DNA of 64,000 nucleotides, from assembly GCA_013289765.1 (NCBI GenBank), contig JABCZI010000008.1, forward strand, positions 124,001-188,000, in the 5' to 3' direction. The notes beneath the pieces were generated by a model. That model had not been told where the DNA came from. It saw only the letters and a list, made by a program, of their open reading frames with translations, and made no database searches. Of the stretch, positions 1 through 64,000 are shown one piece after another; positions within the stretch are counted from its first letter, which is position 1; each line of letters begins with the position of its first letter. The translations under genes and the position numbers were made by a program. The DNA comes from Acidobacteriota bacterium (GTDB taxonomy: Bacteria > Acidobacteriota > Terriglobia > Terriglobales > Acidobacteriaceae).

Positions 1-405
1 CCGCTCGCGCTCCAACTCATCAGGAACCCTGCACACTTCCGACCGGCCAAACACCCGATACCGATTTCGCGCCACGGCATCATAGCCCGCATCGCGCAAA
101 AACCGCGGTACCATCCGCAGCACAACCCCAATCGCCCGCCACGCCCAACTAAATTGCCCGAACACAAACCCCACCGCGTCCGACCGCGCCAGCAAGCGCT
201 CCTCCGTACTCTCAAAATTCACCACCACATAAAGCGTATCCAACTGACTCGAGCTCACCCCATGCCGTTCCAAAATGCGTCGCGCCATCTCCCCCTGCAA
301 CCACGCAAACCGAAATACTCCTTCTCGATCGCGCCGCAAAACAAACTGGACAAAGTAATTGCAAAGTCCGCAAACTCCGTCATACAGCAAGATGGGATGG
401 CCCAT
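1..405 (-). CDS. DCC-family thiol-disulfide oxidoreductase (DUF393), truncated by window edge
   Basis: Minus-strand frame open to the window edge; starts MGHPILLYDGVCGLCNYFVQFVLRRD with the DxxCxxC motif. Confidence 0.8.
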   Translation of the reverse strand, partial: MGHPILLYDGVCGLCNYFVQFVLRRDREGVFRFAWLQGEMARRILERHGVSSSQLDTLYVVVNFESTEERLLARSDAVGFVFGQFSWAWRAIGVVLRMVPRFLRDAGYDAVARNRYRVFGRSEVCRVPDELERER

Positions 406-609
406 GGAAGCGAACCCTCGCCCCCCCAGCATACATAGCTTTTTGCTCTGTCATCCTGAGCGGTCGAAGGACCCCGCCCCGAGTTCCTCGCTAACTCGTG
501 AAGGAATTCGCACGATGCCCAATCATCGCAACGGCGGGTGGCCCACATCTGGGTGCCCCATTTCTCGCGTCCTTTGCGAGAAGTGGGCGAGCCACGATGG
601 CCGTTCGCG

Positions 610-825
610 TCACAAATCTTCCACCCTTAACCCTGTATGCTTCGCGATCCGCGCCAGCATCTTCGGACCGATCTCCACTCGATCATGAAATGCCCACACA
701 AAATCCGCGTATCCCGCTCTCTGTATTGTGATGTGGGAAGAACCTTTGTGCGCCTTAGGAGACCAGCCGATGCGCAACAAAGCTCGATACACCCGGCTAG
801 CTTTCGAACTCGGCCACTTACTCAC
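610..825 (-). CDS. hicA: HicA-family mRNA interferase toxin
   Basis: 71 aa; RIGWSPKAHKGSSHITIQRAG resembles the HicA dsRBD-like fold; 4-bp overlap with upstream hicB-like ORF. Confidence 0.75.
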   Translation of the reverse strand: MSKWPSSKASRVYRALLRIGWSPKAHKGSSHITIQRAGYADFVWAFHDRVEIGPKMLARIAKHTGLRVEDL

Positions 826-1022
826 GCCGTAGCGAAACTGATTGTCTTCTGTCCGATCTTCTCGGCTTCAATGCGATCCGCAATCACGCGCAGAGCGAGC
901 GCCTCGACGGCCGCCTCCGCCTCGCCTTGGGTTGCGCCATAGGCCATGACTCCCGGAAGCTCGGAAATCTCGGCAATCCAGCGCCCATCTTCTTCTTGTT
1001 CAAACTCAATCTTAAAGTTCAC
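822..1022 (-). CDS. hicB: HicB-family antitoxin
   Basis: FKIEFEQEEDGRWIAEISELPGVMAYGATQGEAEAAVEALALRVIADRIE, typical HicB N-terminal domain; likely GTG start at 1022. Confidence 0.8.
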   Translation of the reverse strand: MNFKIEFEQEEDGRWIAEISELPGVMAYGATQGEAEAAVEALALRVIADRIEAEKIGQKTISFATA

Positions 1023-1431
1023 TCCGCCTCCGCGTGTGCTCGACTCCGCCACCTGCACCGATTCTAGTCCCCCATCCTATCTCCTAACCAAGTAAAAAGT
1101 GGCGTCCTCTCCATAATGGGGACCCATCCCCCTTTTCCTTTCAACAACTTACCTCCACCCAATCCCGCAATCAACCGATAAACCCCGTTTTTCACCCGTT
1201 CGTTGCGTTAATGATGCGCATCTCCTTCCCCTCCAATAACATCACTACAGACCATCACCCAGGGAAACGTGTACGAACTAGGTTCAATTCCAAGGGAGAA
1301 CCAGAAGTTGTTGGGTTTTGTGGGCTAAAATCTCAGGCAAGCCACGGCAAATTCAGCCGGAGTTTCCTGAGATCAGGTCTTAATACCCAACACAAAGAGC
1401 TAGAAGCCAGCAGCTAGGAGCCTCTTAAGAC

Positions 1432-3636
<2,205 letters not shown>

Positions 3637-3658
3637 CTAAGCTCTTAGCTTGAAACAG

Positions 3659-3680
3659 CGGGCCGCCTGTGGGCGGCCCG
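3659..3680 (+). terminator. Rho-independent-like terminator after radical SAM gene
   Basis: cgggccgcc-tgtg-ggcggcccg hairpin followed by T-rich tract. Confidence 0.7.
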
Positions 3681-3737
3681 TTTGCTTTGTATGCATCGCG
3701 GTCAAGTTCAAAAACAAGACCTCAGTGGCAAATCGAA

Positions 3738-4457
3738 TCAGTAGCTCATGGAACTCTTGTTGCCGGGAATATCCTTCGATGTCATGTCGAAGGTGAGCAG
3801 AAATCCGTTCGTACCCTTAAACTCGAAAGCATTTGGGCCTTCGCGATAGGTTTCAATTTCATTCGGCATCATGATGAAGCCGTCGTTGCGCGGCGTTCCC
3901 CAGTACGGAACGTTCTTAAGCACCGCAGGTTCATCGGTCAATCCCTGAAAACGTTTCAGCTTGACCTCGGCGGTCTTACCGCCATTCAGCGTCGCATGCG
4001 CCTGGTTGTTGTCAAAAGTCCAGGTGTCGATGTTGCCCTCGGCGGTCGCGAACGATTTCCACTTCACGGGAAAAACGTGACCCAAAATATCACCCAGCCC
4101 CTGGCGTTGCTCTGCGGTTGTAGCTTTGTCAAATGTGACCAACGCCCGCTCCATCTGACCCTGGGAGAAATCGCCACCCAGGTCGCCGGTGATCCAGAAC
4201 TTGGCGCCGGCGAGGTTAGTAGCACCGTAGTGTCCCTGGTTGACTTTGTAGGCGTTATTGAATTTGCAGTAGTGTTCAGTTTTGCCGTTCTCGTAGTGCG
4301 CGGTCGGGTGCGAGTTGAAATAGCACATGCAGAAGTGGGTACAGCTGCAAGCTTCGATGGCGGTTGCATTGATCGCCCAGTCTGAGGACGGCGGAGAGGT
4401 GTGGCCCGCGGACACGCCAAGCAGGGCAATGACAATCAGCAATGGCACTCTGCGCAT
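3738..4457 (-). CDS. DUF1326-like secreted protein
   Basis: Signal peptide then ATAIEACSCTHFCMCYFNSHPTAHYENGKTEHYC. Confidence 0.7.
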   Translation of the reverse strand: MRRVPLLIVIALLGVSAGHTSPPSSDWAINATAIEACSCTHFCMCYFNSHPTAHYENGKTEHYCKFNNAYKVNQGHYGATNLAGAKFWITGDLGGDFSQGQMERALVTFDKATTAEQRQGLGDILGHVFPVKWKSFATAEGNIDTWTFDNNQAHATLNGGKTAEVKLKRFQGLTDEPAVLKNVPYWGTPRNDGFIMMPNEIETYREGPNAFEFKGTNGFLLTFDMTSKDIPGNKSSMSY

Positions 4458-4714
4458 GAGAGTAACCTCCTTTTTCGTGCGGATTATCCATCGAAAAGCG
4501 CACTTTCGCAAGGGCAAATCGAAGCTCAAGTTGAGGCTCGAATGGAGCTTGAGCTTGTGAACGGCTGGAACAAACCAGTTTCGTCTTCGGCTAGGTATCG
4601 AAATCAGATGGGATTACACTCAAAACCCGTCAGTGAGTGTAACCGCGATGTTACGACAACGGCCCACTCGACGCTTTTCCTCATGTGAGTCCGCATCCGC
4701 CGTCAAGTGGCCGG

Positions 4715-5674
4715 TTATGGGATGATTACCAATCGGCGGCGTTGCACATCGCGTTGCCAGGCGTTCTCAATATCTGCGAGGGGAACACGTTCCGTTTCTA
4801 TGCGAAGCTCCCCGCTGGCAGCATGGGCCATGACTTTTTGCAAGGCGTCGACGAGAACATTGCGAGGCGGAATCCCCGCAGTCCCAAGAATGGTCAGCGC
4901 TGTGCTACGCAGCACGGCGGCTGGAAGTGAAATACTCGGCCCAGCGCTTTCCCCAACTTGAACGAAGCGAGTCTCGGATGTGATGACGCCAAACTCTTTG
5001 CGTGTTATCGCAGCCAGAAATGCTTCTGCCGGGCTACCCCACACATAGTCAATCACGACTTGAAAGCCTGCCTGACCAGCCTCCCGTACAAAGGCCTCGC
5101 CGAGTTCCTTTGCTGATGCATCGAGGCAAATGATGGCGTCAGCACCAAGCAGATGCAATGTGCTCAATGCTTGTTGGTTGCGTCCGGCAGCGACAACGCG
5201 ACCTGCACCAAGAAGTTTTGCTACCTTTACAGCCAGCTTACCCGTCACTCCGGTCGCACCGAGAATGAGTACATTTTCACCGGGCACCAGCTTGGCGCGA
5301 AAGGCAAGTGTGAGCCAAGCGGAGACGCCGGGATTGGGCAGGGCAGCAGCGGTCTCGTCATCTACTTCTTGAGGGACCGGAAACGAGAATGCCCGGCGCA
5401 CGACCGTGCGTTGTGCCATCGCACCGTAAGGGGCTCGGGCTCCACCGAAGAACACCCTTTGCCCATCGCTGAGATGCCCAACTCCATCTGAGCCGCAGAC
5501 GAGGGGGAAGTCGTGCGGACTGGCATAGTGTGAGCCGCCAGCTAGTTGTTTGTCGATAGGTTTCAGCGAGGCGGCGTGAACATGCACAATCACTTCGTCG
5601 TCACCAGCGATTGGGTCGGGGAACTGTTCACACCGGGGTGGTTTTCCGAGAGCGTGCAGAACAGCAGCATCCAT
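4715..5674 (-). CDS. Zinc-type alcohol dehydrogenase / quinone oxidoreductase family (MDR)
   Basis: VLILGATGVTGKLAVKVAKLLGAGRVVAAGRN Rossmann motif; N-terminal GroES-like fold. Confidence 0.8.
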   Translation of the reverse strand: MDAAVLHALGKPPRCEQFPDPIAGDDEVIVHVHAASLKPIDKQLAGGSHYASPHDFPLVCGSDGVGHLSDGQRVFFGGARAPYGAMAQRTVVRRAFSFPVPQEVDDETAAALPNPGVSAWLTLAFRAKLVPGENVLILGATGVTGKLAVKVAKLLGAGRVVAAGRNQQALSTLHLLGADAIICLDASAKELGEAFVREAGQAGFQVVIDYVWGSPAEAFLAAITRKEFGVITSETRFVQVGESAGPSISLPAAVLRSTALTILGTAGIPPRNVLVDALQKVMAHAASGELRIETERVPLADIENAWQRDVQRRRLVIIP

Positions 5675-5846
5675 AGTGGCTTCCTCGCGACCGAAGGCCT
5701 GTAGAAAACTTCCCCCGCGCCGTTCGGGCCTACCGATTGTGCCTCAACATTTTACGCGAAGCCACGTTGACTAGCATGAATTGACTTCTTAATCACCGGT
5801 CACTAGATTGTAAGTGGATCCACATCGTTCTCTCCGCTTTTCTGCA

Positions 5847-6623
5847 ATGAATGTTAAAGAAGCGCTCGACGGACTATCGTGTCTGAGTGTCGCGACTATC
5901 CGCCTTGCACTCCGACGTCCTTCGGAACTAAGGCGATACGTTACGCACTGTCTGAGGAAGTATGACGAACTCGCCTGGAATGGACTGCCGTGTCGCGGAC
6001 CGGTGACTCCGACGGAAGACATCACGGTAACCATTCCCGCCCACCACTCGGGGGGTGGGATGAGTTTTGATGAACTTGTGATGCTAGCGCGTGCAACCAG
6101 AGTCTTGAGGCCAAAAACGATTTTTGAGATGGGAACCTATAACGGCCTCACCACTGCGGTTTTCGAGCTCAATTCCGAGCCAAATTCTCGAATCCTGACG
6201 TTGGACCTTCCTCCCGCAGAGTCCGAAAATCGGCCCGCGTTGGCCAGCGACCAAGAACTGGTAGCAAGCCGACGACTATTGTCGATTCCGCGAGCACTTG
6301 GGTTATCGCGCTACACGCAACTTATGTGCGACTCGATGCGTTTTGATCCGTCGCCTTATGCGGATTCGGTGGATCTTGGGCTCATTGACGCTGCCCATGA
6401 TCTCGATCACGTTCAGAATGACACTCGCAAGATGGCGAGAATGATGTCTGAAAGCGGCATCATATTCTGGCATGACTACGGAGGCAAAGGTGCACTTAGA
6501 CCCTTGGCGTCGTATCTTGAAGGCCTTGCGAAACGATGCCCGCTTTACCGCATTCCTGGGACTACCTTGGCTTGGGGCTCTGCCCGGGAACTCAAGAGTG
6601 AACTGCAGGAGGTAACGAGCTAG
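5847..6623 (+). CDS. Class I SAM-dependent methyltransferase (methyltransf_24-like)
   Basis: IFEMGTYNGLTTAVFELN...ILTLDLPP...LIDAAHDLDHVQND. Confidence 0.7.
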   Translation: MNVKEALDGLSCLSVATIRLALRRPSELRRYVTHCLRKYDELAWNGLPCRGPVTPTEDITVTIPAHHSGGGMSFDELVMLARATRVLRPKTIFEMGTYNGLTTAVFELNSEPNSRILTLDLPPAESENRPALASDQELVASRRLLSIPRALGLSRYTQLMCDSMRFDPSPYADSVDLGLIDAAHDLDHVQNDTRKMARMMSESGIIFWHDYGGKGALRPLASYLEGLAKRCPLYRIPGTTLAWGSARELKSELQEVTS

Positions 6624-6643
6624 ACATCACACGGCCGCTCCCG

Positions 6644-7498
6644 CTAGTTGGTTGAGATGGTGAAGTTGACGGTAATCTTCGCTTGGGTCTCAACGGGTTC
6701 GTTGTCCTGCAAATGGGGGCGGAAGTGCCACTGGCGAACGGCGTCCTCGGCGGCGGAGGCGAGAATCTGCGGGCCGCTCATCACGCGAAGATTCTGAATG
6801 ATTCCATCTTTTCCAATCAGCGCCAGCAAGATTACCGATCCCTGCACCTTCATCTGGCGGGCGAGCAAGGGATAGTTCGGTCTCACGGGGTGGGCCACGA
6901 TCTCGGATGCGTCAGCGGACATTTGTACATGCTCGGCGGCGTTGCTGGTGACGCTGGCGGCGGTCTGGGTATCGGCGGGCGCTTCTGTAACGGGCTGCGG
7001 CGACGAGCCGGGTTGCAAGTCGACTCGCACGGAGCTGCTGCCGGGGCGGACGGTGCGGTGAGTATCGCCAGCGACTACTTCTACTTCGAGCGGGGGCAGC
7101 ACGGTGCGGGCAGTGGTTGCGGCCGCAGGAGCAGTGGGAGTTGGCGGAGCGGGGGACTTGCCTTGGACAGCGGTTTGATGTTTTGGCTTTGTAACAGCGG
7201 CCGTCTTCGACGCCGCGGAACCAGATTGTAACGAAGCAGATTGGGGCGAGCCGGATTGTAGGCGGATCTGGGTGCCAAGAGAATTCTCGGCTTGTTGTTC
7301 GGACTCCGCGTCCGGCGTATCGGGAAACCAGAAGTCGCGCTCATGCCAAAGCGCGATGCTTAGAGCAACCAGCAGCAGGCCGAGCGATCCCAGCATTAAC
7401 TTCCGCTGTTTGGATTCATGAACGGCGTGGCCGCGTGGCTCCGCGAGCAAAGGATGATCCGCGTTGGATGCGAGGGTATTTATTTCAATGTTTGACAT
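6644..7498 (-). CDS. TonB family (energy transducer) protein
   Basis: N-terminal TM, P/T-rich linker, C-terminal HPVRPNYPLLARQMKVQGSVILLALIGKDGIIQNLRVMSGPQIL...AVRQWHFRP. Confidence 0.85.
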   Translation of the reverse strand: MSNIEINTLASNADHPLLAEPRGHAVHESKQRKLMLGSLGLLLVALSIALWHERDFWFPDTPDAESEQQAENSLGTQIRLQSGSPQSASLQSGSAASKTAAVTKPKHQTAVQGKSPAPPTPTAPAAATTARTVLPPLEVEVVAGDTHRTVRPGSSSVRVDLQPGSSPQPVTEAPADTQTAASVTSNAAEHVQMSADASEIVAHPVRPNYPLLARQMKVQGSVILLALIGKDGIIQNLRVMSGPQILASAAEDAVRQWHFRPHLQDNEPVETQAKITVNFTISTN

Positions 7499-7702
7499 TC
7501 TGGGAAACCGGGCCGCCTGGGGGTTGGCGCTTGCGCTAGTATGCCCTGAAATTGCTGCAAAGGCCAGCAAAAGATGCAGTCGGCACACTTTTAGTGCCGG
7601 CTCGATACTGAGAAGCTGTCGAGCTTCGCTCGCCTGGACATCCGGGGCGGTGCCGTCGCAATGCAATTTCATCGCCGACCCCCGTGGCGGGGGTGATGCA
7701 GT

Positions 7703-8146
7703 TCATGGCGTAACTATCCCTCTAAGGCTTTTACATCCGCTGTTCCACAGATAAACGTAGCCTTTGGGAGTGAAGAAAATAGTAGTTTCATTCAGCTTTC
7801 TGGGGTGCCAGGTCCAAGAAGATATTTCTGGGTCGACATAGCGTTCATTGGGTTCGCCGATTGCGAGCAACACCTCTGCTTCGCTCATCCCATCGGTGAC
7901 GCATTGGTTTGCGATAGCCTTGACGATGAGGTTGTTCCACGCTTGCGCGGGAGCGGCGTTGCGGATGGTGTCTGTCTCCTCCTCGCCGGGTGTCCCCGGG
8001 GAGTTCGAGTTGACGGGCTCGACAGCAGAACCAAGTCCGCCGAGGATCGGGAAGGCTACGCCGATCATTGCCGAAATAATGAGCAGGGAAAGAATGACTT
8101 TGGCCGTTGTCGAGAACAGATTGTTCGCTCTAAAAGACTTCCACAT
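7703..8146 (-). CDS. Membrane-anchored hypothetical protein
   Basis: 147 aa ORF with N-terminal TM and CVTDGMSEAEVLLAIGEPNERY (SmpA/OmlA-like signature). Confidence 0.55.
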   Translation of the reverse strand: MWKSFRANNLFSTTAKVILSLLIISAMIGVAFPILGGLGSAVEPVNSNSPGTPGEEETDTIRNAAPAQAWNNLIVKAIANQCVTDGMSEAEVLLAIGEPNERYVDPEISSWTWHPRKLNETTIFFTPKGYVYLWNSGCKSLRGIVTP

Positions 8147-8479
8147 TTTTGGGCGGTCCCAGCACCGCCATACTGCGGCCTATTCCACAACGCGGCTTGC
8201 TGCGCTGTCCTTATCATAAGATCGTACCCAGGATCGTGCGATATAAGGTCGAGGAGAAAACGCTTGGCCACTGCAGGCTTTTCCTTTTACGGGAACCAGT
8301 CTCTAATTGGTTTCGGGAGACTTACTGATGTCGAATTTGCGTTGGCGCGATGATTCTCGAACTGGTTGGCCGGCGAAACTTTGGGAGAGGTTGTGAATCC
8401 CATTGTGTAGTTTGCGCGCGTGTTTTTGGCGGATAACTTTCTACAACAGGGCCATGAAGGCTGACGCACGAAGTGACGC

Positions 8480-9214
8480 ATGAAAAATGATAATAGCGAT
8501 CGCAAGATGGATGAAAAGAAATTCAGGCGGGTCAATCGGCGAGAACTGCTGAAGTTGACGCCAGCGCTGGTGCTGGGGGCGTTCGCGATTCCTGGGCTGC
8601 AGGAGAGTTTGCTGAAGACGGGGCTGGGATTCAGCGACTGGGCTTCGGCGCGGCTGTTTCGGAGGGGGCATTTAGCGACCACATTTGACGATGCGGAGGT
8701 TGCGCCGTTCGACAAGTTTCCTATCAATGGATATGACGTGGACGATCCGGGAGTAGATCTTGAGAACTGGACGTTGACGGTTGGAGGCGAGGTGCAAACG
8801 CCGGGGGAATATAAGTTGTCGCAGGTGCAAGCGTTGCCGCTGGTGCGGCAGAACACGCGGCATATTTGCGTAGAGGGGTGGGATGTGATTGGAAGATTCG
8901 GGGGGGCGCGGCTTTCGGATTTTTTTAAGCTGGTCGGCGCGGACACGACGGCGCGATTTATTACCGTGAAGTGCGCCGACGATTATTATGAGTCGCTGGA
9001 TATGGCGACGGCGCTGCATCCGCAGACTTTGCTTTGTTATGAGATGTATGATCAGCCGCTGACGCGGGCGCATGGAGCGCCGCTGCGGCTGCAGATTCCG
9101 ACGAAGGTAGGTTACAAGCAGGCGAAGTATTTGACCGAGTTGAAGGTGACGAACGTGCTCGACAAAGTTGGGTACTGGGAAGATCAGGGGTATTCGTGGT
9201 TTTACGGGTTGTAG
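8480..9214 (+). CDS. Molybdopterin-dependent oxidoreductase (sulfite oxidase / MsrP-like), Tat substrate
   Basis: NRRELLKL Tat motif; LTVGGEVQTPGEYKLSQVQALP...RHICVEGWDVIGRFGG. Confidence 0.85.
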   Translation: MKNDNSDRKMDEKKFRRVNRRELLKLTPALVLGAFAIPGLQESLLKTGLGFSDWASARLFRRGHLATTFDDAEVAPFDKFPINGYDVDDPGVDLENWTLTVGGEVQTPGEYKLSQVQALPLVRQNTRHICVEGWDVIGRFGGARLSDFFKLVGADTTARFITVKCADDYYESLDMATALHPQTLLCYEMYDQPLTRAHGAPLRLQIPTKVGYKQAKYLTELKVTNVLDKVGYWEDQGYSWFYGL

Positions 9215-9326
9215 CGCCGGCGTCCCGCCGGCCAGCCGGCTGAGGGGCTCCCGAGAGGATTAGGGTATGCGATGGGTGCTGGGGCACGGACGCCCCCGCG
9301 ACAGCCGCCGGGGACGGCGGCGCTAC
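9211..9326. repeat. REP-like inverted intergenic repeat pair
   Basis: gtagcgccggcgtcccgccggc ... gccgccggggacggcggcgctac, near-inverse-complementary ends. Confidence 0.7.
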
Positions 9327-9357
9327 TTTTCGCGGTTACGTCTAGCTGGAGGTTGCA

Positions 9358-10074
9358 ATGAGTGATGCGGTTATAGAGATCATCAGACCCGCGGAGAAGA
9401 AAATCGACGGCGAAGAAGAAACGCCAGTAGTGGTTGCGCGGGCAGTTTATGAACACCCTTTTATTGTGCGGCTATGCCATTGGGTGAATACGGTGGCGCT
9501 GTTTGTGATGGTGGGGAGCGGGCTGCAGATTTTCCGGGCGTTCCCGAGTTTTGGGGCGAAGATTCCGCAGAAAGATTTGCTGCATTGGCCGCGAGCATTC
9601 GCGATTGGGGGGTGGTTGGGTGGGGCATTGCAGTGGCATCTAACGTTCATGTGGATCTACATGGGAACGGGAGTCCTCTACCTCGGCTACCAGATTTTCA
9701 GCGGGAACTACCGGCAAGTGCTATTCATGCCGCGGGATATTCCTGGCGTGTGGCCGATGGTGAAACATTATTTCTTCTTCGGTGAGAAGCCGCTGGCGCG
9801 CGAGGCTTATAACCCGCTGCAGAAGCATGCTTACACGACCGCGATTATCTTAGGCGCGCTTTCCGTGCTGACGGGGCTTGCAGTGTGGAAGCCAGTACAG
9901 TTTTCCTGGCTGGCATGGATGATGGGCGGATTTCACTGGGCGCGCATCTGGCACTTCGGGGTGATGTGGGCGATTTTATTTTTTGTGCTGGGGCATCTGG
10001 TGATGGTGGTTTTGCATGGCTGGAATAATTTTATGTCGATGCTGACGGGGTGGAAGAAAGATCCGGAGTATTGA
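9358..10074 (+). CDS. Cytochrome b561-type membrane subunit, paired with the Mo oxidoreductase
   Basis: VRLCHWVNTVALFVMVGSGLQIF, multiple TM helices, conserved His. Confidence 0.8.
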   Translation: MSDAVIEIIRPAEKKIDGEEETPVVVARAVYEHPFIVRLCHWVNTVALFVMVGSGLQIFRAFPSFGAKIPQKDLLHWPRAFAIGGWLGGALQWHLTFMWIYMGTGVLYLGYQIFSGNYRQVLFMPRDIPGVWPMVKHYFFFGEKPLAREAYNPLQKHAYTTAIILGALSVLTGLAVWKPVQFSWLAWMMGGFHWARIWHFGVMWAILFFVLGHLVMVVLHGWNNFMSMLTGWKKDPEY

Positions 10075-10225
10075 CGAGACGTTCTTGGTGATATCTGAAA
10101 GCGAGGTTTCGTCAGGATGCAGTGGCGGCTAGGGAAGACTCGCTGTGGACACCAGATGCGACCACCGGGGCTGAAGCCCGCGTGATACGACGCTTTACGG
10201 CCCTGAAGCGCCGCTCTTCCACGGT

Positions 10226-10275
10226 ACTTCTCTCTGGGACTTCTCCCTGGTGCTTCTCCCTGGGACTTCTCCATC
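10226..10275. repeat. Short imperfect tandem repeats (ctgggacttctccctggtgcttctcc)
   Basis: Successive acttctctctggg/acttctccctggt/gcttctccctggg/acttctcc units. Confidence 0.6.
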
Positions 10276-10327
10276 GTATTTCACAGGTTCCAGGTTTAAC
10301 GCGCGCGATTTGAGGAATGCAACCTCG

Positions 10328-10987
10328 ATGTCGGAACCAGAGATGGTCTTGAACAATCCGGTACAGAGCGCCACGCGCGAGCAGGAGCTCATCCAAAGCG
10401 TCCAGCGCGGCCAGTCCGAATTGTTTTATGAGCTGGTGCGGCCGTATGAACGGCGGGTTTATGCTGCGGCGCTGGCGATTTTGCGCAATGAACACGACGC
10501 GGAGGACGCAGCACAGGAGGCGATGCTGAAGGCGTTTGCGAATATCCGGCAATTTCGCGCAGAGGCGCGGTTCAGTACGTGGCTGATTCAGATCACAGTG
10601 AATGAGGCCCTGATGCGCCGGCGAAGGGAGCGGACCGTGCCTATGGAAGGATTGGATGACAGGCGCGACGAAGAAGCGGAATATGCGCCGCGGGATTTTG
10701 CCGACTGGCGCGAGATTCCGTCAGAGGCGCTGGAGCGAAAAGAAGTGCGGCAGCGGCTGGCGGAGGCGCTGGGCACGCTTGATCGAAAGTATCGCGAAGT
10801 ATTCGTGCTGCGCGATATGGAACATTTGAACATTCAGGAGACGGCCGAGGCACTGGGAATCACGGTGGCTTCGGTGAAGACGCGGCTGTTGCGGGCGCGG
10901 CTGATGCTGCGCGATCTGCTGGCTGCCGGATGGGAACAGGGCTGGTTCAGCCGGTTGCCGTTCGAGAAGGGAACCAAGCCATGGTAG
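10328..10987 (+). CDS. ECF-type RNA polymerase sigma factor
   Basis: LVRPYERRVYAAALAILRNEHDAEDAAQEAMLKAF...LREVFVLRDMEHLNIQETAEALGITVASVKTRLLRAR-type region 2 and 4. Confidence 0.9.
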   Translation: MSEPEMVLNNPVQSATREQELIQSVQRGQSELFYELVRPYERRVYAAALAILRNEHDAEDAAQEAMLKAFANIRQFRAEARFSTWLIQITVNEALMRRRRERTVPMEGLDDRRDEEAEYAPRDFADWREIPSEALERKEVRQRLAEALGTLDRKYREVFVLRDMEHLNIQETAEALGITVASVKTRLLRARLMLRDLLAAGWEQGWFSRLPFEKGTKPW

Positions 10988-11610
10988 TGAACATACCGAA
11001 TTGCGAACAAGTCTGGCGGGAGATTTCGAATTACGTGGATGGGGATGTGGACGCGGCGCTGCGGGCGTCGATGGACAACCATTTCCGGACGTGCAGGAAG
11101 TGTGCGTCGGTGCTGGCGGGAACGAAGAATGTAGTTGCGCTGTATGGCGATGAGCGGATGTTGGACGTGCCGGCTGGTTTCGGCCGCAGATTAGAGAAGC
11201 GGCTGGCGAAGAAAGCGGCGGTGAAGGGAAGAGGATGGGCGGGTTGGACCGCGTGGGTGATTCCGGTGGCTGCGATGGCGCTGATCGCGGGGACTCTGAT
11301 GCTGACGAGTTCGTCGAGGAGCCCACTCAAATCGCAACATGCGGAACCGGCGAAGGATATTCCTCCGGAGATGGTGGTGGTGGTTTCGTCTGGGGCGAAG
11401 CTGTTTCATGTGCCGGGGTGTGAGTTCATTCACGATAAAGCTTCCGAGCGGACGCTAACAGCGAAGGAGGCGATGCAGGAGGGGTATGTGCCGTGTCCGA
11501 GGTGCTTGCGGCAGTATTTGAAGACGGGGTTGACGCGGGAAAGTGAGGGCGATCATGCGGCGGAAGCGGAGGATGAGCGGGGGGAAATATTGCGGACGGC
11601 GGGGCAGTAG
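10981..11610 (+). CDS. Anti-sigma factor, zinc-finger (zf-HC2) with TM segment
   Basis: CEQVWREISNYVDGDVDAALRASMDNHFRTCRKC; overlaps sigma gene by 7 bp. Confidence 0.8.
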   Translation: MVVNIPNCEQVWREISNYVDGDVDAALRASMDNHFRTCRKCASVLAGTKNVVALYGDERMLDVPAGFGRRLEKRLAKKAAVKGRGWAGWTAWVIPVAAMALIAGTLMLTSSSRSPLKSQHAEPAKDIPPEMVVVVSSGAKLFHVPGCEFIHDKASERTLTAKEAMQEGYVPCPRCLRQYLKTGLTRESEGDHAAEAEDERGEILRTAGQ

Positions 11611-11650
11611 AAGTTCGAGGAGCTAGATGAGCGCGTACTAAAAAGCGTTG

Positions 11651-11740
11651 TCATCCCGAGCAAAGCGAGGGGCCTTGGTGTCCACTTGCGGCATAGGCGC
11701 TGCCAGCAAGCACCAAGGCCCCTCGCTTCGCTCGGGATGA
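11651..11740. repeat. Long inverted repeat (REP-like)
   Basis: tcatcccgagcaaagcgaggggccttggtg ... caccaaggcccctcgcttcgctcgggatga, 29/30 complementary. Confidence 0.85.
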
Positions 11741-11769
11741 GAATCGTAAAGGAATGCGGCTTTGAACGG

Positions 11770-12060
11770 CTAGTTCTGCTTCATCTGATCGTTTTTCATG
11801 CTGTCGTCTTTCTTCATGTCATCGTGCTTCATGTTGTCGTCTTTCTTGATCGCGTCTTTCTTCGCGGTCTTTGACTTCTTGGTTTTTTTGGCGTCGTCTT
11901 TCTTCATGGAATCGTTTTTCATCGAGTCGTCTTTTTTCATGGTGTCTTGCTGGGTGCTGTCTGGTTTCATGGAATCCTGCTTCATGGAATCCTGGGCGAA
12001 GGCGGAGATCGAGGCCATTAGAATGCAGGCGAGCGTGAAACTGCCGAAAATCTTCTTCAT
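11770..12060 (-). CDS. Secreted pentapeptide MXKDX-repeat protein
   Basis: Signal peptide then MKKDDSMKNDSMKKDD... repeats. Confidence 0.8.
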   Translation of the reverse strand: MKKIFGSFTLACILMASISAFAQDSMKQDSMKPDSTQQDTMKKDDSMKNDSMKKDDAKKTKKSKTAKKDAIKKDDNMKHDDMKKDDSMKNDQMKQN

Positions 12061-12540
12061 AGTTTCTCCTTGGAGAAAAATCTCGATTTAGGTGTCCCGG
12101 CAGGTTTTACCTGCAGGCTGAGATTAGGATGAGCGGGGAAGAGGAAAGTTACACGCGAGATCAAGGGTTTAACTATCGAAGTACTTAGGGTAGCCTCCGG
12201 GCAGGAGAAGCAAGATGTGCTTCCTCTTTCAGCGCAGGAGCGCCGATAACGAAGATCTCAGTCTCCAGGTCGAGGCGATAAATCGAGCTCAGCAACCTAT
12301 GGGTAAATTTTGACTCTCTTGCAGAGAGAGTTGCTACCCGAACGGGTCTAATGCCTCTACGCAACAACCTGCACATTGACAGCCGCGAAACAGCACATCA
12401 CAATGGCGTGCCGGGTGGTCTCGTGGAGTACCTCTGATTGGTCTCGCGGTACCGAAGGGGGAAAGAACCGACTGGTGACCCAATTTCTAACAGAGTTACC
12501 AGTAGAAAGAACGATCCAAATAAAAGCTCAGGAGACAAAA

Positions 12541-13023
12541 ATGAAACATCGAATTTTGCTGTCTCTCGGCTTGCTCCTGATTCTGGGTACGACAGTTCCA
12601 GCATCGGCGCATGTTACCGAGCACTGTACAGTTGGGTTCTTCAAGAACCATTCGCAGTTCCTTAACAGCGGCACATGCAGCAAAACTGTGTTTGATCCGA
12701 CAACGCTGGTCAGCGCGTTATTTCCAGATGTCGATTCGTGTGTCGGATCGTTAACGATTCTGGGGTTGCTCGAGAGCCCTACTTCGGTTTGCGGTTCGGG
12801 CAGCACATTTGCCGGCGCCGAAGTTATTCTTCTGCGGCAGGCCATTGCACGCCTGGGAAACGCCGCAAACTCCAGCCCACCATCCTGTGACGCGGTTTAC
12901 GGGACAATCAACAAAACGAACGCCACCATCGATGATGCAATTGCGACGGACAATCGAAATGAATTGACCGTCCTTGGCCAGTTCTTCGATTCTCTAAATC
13001 AAGGGGATTGCACTCTGCAGTAA
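12541..13023 (+). CDS. Secreted hypothetical protein
   Basis: Signal peptide MKHRILLSLGLLLILGTTVPASA; RBS aggagac upstream. Confidence 0.6.
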   Translation: MKHRILLSLGLLLILGTTVPASAHVTEHCTVGFFKNHSQFLNSGTCSKTVFDPTTLVSALFPDVDSCVGSLTILGLLESPTSVCGSGSTFAGAEVILLRQAIARLGNAANSSPPSCDAVYGTINKTNATIDDAIATDNRNELTVLGQFFDSLNQGDCTLQ

Positions 13024-13039
13024 CCAGAACTCACAAGGT

Positions 13040-13076
13040 CTGTGGTAGCAGGAACGCGCAACGCTTGCTACCACAG
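13040..13076 (+). terminator. Stem-loop terminator candidate
   Basis: ctgtggtagca...tgctaccacag perfect 11-bp stem followed by cttt. Confidence 0.55.
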
Positions 13077-13258
13077 CTTTGCTTTCCTGCTAGTGCGCCC
13101 GATCTCACGCCATCCCTCAGTAGTTCACACTCCGAGTGTGCAAGACAGGTTCTGGGCAAAACTGAGGTTCGGAGACCTTCTTTTTTCGCAGCGTCAACTT
13201 TTTTCGCAACGTCAACGGCTTACGACCGCCTTTAGTTCCGCGACTTGAGCGTAGGGAG

Positions 13259-14536
13259 TCAACAGATGAGGTGGTCGCGGGAGATCTTCAAACCGTTCAA
13301 GTTACCAAGCGCGGTGACCGCGATGGATTCGGTTTTGAAGAATTCCTGCGCCAGGGTTTGCAGGTCCTCCGCGGTAACTGCTTCGATTTTTTCGATCAGT
13401 TCGTCGAGGTCTTGGAAGTGATCGAAGTACATTTCCTGCCGGGCCAGGTTTGACATGCGCGCGGTGCTCGATTCGAGCGAGAGCATTAGGCTGCCTTTAA
13501 GTTGATCTTTGGAGCGGCGCAGTTCTTCTTCCGGCACGCGCGTGTTTTTCAGGTCACGAAATTCGTTGACCACCGAGCGCACAACTTTCGCAGCTGACGC
13601 GAGCGAGGTGCCGGCGTAGACGGCCATGCATCCGGTATCGCGGTAGGGATTGAGGTCGCTGTAAATCGAATAGGCCAAACCCTGCCGCTCGCGGATATTC
13701 TGAAAGAGGCGGGAGCTCATGCCTCCTCCAAGCAGGGTGTTCAGAATGTAGCCGGCGTGGCGCTTTTCGTGCGCGATCGGGTAAGCGGGAACGCCGATAC
13801 AGAGCTGCACTTGCTCGAGAGCTTTTTTGTTGCGCAACACGATGCGGGGAACGATTTTCGGCTCAGCGGAGTGGAAGCCGTTCTTCGCGGGCTTCAGGTG
13901 TTCGAAGTGCTTCACGACGAGATCGACGAACTGGTCGTGGTCGAGATGTCCCGCAGCGGCTACGATAATATTGCCCGGGGCAAAGCGGTGCGAATAGGTG
14001 TCGAGGACGGCTTCGCGCTCGAATTTCTTGACCGTCTCTTTTGTACCCAGGATCGGCTTGCCGAGAGGATGATCTTTCCAGAAGTTCTGGGTGAAGATTT
14101 CGTGGACGAGGTAATCGGGATTGTCTTCGTCCATTTTAATTTCCTCGAGGATAACGCCGCGCTCGCGGGCGATGTCCTCAGGCGTGAACGTGGGATGCAG
14201 AACCAGGTCGGTGAGAATTTCAAGGGCGACGGGAACGTTTTCGTCGAGCACCTTGACGTTGAAGCAGATACATTCTTTGGAGGTGAAGGCGTCCATGTTG
14301 CCGCCGATGGAATCGACCTGGCGGGCGATCTCCTCGGCCGTGCGGTGCTTGGTGCCTTTGAAGACCATATGTTCGATAAAATGGGAGATGCCATTGGCTT
14401 GCGGCGTCTCGTCGCGCGAGCCGGTCTCAAGCCAGATGCCGATCGAGGCAGAGCGGATGTGCTCCATCTGCTCGGTGATTACGGTGAGGCCGTGGGGCAA
14501 GACCTGACGGCGAATATTGCGAACTTCTTTTACCAT
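13259..14536 (-). CDS. M16 family zinc metallopeptidase
   Basis: GISHFIEHMVFKGTKHRTAEEIA (HxxEH) and C-terminal GGGMSSRLFQNIRERQGLAYSIYS. Confidence 0.92.
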   Translation of the reverse strand: MVKEVRNIRRQVLPHGLTVITEQMEHIRSASIGIWLETGSRDETPQANGISHFIEHMVFKGTKHRTAEEIARQVDSIGGNMDAFTSKECICFNVKVLDENVPVALEILTDLVLHPTFTPEDIARERGVILEEIKMDEDNPDYLVHEIFTQNFWKDHPLGKPILGTKETVKKFEREAVLDTYSHRFAPGNIIVAAAGHLDHDQFVDLVVKHFEHLKPAKNGFHSAEPKIVPRIVLRNKKALEQVQLCIGVPAYPIAHEKRHAGYILNTLLGGGMSSRLFQNIRERQGLAYSIYSDLNPYRDTGCMAVYAGTSLASAAKVVRSVVNEFRDLKNTRVPEEELRRSKDQLKGSLMLSLESSTARMSNLARQEMYFDHFQDLDELIEKIEAVTAEDLQTLAQEFFKTESIAVTALGNLNGLKISRDHLIC

Positions 14537-14708
14537 GTAAGTGTTAGGTTTTCCTTGAGTCGAATCCCTGAGGCGGATTCCTCTATTTGATGCGGAATCT
14601 GGCCAGAGGACGTAACGTACTATTCTTACACATTCCAAGGGTTGCGGCAGCGCGGCAATTACCAATGTAGAATCATATAGTTACGTGGAATTCATTAATT
14701 ATTAAATT

Positions 14709-15956
14709 ATGGGTACTGAGATAGCAGTGACATTGCTAGGAATGGATGCGAGGGAACTCGCCGCTTTGGTAAGTGAGGCGGGTGAGTCCAGCTATCGTGC
14801 CAAGCAAATTATGGAGGCGGTGTACCGGCAGCGGGTGGAAACGCTCGAGGAGATTTCCACGCTTCCGCAGACCTTCCGCGAGTGGCTGGCGCAGGGTGGG
14901 GTGACGATTGGCGCGGCGAAGATTGAAAAGAAGTTTGTGTCGGTCGATGGGACGGTGCGGTATTTGATTGGGTTTGGCGATGGGCAGAGTGTGGAGACGG
15001 TATGGATGCCGGAGGGTGACGGCGGGGAGGCGGGGGATGGGAGTGAGGCTGGAGAGGAAGTTGCCTCCGACGCGGGCACCGAAGGCGCTGAAGCCCCCAA
15101 TCATGTTGGCCCCTTGTCGCAGCGCTTGAAGCGGTGCGCCACCCAAAATCCCGGGGGACAAAAACCTGGGCGTTCCACTATTTGCATTTCCAGCCAAGTG
15201 GGGTGTGCGGTCGATTGTCAATTCTGTTTGACCGCGCTGCTCGGCGTAAAGCGGAATCTGACTGCGGGGGAAATTGTGGGACAGGTTTGCGCGGTGATCA
15301 AGGATCAGGGTGTTTCTCCTCCGGAGGATCGCATCAATCTGGTGTTCATGGGCATGGGCGAGCCGTTTTTGAACTACGACAATTTTGTGAAGGCGTCGCG
15401 ATTGCTGGTTGAGGGAGTGGGCATCGCGGAGCGGCGGATGACGGTTTCGACGGCGGGGATCGTACCGCGGGTTCATGACTTCGGCAAAGAATCGATTCGG
15501 CCCAAGCTGGCAATTTCCTTGAACGCTTCGAACGATGTGTTGCGTACGCGGCTGATGCCGCTGAATAAGAAATGGAATCTGGAAATGCTGATGGCGTCGG
15601 CGCGAGAGTTTCCGCTGCGCACGCGAGAGTGGATCACGTTCGAATATGTGCTCCTTGGTGGAGTGAACGACGAACCAGAGAATGCCAGGGAAGTAGCTGA
15701 ATTGCTTCGAGGGCTGCGCTGCAAAGTGAATTTGATCGCCCTAAATCCGGGACCAGGAATTGATTTTGAGACTCCGAGTGCGGATCGGGTTGCGGCGTTT
15801 CAGAGCATTTTACGGGGTGCGGGAATTCCTGCGTTTGTAAGACGCCCGCGTGGCCGGGATATCTACGCGGCTTGCGGACAGCTCAAGCGAACGGTTGAGG
15901 TTGCCAGATCACCGGAACCCCAGTTGGAGCCGATTTCCCCGACGCCGGAGGGATGA
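14709..15956 (+). CDS. rlmN: 23S rRNA (adenine-C2)-methyltransferase RlmN with an internal insertion
   Basis: GCAVDCQFCLTALLGVKRNLTAGEIVGQV radical SAM motif; MGMGEPFLNYDN; LKLAISLNA-like. Confidence 0.92.
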   Translation: MGTEIAVTLLGMDARELAALVSEAGESSYRAKQIMEAVYRQRVETLEEISTLPQTFREWLAQGGVTIGAAKIEKKFVSVDGTVRYLIGFGDGQSVETVWMPEGDGGEAGDGSEAGEEVASDAGTEGAEAPNHVGPLSQRLKRCATQNPGGQKPGRSTICISSQVGCAVDCQFCLTALLGVKRNLTAGEIVGQVCAVIKDQGVSPPEDRINLVFMGMGEPFLNYDNFVKASRLLVEGVGIAERRMTVSTAGIVPRVHDFGKESIRPKLAISLNASNDVLRTRLMPLNKKWNLEMLMASAREFPLRTREWITFEYVLLGGVNDEPENAREVAELLRGLRCKVNLIALNPGPGIDFETPSADRVAAFQSILRGAGIPAFVRRPRGRDIYAACGQLKRTVEVARSPEPQLEPISPTPEG

Positions 15957-17646
15957 CCGGAATCTCGACCCGGATGCTGATTCCCGCATCCTGAGCCTGC
16001 TGCCAGAGAAGTTTGCCTTGGTGTTGCCGCAGGATGCCCTGACACGCGCTCAAGCCAAGGCCGGAGAGGCTTTCCGAAGAGTCGCTCGTCTGCTCGACGT
16101 ATTCGACGAAAGTTCCGGAAACGTTGGTATCGCAGATATTGATGATGGCAATTCCGTCTTTATGGTCTACGGAAATAATAAGGGTTCGCCTGTCGTGCTC
16201 ATCGAGCACGTGGAGCGCGTCGTTAATAATCTGTACGCAGACCTGCAGCAGTTGATTGGAATCTCCGCGGACCAGCAACACCTCGTGCGGAAATTCAGCG
16301 CGCACGTCGATATGGAGCGATTGCCATTGAGGCTGCAAAACCTTGATGGCGGTCCGCAGCAAGGTATTCAGATCCACAGGCGCCATGGTGGCCGGAGATG
16401 GTTTGGCGAAGCTCAGGAGACTGGCCACCAGAGACCTGGTTCGCCGCACATGTTGTCCGACTTTTCCCGCCAGATCGCTCTGCTCGGGGGTGAGAGAAGT
16501 GCTCATCAAGAGATCGGAATAGCCGAGCATGGCCGTGATGGGATTGTTCAATTCGTGAGCGGCGCCACCGAGAAGGTGTCCAATCGAGGCCATTTTTTCC
16601 GACTCGGTGATCTGCGCCTGCAGACGTTTAAGATTGCCAATAGATTCACGCGAGTGACTGAGCAGGCGAACAAATTCGCGATCGAGCAGGCGCTGGCGCA
16701 CGAAAACCATAACGCCCATGAGAAGTGCAGCCCCCAGGGTCAAGACCACGCGAAACCAACGGATGCGCGGGGGAATTGACTCGTCCAACAACGCCCATGC
16801 AGCAAAAAGAGGAACTGAAAAGGCGGCGATCATTCCCACCCTCGCCAGCCTTACCCCGTGCGACGTGGATGTGGTGCGAATTCCGGCTTGGGGTTCGAGG
16901 TCCCGCGTTCTAAGACCGATAACAGTAATCCACGCCATGGAAATGGCGAGCGGAATGTCGTAAAGACTGCCACTGTAATAGGAATGCCGGTCCAGGGCCC
17001 AATTTGCGACGTAAGAGCTGGCCGCGTAAATAAGGCTCGCGCCGAACAGGCTGGCGTAGAGAGTTTTCCAGCGCCCTTTGCTGCCGATCCAGGACACCAA
17101 CAACGTGCCGAGAAACGCCAGCTTCTCGATAAGATAAAGCGAATTCAGATTACTGTTATAAGCCTCCACGTTGGCCATAACATATTGCCAAGGGATTACG
17201 ATAAGGATATAAAGATATCCCCACCAAATCATCATGAGGGCAAAATCGAGCCGGCGCAGCTTGGCGGCATACTCGTCTTGGGGAGCATGAGGGCGCAGAG
17301 CGAGAGCGGCCATCAGGGGCACAATGTGTAAGAAGATAACGATGTCGGCCGCCCACAGATCCGGGACATCGGTGCGCAGCCAGACTTCGTAGTAAGTCCA
17401 ATACAGCTGATAAGTGAACCAGAATGTGATGCCGGTTGCTATCAGGGTCCAGAATAAACGCAAGCGTCCGCGGGTAAGAGCTACGTGAGGAACCAGCGAC
17501 ATGGTTCCGGAAAAAAGAAGAAGACACTGGATAATATCGCTGAGCGCCTTGAGACGGAAAGACTCCGGCAGAATGAGCGAAGCCAGGATCAGAATGGCCA
17601 GGCAGATTGCGACGGCCGCGATCCAGATTTTGGCGTAGGGGCGCAA
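15883..17646 (-). CDS. Membrane sensor histidine kinase
   Basis: 7TM-like N-terminus; GAAHELNNPITAMLGYSDLL H-box; degenerate HATPase C-terminus; converges on and overlaps rlmN by 74 bp. Confidence 0.8.
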   Translation of the reverse strand: MRPYAKIWIAAVAICLAILILASLILPESFRLKALSDIIQCLLLFSGTMSLVPHVALTRGRLRLFWTLIATGITFWFTYQLYWTYYEVWLRTDVPDLWAADIVIFLHIVPLMAALALRPHAPQDEYAAKLRRLDFALMMIWWGYLYILIVIPWQYVMANVEAYNSNLNSLYLIEKLAFLGTLLVSWIGSKGRWKTLYASLFGASLIYAASSYVANWALDRHSYYSGSLYDIPLAISMAWITVIGLRTRDLEPQAGIRTTSTSHGVRLARVGMIAAFSVPLFAAWALLDESIPPRIRWFRVVLTLGAALLMGVMVFVRQRLLDREFVRLLSHSRESIGNLKRLQAQITESEKMASIGHLLGGAAHELNNPITAMLGYSDLLMSTSLTPEQSDLAGKVGQHVRRTRSLVASLLSFAKPSPATMAPVDLNTLLRTAIKVLQPQWQSLHIDVRAEFPHEVLLVRGDSNQLLQVCVQIINDALHVLDEHDRRTLIISVDHKDGIAIINICDTNVSGTFVEYVEQTSDSSESLSGLGLSACQGILRQHQGKLLWQQAQDAGISIRVEIPVIPPASGKSAPTGVPVIWQPQPFA

Positions 17647-17842
17647 AAATTAAAATCCTCGGTGCCATTCTAGACTGCTCAAAGCAGGGGGTTTGGTTAC
17701 GGAAGTAACCCTCCAGAACAGGTAAGGCGGAGACTCGTGGAAGGGAGCAATGACTTGGAAGCCACGCCTGCATAAAGTTTTGCTTGCTACCAATCTTTCT
17801 TATCAATAGTATGCGAGGCACTCCCTCTACTCTGAATCAAAT

Positions 17843-19687
17843 GTGCTTCCAGCGGGAAGTGGAATAGATTTGCACGCTGACACTAATCATCGTTTTTTCG
17901 GACGGCCGCAGGCCCCAACCGACCCAAGTGAGATTCGCCGAATCGAGCGCTGGCTGGCGACGGCGCGCGTATTTCTGGCGGTTTCGGCTCTGGCGGCAAT
18001 CTATATGGATCCGACGCAGTTGGGACACGCGCCTGTGGCCTACGGTCTGCTAGGAATTTATCTGATCCATGGCGTGATGGTGATCACGCTGTTGCGGCGA
18101 AGAAAGCAATCGACCCTGGCGTTTCGCCTGCTCGTGCACGGAGCGGATATTGTGTGGCCCGCATTTATCTCCGTGTTTGCGGAAGGGCCTCGGAGTCCAT
18201 TTTTTCTGTTCTTCTTTTTTGTGCTGGCGGCTGCCGCCTATCGGTGGGGACTCTGGGAGACGTTGAGCACAGCGGCGGCCGAAGTGGTTCTGCTCTGGAT
18301 TGAAAGCTTCGTTCTGCTTCATCTGTGGTCGACACAGGGTAAGAGACTGCCTTGGCATGCTTTATCAGGGTTGCAGATCAATGTGACAGAGTTCGAGCCG
18401 AAGCGGCTCTTCATGCTTTCCATTTACCTGTTGGTGATGGGGTTGCTGTTGGGTTACCTGGCGGAACAGCAGAGACACTTGCGGGCGGAGAAGGCCGTCG
18501 TGACGGGCATGCTGGCCAAGGTACGCGTGGAAGCGGGACTCACCGGAACTCTGCAACGGATATGCAAACAGATTCTCGATATGTATGGAGCAAGCCGACT
18601 GCTCATCGCTTCGCAGGAGGTCAACAGTCACAGAACATTCCTTGGCGAACTGCGCAGCGACGATGGCGCACTTTCCGATTTCACCTGGCTTAGTTCAGGT
18701 CCGCGGGACGCGAACAGATATCTGGAGGATTTTCCGGGAGAGGTGTGCTATGCGGCTCACAATGGAAATCGCTGGACTTTAACCGCATTAGACCGCGAGG
18801 GCAACCAAGTACCATCTGCCTCCACCGATCCACTGGCACGATTGCAGGAGCGGCAATCCTTCCAGTCGATGATGGCAATTTCGTTTGTATTCGGCAGCGA
18901 ATGGCGAGGGCGGGTATTCGTCTTCAACCCTTCCTGGCGAGGGGAGACCCAAGAAGAGCTTCGTTTTTTGCTGGATCTATTTCGTCAGGTAGGGCCCGCG
19001 GTATACAACGTCTACTTGCTGCATCGACTGAGGCGGCGGGCTGGTGCGGCGGAGCGTGCCCGAGTTGCAAGAGAGCTACACGATGGCGCCGTCCAGTCGC
19101 TGATCGCGGTTGAGATGCAAGTCGACGTGCTTCGCCGTCAGGCGGAGAGCTCGCCCGAGGTAGTAGGCGGGGAACTGGACCGGATCCAGGGTTTGCTGCG
19201 CGAGGAAGTCCTGAAGCTTCGGGAGTTGATGCAGCAGATGAAATCGATCGATGTGGATGCTCGACGATTCCTCAATGTGGTGCGCGACGCAGTGGAACGC
19301 TTCGAGCGAGAGACGGGAATCTCTGCGCGTTTCGTAACCGACGTCGAGAAACTGGAGATGCCCGACAAGGTTTGCAGGGAATTTTTGCGGATTGTGCAGG
19401 AAGGGCTGGTGAACGTGCGCAAGCACAGCACCGCGCGCCATGCGCTGGTGAGGTTAAGCTCGAGTTCCAGCGAGTGGTGCCTGACCCTCGAAGATGACGG
19501 CAAAGGCTTCCCGTTTTCCGGGCGCATGAGCCACGATGAACTAGAGCAGATCGGTAAGGGCCCGACGATCATCAAGGAACGCGTCCGTTTGATAGAGGGT
19601 GGACTCACTGTAGAATCAAATCCCGGTTTAGGAACGCGGCTTGAAATCAGGGTACCAAAGGATGGAGAAAGTTCCGATGAACTTTAA
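17843..19687 (+). CDS. NarL-type sensor histidine kinase (HisKA_3)
   Basis: ARVARELHDGAVQSLIAVEMQVDVLRR and LTLEDDGKGF HATPase. Confidence 0.88.
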   Translation: MLPAGSGIDLHADTNHRFFGRPQAPTDPSEIRRIERWLATARVFLAVSALAAIYMDPTQLGHAPVAYGLLGIYLIHGVMVITLLRRRKQSTLAFRLLVHGADIVWPAFISVFAEGPRSPFFLFFFFVLAAAAYRWGLWETLSTAAAEVVLLWIESFVLLHLWSTQGKRLPWHALSGLQINVTEFEPKRLFMLSIYLLVMGLLLGYLAEQQRHLRAEKAVVTGMLAKVRVEAGLTGTLQRICKQILDMYGASRLLIASQEVNSHRTFLGELRSDDGALSDFTWLSSGPRDANRYLEDFPGEVCYAAHNGNRWTLTALDREGNQVPSASTDPLARLQERQSFQSMMAISFVFGSEWRGRVFVFNPSWRGETQEELRFLLDLFRQVGPAVYNVYLLHRLRRRAGAAERARVARELHDGAVQSLIAVEMQVDVLRRQAESSPEVVGGELDRIQGLLREEVLKLRELMQQMKSIDVDARRFLNVVRDAVERFERETGISARFVTDVEKLEMPDKVCREFLRIVQEGLVNVRKHSTARHALVRLSSSSSEWCLTLEDDGKGFPFSGRMSHDELEQIGKGPTIIKERVRLIEGGLTVESNPGLGTRLEIRVPKDGESSDEL

Positions 19688-20366
19688 GAAGGCACAACCA
19701 GTTCGTATCGTGATTGCCGATGACCATCCAATTTTTCGGGATGGGTTGCGAAGGCTGCTGGAAGCGGAGCCGGATTTGAAAGTGTTGGGGGAAGCCTCGG
19801 ACGGTGCCGAAGCCGTGAAGTTGGCGCGGCAGTTGAAGCCCGATATTCTTTTGCTGGATTTGGCCATGCCTAAGCATCCCGGGCTTGAGGCTTTGCGGGA
19901 CCTGAGCGCCGGGGCGTGTTCAAGTCCGGTACGCGTGATCCTGCTGACCGCGGCAGCGGAGAAGAGTCAGATTGTTGAGGCGCTGCAACTGGGCGCGCGC
20001 GGCGTCGTGCTAAAAGACTCTGCTACACAATTGCTTTTGAAAGCCATCCACACCGTGATGTCAGGTGAATACTGGGTTGGACGGGAGAGTGTTTCGAATC
20101 TGGTGCAGTATTTACGTACCTTGGTTCAGTCCTCGAGCGACGAAGCGCGGCAGAAGAAATTTGGCTTAACCCCGCGGGAGTTGGAAATTGTTGCCGCAGT
20201 AGTGGCGGGATACTCGAACAAAGAGATTGCCGAATACTTCAAAATCAGCGAAGACACGGTCAAGCACCACCTGAGCAATATCTTCGATAAGCTGGGAGTC
20301 TCGACCCGGCTGGAGCTGGCGCTTTTTGCAGTGAACCAATCGCTTCCCTTGAAAAGCATTGGTTAG
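19677..20366 (+). CDS. NarL/FixJ-family response regulator
   Basis: IVIADDHPIFRDGLRRLLEAEPDLKVLGEASDG; C-terminal LuxR HTH LTPRELEIVAAVVAGYSNKEIAEYFKISEDTVKHHLSNIFDKLGV. Confidence 0.92.
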   Translation: MNFKKAQPVRIVIADDHPIFRDGLRRLLEAEPDLKVLGEASDGAEAVKLARQLKPDILLLDLAMPKHPGLEALRDLSAGACSSPVRVILLTAAAEKSQIVEALQLGARGVVLKDSATQLLLKAIHTVMSGEYWVGRESVSNLVQYLRTLVQSSSDEARQKKFGLTPRELEIVAAVVAGYSNKEIAEYFKISEDTVKHHLSNIFDKLGVSTRLELALFAVNQSLPLKSIG

Positions 20367-20541
20367 AACAACTTAGAGAACCCTTGAGCAAGGGTTGCGT
20401 TATGGCACTTACGGGCTATTGGCGGGGTTTGCTGTTGCACCTATCATTTACGTACGACCAGCCTCGGGGACAAAAAAAAGATCCGGTCACCAATATATCT
20501 GGGGTATGTACCCAGTTTGGGGCAGAGGGGCGTGTTTTAAG

Positions 20542-20730
20542 ATGAATTCTAAGGAGACGGAGCCCGTGGCTAAAATCATACAGAATCTTTGGACCGATGA
20601 GAGTGGGCAGGATATCGCTGAATACGCGGTGATGCTGGCGGTGATCCTGGTAATCGTAGTCGGGACGGTTCGGCTGATTGGATCGAACGCTAACAATGTG
20701 TTCTCCAACGTGGGCAGCTCAATCAAGTAG
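20542..20730 (+). CDS. Flp-family type IVb pilin
   Basis: WTDESGQDIAEYAVMLAVILVIVVGTVRLIG. Confidence 0.8.
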   Translation: MNSKETEPVAKIIQNLWTDESGQDIAEYAVMLAVILVIVVGTVRLIGSNANNVFSNVGSSIK

Positions 20731-20759
20731 AGGTTAATCGCGACAACTCACGCTGAAGC

Positions 20760-20789
20760 AAAAGGGCGCACCCAAAGGTGCGCCCTTTT
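20760..20789 (+). terminator. Rho-independent terminator
   Basis: aaagggcgcac ccaaag gtgcgcccttttggc. Confidence 0.8.
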
Positions 20790-20880
20790 GGCTTGGCCAT
20801 TACTTGTGCGACTAAAATTCAACACCTTGACGTGTTAAAGATTCGGGTTGCATCTCGGATGTGCCGCAGTAAAACTTGCA

Positions 20881-22608
20881 TTACTTCGGACCCGGCGAGG
20901 TAAGCTCCACCTTCTCGTTGCCTGGAACGGAAAGCCTGGTCAGGTAAGGGAAAAAAGGCGTAATTTCGAAGGGCATTTTCTCCCGAGCGGAAGTCAGCGC
21001 GACCGGCTTTGCCTTCGAGAGTTCCACTTGATCCGTCCAGGGATCAAGTTTGATTCGTCCGCCAAGCGGAAGAGCGGCAATCTGGTCGGCGCGTTTCGGG
21101 TCCATCGGCGGAGCAGAGGCCAGCAGTTCCGACATCCGGATGCCTTTGTGTTCGGCCAAGCCATTCCCTAGATGGGGACGAATTAAGTTTGGCAGCGCCG
21201 GAGCTCGATCATGGAGGGCTGTCAGAAACAGTCCCGCACTGCCCAGCTTGTCTTTATACGGAGAATTTTTCAGCAGCTCTACAGCCTTGGTATCCGCTGC
21301 TTCTTCGTCGCTGGGGCGACGTTTGAAGTCCAGGCGCTGGAAGGAATTTTCATCGGGAAAGAACATTCGGTCATTAAAGGCGAGCTTCGTATCGAGCTTG
21401 TGACCGAGCACAATGTGACTCAGTTCATGGGCCATGATCATGGCGAGGGAAGCCTCATCGGGCAGGACATCGAGGAGGCCACGGCTGATAACAATGGTGT
21501 GTCCGATGGTGAACGATTCCAGCGGAGAAGTAAGCAGGACCCGGCAGCGAATGTCGGACTGCAAGTCGATATTATTAGTTACCAGTAAATTGTTAACTAC
21601 CGTCTGCAGGACCTTGTCTACCTCTCCGGGAGGCGCTAGAAGGCCGATCTTCTGCATCCGCTCGACGGCGTTATCTTCCGCCTGACGTTCCCACAGGCGT
21701 TCGGCGACGACCGGGGTGGCATCGGCTGCAACCTCGCTCTGATCTTTTACCGACTGCGGAGAATCTACGAGAATCTGTGTAAATTCCGAATTCTTGTTAA
21801 GGGCCTTCAAGTCGTATCCCCAAAGCCGGGTCTGCGCCCGGAAGTGCAGGCTCTTTGCAAGGCCGTACTTAAAGTCAGATTCCTCGCTATAGATGTAGGC
21901 GGGCACCCACATGCCAGAGCGAAGATTCAATCGCCAGGTGTCGAAGTGCAGGTAAAAGTCAGTGCCCGCCCGCGCAGAGTAAGTGCCATTGAAACGGACG
22001 ATATTGTAGTCCTGATCCTCTACCCAGATGCGGCCGATGAAGCGTCCGGGCGAAGCATCCTTTTTCGGCTCGACGTCGATCACCAGACAGCGCACTTCAC
22101 CCAAGAATTCCCGTCGGACGAAATTAAAGTTGTAGGAGCGTTTTTGGAAATCCGGATCGAGGACCACCATCTGGGCGAAGCCGAGCGGAAGGAAATGCAT
22201 GGCATAAAGACCGGTAAGCCGATTGACCATGCGACGGCTGAACCCGGGCTGGCCTATGAAAGACGTGTCCTCGGGACCGTCGGTCATATCGAGACGCCCG
22301 AGGAAATAGTTATCTTTCGCAATCGAATCGTTTCCGCTGCGATCGGTCTTAAGATTCTGCAGATAAGTTTCGACCAGGGGATGCAAATGGCGCATTTGTG
22401 CGATGAAGAAATGCTCACGCTGCACGACACGGTCGATCACATCGTTGAACGAGGTTGGAGCGGGGGAGAAGGATCCTCCGGCTTGCTGAGCAGGCGCGGC
22501 TTCGATCAATACGGCCTGCGAGCCTGTCGCGGAAACTTGTGAAAGGGCAGGCAATGCCGAAACCAAAAGCAGAATTAACGAAACTGAAGCCACCTGAAAA
22601 ATACGCAT
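20881..22608 (-). CDS. M48-family metalloprotease
   Basis: SLAMIMAHELSHIVLGHKLDTK (HExxH), signal peptide. Confidence 0.85.
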   Translation of the reverse strand: MRIFQVASVSLILLLVSALPALSQVSATGSQAVLIEAAPAQQAGGSFSPAPTSFNDVIDRVVQREHFFIAQMRHLHPLVETYLQNLKTDRSGNDSIAKDNYFLGRLDMTDGPEDTSFIGQPGFSRRMVNRLTGLYAMHFLPLGFAQMVVLDPDFQKRSYNFNFVRREFLGEVRCLVIDVEPKKDASPGRFIGRIWVEDQDYNIVRFNGTYSARAGTDFYLHFDTWRLNLRSGMWVPAYIYSEESDFKYGLAKSLHFRAQTRLWGYDLKALNKNSEFTQILVDSPQSVKDQSEVAADATPVVAERLWERQAEDNAVERMQKIGLLAPPGEVDKVLQTVVNNLLVTNNIDLQSDIRCRVLLTSPLESFTIGHTIVISRGLLDVLPDEASLAMIMAHELSHIVLGHKLDTKLAFNDRMFFPDENSFQRLDFKRRPSDEEAADTKAVELLKNSPYKDKLGSAGLFLTALHDRAPALPNLIRPHLGNGLAEHKGIRMSELLASAPPMDPKRADQIAALPLGGRIKLDPWTDQVELSKAKPVALTSAREKMPFEITPFFPYLTRLSVPGNEKVELTSPGPK

Positions 22609-22628
22609 AGAACCCTTCTGGGAACGAA

Positions 22629-23687
22629 TTAAGCCAACTGGAAAACGATGTGTAACACGACGGTGGAATCGGCTGGCTGGCCATCCCGTATCGCCGGTTT
22701 GAAGTGGATCTGTTGGGCGGCTTTGACAGCGTTGTCATCGAGGCCGTGACCCAATCCGCGCACCACGCGAAGCACACGAAGATTGCCGGAAGCCTCAAGG
22801 ACCACTTCCAGCTGCACTTCACCTTCAATCCGCAAGTTCTTAGCTTCCTGGGTATAAATTGGCGTGGGCTTGGAAATAATTTCCGCAGGCACCGCGCGCG
22901 AAGCGGGTTCTGCCGAATGAGATCGGACCGTGGGCGCAGCGGGAACATCAGCGCTGGCGAAGCCGCCGGATTGAACCGCGCCCGCAGACACCTGCCTGCG
23001 GCCATTTTCGGTGGCCGTACCGCTGCCAAATCCCGAACTGGCCACTACTCCCGGCACGCCTTGGGCTCCGCCCGTACCATTACCGTAGCCTGGGCCCGCT
23101 GGAAGATCGAACGATCCCCGCGCCGCGATATTCACCGCCTTCCCCTCATTGCCACTCTTAGCGGGAACGCCATTGGGATCGCCGAAGCCCCCGGTCTGCA
23201 CCCGGGATGGCGCACGGGCGATCGTAGGGGTGGCGGAACTGCCGGTGGAAAATACGTTCGTTTTAACGGCCTGCTTGGGGATGACAGGTGCGGAATCGAG
23301 GGGTAGAGGATCCAATTTTCTGGAAGCGATGCTGACCGCAGGAGCGGGGGCCAGATCCACTTTCGCTGCAGCTTTCGGCTGGGGCGCGGGAAGCCGCAGG
23401 GCATTGGCGGGTGGGTCGAGATGCGCGACGACCGCCTGCTTTGGAAGATCGGGTAGCGGTTGAGGCCGATGATTGACCGGAACCGGCGTGCTTACCAGTT
23501 GAACCGAACGAAAAGTGTGCTCCGGAGGCGAGACTACTGTCGGATAGAGTAAGCGTACCCACACCAGAAATGTTACGGCCGCAGCTTGCGTTCCAGTGCT
23601 AAAGACGAATTCCCTCCAAGGCGTCTTCGCCTTGGGCAACAGAGAGAAGAGAGTTTCCGGGGCAGAATTGCTCATAACCGCGTCCAC
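22629..23687 (-). CDS. TonB family (energy transducer) protein
   Basis: KPTPIYTQEAKNLRIEGEVQLEVVLEASGNLRVLRVVRGLGHGLDDNAVKAAQQIHFKPA. Confidence 0.88.
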   Translation of the reverse strand: MDAVMSNSAPETLFSLLPKAKTPWREFVFSTGTQAAAVTFLVWVRLLYPTVVSPPEHTFRSVQLVSTPVPVNHRPQPLPDLPKQAVVAHLDPPANALRLPAPQPKAAAKVDLAPAPAVSIASRKLDPLPLDSAPVIPKQAVKTNVFSTGSSATPTIARAPSRVQTGGFGDPNGVPAKSGNEGKAVNIAARGSFDLPAGPGYGNGTGGAQGVPGVVASSGFGSGTATENGRRQVSAGAVQSGGFASADVPAAPTVRSHSAEPASRAVPAEIISKPTPIYTQEAKNLRIEGEVQLEVVLEASGNLRVLRVVRGLGHGLDDNAVKAAQQIHFKPAIRDGQPADSTVVLHIVFQLA

Positions 23688-23943
23688 TACTTAGTTGTCG
23701 AAAACACCCGTTTTGGGTGGAAAGTTTCTCAACTTGCCCACATATTATTTTCGGGCCAGCGTCGATCAAGCGCCCATTTTACTCCTAGACGGCAAAAATA
23801 TGCACACGAAAGGGCATCTTCTTACCCAAGCGGATCCCAACTACTTTGAATGAGTACTTGGATCCAGTGAGGGCTGTGATCGGTCGCCGAAAGAGAAAAG
23901 CTTGCAATTGTCCGGCCAGATCCCTTTATCTCGGCACCTTTGA

Positions 23944-25302
23944 CTAGCAGCGCACGACTTTGGGACTGTCTATCCCTTTGGTCGCGTTGCGGGTATCGAC
24001 GACCAACTGAGCTTCGCCCACAATGTTGCGGTAATCATAATCGGAGTGGTCGGTGACGATCACGACGCAGTCATACTGCCCCAGTTTCTCCAACTCCGTC
24101 CGTTTCATCTGCAGATCGTACTTGCGGCCTTTTCCGATGAAAGGGAAGTAGGGATCATGGTAACTGACCTGGGCTCCTTCCTTTTGCAAAAGTTCGATGA
24201 TGGTGAGCGCCGGAGATTCCCGCAAATCGTCAATATCCCGTTTATAGGCTACGCCAAGGATCAGAACGCGTGCGCCGTTCACTGATTTCTTATGGCCGTT
24301 TAATGCACCGCTCACGGAAGCGAGCACATGATAAGGCATGTTTGTATTGATCTCGCCAGCCAGTTCGATGAAGCGGGTTCGGAAATCCCACTCCTTGGCT
24401 TTCCACGACAGGTAGAACGGATCGACAGGGATGCAGTGCCCACCCAGGCCGGGTCCGGGATAAAAGGGATGAAAGCCAAAAGGTTTGGTGGAAGCGGCTT
24501 CGATAACTTCCCAGATATCGATGCCCATGCGCAAGCAGAGAAGCTTCAATTCGTTGACCAACGCAATGTTGACGCAGCGGTAGATATTCTCCAACAGCTT
24601 CGTCATTTCGGCCGCAGCCGGGGATGAGACCGGCACCGTGCGATGAAAGATGGATCCATACAGAGCTCCGGCGAGCTCGGAAGCCTGCGGATTCACTCCT
24701 CCGACCACTTTCGGGATATCGCGGCGCGCTACCGTGGTGTTACCAGGGTCCTCGCGTTCGGGAGAGAACGCGGCATAGAAGTTTTTCTCTGTGCTTGAGG
24801 GGCCGCGGGCAGCCTTCAGGCCGTTCTTGTTCTCCTGCTCCAGAATTGGCACCATGACTTCTTCCGTAGTGCCAGGGTAGGTTGTGCTCTCGAGGATCAC
24901 CAGCTGACCGGGCTGCAAATGTGGCGCAATGGCGTGCGTCGTATCGGTAATAAAGCTCAGATCCGGTTCGTGATATTGATTGAGGGGGGTGGGAACGCAG
25001 ATGATGATGGCGTCCATCTCAACGATTCGGGAATAATCGGCGGTGGCCGAAAAGCCCTGCGACTTCGCCGCTTGAATCTCTTCTTTGCTGATGCGATAGA
25101 TGTAAGATCCGCCTTGGGCCAGGGTATCGACCTTGCGCTGATCAATATCAAAACCGGTGACGGCGAACTTTTGTTCGCTGAAAAGCAGGGCTAGGGGTAG
25201 TCCCACATAGCCTAGTCCGATGATTCCGACCCGGGCTTTGCGCTGCTGGATGTTGTTCTTGAGTTGATCGACTGAGCGAGTTCCGGCAGAGAGATTGGTC
25301 AT
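23944..25302 (-). CDS. Nucleotide sugar dehydrogenase (UDP-glucose/GDP-mannose DH family)
   Basis: VGIIGLGYVGLPLALLFSEQKFAVTGFDID; PGPGLGGHCIPVDPFYL. Confidence 0.92.
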   Translation of the reverse strand: MTNLSAGTRSVDQLKNNIQQRKARVGIIGLGYVGLPLALLFSEQKFAVTGFDIDQRKVDTLAQGGSYIYRISKEEIQAAKSQGFSATADYSRIVEMDAIIICVPTPLNQYHEPDLSFITDTTHAIAPHLQPGQLVILESTTYPGTTEEVMVPILEQENKNGLKAARGPSSTEKNFYAAFSPEREDPGNTTVARRDIPKVVGGVNPQASELAGALYGSIFHRTVPVSSPAAAEMTKLLENIYRCVNIALVNELKLLCLRMGIDIWEVIEAASTKPFGFHPFYPGPGLGGHCIPVDPFYLSWKAKEWDFRTRFIELAGEINTNMPYHVLASVSGALNGHKKSVNGARVLILGVAYKRDIDDLRESPALTIIELLQKEGAQVSYHDPYFPFIGKGRKYDLQMKRTELEKLGQYDCVVIVTDHSDYDYRNIVGEAQLVVDTRNATKGIDSPKVVRC

Positions 25303-25432
25303 CGTTGCGACAGGGTTTCTTTCGGTGAGGTGAACTGCGGCTTTGATTCTAGCACGCAGTTATGCCACGACGTGGCGTGTGGATCGCTTAGAACTGTCAG
25401 CGATCAGGCTGCATCTTCGGAGCTGAGAACTT

Positions 25433-26029
25433 ATGAACAGGGAAAGAGGGCGGCGCCGTACGTGGGTGCTGGCGCTGGTTTTGGCGGGAGGTTTGTTGGT
25501 CGTACTGGGTGCTAGAGCGGGCAGGTTTCTGGTAGTGGATGCGCCTCAGCCCTCCGATGTGATCGTGGTCCTGGCGGGTGAAGCTTATCATCGCCCACAA
25601 CGCGCGCTCCAACTTCTAACGCAAGGGTTTGGACAGCGAGTTGTGCTGGATGTTCCGAGCACTACCAAAATCTACGAATTCACCCAGATTCAGTTAGCCG
25701 AGAACTATGTTCACGACTTACCTCAGGGAGCGGCGATTACCATTTGCCCAATCCAGGGACTGTCAACCCGGGACGAAGCGAAGGAGTTAAAGAAGTGCTT
25801 GCCGCGCGGGGACGAGCCACGAGTGCTGATCGTGACCTCCGATTTTCACACTCGCCGGGCGCTGAGTGTTTTTCGGCGCGAGCTTCCTGGGCACTCTTAT
25901 GCAGTGGCAGCTTCCCGGGACGAACAGCAATTTGGCCTGCAATGGTGGACGCATCGGCAATGGGCGAAAACTTTCATCGACGAATGGCTGCGACTCATCT
26001 GGTGGGAAGGCGTCGACAAGTGGCGCTGA
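25433..26029 (+). CDS. YdcF/ElyC (DUF218) family protein
   Basis: PQPSDVIVVLAGEAYHRPQRALQLLTQGFGQRVVLDVP...STRDEAKELKKCL. Confidence 0.75.
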   Translation: MNRERGRRRTWVLALVLAGGLLVVLGARAGRFLVVDAPQPSDVIVVLAGEAYHRPQRALQLLTQGFGQRVVLDVPSTTKIYEFTQIQLAENYVHDLPQGAAITICPIQGLSTRDEAKELKKCLPRGDEPRVLIVTSDFHTRRALSVFRRELPGHSYAVAASRDEQQFGLQWWTHRQWAKTFIDEWLRLIWWEGVDKWR

Positions 26030-26178
26030 CATGTTGCCGAAATGCCTGACAGACAGGCTTTCGGAACAAAGTTTTCCACCGGTGAACCATGCCGACCGAT
26101 ACAAAAGCCATTGACTGTCAGCAACATGGAGGTTACCATGCGGTAACGGTGACTCAAACGGTATCCAGGGAGCGTAGG

Positions 26179-26835
26179 ATGGGCATGCCTGCTGTTCGCA
26201 GGATTGTGAGTTATTTGCTGCTGCTGAGTTTGCCTTCTTTTCTGTTTGCCGCCGATTCCGGGGCGGCTATGCTTTATGCCAATGGGGCTGCCTGGCTGAA
26301 TGGCAGTCACGTGCCAAACTCCTCCGCCATTTTTGCCGGTGACCTGGTTCAGACTCGAGCCGATGCTGCGGCCGACATCCATGCCTCAGGCTCCTCCATC
26401 ATGGTTCTCGGTGGTTCTCTTATTAAATTCGAAGGGGTTTCGTTGAATGTGGAACATGGAGGGGTGTCGGTCTCCACCTCCAAAGGCATTGCCACCACTG
26501 CTGGGGATGTTCGTGTAACGCCGGTATCCAATGCGTGGACCGAATTTAATGTGACCGATATTGACGGCACGGTCCGAATCGCCGCGCGCAAGGGAGATGT
26601 AGTTGTCACCGACGACAGCGGTGCGGTCACTTTGCCGCAAGGCCAGGAGACTACGCGGGACGAACAGTCCTCCGAGAAAAAGAAAAAGAAACGGGTAGCC
26701 GGAGCTGTTCCAGCAGCCGGCGGCGGTGTGCTGAACTCCCCGGTCGCAATCGGTATAGGAGCCGCAGCCATTGCCGGGGTAACAATTTGGGTGCTGACCA
26801 GAAGCGATCAGCCCATTAGTCCGAACGTGCCTTAG
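26179..26835 (+). CDS. FecR-domain-like secreted protein
   Basis: Signal peptide; VPNSSAIFAGDLVQTRADAAADIHASGSSIMVLGGSLIKFEG. Confidence 0.55.
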   Translation: MGMPAVRRIVSYLLLLSLPSFLFAADSGAAMLYANGAAWLNGSHVPNSSAIFAGDLVQTRADAAADIHASGSSIMVLGGSLIKFEGVSLNVEHGGVSVSTSKGIATTAGDVRVTPVSNAWTEFNVTDIDGTVRIAARKGDVVVTDDSGAVTLPQGQETTRDEQSSEKKKKKRVAGAVPAAGGGVLNSPVAIGIGAAAIAGVTIWVLTRSDQPISPNVP

Positions 26836-26869
26836 CCTTCAGCGCTGCTCTGTTCCAGTTGAATTGTTT

Positions 26870-26897
26870 GAGCCGTCCGGCCGGAGCCGGACGGCTC
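26870..26897 (+). terminator. Rho-independent terminator
   Basis: gagccgtccgg...ccggacggctc then gctagttttt. Confidence 0.8.
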
Positions 26898-26958
26898 GCT
26901 AGTTTTTGCGGCAAAACTCAGAGAGAAGTTTGGTGTGCGAAGTTTGGAGTAAGAAAAG

Positions 26959-28383
26959 TTGAGCACGCAAATCAAGTTTGGCACCTCCGGCTGGCGAGCC
27001 GTCATGGCGGAAGACTTTACCTTCGCTAACGTTCGGCGCGCTCTGGTGGGCATTGCCCGCTACGTGGCGGGGCGGAAGAAACAGGGCGCGCGAGTGATTG
27101 TGGGGCGCGACCCTCGGTTTCTGGGCGAAACGTTTTGTTCCATGGCCTCAGATATTCTGGCCGGGCACGGCGTTACGCCGGTTATGGTCGGCGAACCTGC
27201 GCCCACGCCGGCATTTGCGTATGCCGTTCTCCAAGCGAAGGCCGATGGCGTCATCAACTTTACCGCCTCGCATAATCCTCCGGAATATAACGGCATAAAG
27301 TTCTCGACTCCGGATGGTTGCCCGGCGCTGCCCGACGTCACTAAAAAGATTGAAGCTGAAATTCATCCGGGAGACACCGCGGCCTCTTCATCGAGAAACA
27401 TCGGCAATGGCGACGGCAACGCTGGGTCAGCTGAAGAATCTTTGGATGTGAAGCCGGGATACTTGAAGCGCCTGGCGGAGATCGTCGATCTGGAAGTGAT
27501 CCGCAAAGCGAACTTGCAGGTATGTTTCGATCCTATGTGGGGTGCTGCGCGTGGATACTCCGACGGCGTCTTGCGCGAGGCCGGAGTGAAAGTTACTACG
27601 GTCCACGACTATCGGGACGTCTTGTTCGGGGGCCACGCGCCAGAACCGGACGACCATCTGCTGGAAACTCTGCGCGAAAAAATGCGGAAGACGAAAGCTC
27701 ACATCGGAATTGCCACCGACGGCGATGCCGATCGGTTCGGAATTGTCGATGCGGACGGGACGTTCCTGCAGCCGAACTATGTGTTCGCGTTGCTATTCGA
27801 CTATTTGGTGGAAACGCGGGAATGGAAAAATGGCGTGGCCAAGTCAGTGGTCACAACGAATCTCATTAACGCCATCGCCAAAGCGCGCGGCGTGGAACTG
27901 CACGAAACCCCGGTGGGGTTCAAATATATCGGCGAACTGATCATGCAGGATAAAATTGCGATCGGCGGCGAAGAGAGCGCCGGACTTTCGATCCGTCATC
28001 ATGTGCCTGAAAAAGATGGCGTGCTGGCGGGAGTGCTTTGTTGCGAGATGGTCGCGCGCCGGGGTAAATCGTTGGGCGAGCAACTCAAAGAATTATGTAA
28101 CCAAGTTGGTTCCTACTATCCCGAGCGACAGAACTTTCGCTTGACGCCCGAGGTGAAAGAGAAGTTCACTGAGAAGATAAGGTCTGACCCGCGAGAGTTC
28201 AGTGGGCGCGCGGTCAGCCAAGTGGTTCGTACCGACGGGTTGAAGCTGCTATTCGAGGACGGCTCCTGGGTCTGTTATCGGCTTTCAGGCACTGAGCCGG
28301 TAGTTCGAGTCTATTCTGAGGCGCGAAGTGAACCGGATCTGGTGAAGTTGAGCGGGGCGGCCAAGCAATGGATTTTCGAATAA
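26959..28383 (+). CDS. Phosphoglucomutase/phosphomannomutase
   Basis: INFTASHNPPEYNGIKFS active site; ATDGDADRFGIVD metal loop. Confidence 0.92.
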   Translation: MSTQIKFGTSGWRAVMAEDFTFANVRRALVGIARYVAGRKKQGARVIVGRDPRFLGETFCSMASDILAGHGVTPVMVGEPAPTPAFAYAVLQAKADGVINFTASHNPPEYNGIKFSTPDGCPALPDVTKKIEAEIHPGDTAASSSRNIGNGDGNAGSAEESLDVKPGYLKRLAEIVDLEVIRKANLQVCFDPMWGAARGYSDGVLREAGVKVTTVHDYRDVLFGGHAPEPDDHLLETLREKMRKTKAHIGIATDGDADRFGIVDADGTFLQPNYVFALLFDYLVETREWKNGVAKSVVTTNLINAIAKARGVELHETPVGFKYIGELIMQDKIAIGGEESAGLSIRHHVPEKDGVLAGVLCCEMVARRGKSLGEQLKELCNQVGSYYPERQNFRLTPEVKEKFTEKIRSDPREFSGRAVSQVVRTDGLKLLFEDGSWVCYRLSGTEPVVRVYSEARSEPDLVKLSGAAKQWIFE

Positions 28384-28397
28384 AAAATATTTCAAGA

Positions 28398-28835
28398 ATG
28401 CGCCGCTTTCCCAGCCACGAGGACGGAATGCGCGCCATGGCCCAAAGGGCGCCGCAGGCCGAGGCAATAGCAGCCTCGTGCATTGAACGTTTTCGTCCCT
28501 GGGCGGAGCAAGTGTATGCCTTGCGCCGGCGTATTGCCACGATCACCGTCGCCGTGCTGGCAGGCCTGCTGTTCGTGCACGTAATGATTGGCGCGAACGG
28601 CATGGTTGTCTACAAGCAGAAGCGGGCAGAATATGAATCGCTGCAAAAGCGCATCGCGCTGGAGCAGCAAGAAAACGAACTCTACGCCCAGCAGATTCGT
28701 GGATTGAAATCCGACGCGAAAGCCATCGAGAAAGAAGCGCGCGAGCAGTTACGCTACGCCCGTCCTGGAGAGTATGTGTACGTCCCGCCGGCATCGGCGA
28801 CTGCCGCGCCAGTGAGTCATTCCGCGAGGAACTAG
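28398..28835 (+). CDS. Septum formation initiator (FtsB/DivIC-like)
   Basis: Single TM followed by coiled coil KRAEYESLQKRIALEQQENELYAQQIRGLKSDAKAIEKEAREQLRYARPGEYVY. Confidence 0.75.
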   Translation: MRRFPSHEDGMRAMAQRAPQAEAIAASCIERFRPWAEQVYALRRRIATITVAVLAGLLFVHVMIGANGMVVYKQKRAEYESLQKRIALEQQENELYAQQIRGLKSDAKAIEKEAREQLRYARPGEYVYVPPASATAAPVSHSARN

Positions 28836-28893
28836 TCGTTTCATTCAGCACTACCTCTAGTTATGTTCCGCAAGTAATGGCTGTTAGGAAAGG

Positions 28894-29045
28894 ATTCGTA
28901 TCAGGGCATCGCTTCAGCGATGCCATCAAAGCCGACAATTCTGAACGGCTTTAGCCGCCGGGTGTGCCGCTAGGCACAGCGGATAAAAGCTTGGATAATC
29001 TATTTGCTTTTGACGGCATGCCTGAAGGCATGCCCTGATACGAAT
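28894..29045. repeat. REP/MITE-like element with long terminal inverted repeats
   Basis: attcgtatcagggcat... ...atgccctgatacgaat ends; internal ggcatcgcttcagcgatgcc palindromes. Confidence 0.8.
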
Positions 29046-29166
29046 CGCTGCAAATGCATGACACCGAACCGTTTCCTCTGTGGTATAGTTCGGGACGTTA
29101 AGCGACTTTCTGCGGCATGGAACGGCGATCGCTACAGCACGATCGCAACATCTAAAGGAGAAACCG

Positions 29167-29499
29167 GTGATGAGAAAAGTTCTAGTGCTTTGTCTCGCAA
29201 TTTGTTTCGTGTTCGCCCTGACGGCTCTGGCATTTGACGAAATGGGGAAGAGCACGACTGTGAACGGGTGGGTAAGCGATAGCAAGTGCGGCGCCAAGGG
29301 CGCAAATGCGAGCGCCGAGGCGTGCACGAAAAAGTGCCTGGCTGCCGGCGAGAAGGTGGTCATCGTTACCGATAAGGATCAGAAAGTTTTGATGGTGGAT
29401 AATCCTGACGCGCTGAAGGGCCACGAGGGACACCATATTGCCGTGACCGGACACGTGAGCAAGGACTCGATTCACGTAGACAGCATGAAGATGCTCTGA
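29167..29499 (+). CDS. Small secreted protein
   Basis: Signal peptide; VNGWVSDSKCGAKGANASAEACTKKCLAAGEKVVIVTDKDQKVLMV. Confidence 0.65.
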   Translation: MMRKVLVLCLAICFVFALTALAFDEMGKSTTVNGWVSDSKCGAKGANASAEACTKKCLAAGEKVVIVTDKDQKVLMVDNPDALKGHEGHHIAVTGHVSKDSIHVDSMKML

Positions 29500-29520
29500 G
29501 CAATATCGCTAAAATTCAAT

Positions 29521-29538
29521 GGGCGGCTGCGGCCGCCC
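29521..29538 (+). terminator. Terminator hairpin
   Basis: gggcggctgcggccgccctttattttt. Confidence 0.7.
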
Positions 29539-29614
29539 TTTATTTTTAGCACTACATATTTGTGACTGATGCCGAGGGCAGGACGCCCTTGGAACATCCG
29601 ACGGGAATCCCACG

Positions 29615-30388
29615 CTACCGAACTACGCCTTCCAGCGGGGAACTGGCCGTGGCATAGAGTTTTTTCGGCATGCGTCCAGCGAGATAGGCTTGGCGTCCGG
29701 CTATAACCCCATGGCGCATGGCTTCCGCCATCAGTACCGGATCCTGTGCGTTGGCAATGCCGGTATTCATGAGCACAGCATCGGCGCCAAGTTCCATTGC
29801 GATCGCCGCGTCGGACGCGGTGCCCACGCCTGCATCCACTATCAGCGGAACGTTGGTGATCATTTCGCGCAGAATGCGGATGTGAGCCTGATTCTGAATG
29901 CCCATACCGCTGCCGATCGGCGCACCCAGCGGCATTACCGCGGCAGCCCCTGCATCGATCAAACGTTTGGCGAAGACAATGTCATCGGAGGTGTAAGGCA
30001 AAACCGTGAAACCTTCGCTCACCAGGATGCGTGTCGCTTCGAGCGTGGCTTGAACATCTGGGTAAAGCGTAGCCTGATCCCCGATGACTTCGAGTTTCAC
30101 CCAGTCGGAGAGTCCCACTTCGCGGCCGAGTCGCGCGGCGCGTACAGCTTCGTCCGCCGTATAGCAGCCGGCAGTGTTGGGCAGAAGGAAATATTTCTTG
30201 GGATCAATGTAGTCGAGCAAAGATTCTTTGCTGCGGTCGAGGTTCACCCTGCGCACAGCGACGGTAACCATGTCCGCTCCGCTGGCTTCGAGCGCGCGGG
30301 CGGTTTCCTGCGGGGATTTATATTTTCCCGTGCCGACGATCAGGCGCGAGCGGAAGGAGCGGCCGGCGATAACCAGTGAGTCGGTCAT
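29615..30388 (-). CDS. thiG: Thiazole synthase
   Basis: [62 protein letters not shown]. Confidence 0.95.
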
Positions 30389-30467
30389 GACCCCTTATTG
30401 TAAACCGAGTCGGCGCGATATCGACCTGCGCTCGACGGGTAGCCGAAGCGTGGCTGGTGCTTGGGAC

Positions 30468-32270
30468 CTATGGAGGATTGACGGTCTCCGCTTCGGCGTA
30501 GAGTTCGTCGATCTGGTCGCGGTAGCGCTCTTCGATTACGCGGCGGCGCAGTTTCATCGTGGGCGTAAGGGCGCCGTTATCAGGAGTAAATTCGTCAGGT
30601 ACAAGCAGCACACGTTTGAGCTTTTCGAATCGCGCCAGGTTCTGATTCACCCCTTCCACAATTTCCTGATAGAGCGCCTGCACTTTCGGATGAGCTGTTA
30701 ATTCGGCTCGCGAAGAAAAAATAACGTCCTCGCTTCGAGCCCAATCCTCAAGAAGTGCGAAATTGGGCGAAAGAATTACACAAGCGAACTTGCGTTTATC
30801 TCCGACGATAGCAGCGGTTCCAACCAAGGGATTCAGTTTGAGCGAGTTCTCAATCGGCTGCGGCGCGATGAACTTGCCGCCTGAAGTTTTAATTAATTCT
30901 TTCTTGCGGTCGGTAACTGAGAGATATCCATCGGCGTCGACGTTGCCAATGTCTCCGGTCTTAAACCATTCGTCGAGAAATGCATTCTGGGTTTCGTCAG
31001 GGCGGTTCCAATATCCCTTGAACACGGAAGGGCCTCGCACCAGAATCTCCCCGTCGTCGGCGATGCGAACTTCAAGATTCGGAAGAATCTTGCCAACCGT
31101 GCCAATGCGGTGATTGACCGGGGTATTCACCGCGATCACCGGAGAAGTTTCGGTCAAGCCGTAGCCCTCGTGAATGCGGATGCCAACGCTGGCGTACCAC
31201 TCTGCCAGTTCGCGGCCCAGAGGCGCGCCCCCTGAGATAAAAGTCTCGACCTTTCCCCCCATGCCAGCGCGAATTTTCGAGAAGACCAGTTTGTTGGCAA
31301 GCTTCCAGCTTGGCGAAGCTGGAGTTTTCCCCGCTAGAATTGCAGCCTTGTTGTCCCGACCAACGGAAAGCGCCCATTGGTAAATCGCGCGCTTGGGAAA
31401 GCCCCGGGCTGTCATCTCGGTTTTGGCATAAACCTTTTCGTAAACTCTAGGGACAGAAACGCATACGGTCGGACGCACCTCCAGCAGCGTCGCGGGAAGA
31501 TTCTCCATCAAAGGACAGTAGGCTAAAGTGACCCCGTGATAAAGCAGGGTGAAATCCACGTGACGCGCCGTCACGTGCGAAAGCGGAAGAAAAGACACGC
31601 TTATCAGCCCGGGATGCATTTCGAAGCCCAGTAGCGAATAATTGATATTCGAAGCCATGTTGCCATGTGTCAGCATGACGCCCTTGGAAATTCCGGTGGT
31701 GCCTGAAGTGTAGATAATTGTCGCGAGATCGTCGGGCTGAATCGAGCGCGCGGCAGCTTCGGCTTGCGGATCAAGTTCGCTGGCGCCCTCGTCGAAGAAT
31801 TGATTCATTAGCTGGCAGTTCGACGCCGCGCCGCTCGGGAGTTCAACGCGATCCATTTCAACGCGATCCATGACGACAATTCTGCGAACCTGGGTCTGCG
31901 GGAGGATCGATTGCACTTTTTGCAGCTGATGCTCAGTGGAGAGGAAAACGACGCTGGCGCCGGAGTCGCGCAAAGTATAGGCGGTTTGTTCCGGAGTCAG
32001 CGTGGCATAGACGGGAACGGTGATGGCACCGAGCAGCAGAATCGCGAAGTCAGCGGTGGACCACTCGGGACGATTCTCGCTCAGGATCGCGACGCGATCT
32101 CCCTTGCGGACACCCAATTTCTGCAGCGCGCGCACGGTTCCAGCCACATTGCTGCGGAGTTGGGACGACGAAATAGGCCGCCATTCTCCGTCCTCGCGAT
32201 GGAGCATTGCCCGCTCGAGATTGCGCTCAACGGCTGCAAAGAAGACATCGTTCAGGGTAGAGAGACTCAT
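30468..32270 (-). CDS. Long-chain acyl-CoA synthetase (AMP-forming)
   Basis: IIYTSGTTGISKGVMLTHGNM; GYGLTETSPVIAVN; TGDIGNVDADGYLSVTDRKKELIKTSGGK. Confidence 0.93.
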   Translation of the reverse strand: MSLSTLNDVFFAAVERNLERAMLHREDGEWRPISSSQLRSNVAGTVRALQKLGVRKGDRVAILSENRPEWSTADFAILLLGAITVPVYATLTPEQTAYTLRDSGASVVFLSTEHQLQKVQSILPQTQVRRIVVMDRVEMDRVELPSGAASNCQLMNQFFDEGASELDPQAEAAARSIQPDDLATIIYTSGTTGISKGVMLTHGNMASNINYSLLGFEMHPGLISVSFLPLSHVTARHVDFTLLYHGVTLAYCPLMENLPATLLEVRPTVCVSVPRVYEKVYAKTEMTARGFPKRAIYQWALSVGRDNKAAILAGKTPASPSWKLANKLVFSKIRAGMGGKVETFISGGAPLGRELAEWYASVGIRIHEGYGLTETSPVIAVNTPVNHRIGTVGKILPNLEVRIADDGEILVRGPSVFKGYWNRPDETQNAFLDEWFKTGDIGNVDADGYLSVTDRKKELIKTSGGKFIAPQPIENSLKLNPLVGTAAIVGDKRKFACVILSPNFALLEDWARSEDVIFSSRAELTAHPKVQALYQEIVEGVNQNLARFEKLKRVLLVPDEFTPDNGALTPTMKLRRRVIEERYRDQIDELYAEAETVNPP

Positions 32271-32446
32271 AGACTATGACTTTGAACTGAACCTGAATCT
32301 ACTGGTTTATGGTGGCCCAGGGCAATGCGAAAGGTCTGGCGGCAGGGTACTCATTGAGCATCCGGAACCCAGAATGACAATCCGACTCGAAAATTACAAT
32401 GTCTCCGCGTGAAGTGAATTATCATCATTTGCCAGGAGGATATTGA

Positions 32447-33022
32447 ATGCAGAGAAAATTGCCAAGGGTGTTACAGGCGGCGCTGCTCGCAGGTGCGATG
32501 ACGGTAGCGATTGCCGCTCCGGCTCGTGCACAAACCAAGCAACCGGAGAGTGCTTCCATGCCAAAGGTTGGCGACATGGCTCCGGATTTCAAGCTGAACT
32601 ATTTCGATGGGACTAATTCGAAAGAAGTTTCATTGAGCCAGTACCGCGGCAAGAAAAATGTGGTTCTTGGATTTTTCATCTTCGCTTTCACCGGTGGTTG
32701 AACGGCTCAAATGAAAGCTCTCCAGCAAGATCTGAAACGGCTGGAAGCTACCGACACCCAGGTTCTGGGTGTAAGCGTGGATAGTGCCTTCGCGAATAAA
32801 GCCTTTGCCGATCAAATTGGAGTTACGTTTCCGCTGCTCAGCGATTGGGGCGGAGAAGTTACACGTGAGTATGGAATCTATCTGAGTAAATACAAGGCTG
32901 CCCGCCGGGTGAACTTTCTGATTGGAAAAGATGGGAAGATCCTGGAAGAACAAGTAGATAATGCAGCAATCGATCCGACGAAGATTGTCGATACCTGCGA
33001 GAGGCCGAAGCTGAAGAATTAG
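32447..33022 (+). CDS. Peroxiredoxin (AhpC/TSA family) with in-frame UGA at 32699-32701, candidate selenoprotein
   Basis: ORFs 32447-32701 and 32711-33022 are in the same frame; readthrough gives [10 protein letters not shown](U)[28 protein letters not shown] with U at the TxxC peroxidatic Cys. Confidence 0.82.
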
Positions 33023-33201
33023 ATCGGAACCGGGCTCCCGGCGGCCGGTTCCCGGCATCCGGGCGGGCCCGGTTGCGCTAACAATGAATCTCGTTCCTTT
33101 CACCTTTCCATCCCAGTAGTCCAGTTCGGAAAGCACGTTTGACGCAGGCTGCCCGCATCAGGTCTGATAGGGGGTCGCGTCCGTGTCTTTGCCATGTTCC
33201 C

Positions 33202-34491
33202 ATGAACGAACAGAAGCGTCTCCCGATCAACTGGATGGATATTCTCTGGCTGTTCTTTCTGGCCGGACTGGCAGCGCTGCCGCCGGTGTTCGAAATTCAC
33301 AAGCAACTGACTCTGCTTGCGATCGGCGTTGTGCAGTTCAGCGAAGGCTGGCTTCTGGCGCGCTCTCCGCGGCGGGGCGCCGTTTACATCGTCTTGCTCA
33401 AGATCGCGCTGGCAACGCTGCTGATTGATCATACCGGCGAAGTTGGAATCAACAGCAGCTACTATCCAATCTTTTACTTGCCGGTAGTCACCGCAGCTGA
33501 ATATTTCGGGCCCTGGCTCACCTTGCTGTGGACCGCTCTGGCTTCGGCGGCGTATTGCTCTTATCTTTACCCAGCCCTGCAGGAATATGAAATCACAGCA
33601 GAGAGTTACAGCCTGCTCGCCATCCGGATACTTTTCTTTTTTCTCGCGGGCATGGTGGTGAACCGCTTCGTGGTGGAAAATCGGCGGCAAATCAAACGCT
33701 ATCAGGAACTGGCCGAAACGCTGGCGGAAACCAACCGCAAGCTGGAGCAGGCGCAGGAAGAAGCGCGCCGGTCGGAACGTCTGGCCGCTTTAGGGCAGAT
33801 GTCTGCCGGCCTGGCGCACGAGATCCGGAATCCGCTCGGGGTCATCAAGGGATCGGCGGAGATGCTGCACCAGAAGCTCGGCGAATCGAATCCTCTGGCT
33901 AGCGAACTGGCGGGTTATATTTCGACTGAGACCAACCGTTTGAGTGCGCTGGTAACGCGTTTCCTGGATTTCGCGCGGCCCCTGCATGCCGAGCTGACCC
34001 TACAACAAATTACCCCTGTGCTGGATCGGGCTCTTCGTTCTGTATCCATGACGCGAAAAGATGACGATACCTCGGTGCGCGTGGAGCGCCAGTACCAGGA
34101 GAATCTGCCGCCGCTTCCGCTCGATGAGAGTCTTTGCGAGCAAGCGTTCGTGAATCTGATTCAGAATGCTTACGACGCGATGGGCAACAACGGCGGAACG
34201 TTGCGCGTAATCGCGGGAAGGGTGAACTCCGGGCGCCGAAATGGAGTCGAAGTGCGAATCGAGGACACGGGGCCGGGAATTCCAGCGGAATTGCGGGAGC
34301 AGATCTTTAATCCGTTTGTAACCACCAAGAAAACCGGGGTGGGACTCGGTCTGTCGATTGTCTCGAGAATCATCGACGGCCACCATGGAACCATTCGGGT
34401 GGCAGATGAGGATGGCAACGGTCGTCGAGGAGCCGGCTTCGTCGTTTTTTTTCCGCTGCGAGCAGAGAATGCAATTGATTCCGCATCTTAG
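33202..34491 (+). CDS. Membrane sensor histidine kinase (NtrB/AtoS type)
   Basis: AGLAHEIRNPLGVIKGSAEML; TTKKTGVGLGLSIVSRIIDGHHG. Confidence 0.92.
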   Translation: MNEQKRLPINWMDILWLFFLAGLAALPPVFEIHKQLTLLAIGVVQFSEGWLLARSPRRGAVYIVLLKIALATLLIDHTGEVGINSSYYPIFYLPVVTAAEYFGPWLTLLWTALASAAYCSYLYPALQEYEITAESYSLLAIRILFFFLAGMVVNRFVVENRRQIKRYQELAETLAETNRKLEQAQEEARRSERLAALGQMSAGLAHEIRNPLGVIKGSAEMLHQKLGESNPLASELAGYISTETNRLSALVTRFLDFARPLHAELTLQQITPVLDRALRSVSMTRKDDDTSVRVERQYQENLPPLPLDESLCEQAFVNLIQNAYDAMGNNGGTLRVIAGRVNSGRRNGVEVRIEDTGPGIPAELREQIFNPFVTTKKTGVGLGLSIVSRIIDGHHGTIRVADEDGNGRRGAGFVVFFPLRAENAIDSAS

Positions 34492-34545
34492 GGTGCAGTG
34501 TATGGGTAGTTCCTGTTTGACCAAAACCAGTTACGTATTCACGAT

Positions 34546-35916
34546 ATGCCAACAATTTTAATTGTCGAAGATGAAGCGAGGATGCGCCGCCTGCTCGAGT
34601 TGAATCTCAGCGAAGATGGTTTCACCACTCTCTCCGCCGGAGACGCCGAGAGCGGGTTGAAATTGCTGGGTCAGAATGCAGTCGATCTTGTGGTTACGGA
34701 TCTCAAGCTGCCGGGGATGAACGGATTGGAATTCCTGCAGGCGGTGAAGCGCCAGAATGCCGCCTTGCCCGTAGTAGTGATGACGGCTTTCGGAACAGTA
34801 GAAACGGCGGTCGACGCGATGAAGGCCGGGGCCAGCGACTATGTGCTGAAACCGTTTTCGTTGAGCGAGATGCGCATGGTGATTCGCAAGGAATTGGATG
34901 TCCGCGACTTGCGAGAGCAGAACCGGTCACTGCGTGAGGCGTTAGGGAAGCGGCTTGCACATCCGAATGTGGTGGCTCGGAGCGCGAAAATGCAGGAAGT
35001 GTTGGCCACGGTAGAACGCGTCGCTGCGACGAACTCGACCGTCCTCCTGGGTGGAGAGAGCGGCGTCGGGAAGGACTTAATCGCGCGCGCAATTCATGAG
35101 AAGTCGCGGCGAGCTGCCGGACCCTTCATCAAAATTAACAGCACCGCGATCCCGGAGAATTTGCTCGAGAGTGAATTGTTTGGCTACGAGAAGGGCGCTT
35201 TCACAGGTGCGAATGTGAGCAAGCCGGGCAAGTTCGAGATGGCGGATAAGGGAACCTTATTTCTTGATGAGATCGGGGATGTACCGCCCGTGACCCAGGT
35301 GAAGTTATTGCGTGTCTTGCAGGAGCGCGAGTTTGAGCGGCTGGGCAGCACCAAAACCGTGAAAGTCGATGTCCGGCTGATCGCAGCCACCAACCGCGAT
35401 CTGCGCGAGGCCCTGGAGCAAGGAACATTTCGCGAGGATCTTTACTATCGCTTGAATGTAGTTCCCATCGATATCGCTCCCTTGCGCCAGCGTAAGGAGG
35501 ATATTCCCGACCTGGTGAATCTGTTTATTTCGCGTTGCACCGGAGATTCGGGGAAGCCAGTGAATGGCATTACGCCCGAAGCCATGCAGATTTTGGTGAA
35601 CTACCATTGGCCCGGCAACGTGCGCGAGTTGCATAACATTATCGAGCGCGCATGCGCATTGGCGAAGGGGTTGGTTCTTCAGCCTGCGGACATTCATCTC
35701 GATTTGCGTCCAGCCCGGGCCGCCAACGGTGGCGCCGGATTTCTTCCCGAGGGAATGACTCTGGAGCACTGGGAAGACGAAATGATTAAGGAAGCCCTGC
35801 GACGTGCAGATGGAAATAAGAGCCAGGCGGCGCGGCTGTTAGGACTGTCGCGAAACGCGCTGCGTTACCGGTTGTCAAAAATTGGGATTGCAGACGAAGG
35901 CGAGAAAGACTCATAG
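34546..35916 (+). CDS. Sigma-54-dependent response regulator (NtrC family)
   Basis: REC domain, AAA+ with GESGVGKDLIARAIHEKS and GAFTGA motif, Fis HTH. Confidence 0.95.
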   Translation: MPTILIVEDEARMRRLLELNLSEDGFTTLSAGDAESGLKLLGQNAVDLVVTDLKLPGMNGLEFLQAVKRQNAALPVVVMTAFGTVETAVDAMKAGASDYVLKPFSLSEMRMVIRKELDVRDLREQNRSLREALGKRLAHPNVVARSAKMQEVLATVERVAATNSTVLLGGESGVGKDLIARAIHEKSRRAAGPFIKINSTAIPENLLESELFGYEKGAFTGANVSKPGKFEMADKGTLFLDEIGDVPPVTQVKLLRVLQEREFERLGSTKTVKVDVRLIAATNRDLREALEQGTFREDLYYRLNVVPIDIAPLRQRKEDIPDLVNLFISRCTGDSGKPVNGITPEAMQILVNYHWPGNVRELHNIIERACALAKGLVLQPADIHLDLRPARAANGGAGFLPEGMTLEHWEDEMIKEALRRADGNKSQAARLLGLSRNALRYRLSKIGIADEGEKDS

Positions 35917-36187
35917 GGCACCCCTCTCAACCAGAACCGTCCCCGGTCCCATTGGTTGAAAACCACCAGCTTGGTTGAACGCAGCCACCGGTTTACCTCC
36001 CGCCATCCGCGCTCTGTTGAAAGCCCCGTGTATATTGCTGAAATACATGGAGTTACGACGCGTCCCGCCACTTCTCCTTTGGCATGGTACTTGCTTTGTA
36101 CTATAGCGAAGTGATCCCGGAAATTATGGGTTTGAAGAAGTTATAGGTTCAAGCACTACGCGACGGTTTTTTGGAAAGAGGTAGGTT

Positions 36188-38572
36188 ATGAAAAACAGAT
36201 TCATATCAAGTTTTGCAATCCTAACTCTGGCAGTAACTGGAGCGCTCTCGTCCGGCCTGCAAGCTCAAACTACTCAGGAAGGTCCGGGACCTTCGGATCA
36301 ACCGAGCGCGCCAATGGAAATGGGCGAATCCGCACCGCCTCCACCCTCCTCACAAGTGTATGAGGGCCAGCAGCCGCAAGTTGGAGCAGAAGCGCAGCCC
36401 GGCGAGGAAGCTCAACCCGGCGGACCCGCGGGCGAAGCACCGGCGCAAACCAATCAGGGTGTTGGCCGCATCAGCATGATTCATGGCGATGTCTCGACGC
36501 AGCGCGGTGATTCTGGTGACTGGTCCGCAGCCGTGTTGAATCAACCCGTACTTAATGGAGACAAAGTTTCAACTGGAGCGGGTGGACGCGCCGAAGTGCA
36601 ACTCGACTTCGCCAACATTCTTCGCCTGGGGTCGAACGCGCAGGCAAATCTTGCCAACTTCACGCACGACCATATCCAGGTTCAGCTGGCGCAGGGACTT
36701 GCCAATTACAGTGTCTTCAACGAGAGCGAAGCCGAGCCTGAAATCGATACACCGAACGTCTCGGTGCATCCCGCGCACAAGGACGTAAATCTCCGCATCG
36801 AGGTGCGTCCCGACGGCGATACGATCATCATCGTGCGCAAAGGTGAAGCGCAGATTTCCACCCCCAAGGGTATCGCCGAAGTAAAGGAAGGGCAGATGGC
36901 TACGGTTCGCGGAGCCGCTGAGGAAGCTCAGTACAAGATTTCGGGAGCTCCTGACCGCGACGATTGGGACCGCTGGAACAGCGATCGCGATCACATGGTT
37001 CACTCCGCTCAGTCATGGAACCACACGAACCGCTACTACACGGGCACAGAAGATCTCGACGCGAACGGACGTTGGGAGAACGAACCGGATTACGGCGATG
37101 TCTGGGTTCCGAACGAGCCGGCGGGATGGGTTCCGTATCGCGATGGCAACTGGGTCTGGGAACCCTATTACGGATGGACTTGGGTGGGCGGCGAGCCTTG
37201 GGGTTGGGCGCCTTATCACTACGGCCGCTGGATGATGTACGGAAGTTCGTGGGCTTGGTGGCCAGGACCGGTCTGGGGCGCGGGCTTTTACCGTCCCTTC
37301 TGGGCGCCGGCTTACGTTTCGTTCTTTGGCTTCGGTGGTGGGTTTGGCCTAGGTTTCGGTGTTGGATTTGGCGGGTGGGGCGGCTTCGGCTGGTTGCCCA
37401 TCGGGCCTTGTGACCGCTTCTTCCCCTGGTGGGGCGGATACGGCGGCCGCTTCGGAGTGGTGGGCTTTAATCGATTCGGTGGCCTGAACCGCTTTGGCGG
37501 AATTGCTCCGCTGCACGGCGGCACTCGATTCTCAAACGTCGCGCGCATCAACGATCCGCATATCGGACGAGCGGTCTCGACGGTGGGTGCGGGAAGCTTC
37601 GGCGCCGGTCGCACCACTGCTGTAGCGGCCACGCACGCGCAGTTAAGTTCCGCTCGCATGATGACGGGTAATCTGCCAGTCGTGCCCACGCATGCCAGTT
37701 TGTCGGCCAGTGGGCGGGCGGCCGCTCCATCGACAATTCACAACGGCGGCTCGCAGCATTTTGTGGGAACTCAGAGCACATCACGCCCGCAATCGTTTCA
37801 GCAGCAGGCATCGCATCTGCAGCAGTCAATGCAGCAGAACCGGGTTTCGCCGGTGACAGCTGGAGGACGTACCACGACTACGACTGAATCCCGCGGCGCG
37901 ATGAATACTGGAAGCGGAAAGCCGAGTGCCGGCACCGCTGCATCGAGCAGGGAAACCAATACGAATAATAGTGCGGCAAGCAGAGGAAATTCTTCTGCAA
38001 GTCAGTATGGAAGCCGCGGTGGGACGCAGACGTTCTCGCCACCGAAAAGCGCGCGTCCGCAGAGCACGCAACCTTCGCGGTCATTCTCCGCGCCCCAGCA
38101 GGCATCACCTAGCCGTAGCGGGACAACGGGCAACGGTTGGAGCCAGTTCTCGCAGCCTTCGCGTAACATCGCAGGAAGCACTGCCGGAACTTATGCGCAG
38201 AGTGGAAGCTACTGGAATCGCACCGCGCCGAGTTCAAGCTACTCGCGCGGATCGGCTCCGAGCAACTCTTCTGGTTACAGTTCCGCATACGGACGCGGGG
38301 GCTCAACTTATTCGCGGCCGCAGCTCAATATGCGGCAGCCGATTGTGCAGCCGCGTTCCTCTGGCGGCTACGGCGGGGGCAGCTACGGCGGAAGCCGTGG
38401 CGGGTACAGCGCGGCGCCGCGTAGCGCGCCGAGCTATGGTGGAGGTGGCCATTCTTCCGGAGGAGGCGGCGGAAGTCACTCTGGCGGTGGCGGAGGCGGT
38501 CATCCCAGCGGTGGAGGTGGGGGTGGCCATTCGAGCGGTGGCGGAAGCGGACACTCCGGAGGCCATCACTAA
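36188..38572 (+). CDS. FecR-domain + DUF6600-like large secreted protein with Gly/His/Ser-rich C-terminus
   Basis: Signal peptide, FecR-like VSTQRGDSGDWSAAVLNQPVLNGDKVSTGAGGRAEVQL, W/Y/G-rich repeats, low-complexity tail. Confidence 0.8.
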   Translation: MKNRFISSFAILTLAVTGALSSGLQAQTTQEGPGPSDQPSAPMEMGESAPPPPSSQVYEGQQPQVGAEAQPGEEAQPGGPAGEAPAQTNQGVGRISMIHGDVSTQRGDSGDWSAAVLNQPVLNGDKVSTGAGGRAEVQLDFANILRLGSNAQANLANFTHDHIQVQLAQGLANYSVFNESEAEPEIDTPNVSVHPAHKDVNLRIEVRPDGDTIIIVRKGEAQISTPKGIAEVKEGQMATVRGAAEEAQYKISGAPDRDDWDRWNSDRDHMVHSAQSWNHTNRYYTGTEDLDANGRWENEPDYGDVWVPNEPAGWVPYRDGNWVWEPYYGWTWVGGEPWGWAPYHYGRWMMYGSSWAWWPGPVWGAGFYRPFWAPAYVSFFGFGGGFGLGFGVGFGGWGGFGWLPIGPCDRFFPWWGGYGGRFGVVGFNRFGGLNRFGGIAPLHGGTRFSNVARINDPHIGRAVSTVGAGSFGAGRTTAVAATHAQLSSARMMTGNLPVVPTHASLSASGRAAAPSTIHNGGSQHFVGTQSTSRPQSFQQQASHLQQSMQQNRVSPVTAGGRTTTTTESRGAMNTGSGKPSAGTAASSRETNTNNSAASRGNSSASQYGSRGGTQTFSPPKSARPQSTQPSRSFSAPQQASPSRSGTTGNGWSQFSQPSRNIAGSTAGTYAQSGSYWNRTAPSSSYSRGSAPSNSSGYSSAYGRGGSTYSRPQLNMRQPIVQPRSSGGYGGGSYGGSRGGYSAAPRSAPSYGGGGHSSGGGGGSHSGGGGGGHPSGGGGGGHSSGGGSGHSGGHH

Positions 38573-38607
38573 CAAGTTGATGTAAATGTAGCGGTGACAG
38601 AGGCGGG

Positions 38608-38633
38608 AAGGGCGTGCTAACCAGCACGCCCTT
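38608..38633 (+). terminator. Rho-independent terminator
   Basis: aagggcgtgct-aacc-agcacgccctttcttt. Confidence 0.8.
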
Positions 38634-38652
38634 TCTTTATGGCTGAGTAGTC

Positions 38653-39375
38653 CTAAGGCCGTGCATACGCCGGGCTGTCGGGATCCGGGCGGTCATAGTC
38701 CCGGCCGTACTTGTTCTTGTGAGCAACTTCAAGATTGGATTCGGCCAGGCTGATGTTTCCGAGAAAAGTATCGCCCGAAGTGACGGTAATTTCGCGCTCC
38801 ACCGCTTGCAGTGCATCCGGCGCAACTGAAGGATGGAAGACGTGTATCTGGTAGCGTCCCGGCATCACGCCGCCAATGTTAATCTCGCCGCGCCAGTTGG
38901 AGATGGCATAGTACGGCGTATTCAGCGCGATCACGACCGCGCTCATTTGCGGATGAATGTTGCAGAAGATGTAAGAGATTCCCGGTTTGTCGAATTGAAC
39001 AAACTGCGTGCTTCCGCTTTCGTAGAGCCCTAGATCGAAACGTTTGCCGTCGAACAGCGAAAATACATTGTGAAAGAAAGGATCGTGATTGGGGAACTCG
39101 ACCTTCCCGCCCGCCGGAATTACCAGCAGGGAAGGATGAAAGCTTTTATCTTTCTGAACGAGTTGCGGAATTTGTGCTGCCTGCTGCCGCGGAGTCGAAG
39201 GCGCGGCCGTCGCCCCAAGCGGTGTGAGCCACACCACAACTCTCGAAGCATCGCCGACGTGCCGTCCGTTTCTCGTCAGCTGCACTTTACCCTTGAGGTC
39301 GACATTTTGTGCAGCAGCGAACCCGCACATCAGCAGGATGCAGCACAACGAGCGGCAATAGTCGAGGCGAAGCAT
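38653..39375 (-). CDS. Cupredoxin-like secreted protein
   Basis: KVEFPNHDPFFHNVFSLFDGKRFDLGLY...YIFCNIHPQMSAVVIAL copper-site-like spacing. Confidence 0.7.
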   Translation of the reverse strand: MLRLDYCRSLCCILLMCGFAAAQNVDLKGKVQLTRNGRHVGDASRVVVWLTPLGATAAPSTPRQQAAQIPQLVQKDKSFHPSLLVIPAGGKVEFPNHDPFFHNVFSLFDGKRFDLGLYESGSTQFVQFDKPGISYIFCNIHPQMSAVVIALNTPYYAISNWRGEINIGGVMPGRYQIHVFHPSVAPDALQAVEREITVTSGDTFLGNISLAESNLEVAHKNKYGRDYDRPDPDSPAYARP

Positions 39376-39377
39376 CT

Positions 39378-40991
39378 TCAGAAAAGCACTCCCATGGCCA
39401 GGTTGATTTGGTTCGTCGTGCTGGCTGCGCTATAGACGGGAAAGCTACGCAGGCGTCTGAATTCGGCGGAAAATAGCAGGTCAGATCGCGGTCGGAACAC
39501 CAGGTTGCCGAGCGCGCCACGGTTGCGCCCCAGGATGGTCGTGAAGTTGTTGGAGTCCACGGCGAAGCCCCGCACGTCGCTGGCAAACGCATCGTCCTCC
39601 GCGAACACCCCATTCAATTCCAGCTTCGGTGTGAGTTGAACTTTCATTTGTCCCCACCCTCCTGCGGAATCGAGACCTCGGATGCGCGTCGATGCCGAGG
39701 AGGGATCGCCACCGAATAGCACAGCCCGGCCAATGCCCGCTCCCAGGCCTCCAACGCCTCGGCCCCGATAGAACTCGCCGGAAAGAGTCAAGCGCCGGAG
39801 AATTGGAATTTGCCAATCGGTCATACCAGCCCAGGCATCCACGTATCGGTCCCATGACCAATTCTGCCGGCCGTAATATCCCGCGACGGCAAAACTTAAT
39901 GGATGCTCAAATACCGGCCGTGACCAGACGCTGCGCACCGCGTACGCCGGCCGGCCAGATTTTTCTCCAGCCTGCGCCGAGCGGTAGAACGAATTGTAGG
40001 GAGGTTCCCAATCCAGATTGTCGAGAAGCCCTGCCTGCAACGTTACCGTTTGCTCATGGGAAAGATCGAAGCGATGCTCCACGCGAATCTGAGGAGTCCA
40101 GCCCCATAGATTTCCCGCATACGCAAAAGCCGGAGTCGCCAGCGACGCGAAGGAGGTAGGGGACAGCGGCGAAAAGAACAGTGAATCCTGCCCCGCAATT
40201 ACCGAGCTGTTTTTCCAATCCAGGCGCAAGCTCGCGGTCTGCATGCGCGCGATGCCAAAATTAACTCCGTTGGGAGTCGATGGAAATCCTCCCCCGAAAT
40301 CGAACTGCACACTGGCGGAACTTTTTGCGCCAGCCACATTGGGTCCGAAGATCTCCAGTCCAATCTCGGTTTGGCGCAACGTTGCCCCAATGCTTGCCTG
40401 AGGATCGCCGGGGGCGACGGGTTGCGCATAATTAGGAAAGTCCAGGTTGTCGGACGCTCCAACGTTATGAAAAGCATTCATCAGCACGATTCCGGAAAGT
40501 CGCGCGCGATACTTGGCGGCCGTTTCCACCTTGGTCTGATACTGCTCGTTAATCTTCGAGCCCAACAATTGCGTGGACTCCTCTAACTTCTGAATCCGGT
40601 TCCCCAATCCCTCCTCAGTGTTTTGAGAGTCTGCGCCGGTTGCGGCCGTAGAAGATGTGCTTGTGCTGTTTTGCGCAGACTCCTCCGAAGTTGATCGAGA
40701 GAAGCCCTCGCCTGTGGAAGCCGCCAGAGATCCCAGAAGCTTGCGCGTATCTTGCAGCTCCTGCCGCAGTTCGCGCATCTCGGAGCGCGACTCGGCATTT
40801 TCGATTCGCATCTGCTCGATTACGGAGCGCAACTCCCGCACTTGCGACTCAAGCTCACGCGGCAAAGCATCTCCAGTTCGCGTGTCCGCGGCAGGCGTAG
40901 CTTGCTGTGCCAAGCTCATGCCAAGTAAAAGGACGAGAGCCGAGGCTGATTGGACACCGATACGCAGCGAAACAATTCCTGATTTCTTCAC
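39378..40991 (-). CDS. Outer-membrane porin-like protein with N-terminal coiled coil
   Basis: Signal peptide; coiled coil ESQVRELRSVIEQMRIENAESRSEMRELRQELQDTRKLLG; alternating beta-barrel pattern. Confidence 0.65.
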   Translation of the reverse strand: MKKSGIVSLRIGVQSASALVLLLGMSLAQQATPAADTRTGDALPRELESQVRELRSVIEQMRIENAESRSEMRELRQELQDTRKLLGSLAASTGEGFSRSTSEESAQNSTSTSSTAATGADSQNTEEGLGNRIQKLEESTQLLGSKINEQYQTKVETAAKYRARLSGIVLMNAFHNVGASDNLDFPNYAQPVAPGDPQASIGATLRQTEIGLEIFGPNVAGAKSSASVQFDFGGGFPSTPNGVNFGIARMQTASLRLDWKNSSVIAGQDSLFFSPLSPTSFASLATPAFAYAGNLWGWTPQIRVEHRFDLSHEQTVTLQAGLLDNLDWEPPYNSFYRSAQAGEKSGRPAYAVRSVWSRPVFEHPLSFAVAGYYGRQNWSWDRYVDAWAGMTDWQIPILRRLTLSGEFYRGRGVGGLGAGIGRAVLFGGDPSSASTRIRGLDSAGGWGQMKVQLTPKLELNGVFAEDDAFASDVRGFAVDSNNFTTILGRNRGALGNLVFRPRSDLLFSAEFRRLRSFPVYSAASTTNQINLAMGVLF

Positions 40992-41048
40992 ACAACCTCC
41001 TGCGCGACAATGCGGATTCGTCGTGAATCGAGAAAATAGGAAGCGAGA

Positions 41049-42992
41049 TTACGTTTCCGAATGTCGAATTGAGTTTTCAGTTGCTCGATCGCCATTTCCA
41101 GACAACAAAGAATCACCTTTTCGTCCGCCGTCCGCGGAGCCCTGGGGAACGTCTCCGGGAATGGTGATTCGAAAAACTGTTCGAGCATCGGCAGTGCGCT
41201 CCGTCACGACATTGCCGCCGTGGTCCTGCACGATCTTCTGCACGACTGTGAGGCCGAGACCCGTACCATTTTCTTTTCCAAAACTTACAAAGGGATGAAA
41301 CAGCTTCTCGCGAATCTCCACTGGGATGCCGGGGCCGTTGTCGGAGACTTCAATTCTGACGGTCGCACCGCTCCGGTCCCTACCGTTGCGGTCCATACTG
41401 TTCCGGTCCATACTGCTCCGTTCAATGCTGTTCCGGCCAATGGTAACTAAGACCCGGCCCTCGCTGCCAGGCGCAGCCTCACACGCGTTTAAAAGAAGGT
41501 TGTATAAAGCGCGCTCCAGTTTGCGCGGATCGAACCATGCTGAACTCTGTCCATTCGCACGTACCTCGATCAGCGTGCCCTGATGGCGCGGGTGGAGTCG
41601 CACCGCCTGCATGGCTCGTTGCGCCGTCTCGACCAAGCTCGCGTAAGTTGGGCTCATTGATTCTCTGGTTCGCGCGAATTCCAGCAGAGAATCGATGAGA
41701 TCGGTCATCTGGTTTACGCCAGTGCGAACCTCCTGGTACAGCTCTTCCCGCTGCGCAGAAGTGAGGCTGCCGTCACAAAGAAACTCAGAATTAGCCACAA
41801 CGGCGGCGAGCGAATGACGCAGGTCGTGCGAAATCGAACTGGCCATGCGTCCAATGGTCGCCAACTGTTCCGACTCCAATAGGGCCTGTTGCGTTTTAAG
41901 CAGGCTGGATCGCATACGATCGAAGGCCGAGGTAAGCTCCGCGACTTCGTCGCTCCCACGGGGATCGAGCGGATGGTGAAAATCTCCATGCTCCAACGCG
42001 CGCACGCCTTCCACTAAGCTGGACAACGGACGCGTGAATGTGTGGGAGATCAGGAATACCAGCCCGCTACCCACTAACACCGCTGTAAGGCCGAGCAGCA
42101 GCAGCAACCGATTCAAATTTCCCAGAAACTTCGCGGCCTGATCGTACGATCCCAGCACGGTCAACCGCACAGGTGTTTCCCGCTGGCCGGACAAATCGAG
42201 CGAAGTCGCCACAAAGTTTTCCTTGCCAACTTCAACATCCCGCAACCCGCTTTGCGAAGAGTTCGCCGCTAACGCCCGCACGCCAGGCTCTTGAACTTGA
42301 ACTGGAGTCAGGGTAGTGGCCACGATCTCATCGCCGTACGAAAAGGCGACCTGACTGGCTGATACCTTACTAACCTCACGCGCGATGCGGTCATCGATTT
42401 CATATCCGATGATCAGGAAACCAAGCAGCGATCCCTCGGTCTTGGAACCGAAGTAAACCGGCTGCATAAAAGTTTGGTAGAGATGGTGGGATCCGAACCA
42501 CCAGTGGCTGGAATCCTCTTCATTCAACGAGCGCTGGAAATACGTTTGCGCTGCATCCCGGGTGAAGCCCCGAGATTTTGTATGCAGGGCAACTACCGCC
42601 CCATTGCGGTTAGTCAAAACAAGGAGATCGCTACCGGTCAACGGCCACACGTCCCTCGACGCGTCTTGAATCGTCGCCGGATCATGAGCCGTCATGATGG
42701 ATCGCGTGATGGGAAGATCGGCCACCAACTCCGCCGAATGGGTCAACATGACTTCCCGGTCATGCTGAAAATTCTGGAACGTCGTCACCGAGTTCCGCAG
42801 ATCCTGTACGATTCCTTCCCGAACATGTTTTTGCACACTATGCCGGACCACAAGAAGACTCGTCGCCGTGAGACCCGCGGTGATGAGCACCATGGATAGA
42901 AGAAACCGCGTGCGCAGCCTGGTGCGAGCCACTAGCGTGCCTCCGGAATGTCCTGGGAAAGCTGACGAGGCGGGTTCTGATGAGGAGTCCAA
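41049..42992 (-). CDS. Sensor histidine kinase with extracellular sensor and HAMP
   Basis: SSISHDLRHSLAAVVANSEFLCDG; FGKENGTGLGLTVVQKIVQDHGG. Confidence 0.9.
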   Translation of the reverse strand: MDSSSEPASSAFPGHSGGTLVARTRLRTRFLLSMVLITAGLTATSLLVVRHSVQKHVREGIVQDLRNSVTTFQNFQHDREVMLTHSAELVADLPITRSIMTAHDPATIQDASRDVWPLTGSDLLVLTNRNGAVVALHTKSRGFTRDAAQTYFQRSLNEEDSSHWWFGSHHLYQTFMQPVYFGSKTEGSLLGFLIIGYEIDDRIAREVSKVSASQVAFSYGDEIVATTLTPVQVQEPGVRALAANSSQSGLRDVEVGKENFVATSLDLSGQRETPVRLTVLGSYDQAAKFLGNLNRLLLLLGLTAVLVGSGLVFLISHTFTRPLSSLVEGVRALEHGDFHHPLDPRGSDEVAELTSAFDRMRSSLLKTQQALLESEQLATIGRMASSISHDLRHSLAAVVANSEFLCDGSLTSAQREELYQEVRTGVNQMTDLIDSLLEFARTRESMSPTYASLVETAQRAMQAVRLHPRHQGTLIEVRANGQSSAWFDPRKLERALYNLLLNACEAAPGSEGRVLVTIGRNSIERSSMDRNSMDRNGRDRSGATVRIEVSDNGPGIPVEIREKLFHPFVSFGKENGTGLGLTVVQKIVQDHGGNVVTERTADARTVFRITIPGDVPQGSADGGRKGDSLLSGNGDRATENSIRHSET

Positions 42993-42997
42993 AATAT

Positions 42998-43744
42998 TCA
43001 GCGCACGAACTTGTAACCCATTCCATGCACTGTACGGAAGTGCACGGGACTGGCCGGGTCGCGCTCCAGTTTCTGTCGCAGTTTCAGGATATGGTTATCC
43101 ACGGTGCGGGTCGAGGGATAATTCTGGTAGCCCCACACTTCGTTCAGCAACTCATCCCGGCTGATGACTCGATCCGCATTATGCACCAGAAACTGCAACG
43201 TCTTGAATTCTTGCGCGGTCAGCACCACCACCTTGTCGTCGCGCAGCACTTCCATCTTTTTGAAATCGATGGAGATGCCGTCGAAATTCACTCGGCTGAC
43301 GTTCGCCGTCCTTGAGGTATGCCGCAGCGCCGCTCGTACTCGCGCCAGCAATTCCCTGGGACTGAAAGGCTTGGTTACGTAGTCGTCGGCTCCTAACTCG
43401 AGCAGCAGAACTTTGTCGGATACGTCGCTGGTTGCGCTGAGAACCACGATCGGCAAGCTCGGCGCCTGCGCCTTGATTTCCTTGCAGACGTCGCTGCCAG
43501 AGACTTTGGGCAGGCGCAGGTCGAGAATGACGACCGCCGGCGCCGCTGCCTGAAAGCTTTCCAGCGCTGACTTCCCATTCGCTTGAATCTCAACCGCATA
43601 GCCCTCGGACTCGAACAGCCGCTTTAAGGCTTTCTGAACCGCGGGATCATCCTCGACCACTAAAATTCTTCCCGGCGCCCGCGTGGCATTCGTGGCATCA
43701 GCCATTCTGGCTGCGGCGGCAATTGGTATTGCGGTTTGCCCCAT
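42998..43744 (-). CDS. OmpR-family response regulator
   Basis: ILVVEDDPAVQKALKRLFESEGYAVE; winged HTH DELLNEVWGYQNYPSTRTVDNHILKLRQKLE. Confidence 0.93.
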   Translation of the reverse strand: MGQTAIPIAAAARMADATNATRAPGRILVVEDDPAVQKALKRLFESEGYAVEIQANGKSALESFQAAAPAVVILDLRLPKVSGSDVCKEIKAQAPSLPIVVLSATSDVSDKVLLLELGADDYVTKPFSPRELLARVRAALRHTSRTANVSRVNFDGISIDFKKMEVLRDDKVVVLTAQEFKTLQFLVHNADRVISRDELLNEVWGYQNYPSTRTVDNHILKLRQKLERDPASPVHFRTVHGMGYKFVR

Positions 43745-44008
43745 ACTCTTACCCTCTCTGGATTGGGGCCTGTAGTCGGAAGGATTACTGATAACTTGCG
43801 GGATCGGCCCAAACTACCCCGCAACCACTCAAAGCTTACAACTTTTCCGCCCATTTTCCGCCCATCAGCCAAGGTTTGACAAATCTTTTACATTTACAGC
43901 GCCCGGGAAATCGACCCCACGGCGAAGGGCTTGCTACGGAATTCGCATCCGGAGAGGCCAATCTGCCATTGAATACCATTTAAGCCTGTGCCGTAGAATG
44001 TTCTTAGC

Positions 44009-44752
44009 TTGCCCGTTCCTGCTGAATTCGATCATTTGCGCGTGGTCTTGGTAGACGCGCGCAATCCTCTCAACATCGGCGCTGCTGCCCGGGCGATGAG
44101 CAATTTCGGGTTCCTTCATTTGCGAGTGGTGAATCCCTACGATGTGGCGTTTCAAAATGCCCGTTCCGCCGTGGGCGCGGCCGACCTGCTGGCTAACGCC
44201 GAAAAATTCGAAACCGTAGCCGAGGCCGTTGCCGATTGCTCGCTCGTGGTCGGAACCACGGCGGTTGGCCATCGCGACCTGCAGCATTCCCTTCACCGCT
44301 TGGAACCAGGCGCACGGCTCATTCGACGCCATCTCGCGACGGCCCGCTGCGCCCTTCTGTTCGGATCGGAGAAATTCGGCCTTTCGAATCAAGACATGAG
44401 CCACTGCGACTGGCTAATGCACATACCCACTCGAGAAGAACATTTCTCGATGAATTTAGGACAGGCAGTCGCCGTGTGCTTGTATGAATTGAAGCGCGAG
44501 TCTCGCGCGCGCCTTAAGTCAGAGAAGGGAAGTCCTGCCTCGTCTGCCGAAGTAGAGCGGATTTACGAAACTCTGCTCACGGCGCTCCGGGCCAGCGGCT
44601 ATCCCAAGCTGAATACCTCGGATTCTTTTCAAGGCGCGGTTCGACGTATGATTCGCCGTCTGCGCTTGCAAAGCGGCGACGCCGAATTCCTGCTCGGCAT
44701 GCTGCGCCAGATTGTCTGGAAGTTGAAGAAAAACAGTGAAACAGAAAGCTAG
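44009..44752 (+). CDS. SpoU/TrmH-family RNA methyltransferase (TrmJ-like)
   Basis: VVLVDARNPLNIGAAARAMSNFGFLHLRVVNP; LLFGSEKFGLSNQD; MNLGQAVAVCLYEL. Confidence 0.88.
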   Translation: MPVPAEFDHLRVVLVDARNPLNIGAAARAMSNFGFLHLRVVNPYDVAFQNARSAVGAADLLANAEKFETVAEAVADCSLVVGTTAVGHRDLQHSLHRLEPGARLIRRHLATARCALLFGSEKFGLSNQDMSHCDWLMHIPTREEHFSMNLGQAVAVCLYELKRESRARLKSEKGSPASSAEVERIYETLLTALRASGYPKLNTSDSFQGAVRRMIRRLRLQSGDAEFLLGMLRQIVWKLKKNSETES

Positions 44753-44758
44753 GTGTTT

Positions 44759-46084
44759 TTAGGGCTTCACTTCTTCGGAAAGTATTTGAATCGACGTTCG
44801 GCCGAACTGAAAGTGGAGCAGCCACTCGCTGGCGGCGGGTCTTCCATCCACCTGTGGAGGATTGAATTTCCAACGCTCGGCCGCCGCCAACGCCTTATTC
44901 GCAAAATATTGGCTCGGTCCGTGAGTGAGGAAGTTCGCCTGCGTAACATTTCCCGAAGCGTCCACCGCAACCTTGACACTCACCTTCAGTCGGCCGGTGA
45001 TCGTGTTCAGCGCGTTCCGTGAAACCTCCGGCTCAACTTTTTGAAGAACGCTGCCTCGCGTCACTCCGTTTTGCCCGCCGTTCGAAGAAAAGGGCACTGG
45101 AGATTGCGTTGCCGGAGTATCGGCGGGTCCCGGGGAAATTGCCGATTGCGAATCCGTTGCGTGAGTCGGCGCGCGATGGACCAGTATTTCCACGCTAAGC
45201 CACACTCCCAGCAGCAGCGCTGCGAGAACGATACCTGCCAGGATCCACCGGTTCGAACTATGTCGTGGCTTCTTTTGCTCCTCCACTTTCGCCGCGCTAG
45301 TCACGCTGGGCGCTCGCAACCGTCTGAGGATATCGTGCACTGTGCCGCGCTGTTGCGGATCGATTTGCAGACACTGGCGCGCAATTTCATAAAGAGGAGG
45401 TGGAATTGTCTTAGGCACCGCGACCGCGCTTCCATTGCCGGTCGATACCTTCGGCGCATTCTGCGTCATGACCGCAAGCAGCGTCACTCCCAGAGACCAA
45501 ATATCTGCCGCCGCCGAGGGCCCCGTTATCGCCACCTCAGGCGCGTCGTAAGCACTGGCAGATCGAGGGCCGTCAACTTCGCCGATTTTTTGTATGCTGT
45601 CAGTAGAAAGTTTTAGCTGGTTATCAACCGCCGTGATGTTGGAAGGCGCGATTCGAGTATGCACAAATCCCGCCCGGTGCAGGTGACCCAGCGCTTGGGC
45701 TACCGGAGGCAGCATTTCGGAAGCTTCAGCCGGGGAGAGCGGGCGCACCGGCAAGACCTCTCCGAGATTCTCTTCCGCGCATTCCATTACCACATAAAGA
45801 AGTCGCGTCCCGTCGATCTGGCAGCGCCCCCATTCAAACAGCTGCATCAAGTGCGGATGAGAAAGTTTGGCGATGCTCGCCCAGCGGGAAAGCTGCGCAT
45901 CTTCGTCCAGATTTTTCGCAGGAATGAGCTTGATGGTGGCCTTCCGCGCCCCAGGGCGCTCCGTAAGGAAAACGGTGCTGTGGTCCGAACCACCCAGCCA
46001 CTGCCGCAGCGGGAACTTCCTATCGACAACTTTACCCGCCCACGTTTTCCCGAGTCCTGCCGGAGTGTTCATAGTCTGCGACAT
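44759..46084 (-). CDS. Degenerate Ser/Thr kinase domain fused through a TM helix to a TonB C-terminal domain
   Basis: HTRIAPSNI in place of HRDLKPSN; ADIWSLGVTLLAVMT; TM WILAGIVLAALLLGVWLSVEI; C-terminal TonB-like ANKALAAAERWKFNPPQVDG. Confidence 0.8.
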   Translation of the reverse strand: MSQTMNTPAGLGKTWAGKVVDRKFPLRQWLGGSDHSTVFLTERPGARKATIKLIPAKNLDEDAQLSRWASIAKLSHPHLMQLFEWGRCQIDGTRLLYVVMECAEENLGEVLPVRPLSPAEASEMLPPVAQALGHLHRAGFVHTRIAPSNITAVDNQLKLSTDSIQKIGEVDGPRSASAYDAPEVAITGPSAAADIWSLGVTLLAVMTQNAPKVSTGNGSAVAVPKTIPPPLYEIARQCLQIDPQQRGTVHDILRRLRAPSVTSAAKVEEQKKPRHSSNRWILAGIVLAALLLGVWLSVEILVHRAPTHATDSQSAISPGPADTPATQSPVPFSSNGGQNGVTRGSVLQKVEPEVSRNALNTITGRLKVSVKVAVDASGNVTQANFLTHGPSQYFANKALAAAERWKFNPPQVDGRPAASEWLLHFQFGRTSIQILSEEVKP

Positions 46085-46414
46085 GGCGAAGCGTTATTCT
46101 ATTCCAGAGCCAGGGTTCACGGGCTGCAAAGTTCGGTGGAAAAACCAAAAATTGTCGTACGCCGAGACCTCGAAAATAGCTGCAAGAGAAACGATGTGAG
46201 TCTCGGAATTCCTAAAGGAGCGTCCGACACCGGGGTCAAACGGAGACTACACTCCACTCCCAGCATCAGAGTTTGTATCGATACGGCAGCCTCCTGGAGA
46301 GGGCCACTCTCTGTAGCTGCGGAGCGCGAACGAGATAAGACGCAACCCGCGCCTTATCTCGTCTCTCGTTTAAACCGAATCGCGTAACCTGAATCGCGCA
46401 ACTCGGATTGCGCT

Positions 46415-46870
46415 CTAGTGGCGTCCGCCGCTATGTCCGCCCGCATGGCCACCACCCCGATATCCGGGGAGCGCGTGCTCACCCTTCGCTTCATGCCCTG
46501 CGTTGCCTACGTTGCCTCGCCCATCTCGCGCCTCGTTTCCCTCGAAATGGTTGAAGCGCTCCGCCCCGTGCCCCGGCAACGGTCCAGCGTAACCGTGATG
46601 AGGGTCAAACCGGTTATCGACATGTCCGTAAAAGCCGTGAGGGCCGTGAAACCACGGGCCTGCTCCAAGAAACACTCCGCCAACAAACCAATCGGGCCCG
46701 TAGTAGCCGTAAGGAGCACAGTCATAGGGGGCATAGTCGAAGTATCCGTAAGGACACACGGGAGCCGGTCCGATGTTTACGCCAACGGAAACCTGAGCTG
46801 GCGCCACCGGGGAAGAGCATAAAAGGCCAGCTACGAGAACCGCGAAAGCAAGCGCACTGATTTTGAACAT
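46415..46870 (-). CDS. Small secreted hypothetical protein, His/Gly/Tyr-rich
   Basis: Signal peptide; PVCPYGYFDYAPYDCAPYGYYGPDWFVGGVFLGAGPWFHG. Confidence 0.65.
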   Translation of the reverse strand: MFKISALAFAVLVAGLLCSSPVAPAQVSVGVNIGPAPVCPYGYFDYAPYDCAPYGYYGPDWFVGGVFLGAGPWFHGPHGFYGHVDNRFDPHHGYAGPLPGHGAERFNHFEGNEARDGRGNVGNAGHEAKGEHALPGYRGGGHAGGHSGGRH

Positions 46871-47109
46871 GATTTCTCCTTCATTCGTTCAGAGTTTCAG
46901 CTTGGACAGCTGAGGGGCAGCATAATACCGATGATCAATAGTGGGCAAAGCAATTGTTGTAAGCAAGCCGTTACACTCGTTGACTCGGTCCCGAGTCTAA
47001 ATGCGATTTTTAAGACCGGACCCTCCCATTCCAAATAACCGTTAATTCCCGCCCTTCGTCCGAAGCAAGCCCTTCCAGCCTTTTGGAATATGTTAGATTG
47101 AAAAGACGT

Positions 47110-47185
47110 GGGCGCGTAGCTCAGTTGGTAGAGCAATGCCCTTTTAAGGCATGGGTCGCAGGTTCGAGTCCTGCCGCGCTCACCA
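47110..47185 (+). tRNA. tRNA-Lys(UUU), encoded CCA; integration site
   Basis: Full cloverleaf: GGGCGCG...CGCGCTC acceptor, CTTTTAA anticodon loop, GCAGGTTCGAGTCCTGC T arm, CCA. Confidence 0.97.
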
Positions 47186-48329
47186 CAAATCCTCTGTATT
47201 CACGCACCTTCCGCGTGATTTTCCTCTCAACCCTCCGGGCACTCAATTTCCGATTGTGTCCATTTTTGTGCCTACCTGCAATTGCTATGGTTTCAGCGGG
47301 CTCCTCGCTCATGGCGGCATAAGCCCTGTCAATCGTATCGGCGCTCGGATGCACGTACCGCATGCTCATTTGAATCGAGCTATGGCCCGCAATCTTCATC
47401 AATGTCCAGACATCGCAACCGCTCGCGCCAAGCCGAGTGAGAAAAGTGTGCCGAAGGCTGTACAACACAAACGGTGTGACCTTGGAATCCTTGAGCGCCT
47501 TCTTGTGCATTTTCTTTGTGGAGTCATGTGAGATGTGCTCCGTCTTTGTCGGTGCGGGCCACACCCAACCCGTTGCAGGTTTCCCCTGTGCTTCCCAACG
47601 CGCCTCAAGCGCACCGAGCACGCCGGGCCGCATGGGAATGAAGCGACGTGTGGCGGTTGACTTGCCCGTTAGCACGTGAATTGCGCCGCGCTTGCCCGCA
47701 TTGGGCCATATGATTTGCTCCCATCGTTGTCTGTGCAGTTCATCGGGGCGAAGGCCCGTGTCAAATAGCACCGTGGCAACGTCTTTGAGCAACGGTAAGC
47801 AGACCGCGAGGTAAGCGGCTTCCTCCTTCGGTGTGATGACGCGCTCGCGCCGAGCCTCGCCCGCGAGCAATTGAATCTTGGGTGCAACCTCGATAACACC
47901 CCAATCGGCGGCGAGGCGGAGAATCCGCCGCAACACGCGCAATGAGGAATTGATTGTGCCGGGCACAACCTCTTGGCTCGTGCGCCACGCGGCAAAGCCT
48001 GCCGCGTGCTCGCCCCGAATTTCATCGAGCGGCATACCGGAGAGCGTTGCGTATTTGAGTAGAGCCCGCGTGCCGCTCCTATACCAAACAAACGTTGTGG
48101 GTGAGAGTGCCTTGGCATAAGGCTCGATGCGCCCGGTACAGAATTCCTTGAATGTGGGTGCGGCTTTTTTCTCGCGGATATCAACGAGGCCCTCTGCGAG
48201 TCTCGTGCGGTGCCCGGCTTCAATCTTGCGGGCGGTTTTGTCGCTGCCCGTCTTGGCCGATTCACGAATGACCTTGCCCTTCCACATGAAACGATACCAA
48301 TACACACCACCGCGCTTGTAGATGCCCAT
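47121..48329 (-). CDS. Tyrosine recombinase/integrase
   Basis: VLFDTGLRPDELHRQRW; YSLRHTFLTRLGASGCDVWTLMKIAGHSSIQMSMRYVHP catalytic RHRHY motifs; C-terminus reads through tRNA-Lys/att core. Confidence 0.93.
   Translation of the reverse strand: MGIYKRGGVYWYRFMWKGKVIRESAKTGSDKTARKIEAGHRTRLAEGLVDIREKKAAPTFKEFCTGRIEPYAKALSPTTFVWYRSGTRALLKYATLSGMPLDEIRGEHAAGFAAWRTSQEVVPGTINSSLRVLRRILRLAADWGVIEVAPKIQLLAGEARRERVITPKEEAAYLAVCLPLLKDVATVLFDTGLRPDELHRQRWEQIIWPNAGKRGAIHVLTGKSTATRRFIPMRPGVLGALEARWEAQGKPATGWVWPAPTKTEHISHDSTKKMHKKALKDSKVTPFVLYSLRHTFLTRLGASGCDVWTLMKIAGHSSIQMSMRYVHPSADTIDRAYAAMSEEPAETIAIAGRHKNGHNRKLSARRVERKITRKVREYRGFVVSAAGLEPATHALKGHCSTN
47140..47185 (+). repeat. att core, left copy (46-bp direct repeat within tRNA-Lys)
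   Basis: ccttttaaggcatgggtcgcaggttcgagtcctgccgcgctcacca identical to 62886-62931. Confidence 0.95.
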
Positions 48330-49051
48330 TACTTGGCCCTCCTGCTCGATTTCTTCTGTGCCTGCTCGCGCCACTCGTTGCCGTGTTCGTTCCACCACTT
48401 GTTTGACCGGAGCCGTTGCCCATAAGCCACGCACGGCCCTGCCTCGCAAAACTTTTGCGTGCGGCGCTTTCTCACAAAATAAGGTGCCGGGCAATCCGGG
48501 TTTTCGCATTTCACAGTGTTGCGGGATTCATGGTCAATCAAAAAAAGAATGCAGACCACCGTCCAAGCATCCGGTGCGGTGATGTCGATTCGGCCACGGT
48601 TAAATTTCCATTGTGAGGAGATGTTGGCGGATGCGTGCTGCCTTATTGATTCGATGGCGGCCCGATCACCTTCCCACGCCTTGCGCAAAACATCTCGTTG
48701 TTGATGCAGGTGTGAGATGCCATAGTGATAGAAGTCTGCCTTCGGATGCTCCTTGAGCAACTCGTGCACGCTCTCGTTGGGCGATAGGGGCAGCAAATCG
48801 CGAGCCTGTCCGTTTTTCCACAAGTATTCTTTCGAGGCAAACAACGGGCCGTATGACTCCACAAACTTGAGTGCGGCCTTCTCATCATCCAATAGATTCG
48901 CGAGGGCTACGTGCGGCGGATGCTTCACACCGAACACGTGGAGCGTTTCACCGCCCGCAATTACTGCAATGCTCCCCGCCCGCGCCAAGGCGGCCTTGGG
49001 TTTCACCAATTCCAACGAGTAACGGATTCCGCGTGTTTTGCTAGATGCCAT
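48329..49051 (-). CDS. Zinc-finger (CGNR-like) hypothetical protein
   Basis: C-terminal CENPDCPAPYFVRKRRTQKFCEAGPCVAYGQRLRSNKWW; overlaps integrase start. Confidence 0.65.
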   Translation of the reverse strand: MASSKTRGIRYSLELVKPKAALARAGSIAVIAGGETLHVFGVKHPPHVALANLLDDEKAALKFVESYGPLFASKEYLWKNGQARDLLPLSPNESVHELLKEHPKADFYHYGISHLHQQRDVLRKAWEGDRAAIESIRQHASANISSQWKFNRGRIDITAPDAWTVVCILFLIDHESRNTVKCENPDCPAPYFVRKRRTQKFCEAGPCVAYGQRLRSNKWWNEHGNEWREQAQKKSSRRAK

Positions 49052-49192
49052 CCTGCAATCTCCTGCGCAACCACTTGATGACAACGCATTTCTATTGCCA
49101 TGTAGCAGAAGAATACCGCATAATTGCTCTCGATGGCAAGCAAAAGTTACTGACATATAGCACTTAGCAACAGGGGAGAGGGAGGTGGGCAG

Positions 49193-49384
49193 ATGGAAAA
49201 CGAATTACTCACGTTGGGCGAGGTGAGCGGCATCCTTCGGGTGAAGTTGAGCACGTTGAGGGCGTGGCGATTGCAGAAAAAGCACCTCACGTTCCGAAAG
49301 ATTGGTGGCAAAGTGCTCGTGCACCGGGCGGATTGCAACCGGCTTATCGAGCGAAGCAAGGCCGCACCGGCAGGTGCCCGTTGA
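49193..49384 (+). CDS. MerR/excisionase-like HTH protein
   Basis: LLTLGEVSGILRVKLSTLRAWRLQKKHLTFRKIGGKVLVHRADCNRLIE. Confidence 0.75.
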   Translation: MENELLTLGEVSGILRVKLSTLRAWRLQKKHLTFRKIGGKVLVHRADCNRLIERSKAAPAGAR

Positions 49385-49563
49385 GCCGAGATGAGTTGAT
49401 ACGCAAAGTGACCGCTGCCGTTGATGACGCGATGCGCTCGCGAATCTTTGGCAGCATCGAGGTTGAATTCCGAGCGGGTGAGCCGTGTTTCATTCGCCAA
49501 CACAAGCAAGAAAAATTGGATGACACAAGGGAGCACCCGTCAAATGGAAACCGCCAACGATAA
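49381..49563 (+). CDS. Small YezD/DUF2292-like protein (TTG start)
   Basis: SRDELIRKVTAAVDDAMRSRIFGSIEVEFRAGEPCFIRQHKQEKL; translationally coupled to upstream HTH gene. Confidence 0.5.
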   Translation: MSRDELIRKVTAAVDDAMRSRIFGSIEVEFRAGEPCFIRQHKQEKLDDTREHPSNGNRQR

Positions 49564-51550
49564 CGCTCTCAACAAAGTAATCTCGCTCTTTGGAGCCAAC
49601 GACACCGGGCGCGGCGGTTTGTGCCCCGGCTGTGGTCATCACTCCATCACCATTGATAACAAAAAGGGAAAGGTGCTCGCTTGGTGCGCAGCCGAATGCG
49701 GTGCACAAGATGCGATCAATGCAAAAGTGCGCGAGCTACTCGGCCCGGAGAAACCGCTCACGCTCTCAACGTGGTGCGCTTGGAAGAAACTACCCGAGCA
49801 TTGGGTGCGTGATTTTGCTCTCGTGCATGAGCGGGTGTTTGTGTCCAAAGATGGCAAACCCCACAAGGGCCGTACTCTTTGCTTTCCCTACATCGGATTG
49901 CCGGAGGTGCGTGAATGGGTTGACGGGGAGGGCACCAAGCACACCACGCGCACGCGCCATGAGGGCGGCTTCAAATTTCGCCCGTACAAACACAAAAAAG
50001 GATTTTGGGGCGAGTACACCGGGCCGATGCTGTACGGGTTTAACTTGCTGCCTTACTACGAGGCGCACGGCATCGAGTTGAACACTGTGGTGCTCGTTGA
50101 GGGTGAATCCGACACCATCACACTCGCTTACAACGGGATTCCCACACTCGGCGTACCGGGCGCACCGAATGGTTGGCGCGATGAATTCGCCAAGGTGCCG
50201 GTGCTCGCGGCGGCCCGTCGCATTTTGTTTATAGAGGAGCCCGATGAGGCGAGTGCCAAGCTAACCAAGAAAATCGCGGCAAGTTTCGAGCCGGGCAAGG
50301 TCTGGCGCGTCAAGTTGCCGGTTAAAGATGCCTCCGATTTATGGACGCGCAACCCCAAGGAATTCGCAACGGAATGGCAAAGGGCAGTGAGTGCCGCTGC
50401 GTCTGTCATCCCGACCAACGACACAACGGCGGTGGAGGGCGAGCGGCATTACATGCTAACCCGGATGTCGGAGCGTACACCCAAAGCCCTCGAATGGTTT
50501 TGGCCCGGCAAGATTCCGAAAAACAAAGTTGCAATGTTTGCAGGTGAGCCGGGTGCCGCGAAAAGTCTTGTAACGTGCTCTCTCGCCGCCTTGCAGAGTA
50601 CCGGCAGTTGTTTGCCCGGCGAAGTGATGCCGAGCCTCAATGTGGCCGAGGTTGCAATGCTCTATTGCGAGGATGACACGGATGACACAGTTTTGCCCCG
50701 GCTCATCGCATCAGGTGCAGACCTCACGCGGATACATGAGTTGAAGGTTAAGCGCATCGCACAGGATGGCACAGAGGAGGAGAGGCACCTCGCGCTTGAT
50801 ACCGACTTGGCCATTTTGCGGGAGTGCTTGCGGGAAAACCCCAAGATTCGATTGGTCACAATTGACCCGATCACCAACTATACCGGCGCGGCCAAGATCA
50901 CCGATGAGAAGGCAATGCGCGATGTGCTCACACCACTCAAGGAGTTAGCATCCGAGCGCGAAGTCACCATCATTCTCGTTGCCCACCTCAACAAACGCTC
51001 GGATGTCAACGCACTCAACCGCGTGCTCGGAGCCGTTGCAATGACCGGTGTTGCTCGCAGTGCTTGGCTCTTTGCGGCGGATGAGGATGCCCCGGATGAC
51101 GGTTTTGACCATATGCTCATGCTCCATGGAAAGCTAAACGTTGGGCGCAAAGCAAAGCAGAGTCTCAAGTACAGCATCAAGACCAAAGACATTGCCGAGC
51201 TACCGCCCGAGGCCGACGCGGTGCCGTACATCGAGTGGAACGGCGAATCCGAGCAAACGGCGGAGGATGTGCTCGACACATCGAGCGGCAAGAAAAGCGA
51301 GAAGGCAGGCAAGCGGCAGGAGGGTGTTGCCTTCCTCCGCTCAATGCTTGGAGGCGGCCCGAGGCTCGCGGATGAGGTAAACAACGCGGCGGCGGCCCGG
51401 AGCATAAGCGAGGCAACCTTGCGGCGGGCTAAGAAAGACCTCAAGGTGCAATCGGAAAAGGAGAGGGGCACACCCAACGGGCGCATTTATTGGCGCTTGG
51501 CCGGTGATGGCCGCCTCCCGATGAGCAGCAACGATGAGCAGTATTGTTGA
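49520..51550 (+). CDS. Primase-helicase / RepA-like AAA ATPase
   Basis: CPGCGHHS...AWCAAECG Zn finger; VVLVEGESDTITLAYNG Toprim; AMFAGEPGAAKSLVTCSLAA Walker A. Confidence 0.85.
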   Translation: MTQGSTRQMETANDNALNKVISLFGANDTGRGGLCPGCGHHSITIDNKKGKVLAWCAAECGAQDAINAKVRELLGPEKPLTLSTWCAWKKLPEHWVRDFALVHERVFVSKDGKPHKGRTLCFPYIGLPEVREWVDGEGTKHTTRTRHEGGFKFRPYKHKKGFWGEYTGPMLYGFNLLPYYEAHGIELNTVVLVEGESDTITLAYNGIPTLGVPGAPNGWRDEFAKVPVLAAARRILFIEEPDEASAKLTKKIAASFEPGKVWRVKLPVKDASDLWTRNPKEFATEWQRAVSAAASVIPTNDTTAVEGERHYMLTRMSERTPKALEWFWPGKIPKNKVAMFAGEPGAAKSLVTCSLAALQSTGSCLPGEVMPSLNVAEVAMLYCEDDTDDTVLPRLIASGADLTRIHELKVKRIAQDGTEEERHLALDTDLAILRECLRENPKIRLVTIDPITNYTGAAKITDEKAMRDVLTPLKELASEREVTIILVAHLNKRSDVNALNRVLGAVAMTGVARSAWLFAADEDAPDDGFDHMLMLHGKLNVGRKAKQSLKYSIKTKDIAELPPEADAVPYIEWNGESEQTAEDVLDTSSGKKSEKAGKRQEGVAFLRSMLGGGPRLADEVNNAAAARSISEATLRRAKKDLKVQSEKERGTPNGRIYWRLAGDGRLPMSSNDEQYC

Positions 51551-51712
51551 CCATGCTCACCCAAGATACCCCATATGGTCACCGTGAGCATGGTGAGCAT
51601 GTTGTTGATTTAATTAATTATTGATTGAGCATGGTGAGCATCATCGACCACGCTCAAGGCGCTCACGGCGCTCACCGTGCGCATATGGGGGTGATGATGA
51701 GCACCCACGATT
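51550..51712. repeat. Iteron-like/inverted repeat cluster (GGTGAGCAT/ATGCTCACC) with AT-rich segment
   Basis: ccatgctcacc, gtgagcatggtgagcatg, gagcatggtgagcatcat around ttaattaattattg. Confidence 0.7.
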
Positions 51713-51813
51713 CGGGCACGTAACACCCGACTGTAGAGAGAGAAGCCACACCGCCACGTTTGGAAAAAACAGTCCCGAGGCGGTGGGGCAGATCACAACC
51801 ACAAAGTGAGCAC

Positions 51814-52074
51814 ATGCAAAGCAGAACGGACATAACGGCGGCGGAAATTTTCCTCCACACTCGCTTGATTTTTGGCGAGCGAGGAAACGTTGCCCGAGTG
51901 TCTCGATGTTTGCCGGGCTCACCACGGGCCACGTTGTACGAAACGCTTGAGAAGGCCGAGGCCGTTGCGGCGCTCGGCAAGAAGTGTTGCCCGGATTGCA
52001 TTGGAGCGCACAGCACCGAGGAAATCCCGCCCCTCGTTGATGAGGTGCCTTACGAGATTGGTTACAGACGTTGA
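51814..52074 (+). CDS. Small hypothetical protein
   Basis: MQSRTDITAAEIFLHTRLIFGERGNVARVSRCLPGSPRATLYETLEKAEAVAALGKKCCPDC. Confidence 0.5.
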   Translation: MQSRTDITAAEIFLHTRLIFGERGNVARVSRCLPGSPRATLYETLEKAEAVAALGKKCCPDCIGAHSTEEIPPLVDEVPYEIGYRR

Positions 52075-52089
52075 GAGAGAGGTTGAGAG

Positions 52090-52437
52090 ATGTGCCCACG
52101 TGCTTGCGATAAGCCCGATATTTTTATAGCTGGTTTGCCCATTGAAATCACGCCCGGTGAGTTGCGGAAAATGCTCAAGCGCATCACGACCGAGCCCTCA
52201 TACTTGCAAATTGTGCGATGCAAGCGCGGCGTGTTGATGCCGCGAGCAATCGCTTTCATCCGGCTCGCTCCATGCGCCGATGCTGTGGCCGTAATCGAGA
52301 AACTCCACGGCGTTGTGATGGATGGCCACACAATCACCGTGACCAAGTTCAAAGCAGTAAGCAACCGAGCGCCGCGAGCGTGCTTTCACTCTGTGCCGCA
52401 TCCTTGGACGATTGCGCAAACCGAGGCGGCGCAGTGA
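52090..52437 (+). CDS. RRM-fold RNA-binding protein
   Basis: RNP2-like DIFIAGLP and RNP1-like PRAIAFIRL; AVIEKLHGVVMDGHTITVTKFK C-terminal RRM signature. Confidence 0.75.
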   Translation: MCPRACDKPDIFIAGLPIEITPGELRKMLKRITTEPSYLQIVRCKRGVLMPRAIAFIRLAPCADAVAVIEKLHGVVMDGHTITVTKFKAVSNRAPRACFHSVPHPWTIAQTEAAQ

Positions 52438-52574
52438 TGGGCCAACGCATTCCTCCTCCGCCCCCTCCAAAGATGACGCCCGGTGAGCCCTTTGGCGGAT
52501 TCAATCCGTGGTGGGCTCCAATTGTTGTGTATGCCGTGCTCACCGCACTTCTCATTTGGATGGCCGCACGATGA
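52437..52574 (+). CDS. Small single-TM protein
   Basis: MGQRIPPPPPPKMTPGEPFGGFNPWWAPIVVYAVLTALLIWMAAR; start/stop overlap with RRM gene. Confidence 0.55.
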   Translation: MGQRIPPPPPPKMTPGEPFGGFNPWWAPIVVYAVLTALLIWMAAR

Positions 52575-52738
52575 TGCGTAAGTGCATCAACCCCACCAAG
52601 TCACCGAGCACCGAGGGCGCATTGTACTTCGATGAAAACGGAAAGCGAATTACCGAGAGCCCAGTGCGGCATGTGCCCGACCCATGGGCCGCGCTCGTGG
52701 CGGTCGCGTCACAGGCGAGAGTGATGGAGGAGGGTTAA
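52571..52738 (+). CDS. Small hypothetical protein
   Basis: Coupled start overlapping previous stop (ATGA). Confidence 0.5.
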   Translation: MMRKCINPTKSPSTEGALYFDENGKRITESPVRHVPDPWAALVAVASQARVMEEG

Positions 52739-52741
52739 CAC

Positions 52742-52969
52742 ATGGCAGATTTTGCACCGATCACAGCCGAAGAGAGAGCCAACAACAAGGCCAACCGCCT
52801 CAAGCATGCGGCATCACCGGCAGACGGATTGACCGTGCGCGTGCTTGATAAGCGACACGCCAACACGAGTTTTGCAAGCCGTGGCGTTGAGCCCGGCGCG
52901 GTTGTGGTGTTGAGCCGTGACACTGCATTGCAGGCGATCAAAGATGAGCACGCGGGAATCGCGGAATAA
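52742..52969 (+). CDS. Small hypothetical protein
   Basis: 75 aa ORF directly following in the same operon. Confidence 0.5.
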   Translation: MADFAPITAEERANNKANRLKHAASPADGLTVRVLDKRHANTSFASRGVEPGAVVVLSRDTALQAIKDEHAGIAE

Positions 52970-53065
52970 CCCAACAATCTTGCGATGGTCGCACCTCGCA
53001 CGAGAGGGTAGGAGCGCAGAGCCGAGCCGGGCAACCGGCTCCCTTTCGTCTACAATGACGAAGGC

Positions 53066-53863
53066 ATGGCAAAAGGTAAATATGCCAAAAAGCGAGAGCG
53101 CCGCGACAAGGTAAATGCTATGGCTATCGAAGCAAACCCTGAAGTGCAGGCATCCAAAGGCAAAGGGAGCGATTCCAGCGCACAAAGCAATGATCACCAG
53201 CCACGATGGTGGGGCTTGACTCGTTTTGAATGGGTTATCAGTGGTCTTACTTTCTTGGCCGCAGTGATAGCTGGTCTGACTGGAGGGATTCTTTGGAAGC
53301 AAGTCAAAGGCAGCGAACTGGATGTTCGAGCGTGGGTAGTAGCCCGCCAGAATGGATCGATTCAGGCCGTGGCAAATAGAGCTTTGGCCCTTCCAATTCG
53401 AGCTACCAACACCGGCAAAACCCCAGCGAAACAAGTAACTGGCAGGTACTATCTTGAGGTTGTGAAAAATGGAGAAGCTCCCGATTTTGACTATACAAAA
53501 ACTCGACCCCTCCAAAAGATGTATTCGGGCGATCTGTCTCCAAATGACAATGCTGACATCGTGGCTATGCGGTATAAAGATAAGCTCGGAAGTACAACCG
53601 ATACACTCGTGTATCCGCTGGATGAAATTGAATACAGGGCTATTATGGATGGATCGTACTATGTCGCCGCTCACGGGATAATCACGTATGACGACGTTTT
53701 CCATATTCATCATTGGAAAACATTCTGTTTTTGGTTTCCGTTTACAAGTCTTGACTACTCGACCGGCGCTTGCGTGGCTCACAACGCAAGCGACGATCAC
53801 GGAGAGACATACAGACCGCTTCCGAAACCAGCCCCCCATGAAATGACGCAAAATCAAATGTAG
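53066..53863 (+). CDS. Single-TM hypothetical protein with extracytoplasmic domain
   Basis: WGLTRFEWVISGLTFLAAVIAGLTGGILW TM; 265 aa. Confidence 0.65.
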   Translation: MAKGKYAKKRERRDKVNAMAIEANPEVQASKGKGSDSSAQSNDHQPRWWGLTRFEWVISGLTFLAAVIAGLTGGILWKQVKGSELDVRAWVVARQNGSIQAVANRALALPIRATNTGKTPAKQVTGRYYLEVVKNGEAPDFDYTKTRPLQKMYSGDLSPNDNADIVAMRYKDKLGSTTDTLVYPLDEIEYRAIMDGSYYVAAHGIITYDDVFHIHHWKTFCFWFPFTSLDYSTGACVAHNASDDHGETYRPLPKPAPHEMTQNQM

Positions 53864-53898
53864 GGCCGCCCCCCATACGTTTCAACCTACAAAAAATC

Positions 53899-53923
53899 GA
53901 GCGCCTCCTAACCAAAGGCGCTC
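53899..53923 (+). terminator. Terminator-like hairpin
   Basis: gagcgcct-cctaaccaa-aggcgctc. Confidence 0.6.
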
Positions 53924-54029
53924 TTGGTGTCTGTGGCCAATATCGGAAAGTGATGGCAGAGCATTTACAAATTGCTTGATCCCCTCCAAGACTGTCGCTA
54001 GAATGTGCCCGTGACGCTTTGAGTCTACT

Positions 54030-54266
54030 TTGACTTACACGGCGATAACTTCGGATGTACGGCTCTTTGGACAGGTGGCGTCACTAATCATAGTCCTCGT
54101 TTGCATGATTCTTGGTGCACTCGGTTTTTTCAAGCGCGACCCCAACAAATGGTATGGAACTATGCAATGCAACAAGTGCGGTTACGTATGGCAGTCGAGG
54201 CGCAGGACTCCACCGGCAAGATGCGCCCGATGTAACACAACGGCGATTCGAGTTTCTCTAGGTTGA
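54030..54266 (+). CDS. Small TM protein with zinc ribbon
   Basis: TM helix then CNKCGYVWQSRRRTPPARCARC. Confidence 0.55.
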   Translation: MTYTAITSDVRLFGQVASLIIVLVCMILGALGFFKRDPNKWYGTMQCNKCGYVWQSRRRTPPARCARCNTTAIRVSLG

Positions 54267-54364
54267 TCTTGTTTAGAGCGGACCAACACTTATACAAAAC
54301 CCTCAATGAGCGCTATGGCTGGTTTCGCCAGTTCATCTGGACACCGTCTAACTGAAGCGGCAAA

Positions 54365-54739
54365 ATGCATACAATGACCGAAGAACTGGCAGCTCTGATG
54401 CAACGTTACCGCCGCACGCCTGAATTCATGTTCTCGGACTTGAGCGACGTAAACTCGACGGGGATGACTGGCGACACGCTCCTGCACTCAGCAGTCGTCA
54501 GATCATCCACTGAAGACGTGGACCTGCTTATCAGATCGGGAGCTAAAGTAAATGCACAAGGAGACCTGGGAAACACGCCTCTTCACCACGCCGCAAGCCG
54601 TGGCCTGTTGAGCATTGCTGCGAAGTTGGTTGCCTCGGGTGCAAACACGCAGTTGAAGAACGAGTTCGGTCAAACGCCCGCTGATATTGCAACTCTCATG
54701 AAACACAACGAAGTGGCAGACCTTCTACTGGCCAAGTGA
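54365..54739 (+). CDS. Ankyrin-repeat protein
   Basis: GDTLLHSAVVRSSTEDVDLLIRSGAKVNAQGDLGNTPLHHAASRGLLSIAAKLVASGANTQLKNEFGQTPADIA. Confidence 0.85.
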   Translation: MHTMTEELAALMQRYRRTPEFMFSDLSDVNSTGMTGDTLLHSAVVRSSTEDVDLLIRSGAKVNAQGDLGNTPLHHAASRGLLSIAAKLVASGANTQLKNEFGQTPADIATLMKHNEVADLLLAK

Positions 54740-55426
54740 TCCCAGCTTTTGCATAGTTGGCGAAAAATCGCGATTACACTTCGCAATTCCGCAACCACAC
54801 ACCTCCGCGTGGCAGGGCGGCCCGTTTGCGGCGCAGTGTTGAGCCATTGGCTGCATCATCCCGCCCGAACCCGCGCCCATGGCCGCATGTGAGCCACACG
54901 AGTAACTCACACATCCGCACATCAACACACATCTGTGCGCATGATGGCTGCCCTTGCACTGCAACGGTTTACCTCGGTGACTTCTGAAAGCGCACTCTCT
55001 GCGAAGCCCGGCACATCACCAATATCCAGCACAATTGGCACCGCAATGCCCTCGAAACGATATGGTGCGCAGCTCAGTGTTGCAACGTTGCCAATAGGTT
55101 GTGAGGTTGTTGGTTGCTTTTGGTGTTGAGTTGAGAGGCACTTCGCGGCCTTCTGTATGTTATTGACCCCGAAGGGGATAGGCAGGGGTAAATTTCCCTG
55201 CCTTCAACCGTGGCGACCGTTGCGCGCTTCCAAAGCCACACTCGCGAAATTCGTTGCGAGATTTAGACGCGATACGCCAAGCACGAGCCACGAATCACCC
55301 GAGTTTAGCTTCGCTCGGTCTCCATTCCTGCGAGTTGGCGGCCACATTGCGCGCCCGGTTTCGCATTGCCCTAACACCTCACGGAGATGATGCGAAACAC
55401 AAAACGCAAAGCAGGAGGCTCTAAAC

Positions 55427-55678
55427 ATGCCCGCAGACCCGAGCAAGGCCGGAAAGATTGGCGGCAAGAGTAAAAGCGCAGCGAAACTCGCGGCGGCCCG
55501 CCGCAACGGATTCCAAAAAGTGACCAAGGCCGAGTCCAAGCCGGTGCCCACGGTTGAGCAACTCCGCCGCGTTATTACGGTGCCCGCACCGTCAAACCGG
55601 CGATCACCGAAACCACAACCCACAACCGCAACCGATGAGTTGCAACAGGAGCCCACATCCGATGATTTCACCATCTAA
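55427..55678 (+). CDS. Small basic hypothetical protein, phage/element-type
   Basis: MPADPSKAGKIGGKSKSAAKLAAARRNGFQKV; RBS-like aggagg upstream. Confidence 0.55.
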   Translation: MPADPSKAGKIGGKSKSAAKLAAARRNGFQKVTKAESKPVPTVEQLRRVITVPAPSNRRSPKPQPTTATDELQQEPTSDDFTI

Positions 55679-55868
55679 CTTTGGCCGCCTAGTCGTGGCC
55701 CTTTGGCGTACCGCCCAAGCCCGCGAGGTTGCTGTTGCAACTCTCCGCGAGCGCGAAGCAATCACTGCCTCAACACGCTGGCAGGCGAGGCAGTGTCGGG
55801 AATTGCGGCGCTCGATTGCCAAGTTGACCGCACGAGCACAACGGCAAGCTGGAAAGTTGGCCGCGTGA
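55662..55868 (+). CDS. Small basic hypothetical protein
   Basis: MISPSNFGRLVVALWRTAQAREVAVATLREREAITAS..., overlaps previous ORF. Confidence 0.4.
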   Translation: MISPSNFGRLVVALWRTAQAREVAVATLREREAITASTRWQARQCRELRRSIAKLTARAQRQAGKLAA

Positions 55869-56179
55869 TGATGAAATTTTGGAAACGCAAACCGGAGTCG
55901 CAATTTTGGCGCGAGGAGTTGGAGCGCGTGCGTAACGATCACGCCCAACAGGTTGAGCACCTCCGCGCCGAGATTGCAAAGCGTGATGCGGAAATCGAGC
56001 GTCTCAACACCGAGGCCGCCGAAGTGCGGCGCGAGGTTGAGAAATCCGTGCGCGAGTTGGCCGAGCAAAATGCGGCGCTCACCTTGCGTGCACAACAGAG
56101 GCAAGCACCACCGTGCGTGCCAATCGGTAACGAATCGGATGGTGAGTACAAATATGAGCAGAGTGGCGGCGGTTGGTGA
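55868..56179 (+). CDS. Coiled-coil hypothetical protein
   Basis: EELERVRNDHAQQVEHLRAEIAKRDAEIERLNTEAAEVRREVEKSVRELAEQ. Confidence 0.5.
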   Translation: MMKFWKRKPESQFWREELERVRNDHAQQVEHLRAEIAKRDAEIERLNTEAAEVRREVEKSVRELAEQNAALTLRAQQRQAPPCVPIGNESDGEYKYEQSGGGW

Positions 56180-56431
56180 CCACAATTCTTCTTGCCGTTT
56201 TGATTTTCGTTTTGTGCGGGCGCAAACCACCGAGCGGGCGCGGCGGGTGCTCGTACACGCGCAACGCACCCAAGGGAGCGGCTCCAACATCGAGGCGAGT
56301 GTGAGTTTCTCCACCATCGCATTTCTGTTTTTGCTGTGCTCGCGCTCGTGTGTGCTGTCACACGCGGGTGAAACGTTGAGGGGCTCAACCCCTAAAGAAG
56401 TGCGGCAACGCACTTAGAAAGTAGGAATAAC

Positions 56432-56902
56432 ATGGCGGACATTCAACTCAAGACTTTTGAAAAGCAACGCTTTTACAAGATTGATGACACACTCGCCCGC
56501 ATTCTTTTTTCACTTGGTGTTGCCGAAGGCATCACGAAAGAGCCCGCACAAACGCGTGAGGATACACCACCGCCCAAGGTGCCAACATTCTCCGTTGTGA
56601 TGGGGCCACAAGGCTCACCGGTTTTGCAATTGCATCTCCCGAGCGGCGAGCGCCGATTCTTCAACAACGAGATTGCAATGCGGTTTGATGCAAACACGCA
56701 ACGTAAGCAATGGGCCGAGGCCGTGCGCAACGCGTTTAAGACTTTGGTGTGGAGCGGTGCCGAGGGGCGGCAAGTGTTGCAAGGCCCGGAGCCCTCGGAG
56801 GAAGTCATCGAGGAGTACCGAAACACGCGCAACAAGTTGGCGGCGGCGGCCAATGAGGCTCACCGCGTGAAGATGGAGAATGCAGCGATTTTGAGCCGTT
56901 GA
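56432..56902 (+). CDS. Hypothetical protein
   Basis: 156 aa ORF, no recognised motif. Confidence 0.55.
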   Translation: MADIQLKTFEKQRFYKIDDTLARILFSLGVAEGITKEPAQTREDTPPPKVPTFSVVMGPQGSPVLQLHLPSGERRFFNNEIAMRFDANTQRKQWAEAVRNAFKTLVWSGAEGRQVLQGPEPSEEVIEEYRNTRNKLAAAANEAHRVKMENAAILSR

Positions 56903-56930
56903 AGTCGGCAGGTAACAAAAACTGATTTTT

Positions 56931-57284
56931 ATGAGGAGCATCACCATGGACAAACTTTTACAGAAGCGATGGCACGACAGTGGAAAATGTTTGGAAGATT
57001 TCACGCTTGCGGAACTTGGCCCGGTGAAATACCGAGCGGCGGAGCAACGGATTTCGGAACGAATTAAGCAACATGCTTTCACTGTGCGTGCAAATCAAGC
57101 CCGTGCTCGCATGGCGCAGCGTGCAGCCGAGGCAACCGATGCAATCAACAAGCGGCTCGCCGCACTCCTCGGGTTAAAGATTCGCTCGGAGGCCAACAAG
57201 TTATCCACCGAGGAACGGGTTGCGCAATGGTGGGATGAATTGAAAACCCGCACCATTTCCGCACGCCCGTGGGTGAAAAACTAA
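56931..57284 (+). CDS. Hypothetical protein
   Basis: 117 aa ORF in the same operon direction. Confidence 0.5.
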   Translation: MRSITMDKLLQKRWHDSGKCLEDFTLAELGPVKYRAAEQRISERIKQHAFTVRANQARARMAQRAAEATDAINKRLAALLGLKIRSEANKLSTEERVAQWWDELKTRTISARPWVKN

Positions 57285-57387
57285 ACAAGATTCGGGGCGA
57301 GGGGTGGTGCCCAAGCCTCGATAGTGCGTGCCGGTGGGGTTACTCCTGTTTCCCACACAAACATCGGCACGTGCGCTCAGAAAATGA

Positions 57388-57612
57388 ATGGAGGCAACAA
57401 TCATGGAAGCAGAAAACTTAACCCGAGCTTGTGACCGAGCCCATGCAATTTTCATCGAGGAAACCGAGCGCCGCGTTGAGCGCGAGCAGGCCGCCGCAAC
57501 CGCTCCACCTCAACCACCGTTTGTGCCGCTCACCGCCGAGAAAATCCGCGAGGCGGCCAACGCCATCCGAGCGAAACAAGGGCTTGGCCCATTGCCCAAC
57601 GGCATCGCATGA
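57388..57612 (+). CDS. Small hypothetical protein
   Basis: 74 aa ORF overlapping the start of the next ORF. Confidence 0.5.
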   Translation: MEATIMEAENLTRACDRAHAIFIEETERRVEREQAAATAPPQPPFVPLTAEKIREAANAIRAKQGLGPLPNGIA

Positions 57613-58586
57613 CCGACATTCGCGCCACTCATTACCCGGTTGAGGCAACCTTCCACGGATTCGCGGAAGGTTGGAAGTCAACCGGGCTCTCGTTCGGTGA
57701 CATTGGCCGCATGAGCGTGAGCGAGCGCAAAGGCGCACGGGCTCGGCGCTTTGTCACCCCATCTTGGGCCGTCAACGATGATGAGTTGGCCGAGTTGGTC
57801 ACGTACTTTATGGAAAAGCGTGCCCGCTTGCACGGCACTGACGAGGGCACGTTGGCCGAGCGGCTCGCACATGCCGAAGCACGGTTATTGCACGAGGGGC
57901 GGACTCAGTACGTTGAGTCTCTCCAAAATTTGTGCGCCGAATACGTGCAACTCAAGAAATCCGGTGCCGTGGATGCCGGGCGCGTGCGGAGCCTTGAAAT
58001 TCTAATTGCGAATCGTGACACCGTGGTGCGCATGATTGACGGAGGATGCTCGCGCATGTTGCTTGGCGTGGTTTATCACTACTATCGGCGCGGGCTCAAC
58101 GGCCTTCAAGTTGGGGAAGAGATTGGCCTCAAGCATGACCATGTGCGGCAAATTCTTTACCGGTTGCACACTGCTTGGCGGGAATTAAAAGGCATCGAGC
58201 CGGAGCGCATTTCACATCGGTACCTTGATTTTTCGGGCAATGATTACGAGGTGGATGATGAGCAGGTTTACGTTTTGCGGGCTCGCGGGTTGAGTTATCG
58301 TGCCATCTCGGTACGGTTGCGCATCCCTTATTTTGAGGTGCTCAATGCACGCGCTCGCCTGAAAAGGCGGCGTGAAACATTGGAAGTTGTATGCGGTGCG
58401 GTGCAGCAACACACCGGCGAGGTGTTGCCCGTTCCTGATTTGCCTCGGTGTTTTGAATCCTCAACACCAACTCCGTCGTCCGAAAACGTGCGTTACAAAT
58501 TGTACGCACAATTCTGCGAGCGCCTCGGGCATGCCCCGATGAGCGAGCGCGTGTGGCAAATCCAAGACAAGGGCAACATGTACTAA
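57609..58586 (+). CDS. HTH-containing hypothetical protein (sigma region 4-like helices)
   Basis: LNGLQVGEEIGLKHDHVRQILYRLHTAWRELKG and RARGLSYRAISVRLRIPYFEVLNARARLKRR. Confidence 0.55.
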   Translation: MTDIRATHYPVEATFHGFAEGWKSTGLSFGDIGRMSVSERKGARARRFVTPSWAVNDDELAELVTYFMEKRARLHGTDEGTLAERLAHAEARLLHEGRTQYVESLQNLCAEYVQLKKSGAVDAGRVRSLEILIANRDTVVRMIDGGCSRMLLGVVYHYYRRGLNGLQVGEEIGLKHDHVRQILYRLHTAWRELKGIEPERISHRYLDFSGNDYEVDDEQVYVLRARGLSYRAISVRLRIPYFEVLNARARLKRRRETLEVVCGAVQQHTGEVLPVPDLPRCFESSTPTPSSENVRYKLYAQFCERLGHAPMSERVWQIQDKGNMY

Positions 58587-59351
58587 ATGGCGCGAATCAA
58601 CCTCATCCGTGCGGGCCGCCGCGTTGGAAAATTGCTCGTGCTCCGGCGAGCAGGCACCAACAAGCGCGGGCGCTTGTGGCTGTGCATCTGCGATTGCGGG
58701 CGCAAGAAACTCATCAACACCAACTCACTCCGCGTGGTGAAATCGTGCGGGTGCATGTATCGCGGCGGGCGTTTTCAAAGTTTTGTGGGCAAACGATTCG
58801 GGCGCTTGTTTGTGATGCGTGACAGCGGAGAACGGCAGAAGGATAGCGGCGCACGGATGTGGTCATGCCGGTGCGATTGCGGGCGAGATAAGTTGGTTGC
58901 ATCGTGTGACCTCACCAAGACAAATGGCACGCAATCATGTGGGTGCTTGTTTCTTGAGCACTGCGCAACGATTCGCCGCACCCATGGTGCCCGCTCGATG
59001 GATGTACCGCCCGGCGTGAAACGCGCTTATAGCTCTTGGAGCAACATGCGCACCCGGTGCCTCAATCCCAACTCGATAAATTGGAAGGACTACGGAGGCG
59101 CGGGCATCACGGTGCACAAGGCGTGGCTCGGGCCAAACGGTTTTCGCGCATTCCTCGCGGATATGGGGCAGAGGCCGGAGGGCACAACGCTCGATAGGCG
59201 CAACGCGTTTGAGGGATACAACCCCAACAATTGCCGATGGGCCGATGCGGAAACACAGGCGAACAATCAAAGGCGATTTTATGTTGACGGGAAACCGCCC
59301 GCCGAGGTGATTGCGGGATGCGAGCCCATCGCGCCCGGTGCCGAGTGGTGA
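58587..59351 (+). CDS. Phage-type zinc-ribbon / HNH-homing-endonuclease-like protein
   Basis: Two CxCG...CGC ribbons; YSSWSNMRTRCLNPNSINWKDYGGAGITVHKAWL...TTLDRRNAFEGYNPNNCRWADAETQANN. Confidence 0.7.
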   Translation: MARINLIRAGRRVGKLLVLRRAGTNKRGRLWLCICDCGRKKLINTNSLRVVKSCGCMYRGGRFQSFVGKRFGRLFVMRDSGERQKDSGARMWSCRCDCGRDKLVASCDLTKTNGTQSCGCLFLEHCATIRRTHGARSMDVPPGVKRAYSSWSNMRTRCLNPNSINWKDYGGAGITVHKAWLGPNGFRAFLADMGQRPEGTTLDRRNAFEGYNPNNCRWADAETQANNQRRFYVDGKPPAEVIAGCEPIAPGAEW

Positions 59352-59420
59352 GCAGGCGCTCGTTGACAAATTCCGGTCCATCGGGCAAGCAAGTGGCGAA
59401 CATAAGGCGAACAGTGTACC

Positions 59421-59612
59421 ATGGCTGTTGTGGATGAGGGTCGCAAGCGCGTGTTGTTGATTGCGGCGAGCATCCTAGCAGCCCGAAAGTTGGCGCAACA
59501 CGATGGTGGGAAGCGCGTACCGGCAACAGTGGCCGCCATTTCAGATGCTGTGCGATGGGCCGAAGAAATCATGCGTGAGATTGATGAGCGGTGGCCAGCA
59601 CGAGATGCTTAA
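59421..59612 (+). CDS. Small hypothetical protein
   Basis: 63 aa ORF MAVVDEGRKRVLLIAASILAARKLAQHDGGKRVPATVAAISDAVRWAEEIM. Confidence 0.45.
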   Translation: MAVVDEGRKRVLLIAASILAARKLAQHDGGKRVPATVAAISDAVRWAEEIMREIDERWPARDA

Positions 59613-59662
59613 GGTGAGGCGGTCTTTTGGAAAAGTCACCTCGCGGCAAGGGAAACAGGTAT

Positions 59663-60871
59663 ATGATGGACGACTTCCAACAACAAATTGTCATAGTGGA
59701 AGTCCCAATCAATTCCGAGGTGCTGCGATGGGCCAGAGAGCGCGCTGGCCTCAGCATCGATCAACTTACTAAGAACTTCGTTGACACTTCGAGAATACGA
59801 AGTTGGGAAAACAGCACCTCTCTACCTACATTGGCACAGGCAGAAACGCTTGCGACTAAATTAAGAATACCCCTCCCGATTTTGCTTTTGGACCAACCGC
59901 CAAAAATTCCATTGCCAATCCCCGATTTAAGAACATTGGACAGCCTCTCACCGGGAAATCCAACTCCCGAATTTGTCGATACAGTCAACGATGCTGTTGT
60001 CAGGCAAAGTTGGTATCGCGAGTATGTCCTTACAGAGTCTGCCCGGCCCTTAGCTTTCGTCGGTCAATTCAATCCAACTGACAACGTTTCTACGGTGGCA
60101 CGGTCGATTCGCACCGTGCTTCAGCTTGATGAGCGCCTGCGCCTTCAATGCCGGACGTGGCAAGACTTTCTTAGTAAGTTTGTGCAACGGGCAGACAGCG
60201 CAGGAATAATCGTGATGAGAAATAGTGTTTTTCGCCACGACAACACCCGCAGACTCCTTGTTGACGAGTTTAGAGGATTCGCAATAAGTGATGCCTATGC
60301 CCCCCTTGTCTTCGTCAACAGTCGAGATGCGAAGGCGGCGCAGATTTTCACGTTAGCCCACGAACTGGCTCACATTTGGTTAGGCGCTACCGGCATCTCC
60401 AATCCCGACCCGAGAAAACGGCGCGCGGATTTCAATGCAGTGTTGGAACGGACGTGTAATGAGATAGCGGCAGAAGTGCTCGTTCCGCAAGATAGCTTCC
60501 TACGATTATGGTCAGTTGACAAAACGACGGACGCCAATGTGAAGCAGGTAGCGGCGCACTATCGTGTGAGTTCGATGGTGGCGCTGAGGCGAGCGAATGA
60601 TCTTGGAAAGATCAACGCGGAGGAATTTAAGAGGAAAATTGCTGCCGAGTATGCCCGCTTCCGCGCCATGGAGAAAGAGGAGCAGGAAAAAAAAGAGGAG
60701 GAGAGAAGTGGGAACTTTTGGAACCTATTCGCTATGCGCAACGGCCAACGCTTCACGGATGCCGTGGCCAATGCCGCACGTCGCGAAGCAATACCCTTTA
60801 TCTATGCGTCGCACTTACTCGGCGTAAAAGCGTCCACTCTTGAAAACTACATCAAGCGCTTTCAGGTTTGA
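59663..60871 (+). CDS. XRE HTH + ImmA/IrrE metallopeptidase (COG2856-type)
   Basis: LRWARERAGLSIDQL HTH; FTLAHELAHIWLG (HExxH) protease motif. Confidence 0.88.
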   Translation: MMDDFQQQIVIVEVPINSEVLRWARERAGLSIDQLTKNFVDTSRIRSWENSTSLPTLAQAETLATKLRIPLPILLLDQPPKIPLPIPDLRTLDSLSPGNPTPEFVDTVNDAVVRQSWYREYVLTESARPLAFVGQFNPTDNVSTVARSIRTVLQLDERLRLQCRTWQDFLSKFVQRADSAGIIVMRNSVFRHDNTRRLLVDEFRGFAISDAYAPLVFVNSRDAKAAQIFTLAHELAHIWLGATGISNPDPRKRRADFNAVLERTCNEIAAEVLVPQDSFLRLWSVDKTTDANVKQVAAHYRVSSMVALRRANDLGKINAEEFKRKIAAEYARFRAMEKEEQEKKEEERSGNFWNLFAMRNGQRFTDAVANAARREAIPFIYASHLLGVKASTLENYIKRFQV

Positions 60872-60880
60872 GGAATATTC

Positions 60881-61378
60881 GTGCCAAGGCACTGGCTTGA
60901 CTCTAGTGTGTTCATTACGGCGCGTGACACGATGTTTGCATTCGACATCAATACTTCGTTTTGGAAGTGGATGGGTGAGGCGCTCGAATCAGGCGCTGTT
61001 GTTGCGCCTCGGAAAGTTTACGAAGAACTTGTTGAGAATGTAAGGAAAACAGATGACTTGGCAATATGGGTAAAGACGAGACGCAAGAAAGGCTTGTGCG
61101 TGGAGCCCGACGCGCAGACATTTCAGGCCCTAAAGTCCGTTTCGGATTATCTCTTCCACGGTGGGCGCTACCAGTACCCGTTTGCTCTTGATTTCGTTAA
61201 CGGAGCAGACCCGTGGATTATTGCCCATGCGATGGTGGACGGAGGCACTGTCGTTTCGCAAGAGACAGACAAACAGCCACACGCTAACCGCGTTCGCATC
61301 CCGGACGTGTGTGATCACTTTGGGGTTCCGTGCGTTAAAGTTTGGGAGATGTTACGAAATTTGGGAGCGAAGCTGTGA
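60881..61378 (+). CDS. DUF4411-like PIN-domain protein
   Basis: WLDSSVFITARD, VVAPRKVYEEL, NGADPWIIAHAMVDGGTVVSQE acidic PIN-like residues; adjacent to XRE-ImmA gene. Confidence 0.8.
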   Translation: MPRHWLDSSVFITARDTMFAFDINTSFWKWMGEALESGAVVAPRKVYEELVENVRKTDDLAIWVKTRRKKGLCVEPDAQTFQALKSVSDYLFHGGRYQYPFALDFVNGADPWIIAHAMVDGGTVVSQETDKQPHANRVRIPDVCDHFGVPCVKVWEMLRNLGAKL

Positions 61379-61388
61379 GTTGGGCTTG

Positions 61389-61508
61389 TGGTAGGGATAC
61401 CGGGAGTCGAACCCGGACGCCTTGCGGCAGAGCCTTGTAAGGTGCCGAACTCGCTTTCGTTTCGGCATCTTGGCAAGGCCCCGCGTCTGCCAATTCCGCC
61501 ATATCCCC
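61389..61508 (-). tRNA. tRNA-Leu-like class II tRNA with anticodon loop replaced by an extended hairpin (no assignable Leu anticodon)
   Basis: GGGGATA/TATCCCT acceptor, GCGGAATTGGCAGACGC D arm, TGCCGCAAGGCGT variable arm, CCGGGTTCGACTCCCGG T arm, A73, encoded CCA; 42 nt between the GGGCC and GGCTC halves of the anticodon stem. Confidence 0.85.
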
Positions 61509-61636
61509 CACGAATGAAAGTTATAACATCGAGCTTACGGGTACGGGGTGAACACCCTTCGTTGGTGATTTTGATGGAAAGAAATGGCTCTCTGATGTCG
61601 CGTTCGCGTCTCCGATCACTTTCGTCATAAGGGCTT

Positions 61637-62674
61637 ATGCTTCCCGTTGATCTCGTCGATAAACTCGCGCAATGTGCTGCGAATGACTTCGTAACGCCAC
61701 GAGACAACTCGTTCCACTGGCTCTCGCGGTTTACAACGATGGTGGTTGTCGGCCTAGCACTCGAACTTCCTGAATTAGGGTATGAGTTAAGGACAATTGC
61801 TCGCGAATGCATTCCGTACTTTAAATATCGGATCATCACGCGTCGCGGCTTCGAGCATGCAGCAAAAGTCATTGCCTTTGTAGGCTGGATGCTTATTGTG
61901 GGAGGAGTGGCCGGTGAACGGGTTGAAGAAGTCAACGTAAAAGATTCCGATGCGCGAATCCAAGAATGCAGCGATGCCAAAGTGCAAGCCGCAACGCTAG
62001 AAGCTGGCGATGCGGCAAAGTCTGCCAAGACTGCTCACGATGAAGCCGATGCGGTTAAAGGCATTGCCAACGCTGCCAAGAAAGATGCCAAGGATGCACT
62101 GGCAAAGGCGCAAGCTGCGCAACGTGAGCTAGCACACGCAGAATCCGATGCTGCTAAGGCACAAGCAATAGCCTCGAATGCGTTACGTAAATCTACGGAA
62201 GCGGAATCCCGCACAGAGCGCGCAGAACACCAAGCCGATGAAGTGTCCAAAAAGGTTGAGACTGCGAAAAGCGATGTTGCTGTTTTGCAGTCTCTCATGT
62301 CGGCACGACGCATAATCGACACCAAGCCATTTGAGCAATTAAAGCAACTCAAAGGGAAGTCGATCCTTACATACTCAACATATGATGACGAACCAAGAAC
62401 GTTATGCGGAGCAATTAGTTCTGCCTTGCGATCAACCGCTCAAATGAATGCTATGGGTGGCTGCGGCGCAATGGAAATTGTTGGCCCAGGAATAATCGTT
62501 ACGGGACCAGATTTATCAGAATCTAGGGTAGTCGCTAAGGCTTTGTCGGAAGCGATAGGTGTTAACGTTACACCGGTGCCGGATAGTCCAACGGGACCGA
62601 ATCGGCAAACCGGAAATCCAAGCCTGCTAAAGGTAATCGTAGGACCAAAAGGTCTATTTTGGTTCGAAAAATAA
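61637..62674 (+). CDS. Membrane-associated Ala-rich coiled-coil hypothetical protein
   Basis: AAKVIAFVGWMLIVGGVAG TM; long coiled coil AAKKDAKDALAKAQAAQRELAHAESDAAKAQAIASNAL; C-terminal alpha/beta domain. Confidence 0.65.
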   Translation: MLPVDLVDKLAQCAANDFVTPRDNSFHWLSRFTTMVVVGLALELPELGYELRTIARECIPYFKYRIITRRGFEHAAKVIAFVGWMLIVGGVAGERVEEVNVKDSDARIQECSDAKVQAATLEAGDAAKSAKTAHDEADAVKGIANAAKKDAKDALAKAQAAQRELAHAESDAAKAQAIASNALRKSTEAESRTERAEHQADEVSKKVETAKSDVAVLQSLMSARRIIDTKPFEQLKQLKGKSILTYSTYDDEPRTLCGAISSALRSTAQMNAMGGCGAMEIVGPGIIVTGPDLSESRVVAKALSEAIGVNVTPVPDSPTGPNRQTGNPSLLKVIVGPKGLFWFEK

Positions 62675-62885
62675 GCAGCAAAGAGCATCACTAGCGTTGC
62701 CTCTTGCTCCCAAACTCAACGGTGCTTCGCGCGCTGTGCCCAAATTTGTGCCTACCGGCAATCCCGAGCGCTTGCGATGAATTGCTATCGTTTCGACTGC
62801 AACCCTTGACGACATAGCAACTTATAGCAATTCACTGTGCACACCTAGTAAATCCCATAAGTGCTGTGTTTTCAGTGCTTGCAGT

Positions 62886-62931
62886 CCTTTTAAGGCATGG
62901 GTCGCAGGTTCGAGTCCTGCCGCGCTCACCA
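62886..62931 (+). repeat. att core, right copy (46-bp direct repeat of tRNA-Lys 3' end)
   Basis: Identical to 47140-47185; not preceded by a tRNA 5' half. Confidence 0.95.
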
Positions 62932-63022
62932 GAGTCTTCACCGATTCTCCCCTTTGCATTAGGCGCAAGTACCGTCGCGACCCGGTTGCAAAAAGATCCC
63001 TCCTACGTGCAAGCTGATAGCA

Positions 63023-63922
63023 ATGCCAGAGTTGCCCGATATCGCCGCCTACATCAGCGCGCTCGAACCCCGAATTATCGGTCAGCCGCTGGAGCAGATA
63101 CGGCTCGCCAGCCCCTTTCTGCTGCGAACCGCACAACCGCCGCTTGCAAGTGTAGAAGGCCGTACCGTCCGTGAACTCCGGAGGATTGGTAAGCGCATTG
63201 CTGTCGGATTTGAAAATGATCTCTGGCTGATGCTGCACTTAATGATTGCCGGCCGCCTGCACTGGCGCGCGCCACAGGCCAAGCTGGCCGGACGCCAGAA
63301 TCTGGCAGCCTTCGATTTTCCGCACGGTTCTCTGGTTCTCACCGAGGCCGGAGCCAAGCGTCGCGCGTCCTTGCACGTACTCGAGGGCGAGGAAAGTTTG
63401 CGCTCTTTCGACCCGGGAGGAATCGATATTTTCTTCAGCGATCTCGATTCCTTCCGTGCGAAACTGACTTCCGAAAATCACACGCTGAAGCGCGCCCTTA
63501 CCGACCCCCACTTCGTGAACGGAATCGGCAACGCTTATTCCGATGAGATCCTGCATGCGGCGCAACTCTCGCCAATCACTCTCACGCAGAAACTCACACC
63601 GCTCGAGTGGGAGAGATTATTCGCGGCAACCCGCCACACGATTGGCTTCTGGATAGAAAAATTGCGCGACGAGGCGAAGACAGCATTCCCCGAGAAGGTC
63701 ACCGCGTTTCGTAAAGGTATGGCAGTTCACGGTCGCTATGGCGAGCCGTGTCCAAGATGCGGCGACAAGATTCTGCGGATTCGTTACGCCGACAAAGAAA
63801 CGAACTACTGTGCGCGCTGCCAGACGGGTGGCAAAGTCCTTGCGGATCGAAGCCTATCCCGCCTCCTGGGACCTGACTGGCCGCGAACCATGGACGAGCT
63901 CGAAGCTCTCAAGCGCCGCTGA
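63023..63922 (+). CDS. Formamidopyrimidine-DNA glycosylase-family protein
   Basis: MPELPDIAAYISALEPRIIGQPLEQIRL; C-terminal zinc finger CPRCGDKILRIRYADKETNYCARC. Confidence 0.88.
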   Translation: MPELPDIAAYISALEPRIIGQPLEQIRLASPFLLRTAQPPLASVEGRTVRELRRIGKRIAVGFENDLWLMLHLMIAGRLHWRAPQAKLAGRQNLAAFDFPHGSLVLTEAGAKRRASLHVLEGEESLRSFDPGGIDIFFSDLDSFRAKLTSENHTLKRALTDPHFVNGIGNAYSDEILHAAQLSPITLTQKLTPLEWERLFAATRHTIGFWIEKLRDEAKTAFPEKVTAFRKGMAVHGRYGEPCPRCGDKILRIRYADKETNYCARCQTGGKVLADRSLSRLLGPDWPRTMDELEALKRR

Positions 63923-64000
63923 GTACCTACCGTGATCGCAACCTTTACTTCGTCGCGGGCACGCTCTTCCCAGCCTCATCCCAAATGCGCACGCCCTTTG

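Follow-up and report, generated by a model that had tools for sequence, protein, structure and literature searches.

A class II tRNA body with a long helix in the place of its anticodon loop, encoded next to the genes of a toxin-antitoxin pair, raises the question of what such an RNA is for. The case considered here lies at positions 61389-61508 (minus strand) of the window, by which is meant the whole 64,000-nucleotide stretch of DNA that was analysed, from a soil acidobacterium of the Acidobacteriaceae (contig JABCZI010000008.1, positions 124,001 to 188,000). tRNA-cutting toxins and the phage tRNAs that counteract them form an active front in bacterial immunity, and the RNA of the window appears to be an undescribed partner RNA of toxin-antitoxin systems that cut tRNA, possibly acting as their decoy. 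No description of this tRNA-Leu-like RNA was found in the open PMC literature. If the reading is true, tRNase toxins would have a new mode of control in a natural, conserved tRNA mimic that lacks a usable anticodon and travels with them; the mimic might also be used as a tool for blocking PIN nucleases.

Structure and detection of the RNA

A preliminary description of the locus had placed a class II body at 61389-61508 on the minus strand, with a 42-nt self-complementary insert between the anticodon stem halves GGGCC and GGCTC; sequence, coordinates and pairing were all confirmed. The RNA, 120 nt long including the encoded CCA, has the acceptor stem GGGGATA/TATCCCT, a Leu-type D arm, a class II variable arm TGCC-GCAA-GGCG (61418-61429) whose pairs are compensated in genome G550, a T arm (61400-61416) covered by the Rfam tRNA match and, following A73, the CCA end itself (61389-61391; all on the minus strand). 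The 42-nt hairpin that replaces the 7-nt anticodon loop (61435-61476, minus strand) pairs as GGGCCTTG/CAAGGCTC (8 bp), AAG/CTT and TGCCGAA/TTCGGCA. In the extended anticodon arm as a whole (61430-61481, minus strand), helices of 8, 3 and 7 bp are separated by an internal loop CC/A and an A.C mismatch, respectively, and the arm ends in an 11-nt loop.

When the region was searched alone, the Rfam tRNA model matched 61392-61508 of the minus strand with 37.0 bits (gathering score 29). The default Rfam scan of the whole window missed the RNA and ARAGORN made no call at it, which indicates that gene finders miss RNAs of this kind. A covariance model built from the window RNA itself (R1) scored it at 138.5 bits. 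The fold z-score was -2.9, with values of -3.1, -3.6 and -3.4 for three homologues. The minimum-energy fold of the lone window sequence is not a cloverleaf, GCCTTGC preferring the variable-arm sequence GCAAGGC, and the cloverleaf reading therefore rests on comparison. Upstream of the RNA, at a distance of 12-17 nt, TATAAC (61520-61525, minus strand) is a weak candidate for a -10 hexamer, the corresponding sequence in G550 and L405 being TATAAT; a scan for sigma-70 consensus promoters found none at the window RNA.

Since positions 32-38 sit in a helix, the window RNA cannot decode as it stands. A 7-nt loop with a Leu anticodon was found neither directly nor by any consistent excision. Excision to a 7-nt loop yields Val or Gly, and the anticodons previously listed as obtainable in this way (GCC, GAC and TAC) were the right ones.

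Homologues and covariation

Eight more genomes of the family contain an RNA of the same type, 113-121 nt long as against 85 nt for a normal tRNA-Leu. A covariance model built from the window RNA and that of G550 was run against 399 family genomes and returned six further RNAs of 113-121 nt with 67.7-111.5 bits. Ordinary tRNA-Leu genes reach 71.5 bits at 85 nt with this model, so that the last two members by score (G477 and G631) are separated from them by length and not by score alone. The RNA of G015, a genome of the same genus as the window, was found by pattern, as was a weaker tenth member, L241, from a Polyangiaceae MAG. Among the matches listed for 396 genomes of the phylum, searched by covariance model at a strict threshold (E <= 1e-13), only 85-nt RNAs appeared besides that of the window. 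With 2 of 45 genomes of the genus carrying it and no further long member among these matches, the family is rare.

Aligned by MAFFT without structure, the window and G550 RNAs had 98.6% of cells paired, with 10 of the 37 pairs doubly compensated, while slid registers gave 33-45%. Across ten homologues, in an alignment fitted to the model, 96.7% of cells were paired and two-sided changes occurred in 33 of 37 pairs; none of 500 shuffles reached this, and slid registers gave 39-46%. For the extra hairpin (helix 4) of the ten RNAs, likewise in an alignment fitted to the model, 92.9% of cells were paired and every one of the 10 pairs showed two-sided compensatory change. Two of the outcomes by which the preliminary description would have been refuted, a normal loop in homologues and a hairpin lacking covariation, were checked, and both results favour a real RNA. 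Comparison across homologues thus supports the predicted cloverleaf with its lengthened anticodon arm. Given the recurrence in eight more family genomes and the compensatory changes, the window RNA is not an artefact, and the data support a conserved, structured, tRNA-like RNA with base-paired anticodon positions.

The Leu-type D arm is nearly unchanged across the members, and the RNA of G015 has G73 and lacks an encoded CCA. Five of the ten RNAs have GCCAA in the buried arm, at the foot of the extra helix, and three of these have the full UUGCCAA; the observation was made post hoc, and four of the five carriers are the window RNA and its closest relatives as ranked by score. In bacteria the anticodon loop of tRNA-Gly(GCC) reads UUGCCAA, and on the strength of this match the buried arm may mimic a real toxin target, for which tRNA-Gly(GCC) is a possible hint.

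A further candidate (L331) was inspected and left uncounted, having no clear cloverleaf, and a pattern keeping GGGCCTT retrieved only two viral-contig stretches, both without a cloverleaf. In blastn searches of plasmids and phages only pieces of ordinary tRNA-Leu came up. The RNA of the Polyangiaceae MAG lies about 110 bp past a broken-off yifB/comM-like gene (L362, 11143-12500), and the break suggests that an island was inserted in that gene.

Integrated element and toxin-antitoxin pair of the window

Toxin genes, attachment sites and homologues were absent from the preliminary description and were added by the present analysis. The RNA is located inside a 15.7-kb integrated element at tRNA-Lys(TTT), spanning 47110-62931 of the window. 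A tyrosine integrase is encoded at one end (47121-48509, minus strand; PF00589, E=4.6e-17; these are ORF limits, and the true start may lie inside). A 46-bp perfect direct repeat marks the attachment site, one copy (47140-47185, plus strand) lying in the 3' end of tRNA-Lys(TTT) (47110-47185) and the second (62886-62931, plus strand) at the other end of the element. These repeats lie in the tRNA-Lys and not in the tRNA-Leu-like RNA. The element also encodes an AAA_25 ATPase/primase-like protein, an ankyrin-like ORF, a weakly RRM-like protein at 52090-52437 and, at 61637-62674, an ORF with a likely coiled coil.

Convergent with the RNA, with the 3' ends 10 bp apart, is a gene for a VapC52-type PIN toxin of the DUF4411 family (60881-61378, plus strand; PF14367, E=3.6e-39; PDB 9vzy_D, E=5e-12). 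It is preceded by the gene for a VapB52-type antitoxin with an HTH and an M78/IrrE peptidase domain carrying the HELAH motif (59627-60871, plus strand; PF06114, E=3.3e-19), which matches PDB 9vzy_A over nearly its whole length (E=1.1e-27). A DUF4411 PIN toxin with an adjacent HTH + M78 antitoxin bearing HEXXH is the make-up of the VapBC52 type, and as judged from sequence the pair is homologous to M. tuberculosis VapBC52 (PDB 9vzy). VapC52 cuts tRNA, phage tRNAs included, in the anticodon or variable loop, and antitoxins of the VapB52 type are sensors that cleave themselves on binding ssDNA (PMC13273310). Cleavage of tRNA and its neutralisation are established for the M. tuberculosis pair (PMC13273310) and putative for the window pair.

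Linkage of the RNA to PIN genes

The order HTH/M78 antitoxin, DUF4411 PIN and convergent RNA recurs without the element in G550, which belongs to another genus. Here the two proteins are 52% and 58% identical to the window pair, the RNA abuts the PIN stop codon with its 3' end, and the trio stands isolated, surrounded by chromosomal genes and next to an IS1595 transposase; none of the proteins scanned was an integrase. G598 has a different PIN (PF01850, E=1.5e-10), without similarity to that of the window, from which the convergent RNA is 10 bp away; an uncharacterised gene overlaps the start of this PIN gene. In G477 and G631 the RNA has a PIN gene at a distance of about 1.0 and 1.3 kb, respectively, and in G015 a PIN_12 gene at about 1.0 kb, with one gene in between; no PIN was seen near the RNAs of G490, G514 and G572.

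A PIN gene within 1.4 kb was thus present at 6 of 9 RNA loci, as against 0 of 23 normal tRNA-Leu loci at comparable E-values. Among the protein families listed for the 82 ORFs around these 23 control genes, which come from the same bacterial family, none was a PIN, unlisted families having E > 1.4e-4 or, in one third of the set, > 6e-7. Fisher's test gave p = 9e-5, or 6e-4 when only the same 1.5-kb flank was counted, values that are guides only because the nine RNAs are related and the test treats the loci as too independent. The PIN neighbours span at least two unrelated families and belong to the same family only in the closest pair. The RNA is linked to PIN genes, and the earlier suggestion of a decoy for anticodon nucleases gains concrete support from this linkage, one of the ribonucleases being homologous to a tRNA-cutting toxin. 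The pairing in G477, G631 and G015 could instead reflect shared defence islands and not joint function, as the PIN there is one gene away.

The reverse does not hold: no tRNA-like RNA was found near 18 other DUF4411 loci (17 in the family genomes and places searched and one in the own genome) or near eight plasmid-borne HTH/M78-DUF4411 pairs, from which it follows that the DUF4411 toxin does not need the RNA. Genes lie just upstream of the PIN genes at L402 (3566-4369), L405 (6467-7258) and L406 (2036-2827); they have no Pfam or NCBIfam matches, are mutually dissimilar or nearly so, and are likely unnamed antitoxins.

Comparison with known systems

With VapBC52 (PMC13273310; PDB 9vzy and 9vzz) the locus shares the HTH + M78/IrrE antitoxin and the DUF4411 PIN toxin, both window proteins matching the solved chains; the described system, however, consists of two proteins, and among the DUF4411 loci checked the RNA is present only at the window and G550. 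Compared with class II tRNA-Leu (RF00005), the acceptor, D, variable and T arms, A73 and CCA are alike, whereas the window RNA has no anticodon loop, has 13 more anticodon-stem pairs and lies in an accessory element, with toxin genes as neighbours. Type III toxin-antitoxin systems likewise encode a small structured RNA beside a ribonuclease toxin, but theirs is an upstream array of tandem repeats, whereas that of the window is tRNA-derived, single, convergent and downstream; the window module moreover has a protein antitoxin, and an inhibitory role of its RNA is putative. Phage tRNAs that evade tRNA-cutting defences are also tRNA genes of mobile DNA tied to tRNases (PMC10264068, PMC11555353), but they decode, whereas the window RNA cannot and travels with the toxin rather than against it. 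In tmRNA and bacterial Y RNAs, too, a tRNA-like body has had its decoding part replaced, yet the window RNA is of Leu type and not Ala type, no Ro/Rsr partner was seen, neither ARAGORN nor Rfam called a tmRNA at this position, and the Rfam match to Y RNA was insignificant (18.8 bits). Nor is there a group I intron core, the insert having 35 nt beyond a normal loop and no Rfam intron match.

Proposed role and alternative explanations

The RNA is tentatively read as a mobile, tRNA-Leu-derived RNA in which a long helix has replaced the decoding end and which would act as an accessory RNA of PIN toxin-antitoxin modules; the chance of this is put a little under even. On this reading it would be a tRNA mimic, probably chargeable yet unable to decode, that cooperates with PIN tRNases. 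Like a tRNA it would be processed by RNase P and at its CCA end, and it would probably be leucylated while unable to decode; statements on its tRNA identity rest on general knowledge of LeuRS, which in well-studied bacteria largely ignores the anticodon. The body would be the part presented to tRNA-binding enzymes, and the buried arm would correspond to what anticodon-loop nucleases cut. With the loop cut by PIN toxins buried in double strand, the RNA may bind the toxin undestroyed or be cut at a different site. Because PIN neighbours recur beside the RNA, a decoy or brake is the simplest link and the most likely role, one that we infer as to mechanism; it would set the activation threshold of the toxin or shield the carrier from leakage. 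The protein antitoxin would stay the main inhibitor, as most homologous modules have no RNA. That the whole forms a novel toxin-antitoxin or defence module, with a non-decoding and probably leucylated tRNA mimic as the dedicated component controlling the PIN tRNase, through an anticodon arm that is masked or mimics the target (UUGCCAA, tRNA-Gly-like), is conceivable but somewhat doubtful.

The main rival to a decoy or brake is a sensor or trigger, in which the toxin-antitoxin complex would be altered and the toxin switched on by tRNases of intruding phages, by modification of tRNA or by PIN cleavage of the RNA. It draws on the same RNA-PIN linkage, on the self-cleavage of VapB52-type antitoxins on ssDNA (PMC13273310) and on the tRNAs that phages carry against tRNA-cutting defences (PMC10264068, PMC11555353). 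These antitoxins, however, already have a DNA sensor and most such modules work without an RNA, and we regard a sensor as unlikely, if credible. A leucine donor or a LeuRS-binding RNA, serving a non-ribosomal reaction or the control of LeuRS, would fit the retention of the acceptor end, A73, CCA, the variable arm and the D arm, the last of Leu type and hardly changed across members. No enzyme that uses aminoacyl-tRNA was found in the modules, however, and the neighbour that recurs is a PIN nuclease, which leaves this role quite improbable. That a tRNA gene has decayed or hitch-hiked, for instance a former integration site with an inverted repeat acquired later, has the least claim to belief. 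Genomic islands do often sit at tRNA genes, A73 and CCA are missing in G015, and L241 lies near the broken-off yifB-like gene; a relic is nevertheless not expected to have every pair of the extra helix compensated by changes on both sides, and the attachment repeats of the window element are in the tRNA-Lys rather than at the RNA.

Two further explanations assume that the insert is removed. The preliminary description had named a precursor with a novel short intron as its alternative, and a short non-group-I intron spliced out to leave a normal 7-nt loop agrees with U32U33...A37A38 being mostly kept and with the 26-nt and 20-nt hairpin inserts in tRNA-Leu of two Planctomycetota MAGs and one viral contig, the removal of which gives CAA or UAA. 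It is disfavoured by the excisions themselves: no common one gives a Leu anticodon, and except in G015 and L241 none to a 7-nt loop does so in the window RNA or its relatives, the products being Val, Gly, Asp, Glu, Pro and others, which makes a spliced Leu tRNA unlikely. The own genome, furthermore, already has Leu genes for CAG, GAG and TAG and two for CAA, and the extra helix covaries pair by pair; the intron is accordingly rated improbable. Cutting and ligation to UUGCCAA would instead produce a leucine tRNA reading glycine codons, the RNA then serving as a toxin in its own right or as a means to attack phage translation. Some excision does yield a GCC anticodon in five relatives, and LeuRS in well-studied bacteria takes little account of the anticodon, but the excision point would differ between members, the others give different anticodons and no processing enzyme was seen in the module, so such mistranslation appears very improbable. 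Replacement of a missing tRNA-Leu(UAA) was rejected, since no excision of the window RNA gives UAA. Leu-TAA, Gly-GCC, Cys-GCA, Ile-GAT, Ala-TGC and Thr-CGT are absent among the 41 tRNA matches listed for G000, probably reflecting assembly gaps or limits of the tRNA search.

Other tRNA-Leu-like RNAs

Phage contigs carry a large class of tRNA-Leu-like RNAs (L192 with four copies, L124, L190, L069, L215, L122 and about 130 other IMG/VR contigs), in which the anticodon and variable arms are replaced by 36-119 nt of variable sequence, often with AGTCAGGTGGCGGAATTGGTAGACGC...ACAGGTTCGAATCCTGTCCTGACT. Up to four different copies occur per contig, inside tRNA arrays. Rfam sees only tRNA in them, and no paper on them was found in the open PMC literature. 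Helices are interleaved (pseudoknotted) in many of them, with p<=0.05 relative to shuffled sequences in 26 of 120. Membership of the window RNA in this class was rejected, its family being nested and having a normal variable arm.

The hairpin inserts mentioned above, of 26 nt or 20 nt in the anticodon loop of tRNA-Leu, were found in L225 and L226 (Planctomycetota MAGs) and L054 (viral contig). Removal after U33 leaves Leu CAA or UAA, and these may be short non-group-I tRNA introns in bacteria. Finally, the tRNA-Leu-like RNAs of L135 (viral), L278 and L236 (Bacteroidota) combine a short, anticodon-like hairpin with a related second domain; TGGCA...GAGAGTCCGGATGCTAAA...GTAAGTCC is common to L135 and L278, and L236 has a diverged version.

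Follow-up and report, generated by a model that had tools for sequence, protein, structure and literature searches.

We describe a small conserved family of mobile RNAs in which, as the comparison of homologous sequences shows, a complete tRNA-Leu body, usually with A73 and CCA, carries a helix of roughly 16-20 bp, kept by compensatory mutation, where the anticodon loop should be. The majority are found near a gene for a PIN ribonuclease, which for several of them is the adjacent gene in convergent orientation. With a helix in place of the anticodon loop, RNAs of this family, as encoded, cannot read codons, and we tentatively regard them as mobile, non-decoding mimics of tRNA-Leu whose most likely action would be against the tRNA-cutting PIN toxin encoded nearby, as its decoy or antidote, a mechanism that we infer from sequence. 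To our knowledge, no described mobile RNA gene family pairs a complete, potentially chargeable tRNA body with a conserved helix replacing the anticodon loop.

The window (the whole 64,000-nt stretch of DNA that was analysed) carries one such RNA, of 120 nt, on the minus strand at positions 61,389-61,508, identified by its sequence, by the Rfam tRNA model in local mode and by homologues and their covariation. A first-pass annotation had described here a class II cloverleaf with all its arms, A73 and CCA, and direct reading of the sequence bears this out. The acceptor stem (GGGGATA/TATCCCT) is paired at 7 of 7 positions, G1.U72 included; the D arm has the stem GCG/CGC and the loop GAATTGGCAGA; the T arm reads CCGGG-TTCGACT-CCCGG; the class II variable arm, TGCCGCAAGGCGT (61,417-61,429, minus strand), has a stem that covaries with that of the homologue L493 (GCC/GGC to GGG/CCC); and the discriminator A73 and encoded CCA (ACCA) occupy 61,389-61,392 of the same strand. 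The 7-nt anticodon loop with a Leu anticodon is absent, and exactly 42 nt separate the anticodon stem halves GGGCC and GGCTC. These 42 nt are self-complementary and form the hairpin earlier described, consisting in order of 8 bp (GGGCCTTG/CAAGGCTC), CC opposite A, AAG/CTT, an A.C mismatch, TGCCGAA/TTCGGCA and an 11-nt loop. Together, anticodon stem and extension make a hairpin of 52 nt (61,430-61,481, minus strand), with a conserved CUUG/CAAG and the CC/A kink above it, with a folding energy of -23.9 kcal/mol (z about -5 relative to mononucleotide shuffles). An 80-aa ORF runs antisense to the RNA (61,388-61,630, plus strand; MVGIPGVEPGRLAAEPCKV...); ORFs of this kind are often mis-annotated as proteins opposite tRNA genes.

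Run on the whole window, both ARAGORN at default settings and Rfam at gathering threshold missed this RNA. The Rfam tRNA model (RF00005) in local mode, a check that the first-pass annotation had proposed, recovered it from a 221-nt stretch at 37.0 bits (gathering 29, E=1.3e-6), and no other Rfam family scored above gathering. Default tRNA finders call such RNAs nothing, and tRNA-Leu-like genes of this type are therefore probably overlooked. The literature on anticodon-less tRNAs, phage tRNA introns and tRNA-like antitoxins yielded nothing that matches the window RNA.

Among 27 DUF4411 loci in relatives, one more held an RNA of the same type (L493, genome G606, from another genus of the same bacterial family). 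It aligns in register with the window RNA, with 10 double-sided compensatory changes among 37 pairs, 4 of them in the extension. With a covariance model built from these two RNAs, a search of 330 genomes in this bacterial family found six further RNAs, in G131, G678, G105, G652, G090 and G711; these measure 113-121 nt and score 69.9-116.8 bits, against at most about 71 bits for ordinary tRNA-Leu of ~85 nt. Our set of ten is completed by a relative in G015, of the same genus (L449:2388-2504), with an 11-bp continuous anticodon stem, G73 and no CCA, and by a viral contig (L463:774-885) with a perfect extended hairpin and CCA. The viral RNA comes after a tRNA-Cys-like sequence, and the large ORF behind it is integrase-like by eye and has no Pfam match.

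In these ten RNAs, 95.4% of the pair cells are paired and 99 cells are double-changed; compensatory double changes occur in 30 of the 37 pairs (mean of shuffles 19.6, with 0 of 500 as high, and slid controls likewise far below) and in 17 of the 19 pairs of the extended arm alone, exact counts that lean towards the structure, which was fitted to the same alignment. Every member hairpin folds alone at z -4.7 to -7.5 (mononucleotide shuffles), A73 is present in 9 of the 10 and CCA in 7, and each genome has a single copy. The custom covariance model suggested in the first-pass annotation thus brought out homologues with the same extended arm and compensatory changes within it; a normal 7-nt loop is absent from the close homologues, and the extra hairpin does covary, two points on which the original reading could have failed.

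The bodies of the window RNA, L493, L536 and L537 are 79-90% alike and only 57-76% like host tRNA-Leu; being closer to one another than to these, the core is therefore a family of its own. The bodies of L541 and L549 are nearer to ordinary tRNA-Leu (76-79%), and these two may have arisen independently. The core members (window, L493, L536, L537 and L539) share 5'-UUG ... CAA-3' at the base of the extension and a kink directly above it, which takes the form of a bulged C before CAA in L493, L536 and L537 and of CC opposite A in the window and L539. A pattern search of 396 genomes of the phylum gave no further copy of the window type, and in a model search of 322 phylum genomes the window RNA was the only long copy at E<=2e-14, the other 6 matches being tRNA-Leu of 85 nt. 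The motif GGAANTGGNAGACNCN6TTGCNAAG did not occur in the viral contigs, and a homology search with the whole window against phages and plasmids matched only ordinary tRNA arms. The 13 matches of a GTDB pattern scan with CCA were set aside as essentially all tandem-duplication or masked artefacts, except L185, which is of the virus-like type.

The window RNA sits in an element of ~15.8 kb integrated in tRNA-Lys(UUU), 1.4 kb inside the element end. The left element end is a 43-bp direct repeat that corresponds to the 3' part of tRNA-Lys(UUU) (47,140-47,182, plus strand), repeated exactly at the right att site (62,886-62,928, plus strand), and the element encodes a tyrosine integrase (47,121-48,509, minus strand; PF00589, phrog_1) and a phage-type primase/helicase. 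The RNA fills the gap between two genes and has on its left a pair composed of a protein with HTH (Xre) and Peptidase_M78 domains by Pfam (ImmA/IrrE, COG2856-type; 59,627-60,871, plus strand) and a PIN-type ribonuclease of the DUF4411 family, a putative toxin (PF14367, Pfam E=3.6e-39; 60,881-61,378, plus strand). The latter gene is convergent with the RNA, its stop codon lying 10 bp from the RNA 3' end. DUF4411 is listed among the VapC-type toxins (PMC8790059), and COG2856 (M78)-Xre fusions are reported to be linked frequently to PIN toxins (PMC2701414). The order of the window genes, Xre+M78 protein and then PIN gene, is that of such an Xre/COG2856-PIN module, and the Xre+M78 protein is probably the antitoxin or regulator of the PIN gene.

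Six of the ten RNAs, a small sample of loci, have a PIN-ribonuclease gene at a distance of at most about 1.5 kb, and three (window, L493 and the RNA of G678) adjoin one convergently at 0-10 bp, at unrelated loci and with two different PIN types. L493 abuts a DUF4411 gene, convergent as in the window; the trio lies in G606 at an unrelated chromosomal site, and its proteins are 58% (PIN) and 52% (M78, L533) identical to those of the window. A PIN gene of the PF01850 type is convergent at 10 bp in G678 (L569) and lies at 1.0 kb in G090 (L567) and 1.3 kb in G711 (L568); G015 (L449) has a PIN_12 gene about 1 kb off, with an IS1-type transposase near. No PIN gene was found nearby in the cellular G131, G105 and G652 or in the viral L463. 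As a control, the surroundings of 22 ordinary tRNA-Leu genes from this bacterial family were searched by phmmer with the test PINs themselves as queries, and no PIN was found; nor is a PIN family one of the 25 that Pfam assigns most often to 72 ORFs near ordinary tRNA-Leu, a ranking in which single matches could be hidden.

IS1595 transposases (PF12762/PF12760) stand beside the RNA in four genomes. Terminal inverted repeats (TIRs), 22/24 identical and flanked by CTACCTA, enclose transposase, partner, PIN gene and RNA in G678 (L569:5230-8187), and G711 likewise has a TIR-bounded IS1595-type transposon (L568:3879-7789), flanked by TAAAAATAT. These two transposons, both with target-site duplications, hold the transposase, an unannotated protein of ~265 aa, the PIN gene, (DUF3825) and the tRNA-like RNA, which is the last gene before the right TIR. 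TIRs were not found at the window, G606 or G090 loci.

VapC-type PIN toxins bind tRNAs and cleave them in the anticodon arm. One of them, VapC11, cuts tRNA-Leu(CAG), a tRNA to which the inactive mutant D5A binds at a KD of about 0.5 nM (PMC6265470), so that a mimic of tRNA-Leu could compete. One might thus picture an RNA that would be transcribed and then processed as tRNAs are, by trimming and with a CCA end, that might be leucylated, and that would offer a tRNA-Leu body and anticodon stem with no cleavable single-stranded loop; such a mimic would occupy the PIN toxin as a decoy or antidote, or would set its activation threshold, alongside a protein partner (in the window the Xre-ImmA/IrrE protein), and the trio would move as mobile cargo. 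The original suggestions had included a tRNA that can be charged but does not decode, such as a decoy against anticodon nucleases, and this idea appears strengthened by the covarying arm in the homologues, by A73 and CCA (9/10 and 7/10) and by a PIN gene 10 bp away. Against a decoy, about 45 other DUF4411 loci are without the RNA, which rules out a universal companion of DUF4411, and four members have no nearby PIN gene. The PIN genes also belong to different subfamilies and have different partners, and one RNA family would have to serve several toxins.

An explanation that we consider unlikely, though it is the best of the alternatives, is that the RNA is an independent cargo of defence islands, a free decoy against the tRNA-cutting enzymes of phages or other elements, and that it is found near PIN genes only since both collect in islands and transposons. 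Besides the members with no PIN gene nearby and those beside IS1595 genes, the RNA of G131 is next to a restriction-modification gene and that of G105 next to an AbiEii-like AAA gene, and phage-encoded tRNAs have been proposed to resist host tRNases through changes of the anticodon loop (PMC10264068). However, mere accumulation in islands does not sit well with three RNAs that adjoin PIN genes of different types (0-10 bp apart), always convergently and at loci unrelated to one another.

The insert might also be a novel short intron of a latent tRNA. Spliced by the PIN protein or by host enzymes, a Leu-type tRNA with the loop UUGCCAA (anticodon GCC, glycine) would read glycine codons wrongly and could itself serve as a toxin or stress effector. 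We think this improbable. In all five core members excision can give a 5-bp stem and the loop UUGCCAA with U33, A37 and A38; by estimate this has a chance of about 1.6% if the two relevant positions are random and the sequences independent, a figure that overstates the case because the members are related. ARAGORN with introns allowed reports the window copy as a 'tRNA-Gly(gcc) with 35-nt intron', and phage tRNAs exist that regain a normal anticodon once a short insert is excised. A tRNA-Gly(GCC) is not among the matches listed in the host assembly (G000, 97.6% complete), where the tRNA-Leu genes are TAG, CAA (two), CAG and GAG; but Cys(GCA) and Leu(UAA) are not among the listed matches either, as for a missing contig, and the three probably reflect an assembly gap, perhaps a lost tRNA cluster. 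Against an intron, the splice point is not uniform (34/35 in L536 and L537, 35/36 or later in the window and L539), the other five members do not share GCC, a bulge-helix-bulge is absent, and the insert is too short for group I or II introns; a group I intron was rejected on its length and on the lack of an Rfam match. That no excision gives the window RNA a Leu anticodon, as the first-pass annotation had stated, holds in 9 of the 10 members, the one exception being the G015 relative, which is without A73 and CCA. The short-intron precursor named there as the alternative is weakened, because a Leu anticodon is unrecoverable in those nine and there is no uniform splice point; what remains of it is the UUGCCAA loop that the five core members could yield.

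A role as DNA or as transcript end, in which a tRNA gene has been made into a transposon-end, integration or terminator-like structure, is similarly improbable. The position of the RNA immediately before the right TIR in G678 and G711 would fit it, as would the integrase-like ORF that adjoins the viral copy. However, conserved D and T loops, A73 and CCA are not expected of a DNA structure, the window copy lies well inside its element, and TIRs were not found at three of the loci. A search of 14-20 kb at five loci found no second partial copy of >=13 nt, and a remnant of an attachment or integration site, with a second tRNA copy flanking a mobile segment, was rejected on this result.

We give very little weight to a further version, a transposable latent mis-reading tRNA in which the hairpin would mask a Gly (GCC) anticodon in a Leu-charged body until an active PIN protein cut it and religation produced the UUGCCAA loop; leucine would then be inserted at glycine codons, so that the RNA itself would be the conditional toxin. 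Least likely of all is a tRNA-Leu pseudogene in decay that gained its hairpin by chance insertion, or an error of assembly, to which the single copy per genome and the G015 relative lacking A73 and CCA might point, but which is contradicted by the covariation across ten independent loci and by core bodies that resemble each other more than host tRNA-Leu.

Enlarged anticodon regions also occur in viral tRNAs. At least 120 viral contigs have tRNA-Leu D and T arms that are too far apart, with a fully paired 7-bp acceptor in 98 of 120 among the matches listed, so that each is one RNA. In most of them the anticodon and variable arms are both replaced by diverse structured or pseudoknot-like inserts of 50-80 nt, usually with A73 (for example L091:1404-1529(-), L102:267-377(-), L111 and L067:7179-7283). 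Excision restores no anticodon above the shuffled rate and the variable arm is lost too, and these RNAs were not accepted as members of the window family. In phage class I tRNAs, excision of 26-60 nt from the anticodon arm gives a perfect stem and a normal anticodon in 37 of 73 cases, as it does in several tRNA-Leu. The class I tRNAs (Asn, Lys, Thr, Cys and others, for example L202, L216, L240, L272, L290 and L306) have inserts of 40-58 nt, which mostly interrupt the anticodon stem on its 5' strand (near 28/29) and of which two types recur: a hairpin followed by ACAGCAA, and a stem enclosing a GNAA-type hairpin and ending in GTTACTT. These inserts are possibly an undescribed small intron. Phage tRNA-Leu with inserts of 26-50 nt in the anticodon loop (L080:6617-6733, L450:5454-5572, L458:2206, L460:7383, L461, L104 and L116) yield CTTAAAA or CTCAAAA on excision, and L080 and L450 share the same insert in different tRNA bodies. 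The viral cases differ from the window RNA, and they show that enlarged anticodon regions in the tRNAs of mobile elements are far commoner than expected.

Among known systems, the window RNA shares with canonical bacterial tRNA-Leu (RF00005, class II) the acceptor, D, variable and T arms, A73 and CCA, at 37 bits, and differs in having a covarying extended helix instead of the 7-nt anticodon loop. As in the type III system ToxIN and in CreTA, a toxin function is accompanied by a small RNA that is structured or related to tRNA; however, ToxI has the form of a repeat pseudoknot, CreT is a toxin that sequesters tRNA, and neither is a full tRNA cloverleaf. Bacterial Y RNAs (YrlA) are likewise tRNA mimics with a tRNA-like domain that does not decode; their topology is different and their partner is Ro, and no Ro/TROVE gene was noticed among the genes examined. 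IS1595-family transposons can carry passenger genes, and the G678 and G711 loci share with them transposase, TIRs and target-site duplication; here the passengers are a PIN pair and the tRNA-like RNA. The viral tRNAs discussed above also have intact tRNA ends and an enlarged or replaced anticodon region, but most of them restore an anticodon on excision or also lose the variable arm, and L463 alone among the viral copies is of the window type. The phage tRNAs proposed to evade host tRNases (PMC10264068) are, again, mobile-element tRNAs altered in the anticodon loop; unlike the window RNA, which has no such loop, they still decode. VapBC and COG2856/Xre-PIN type II modules (PMC2701414) have the same Xre+M78 and PIN (DUF4411) order as the window, which adds a third, convergent gene for a tRNA-like RNA.

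If the RNA is a decoy, as we tentatively favour, it would be a third component added to PIN toxin modules and would show how tRNA-cutting toxins can be blunted. Were the RNA instead spliced or charged, it would be either a device for conditional mistranslation or a donor of leucine to non-ribosomal reactions.
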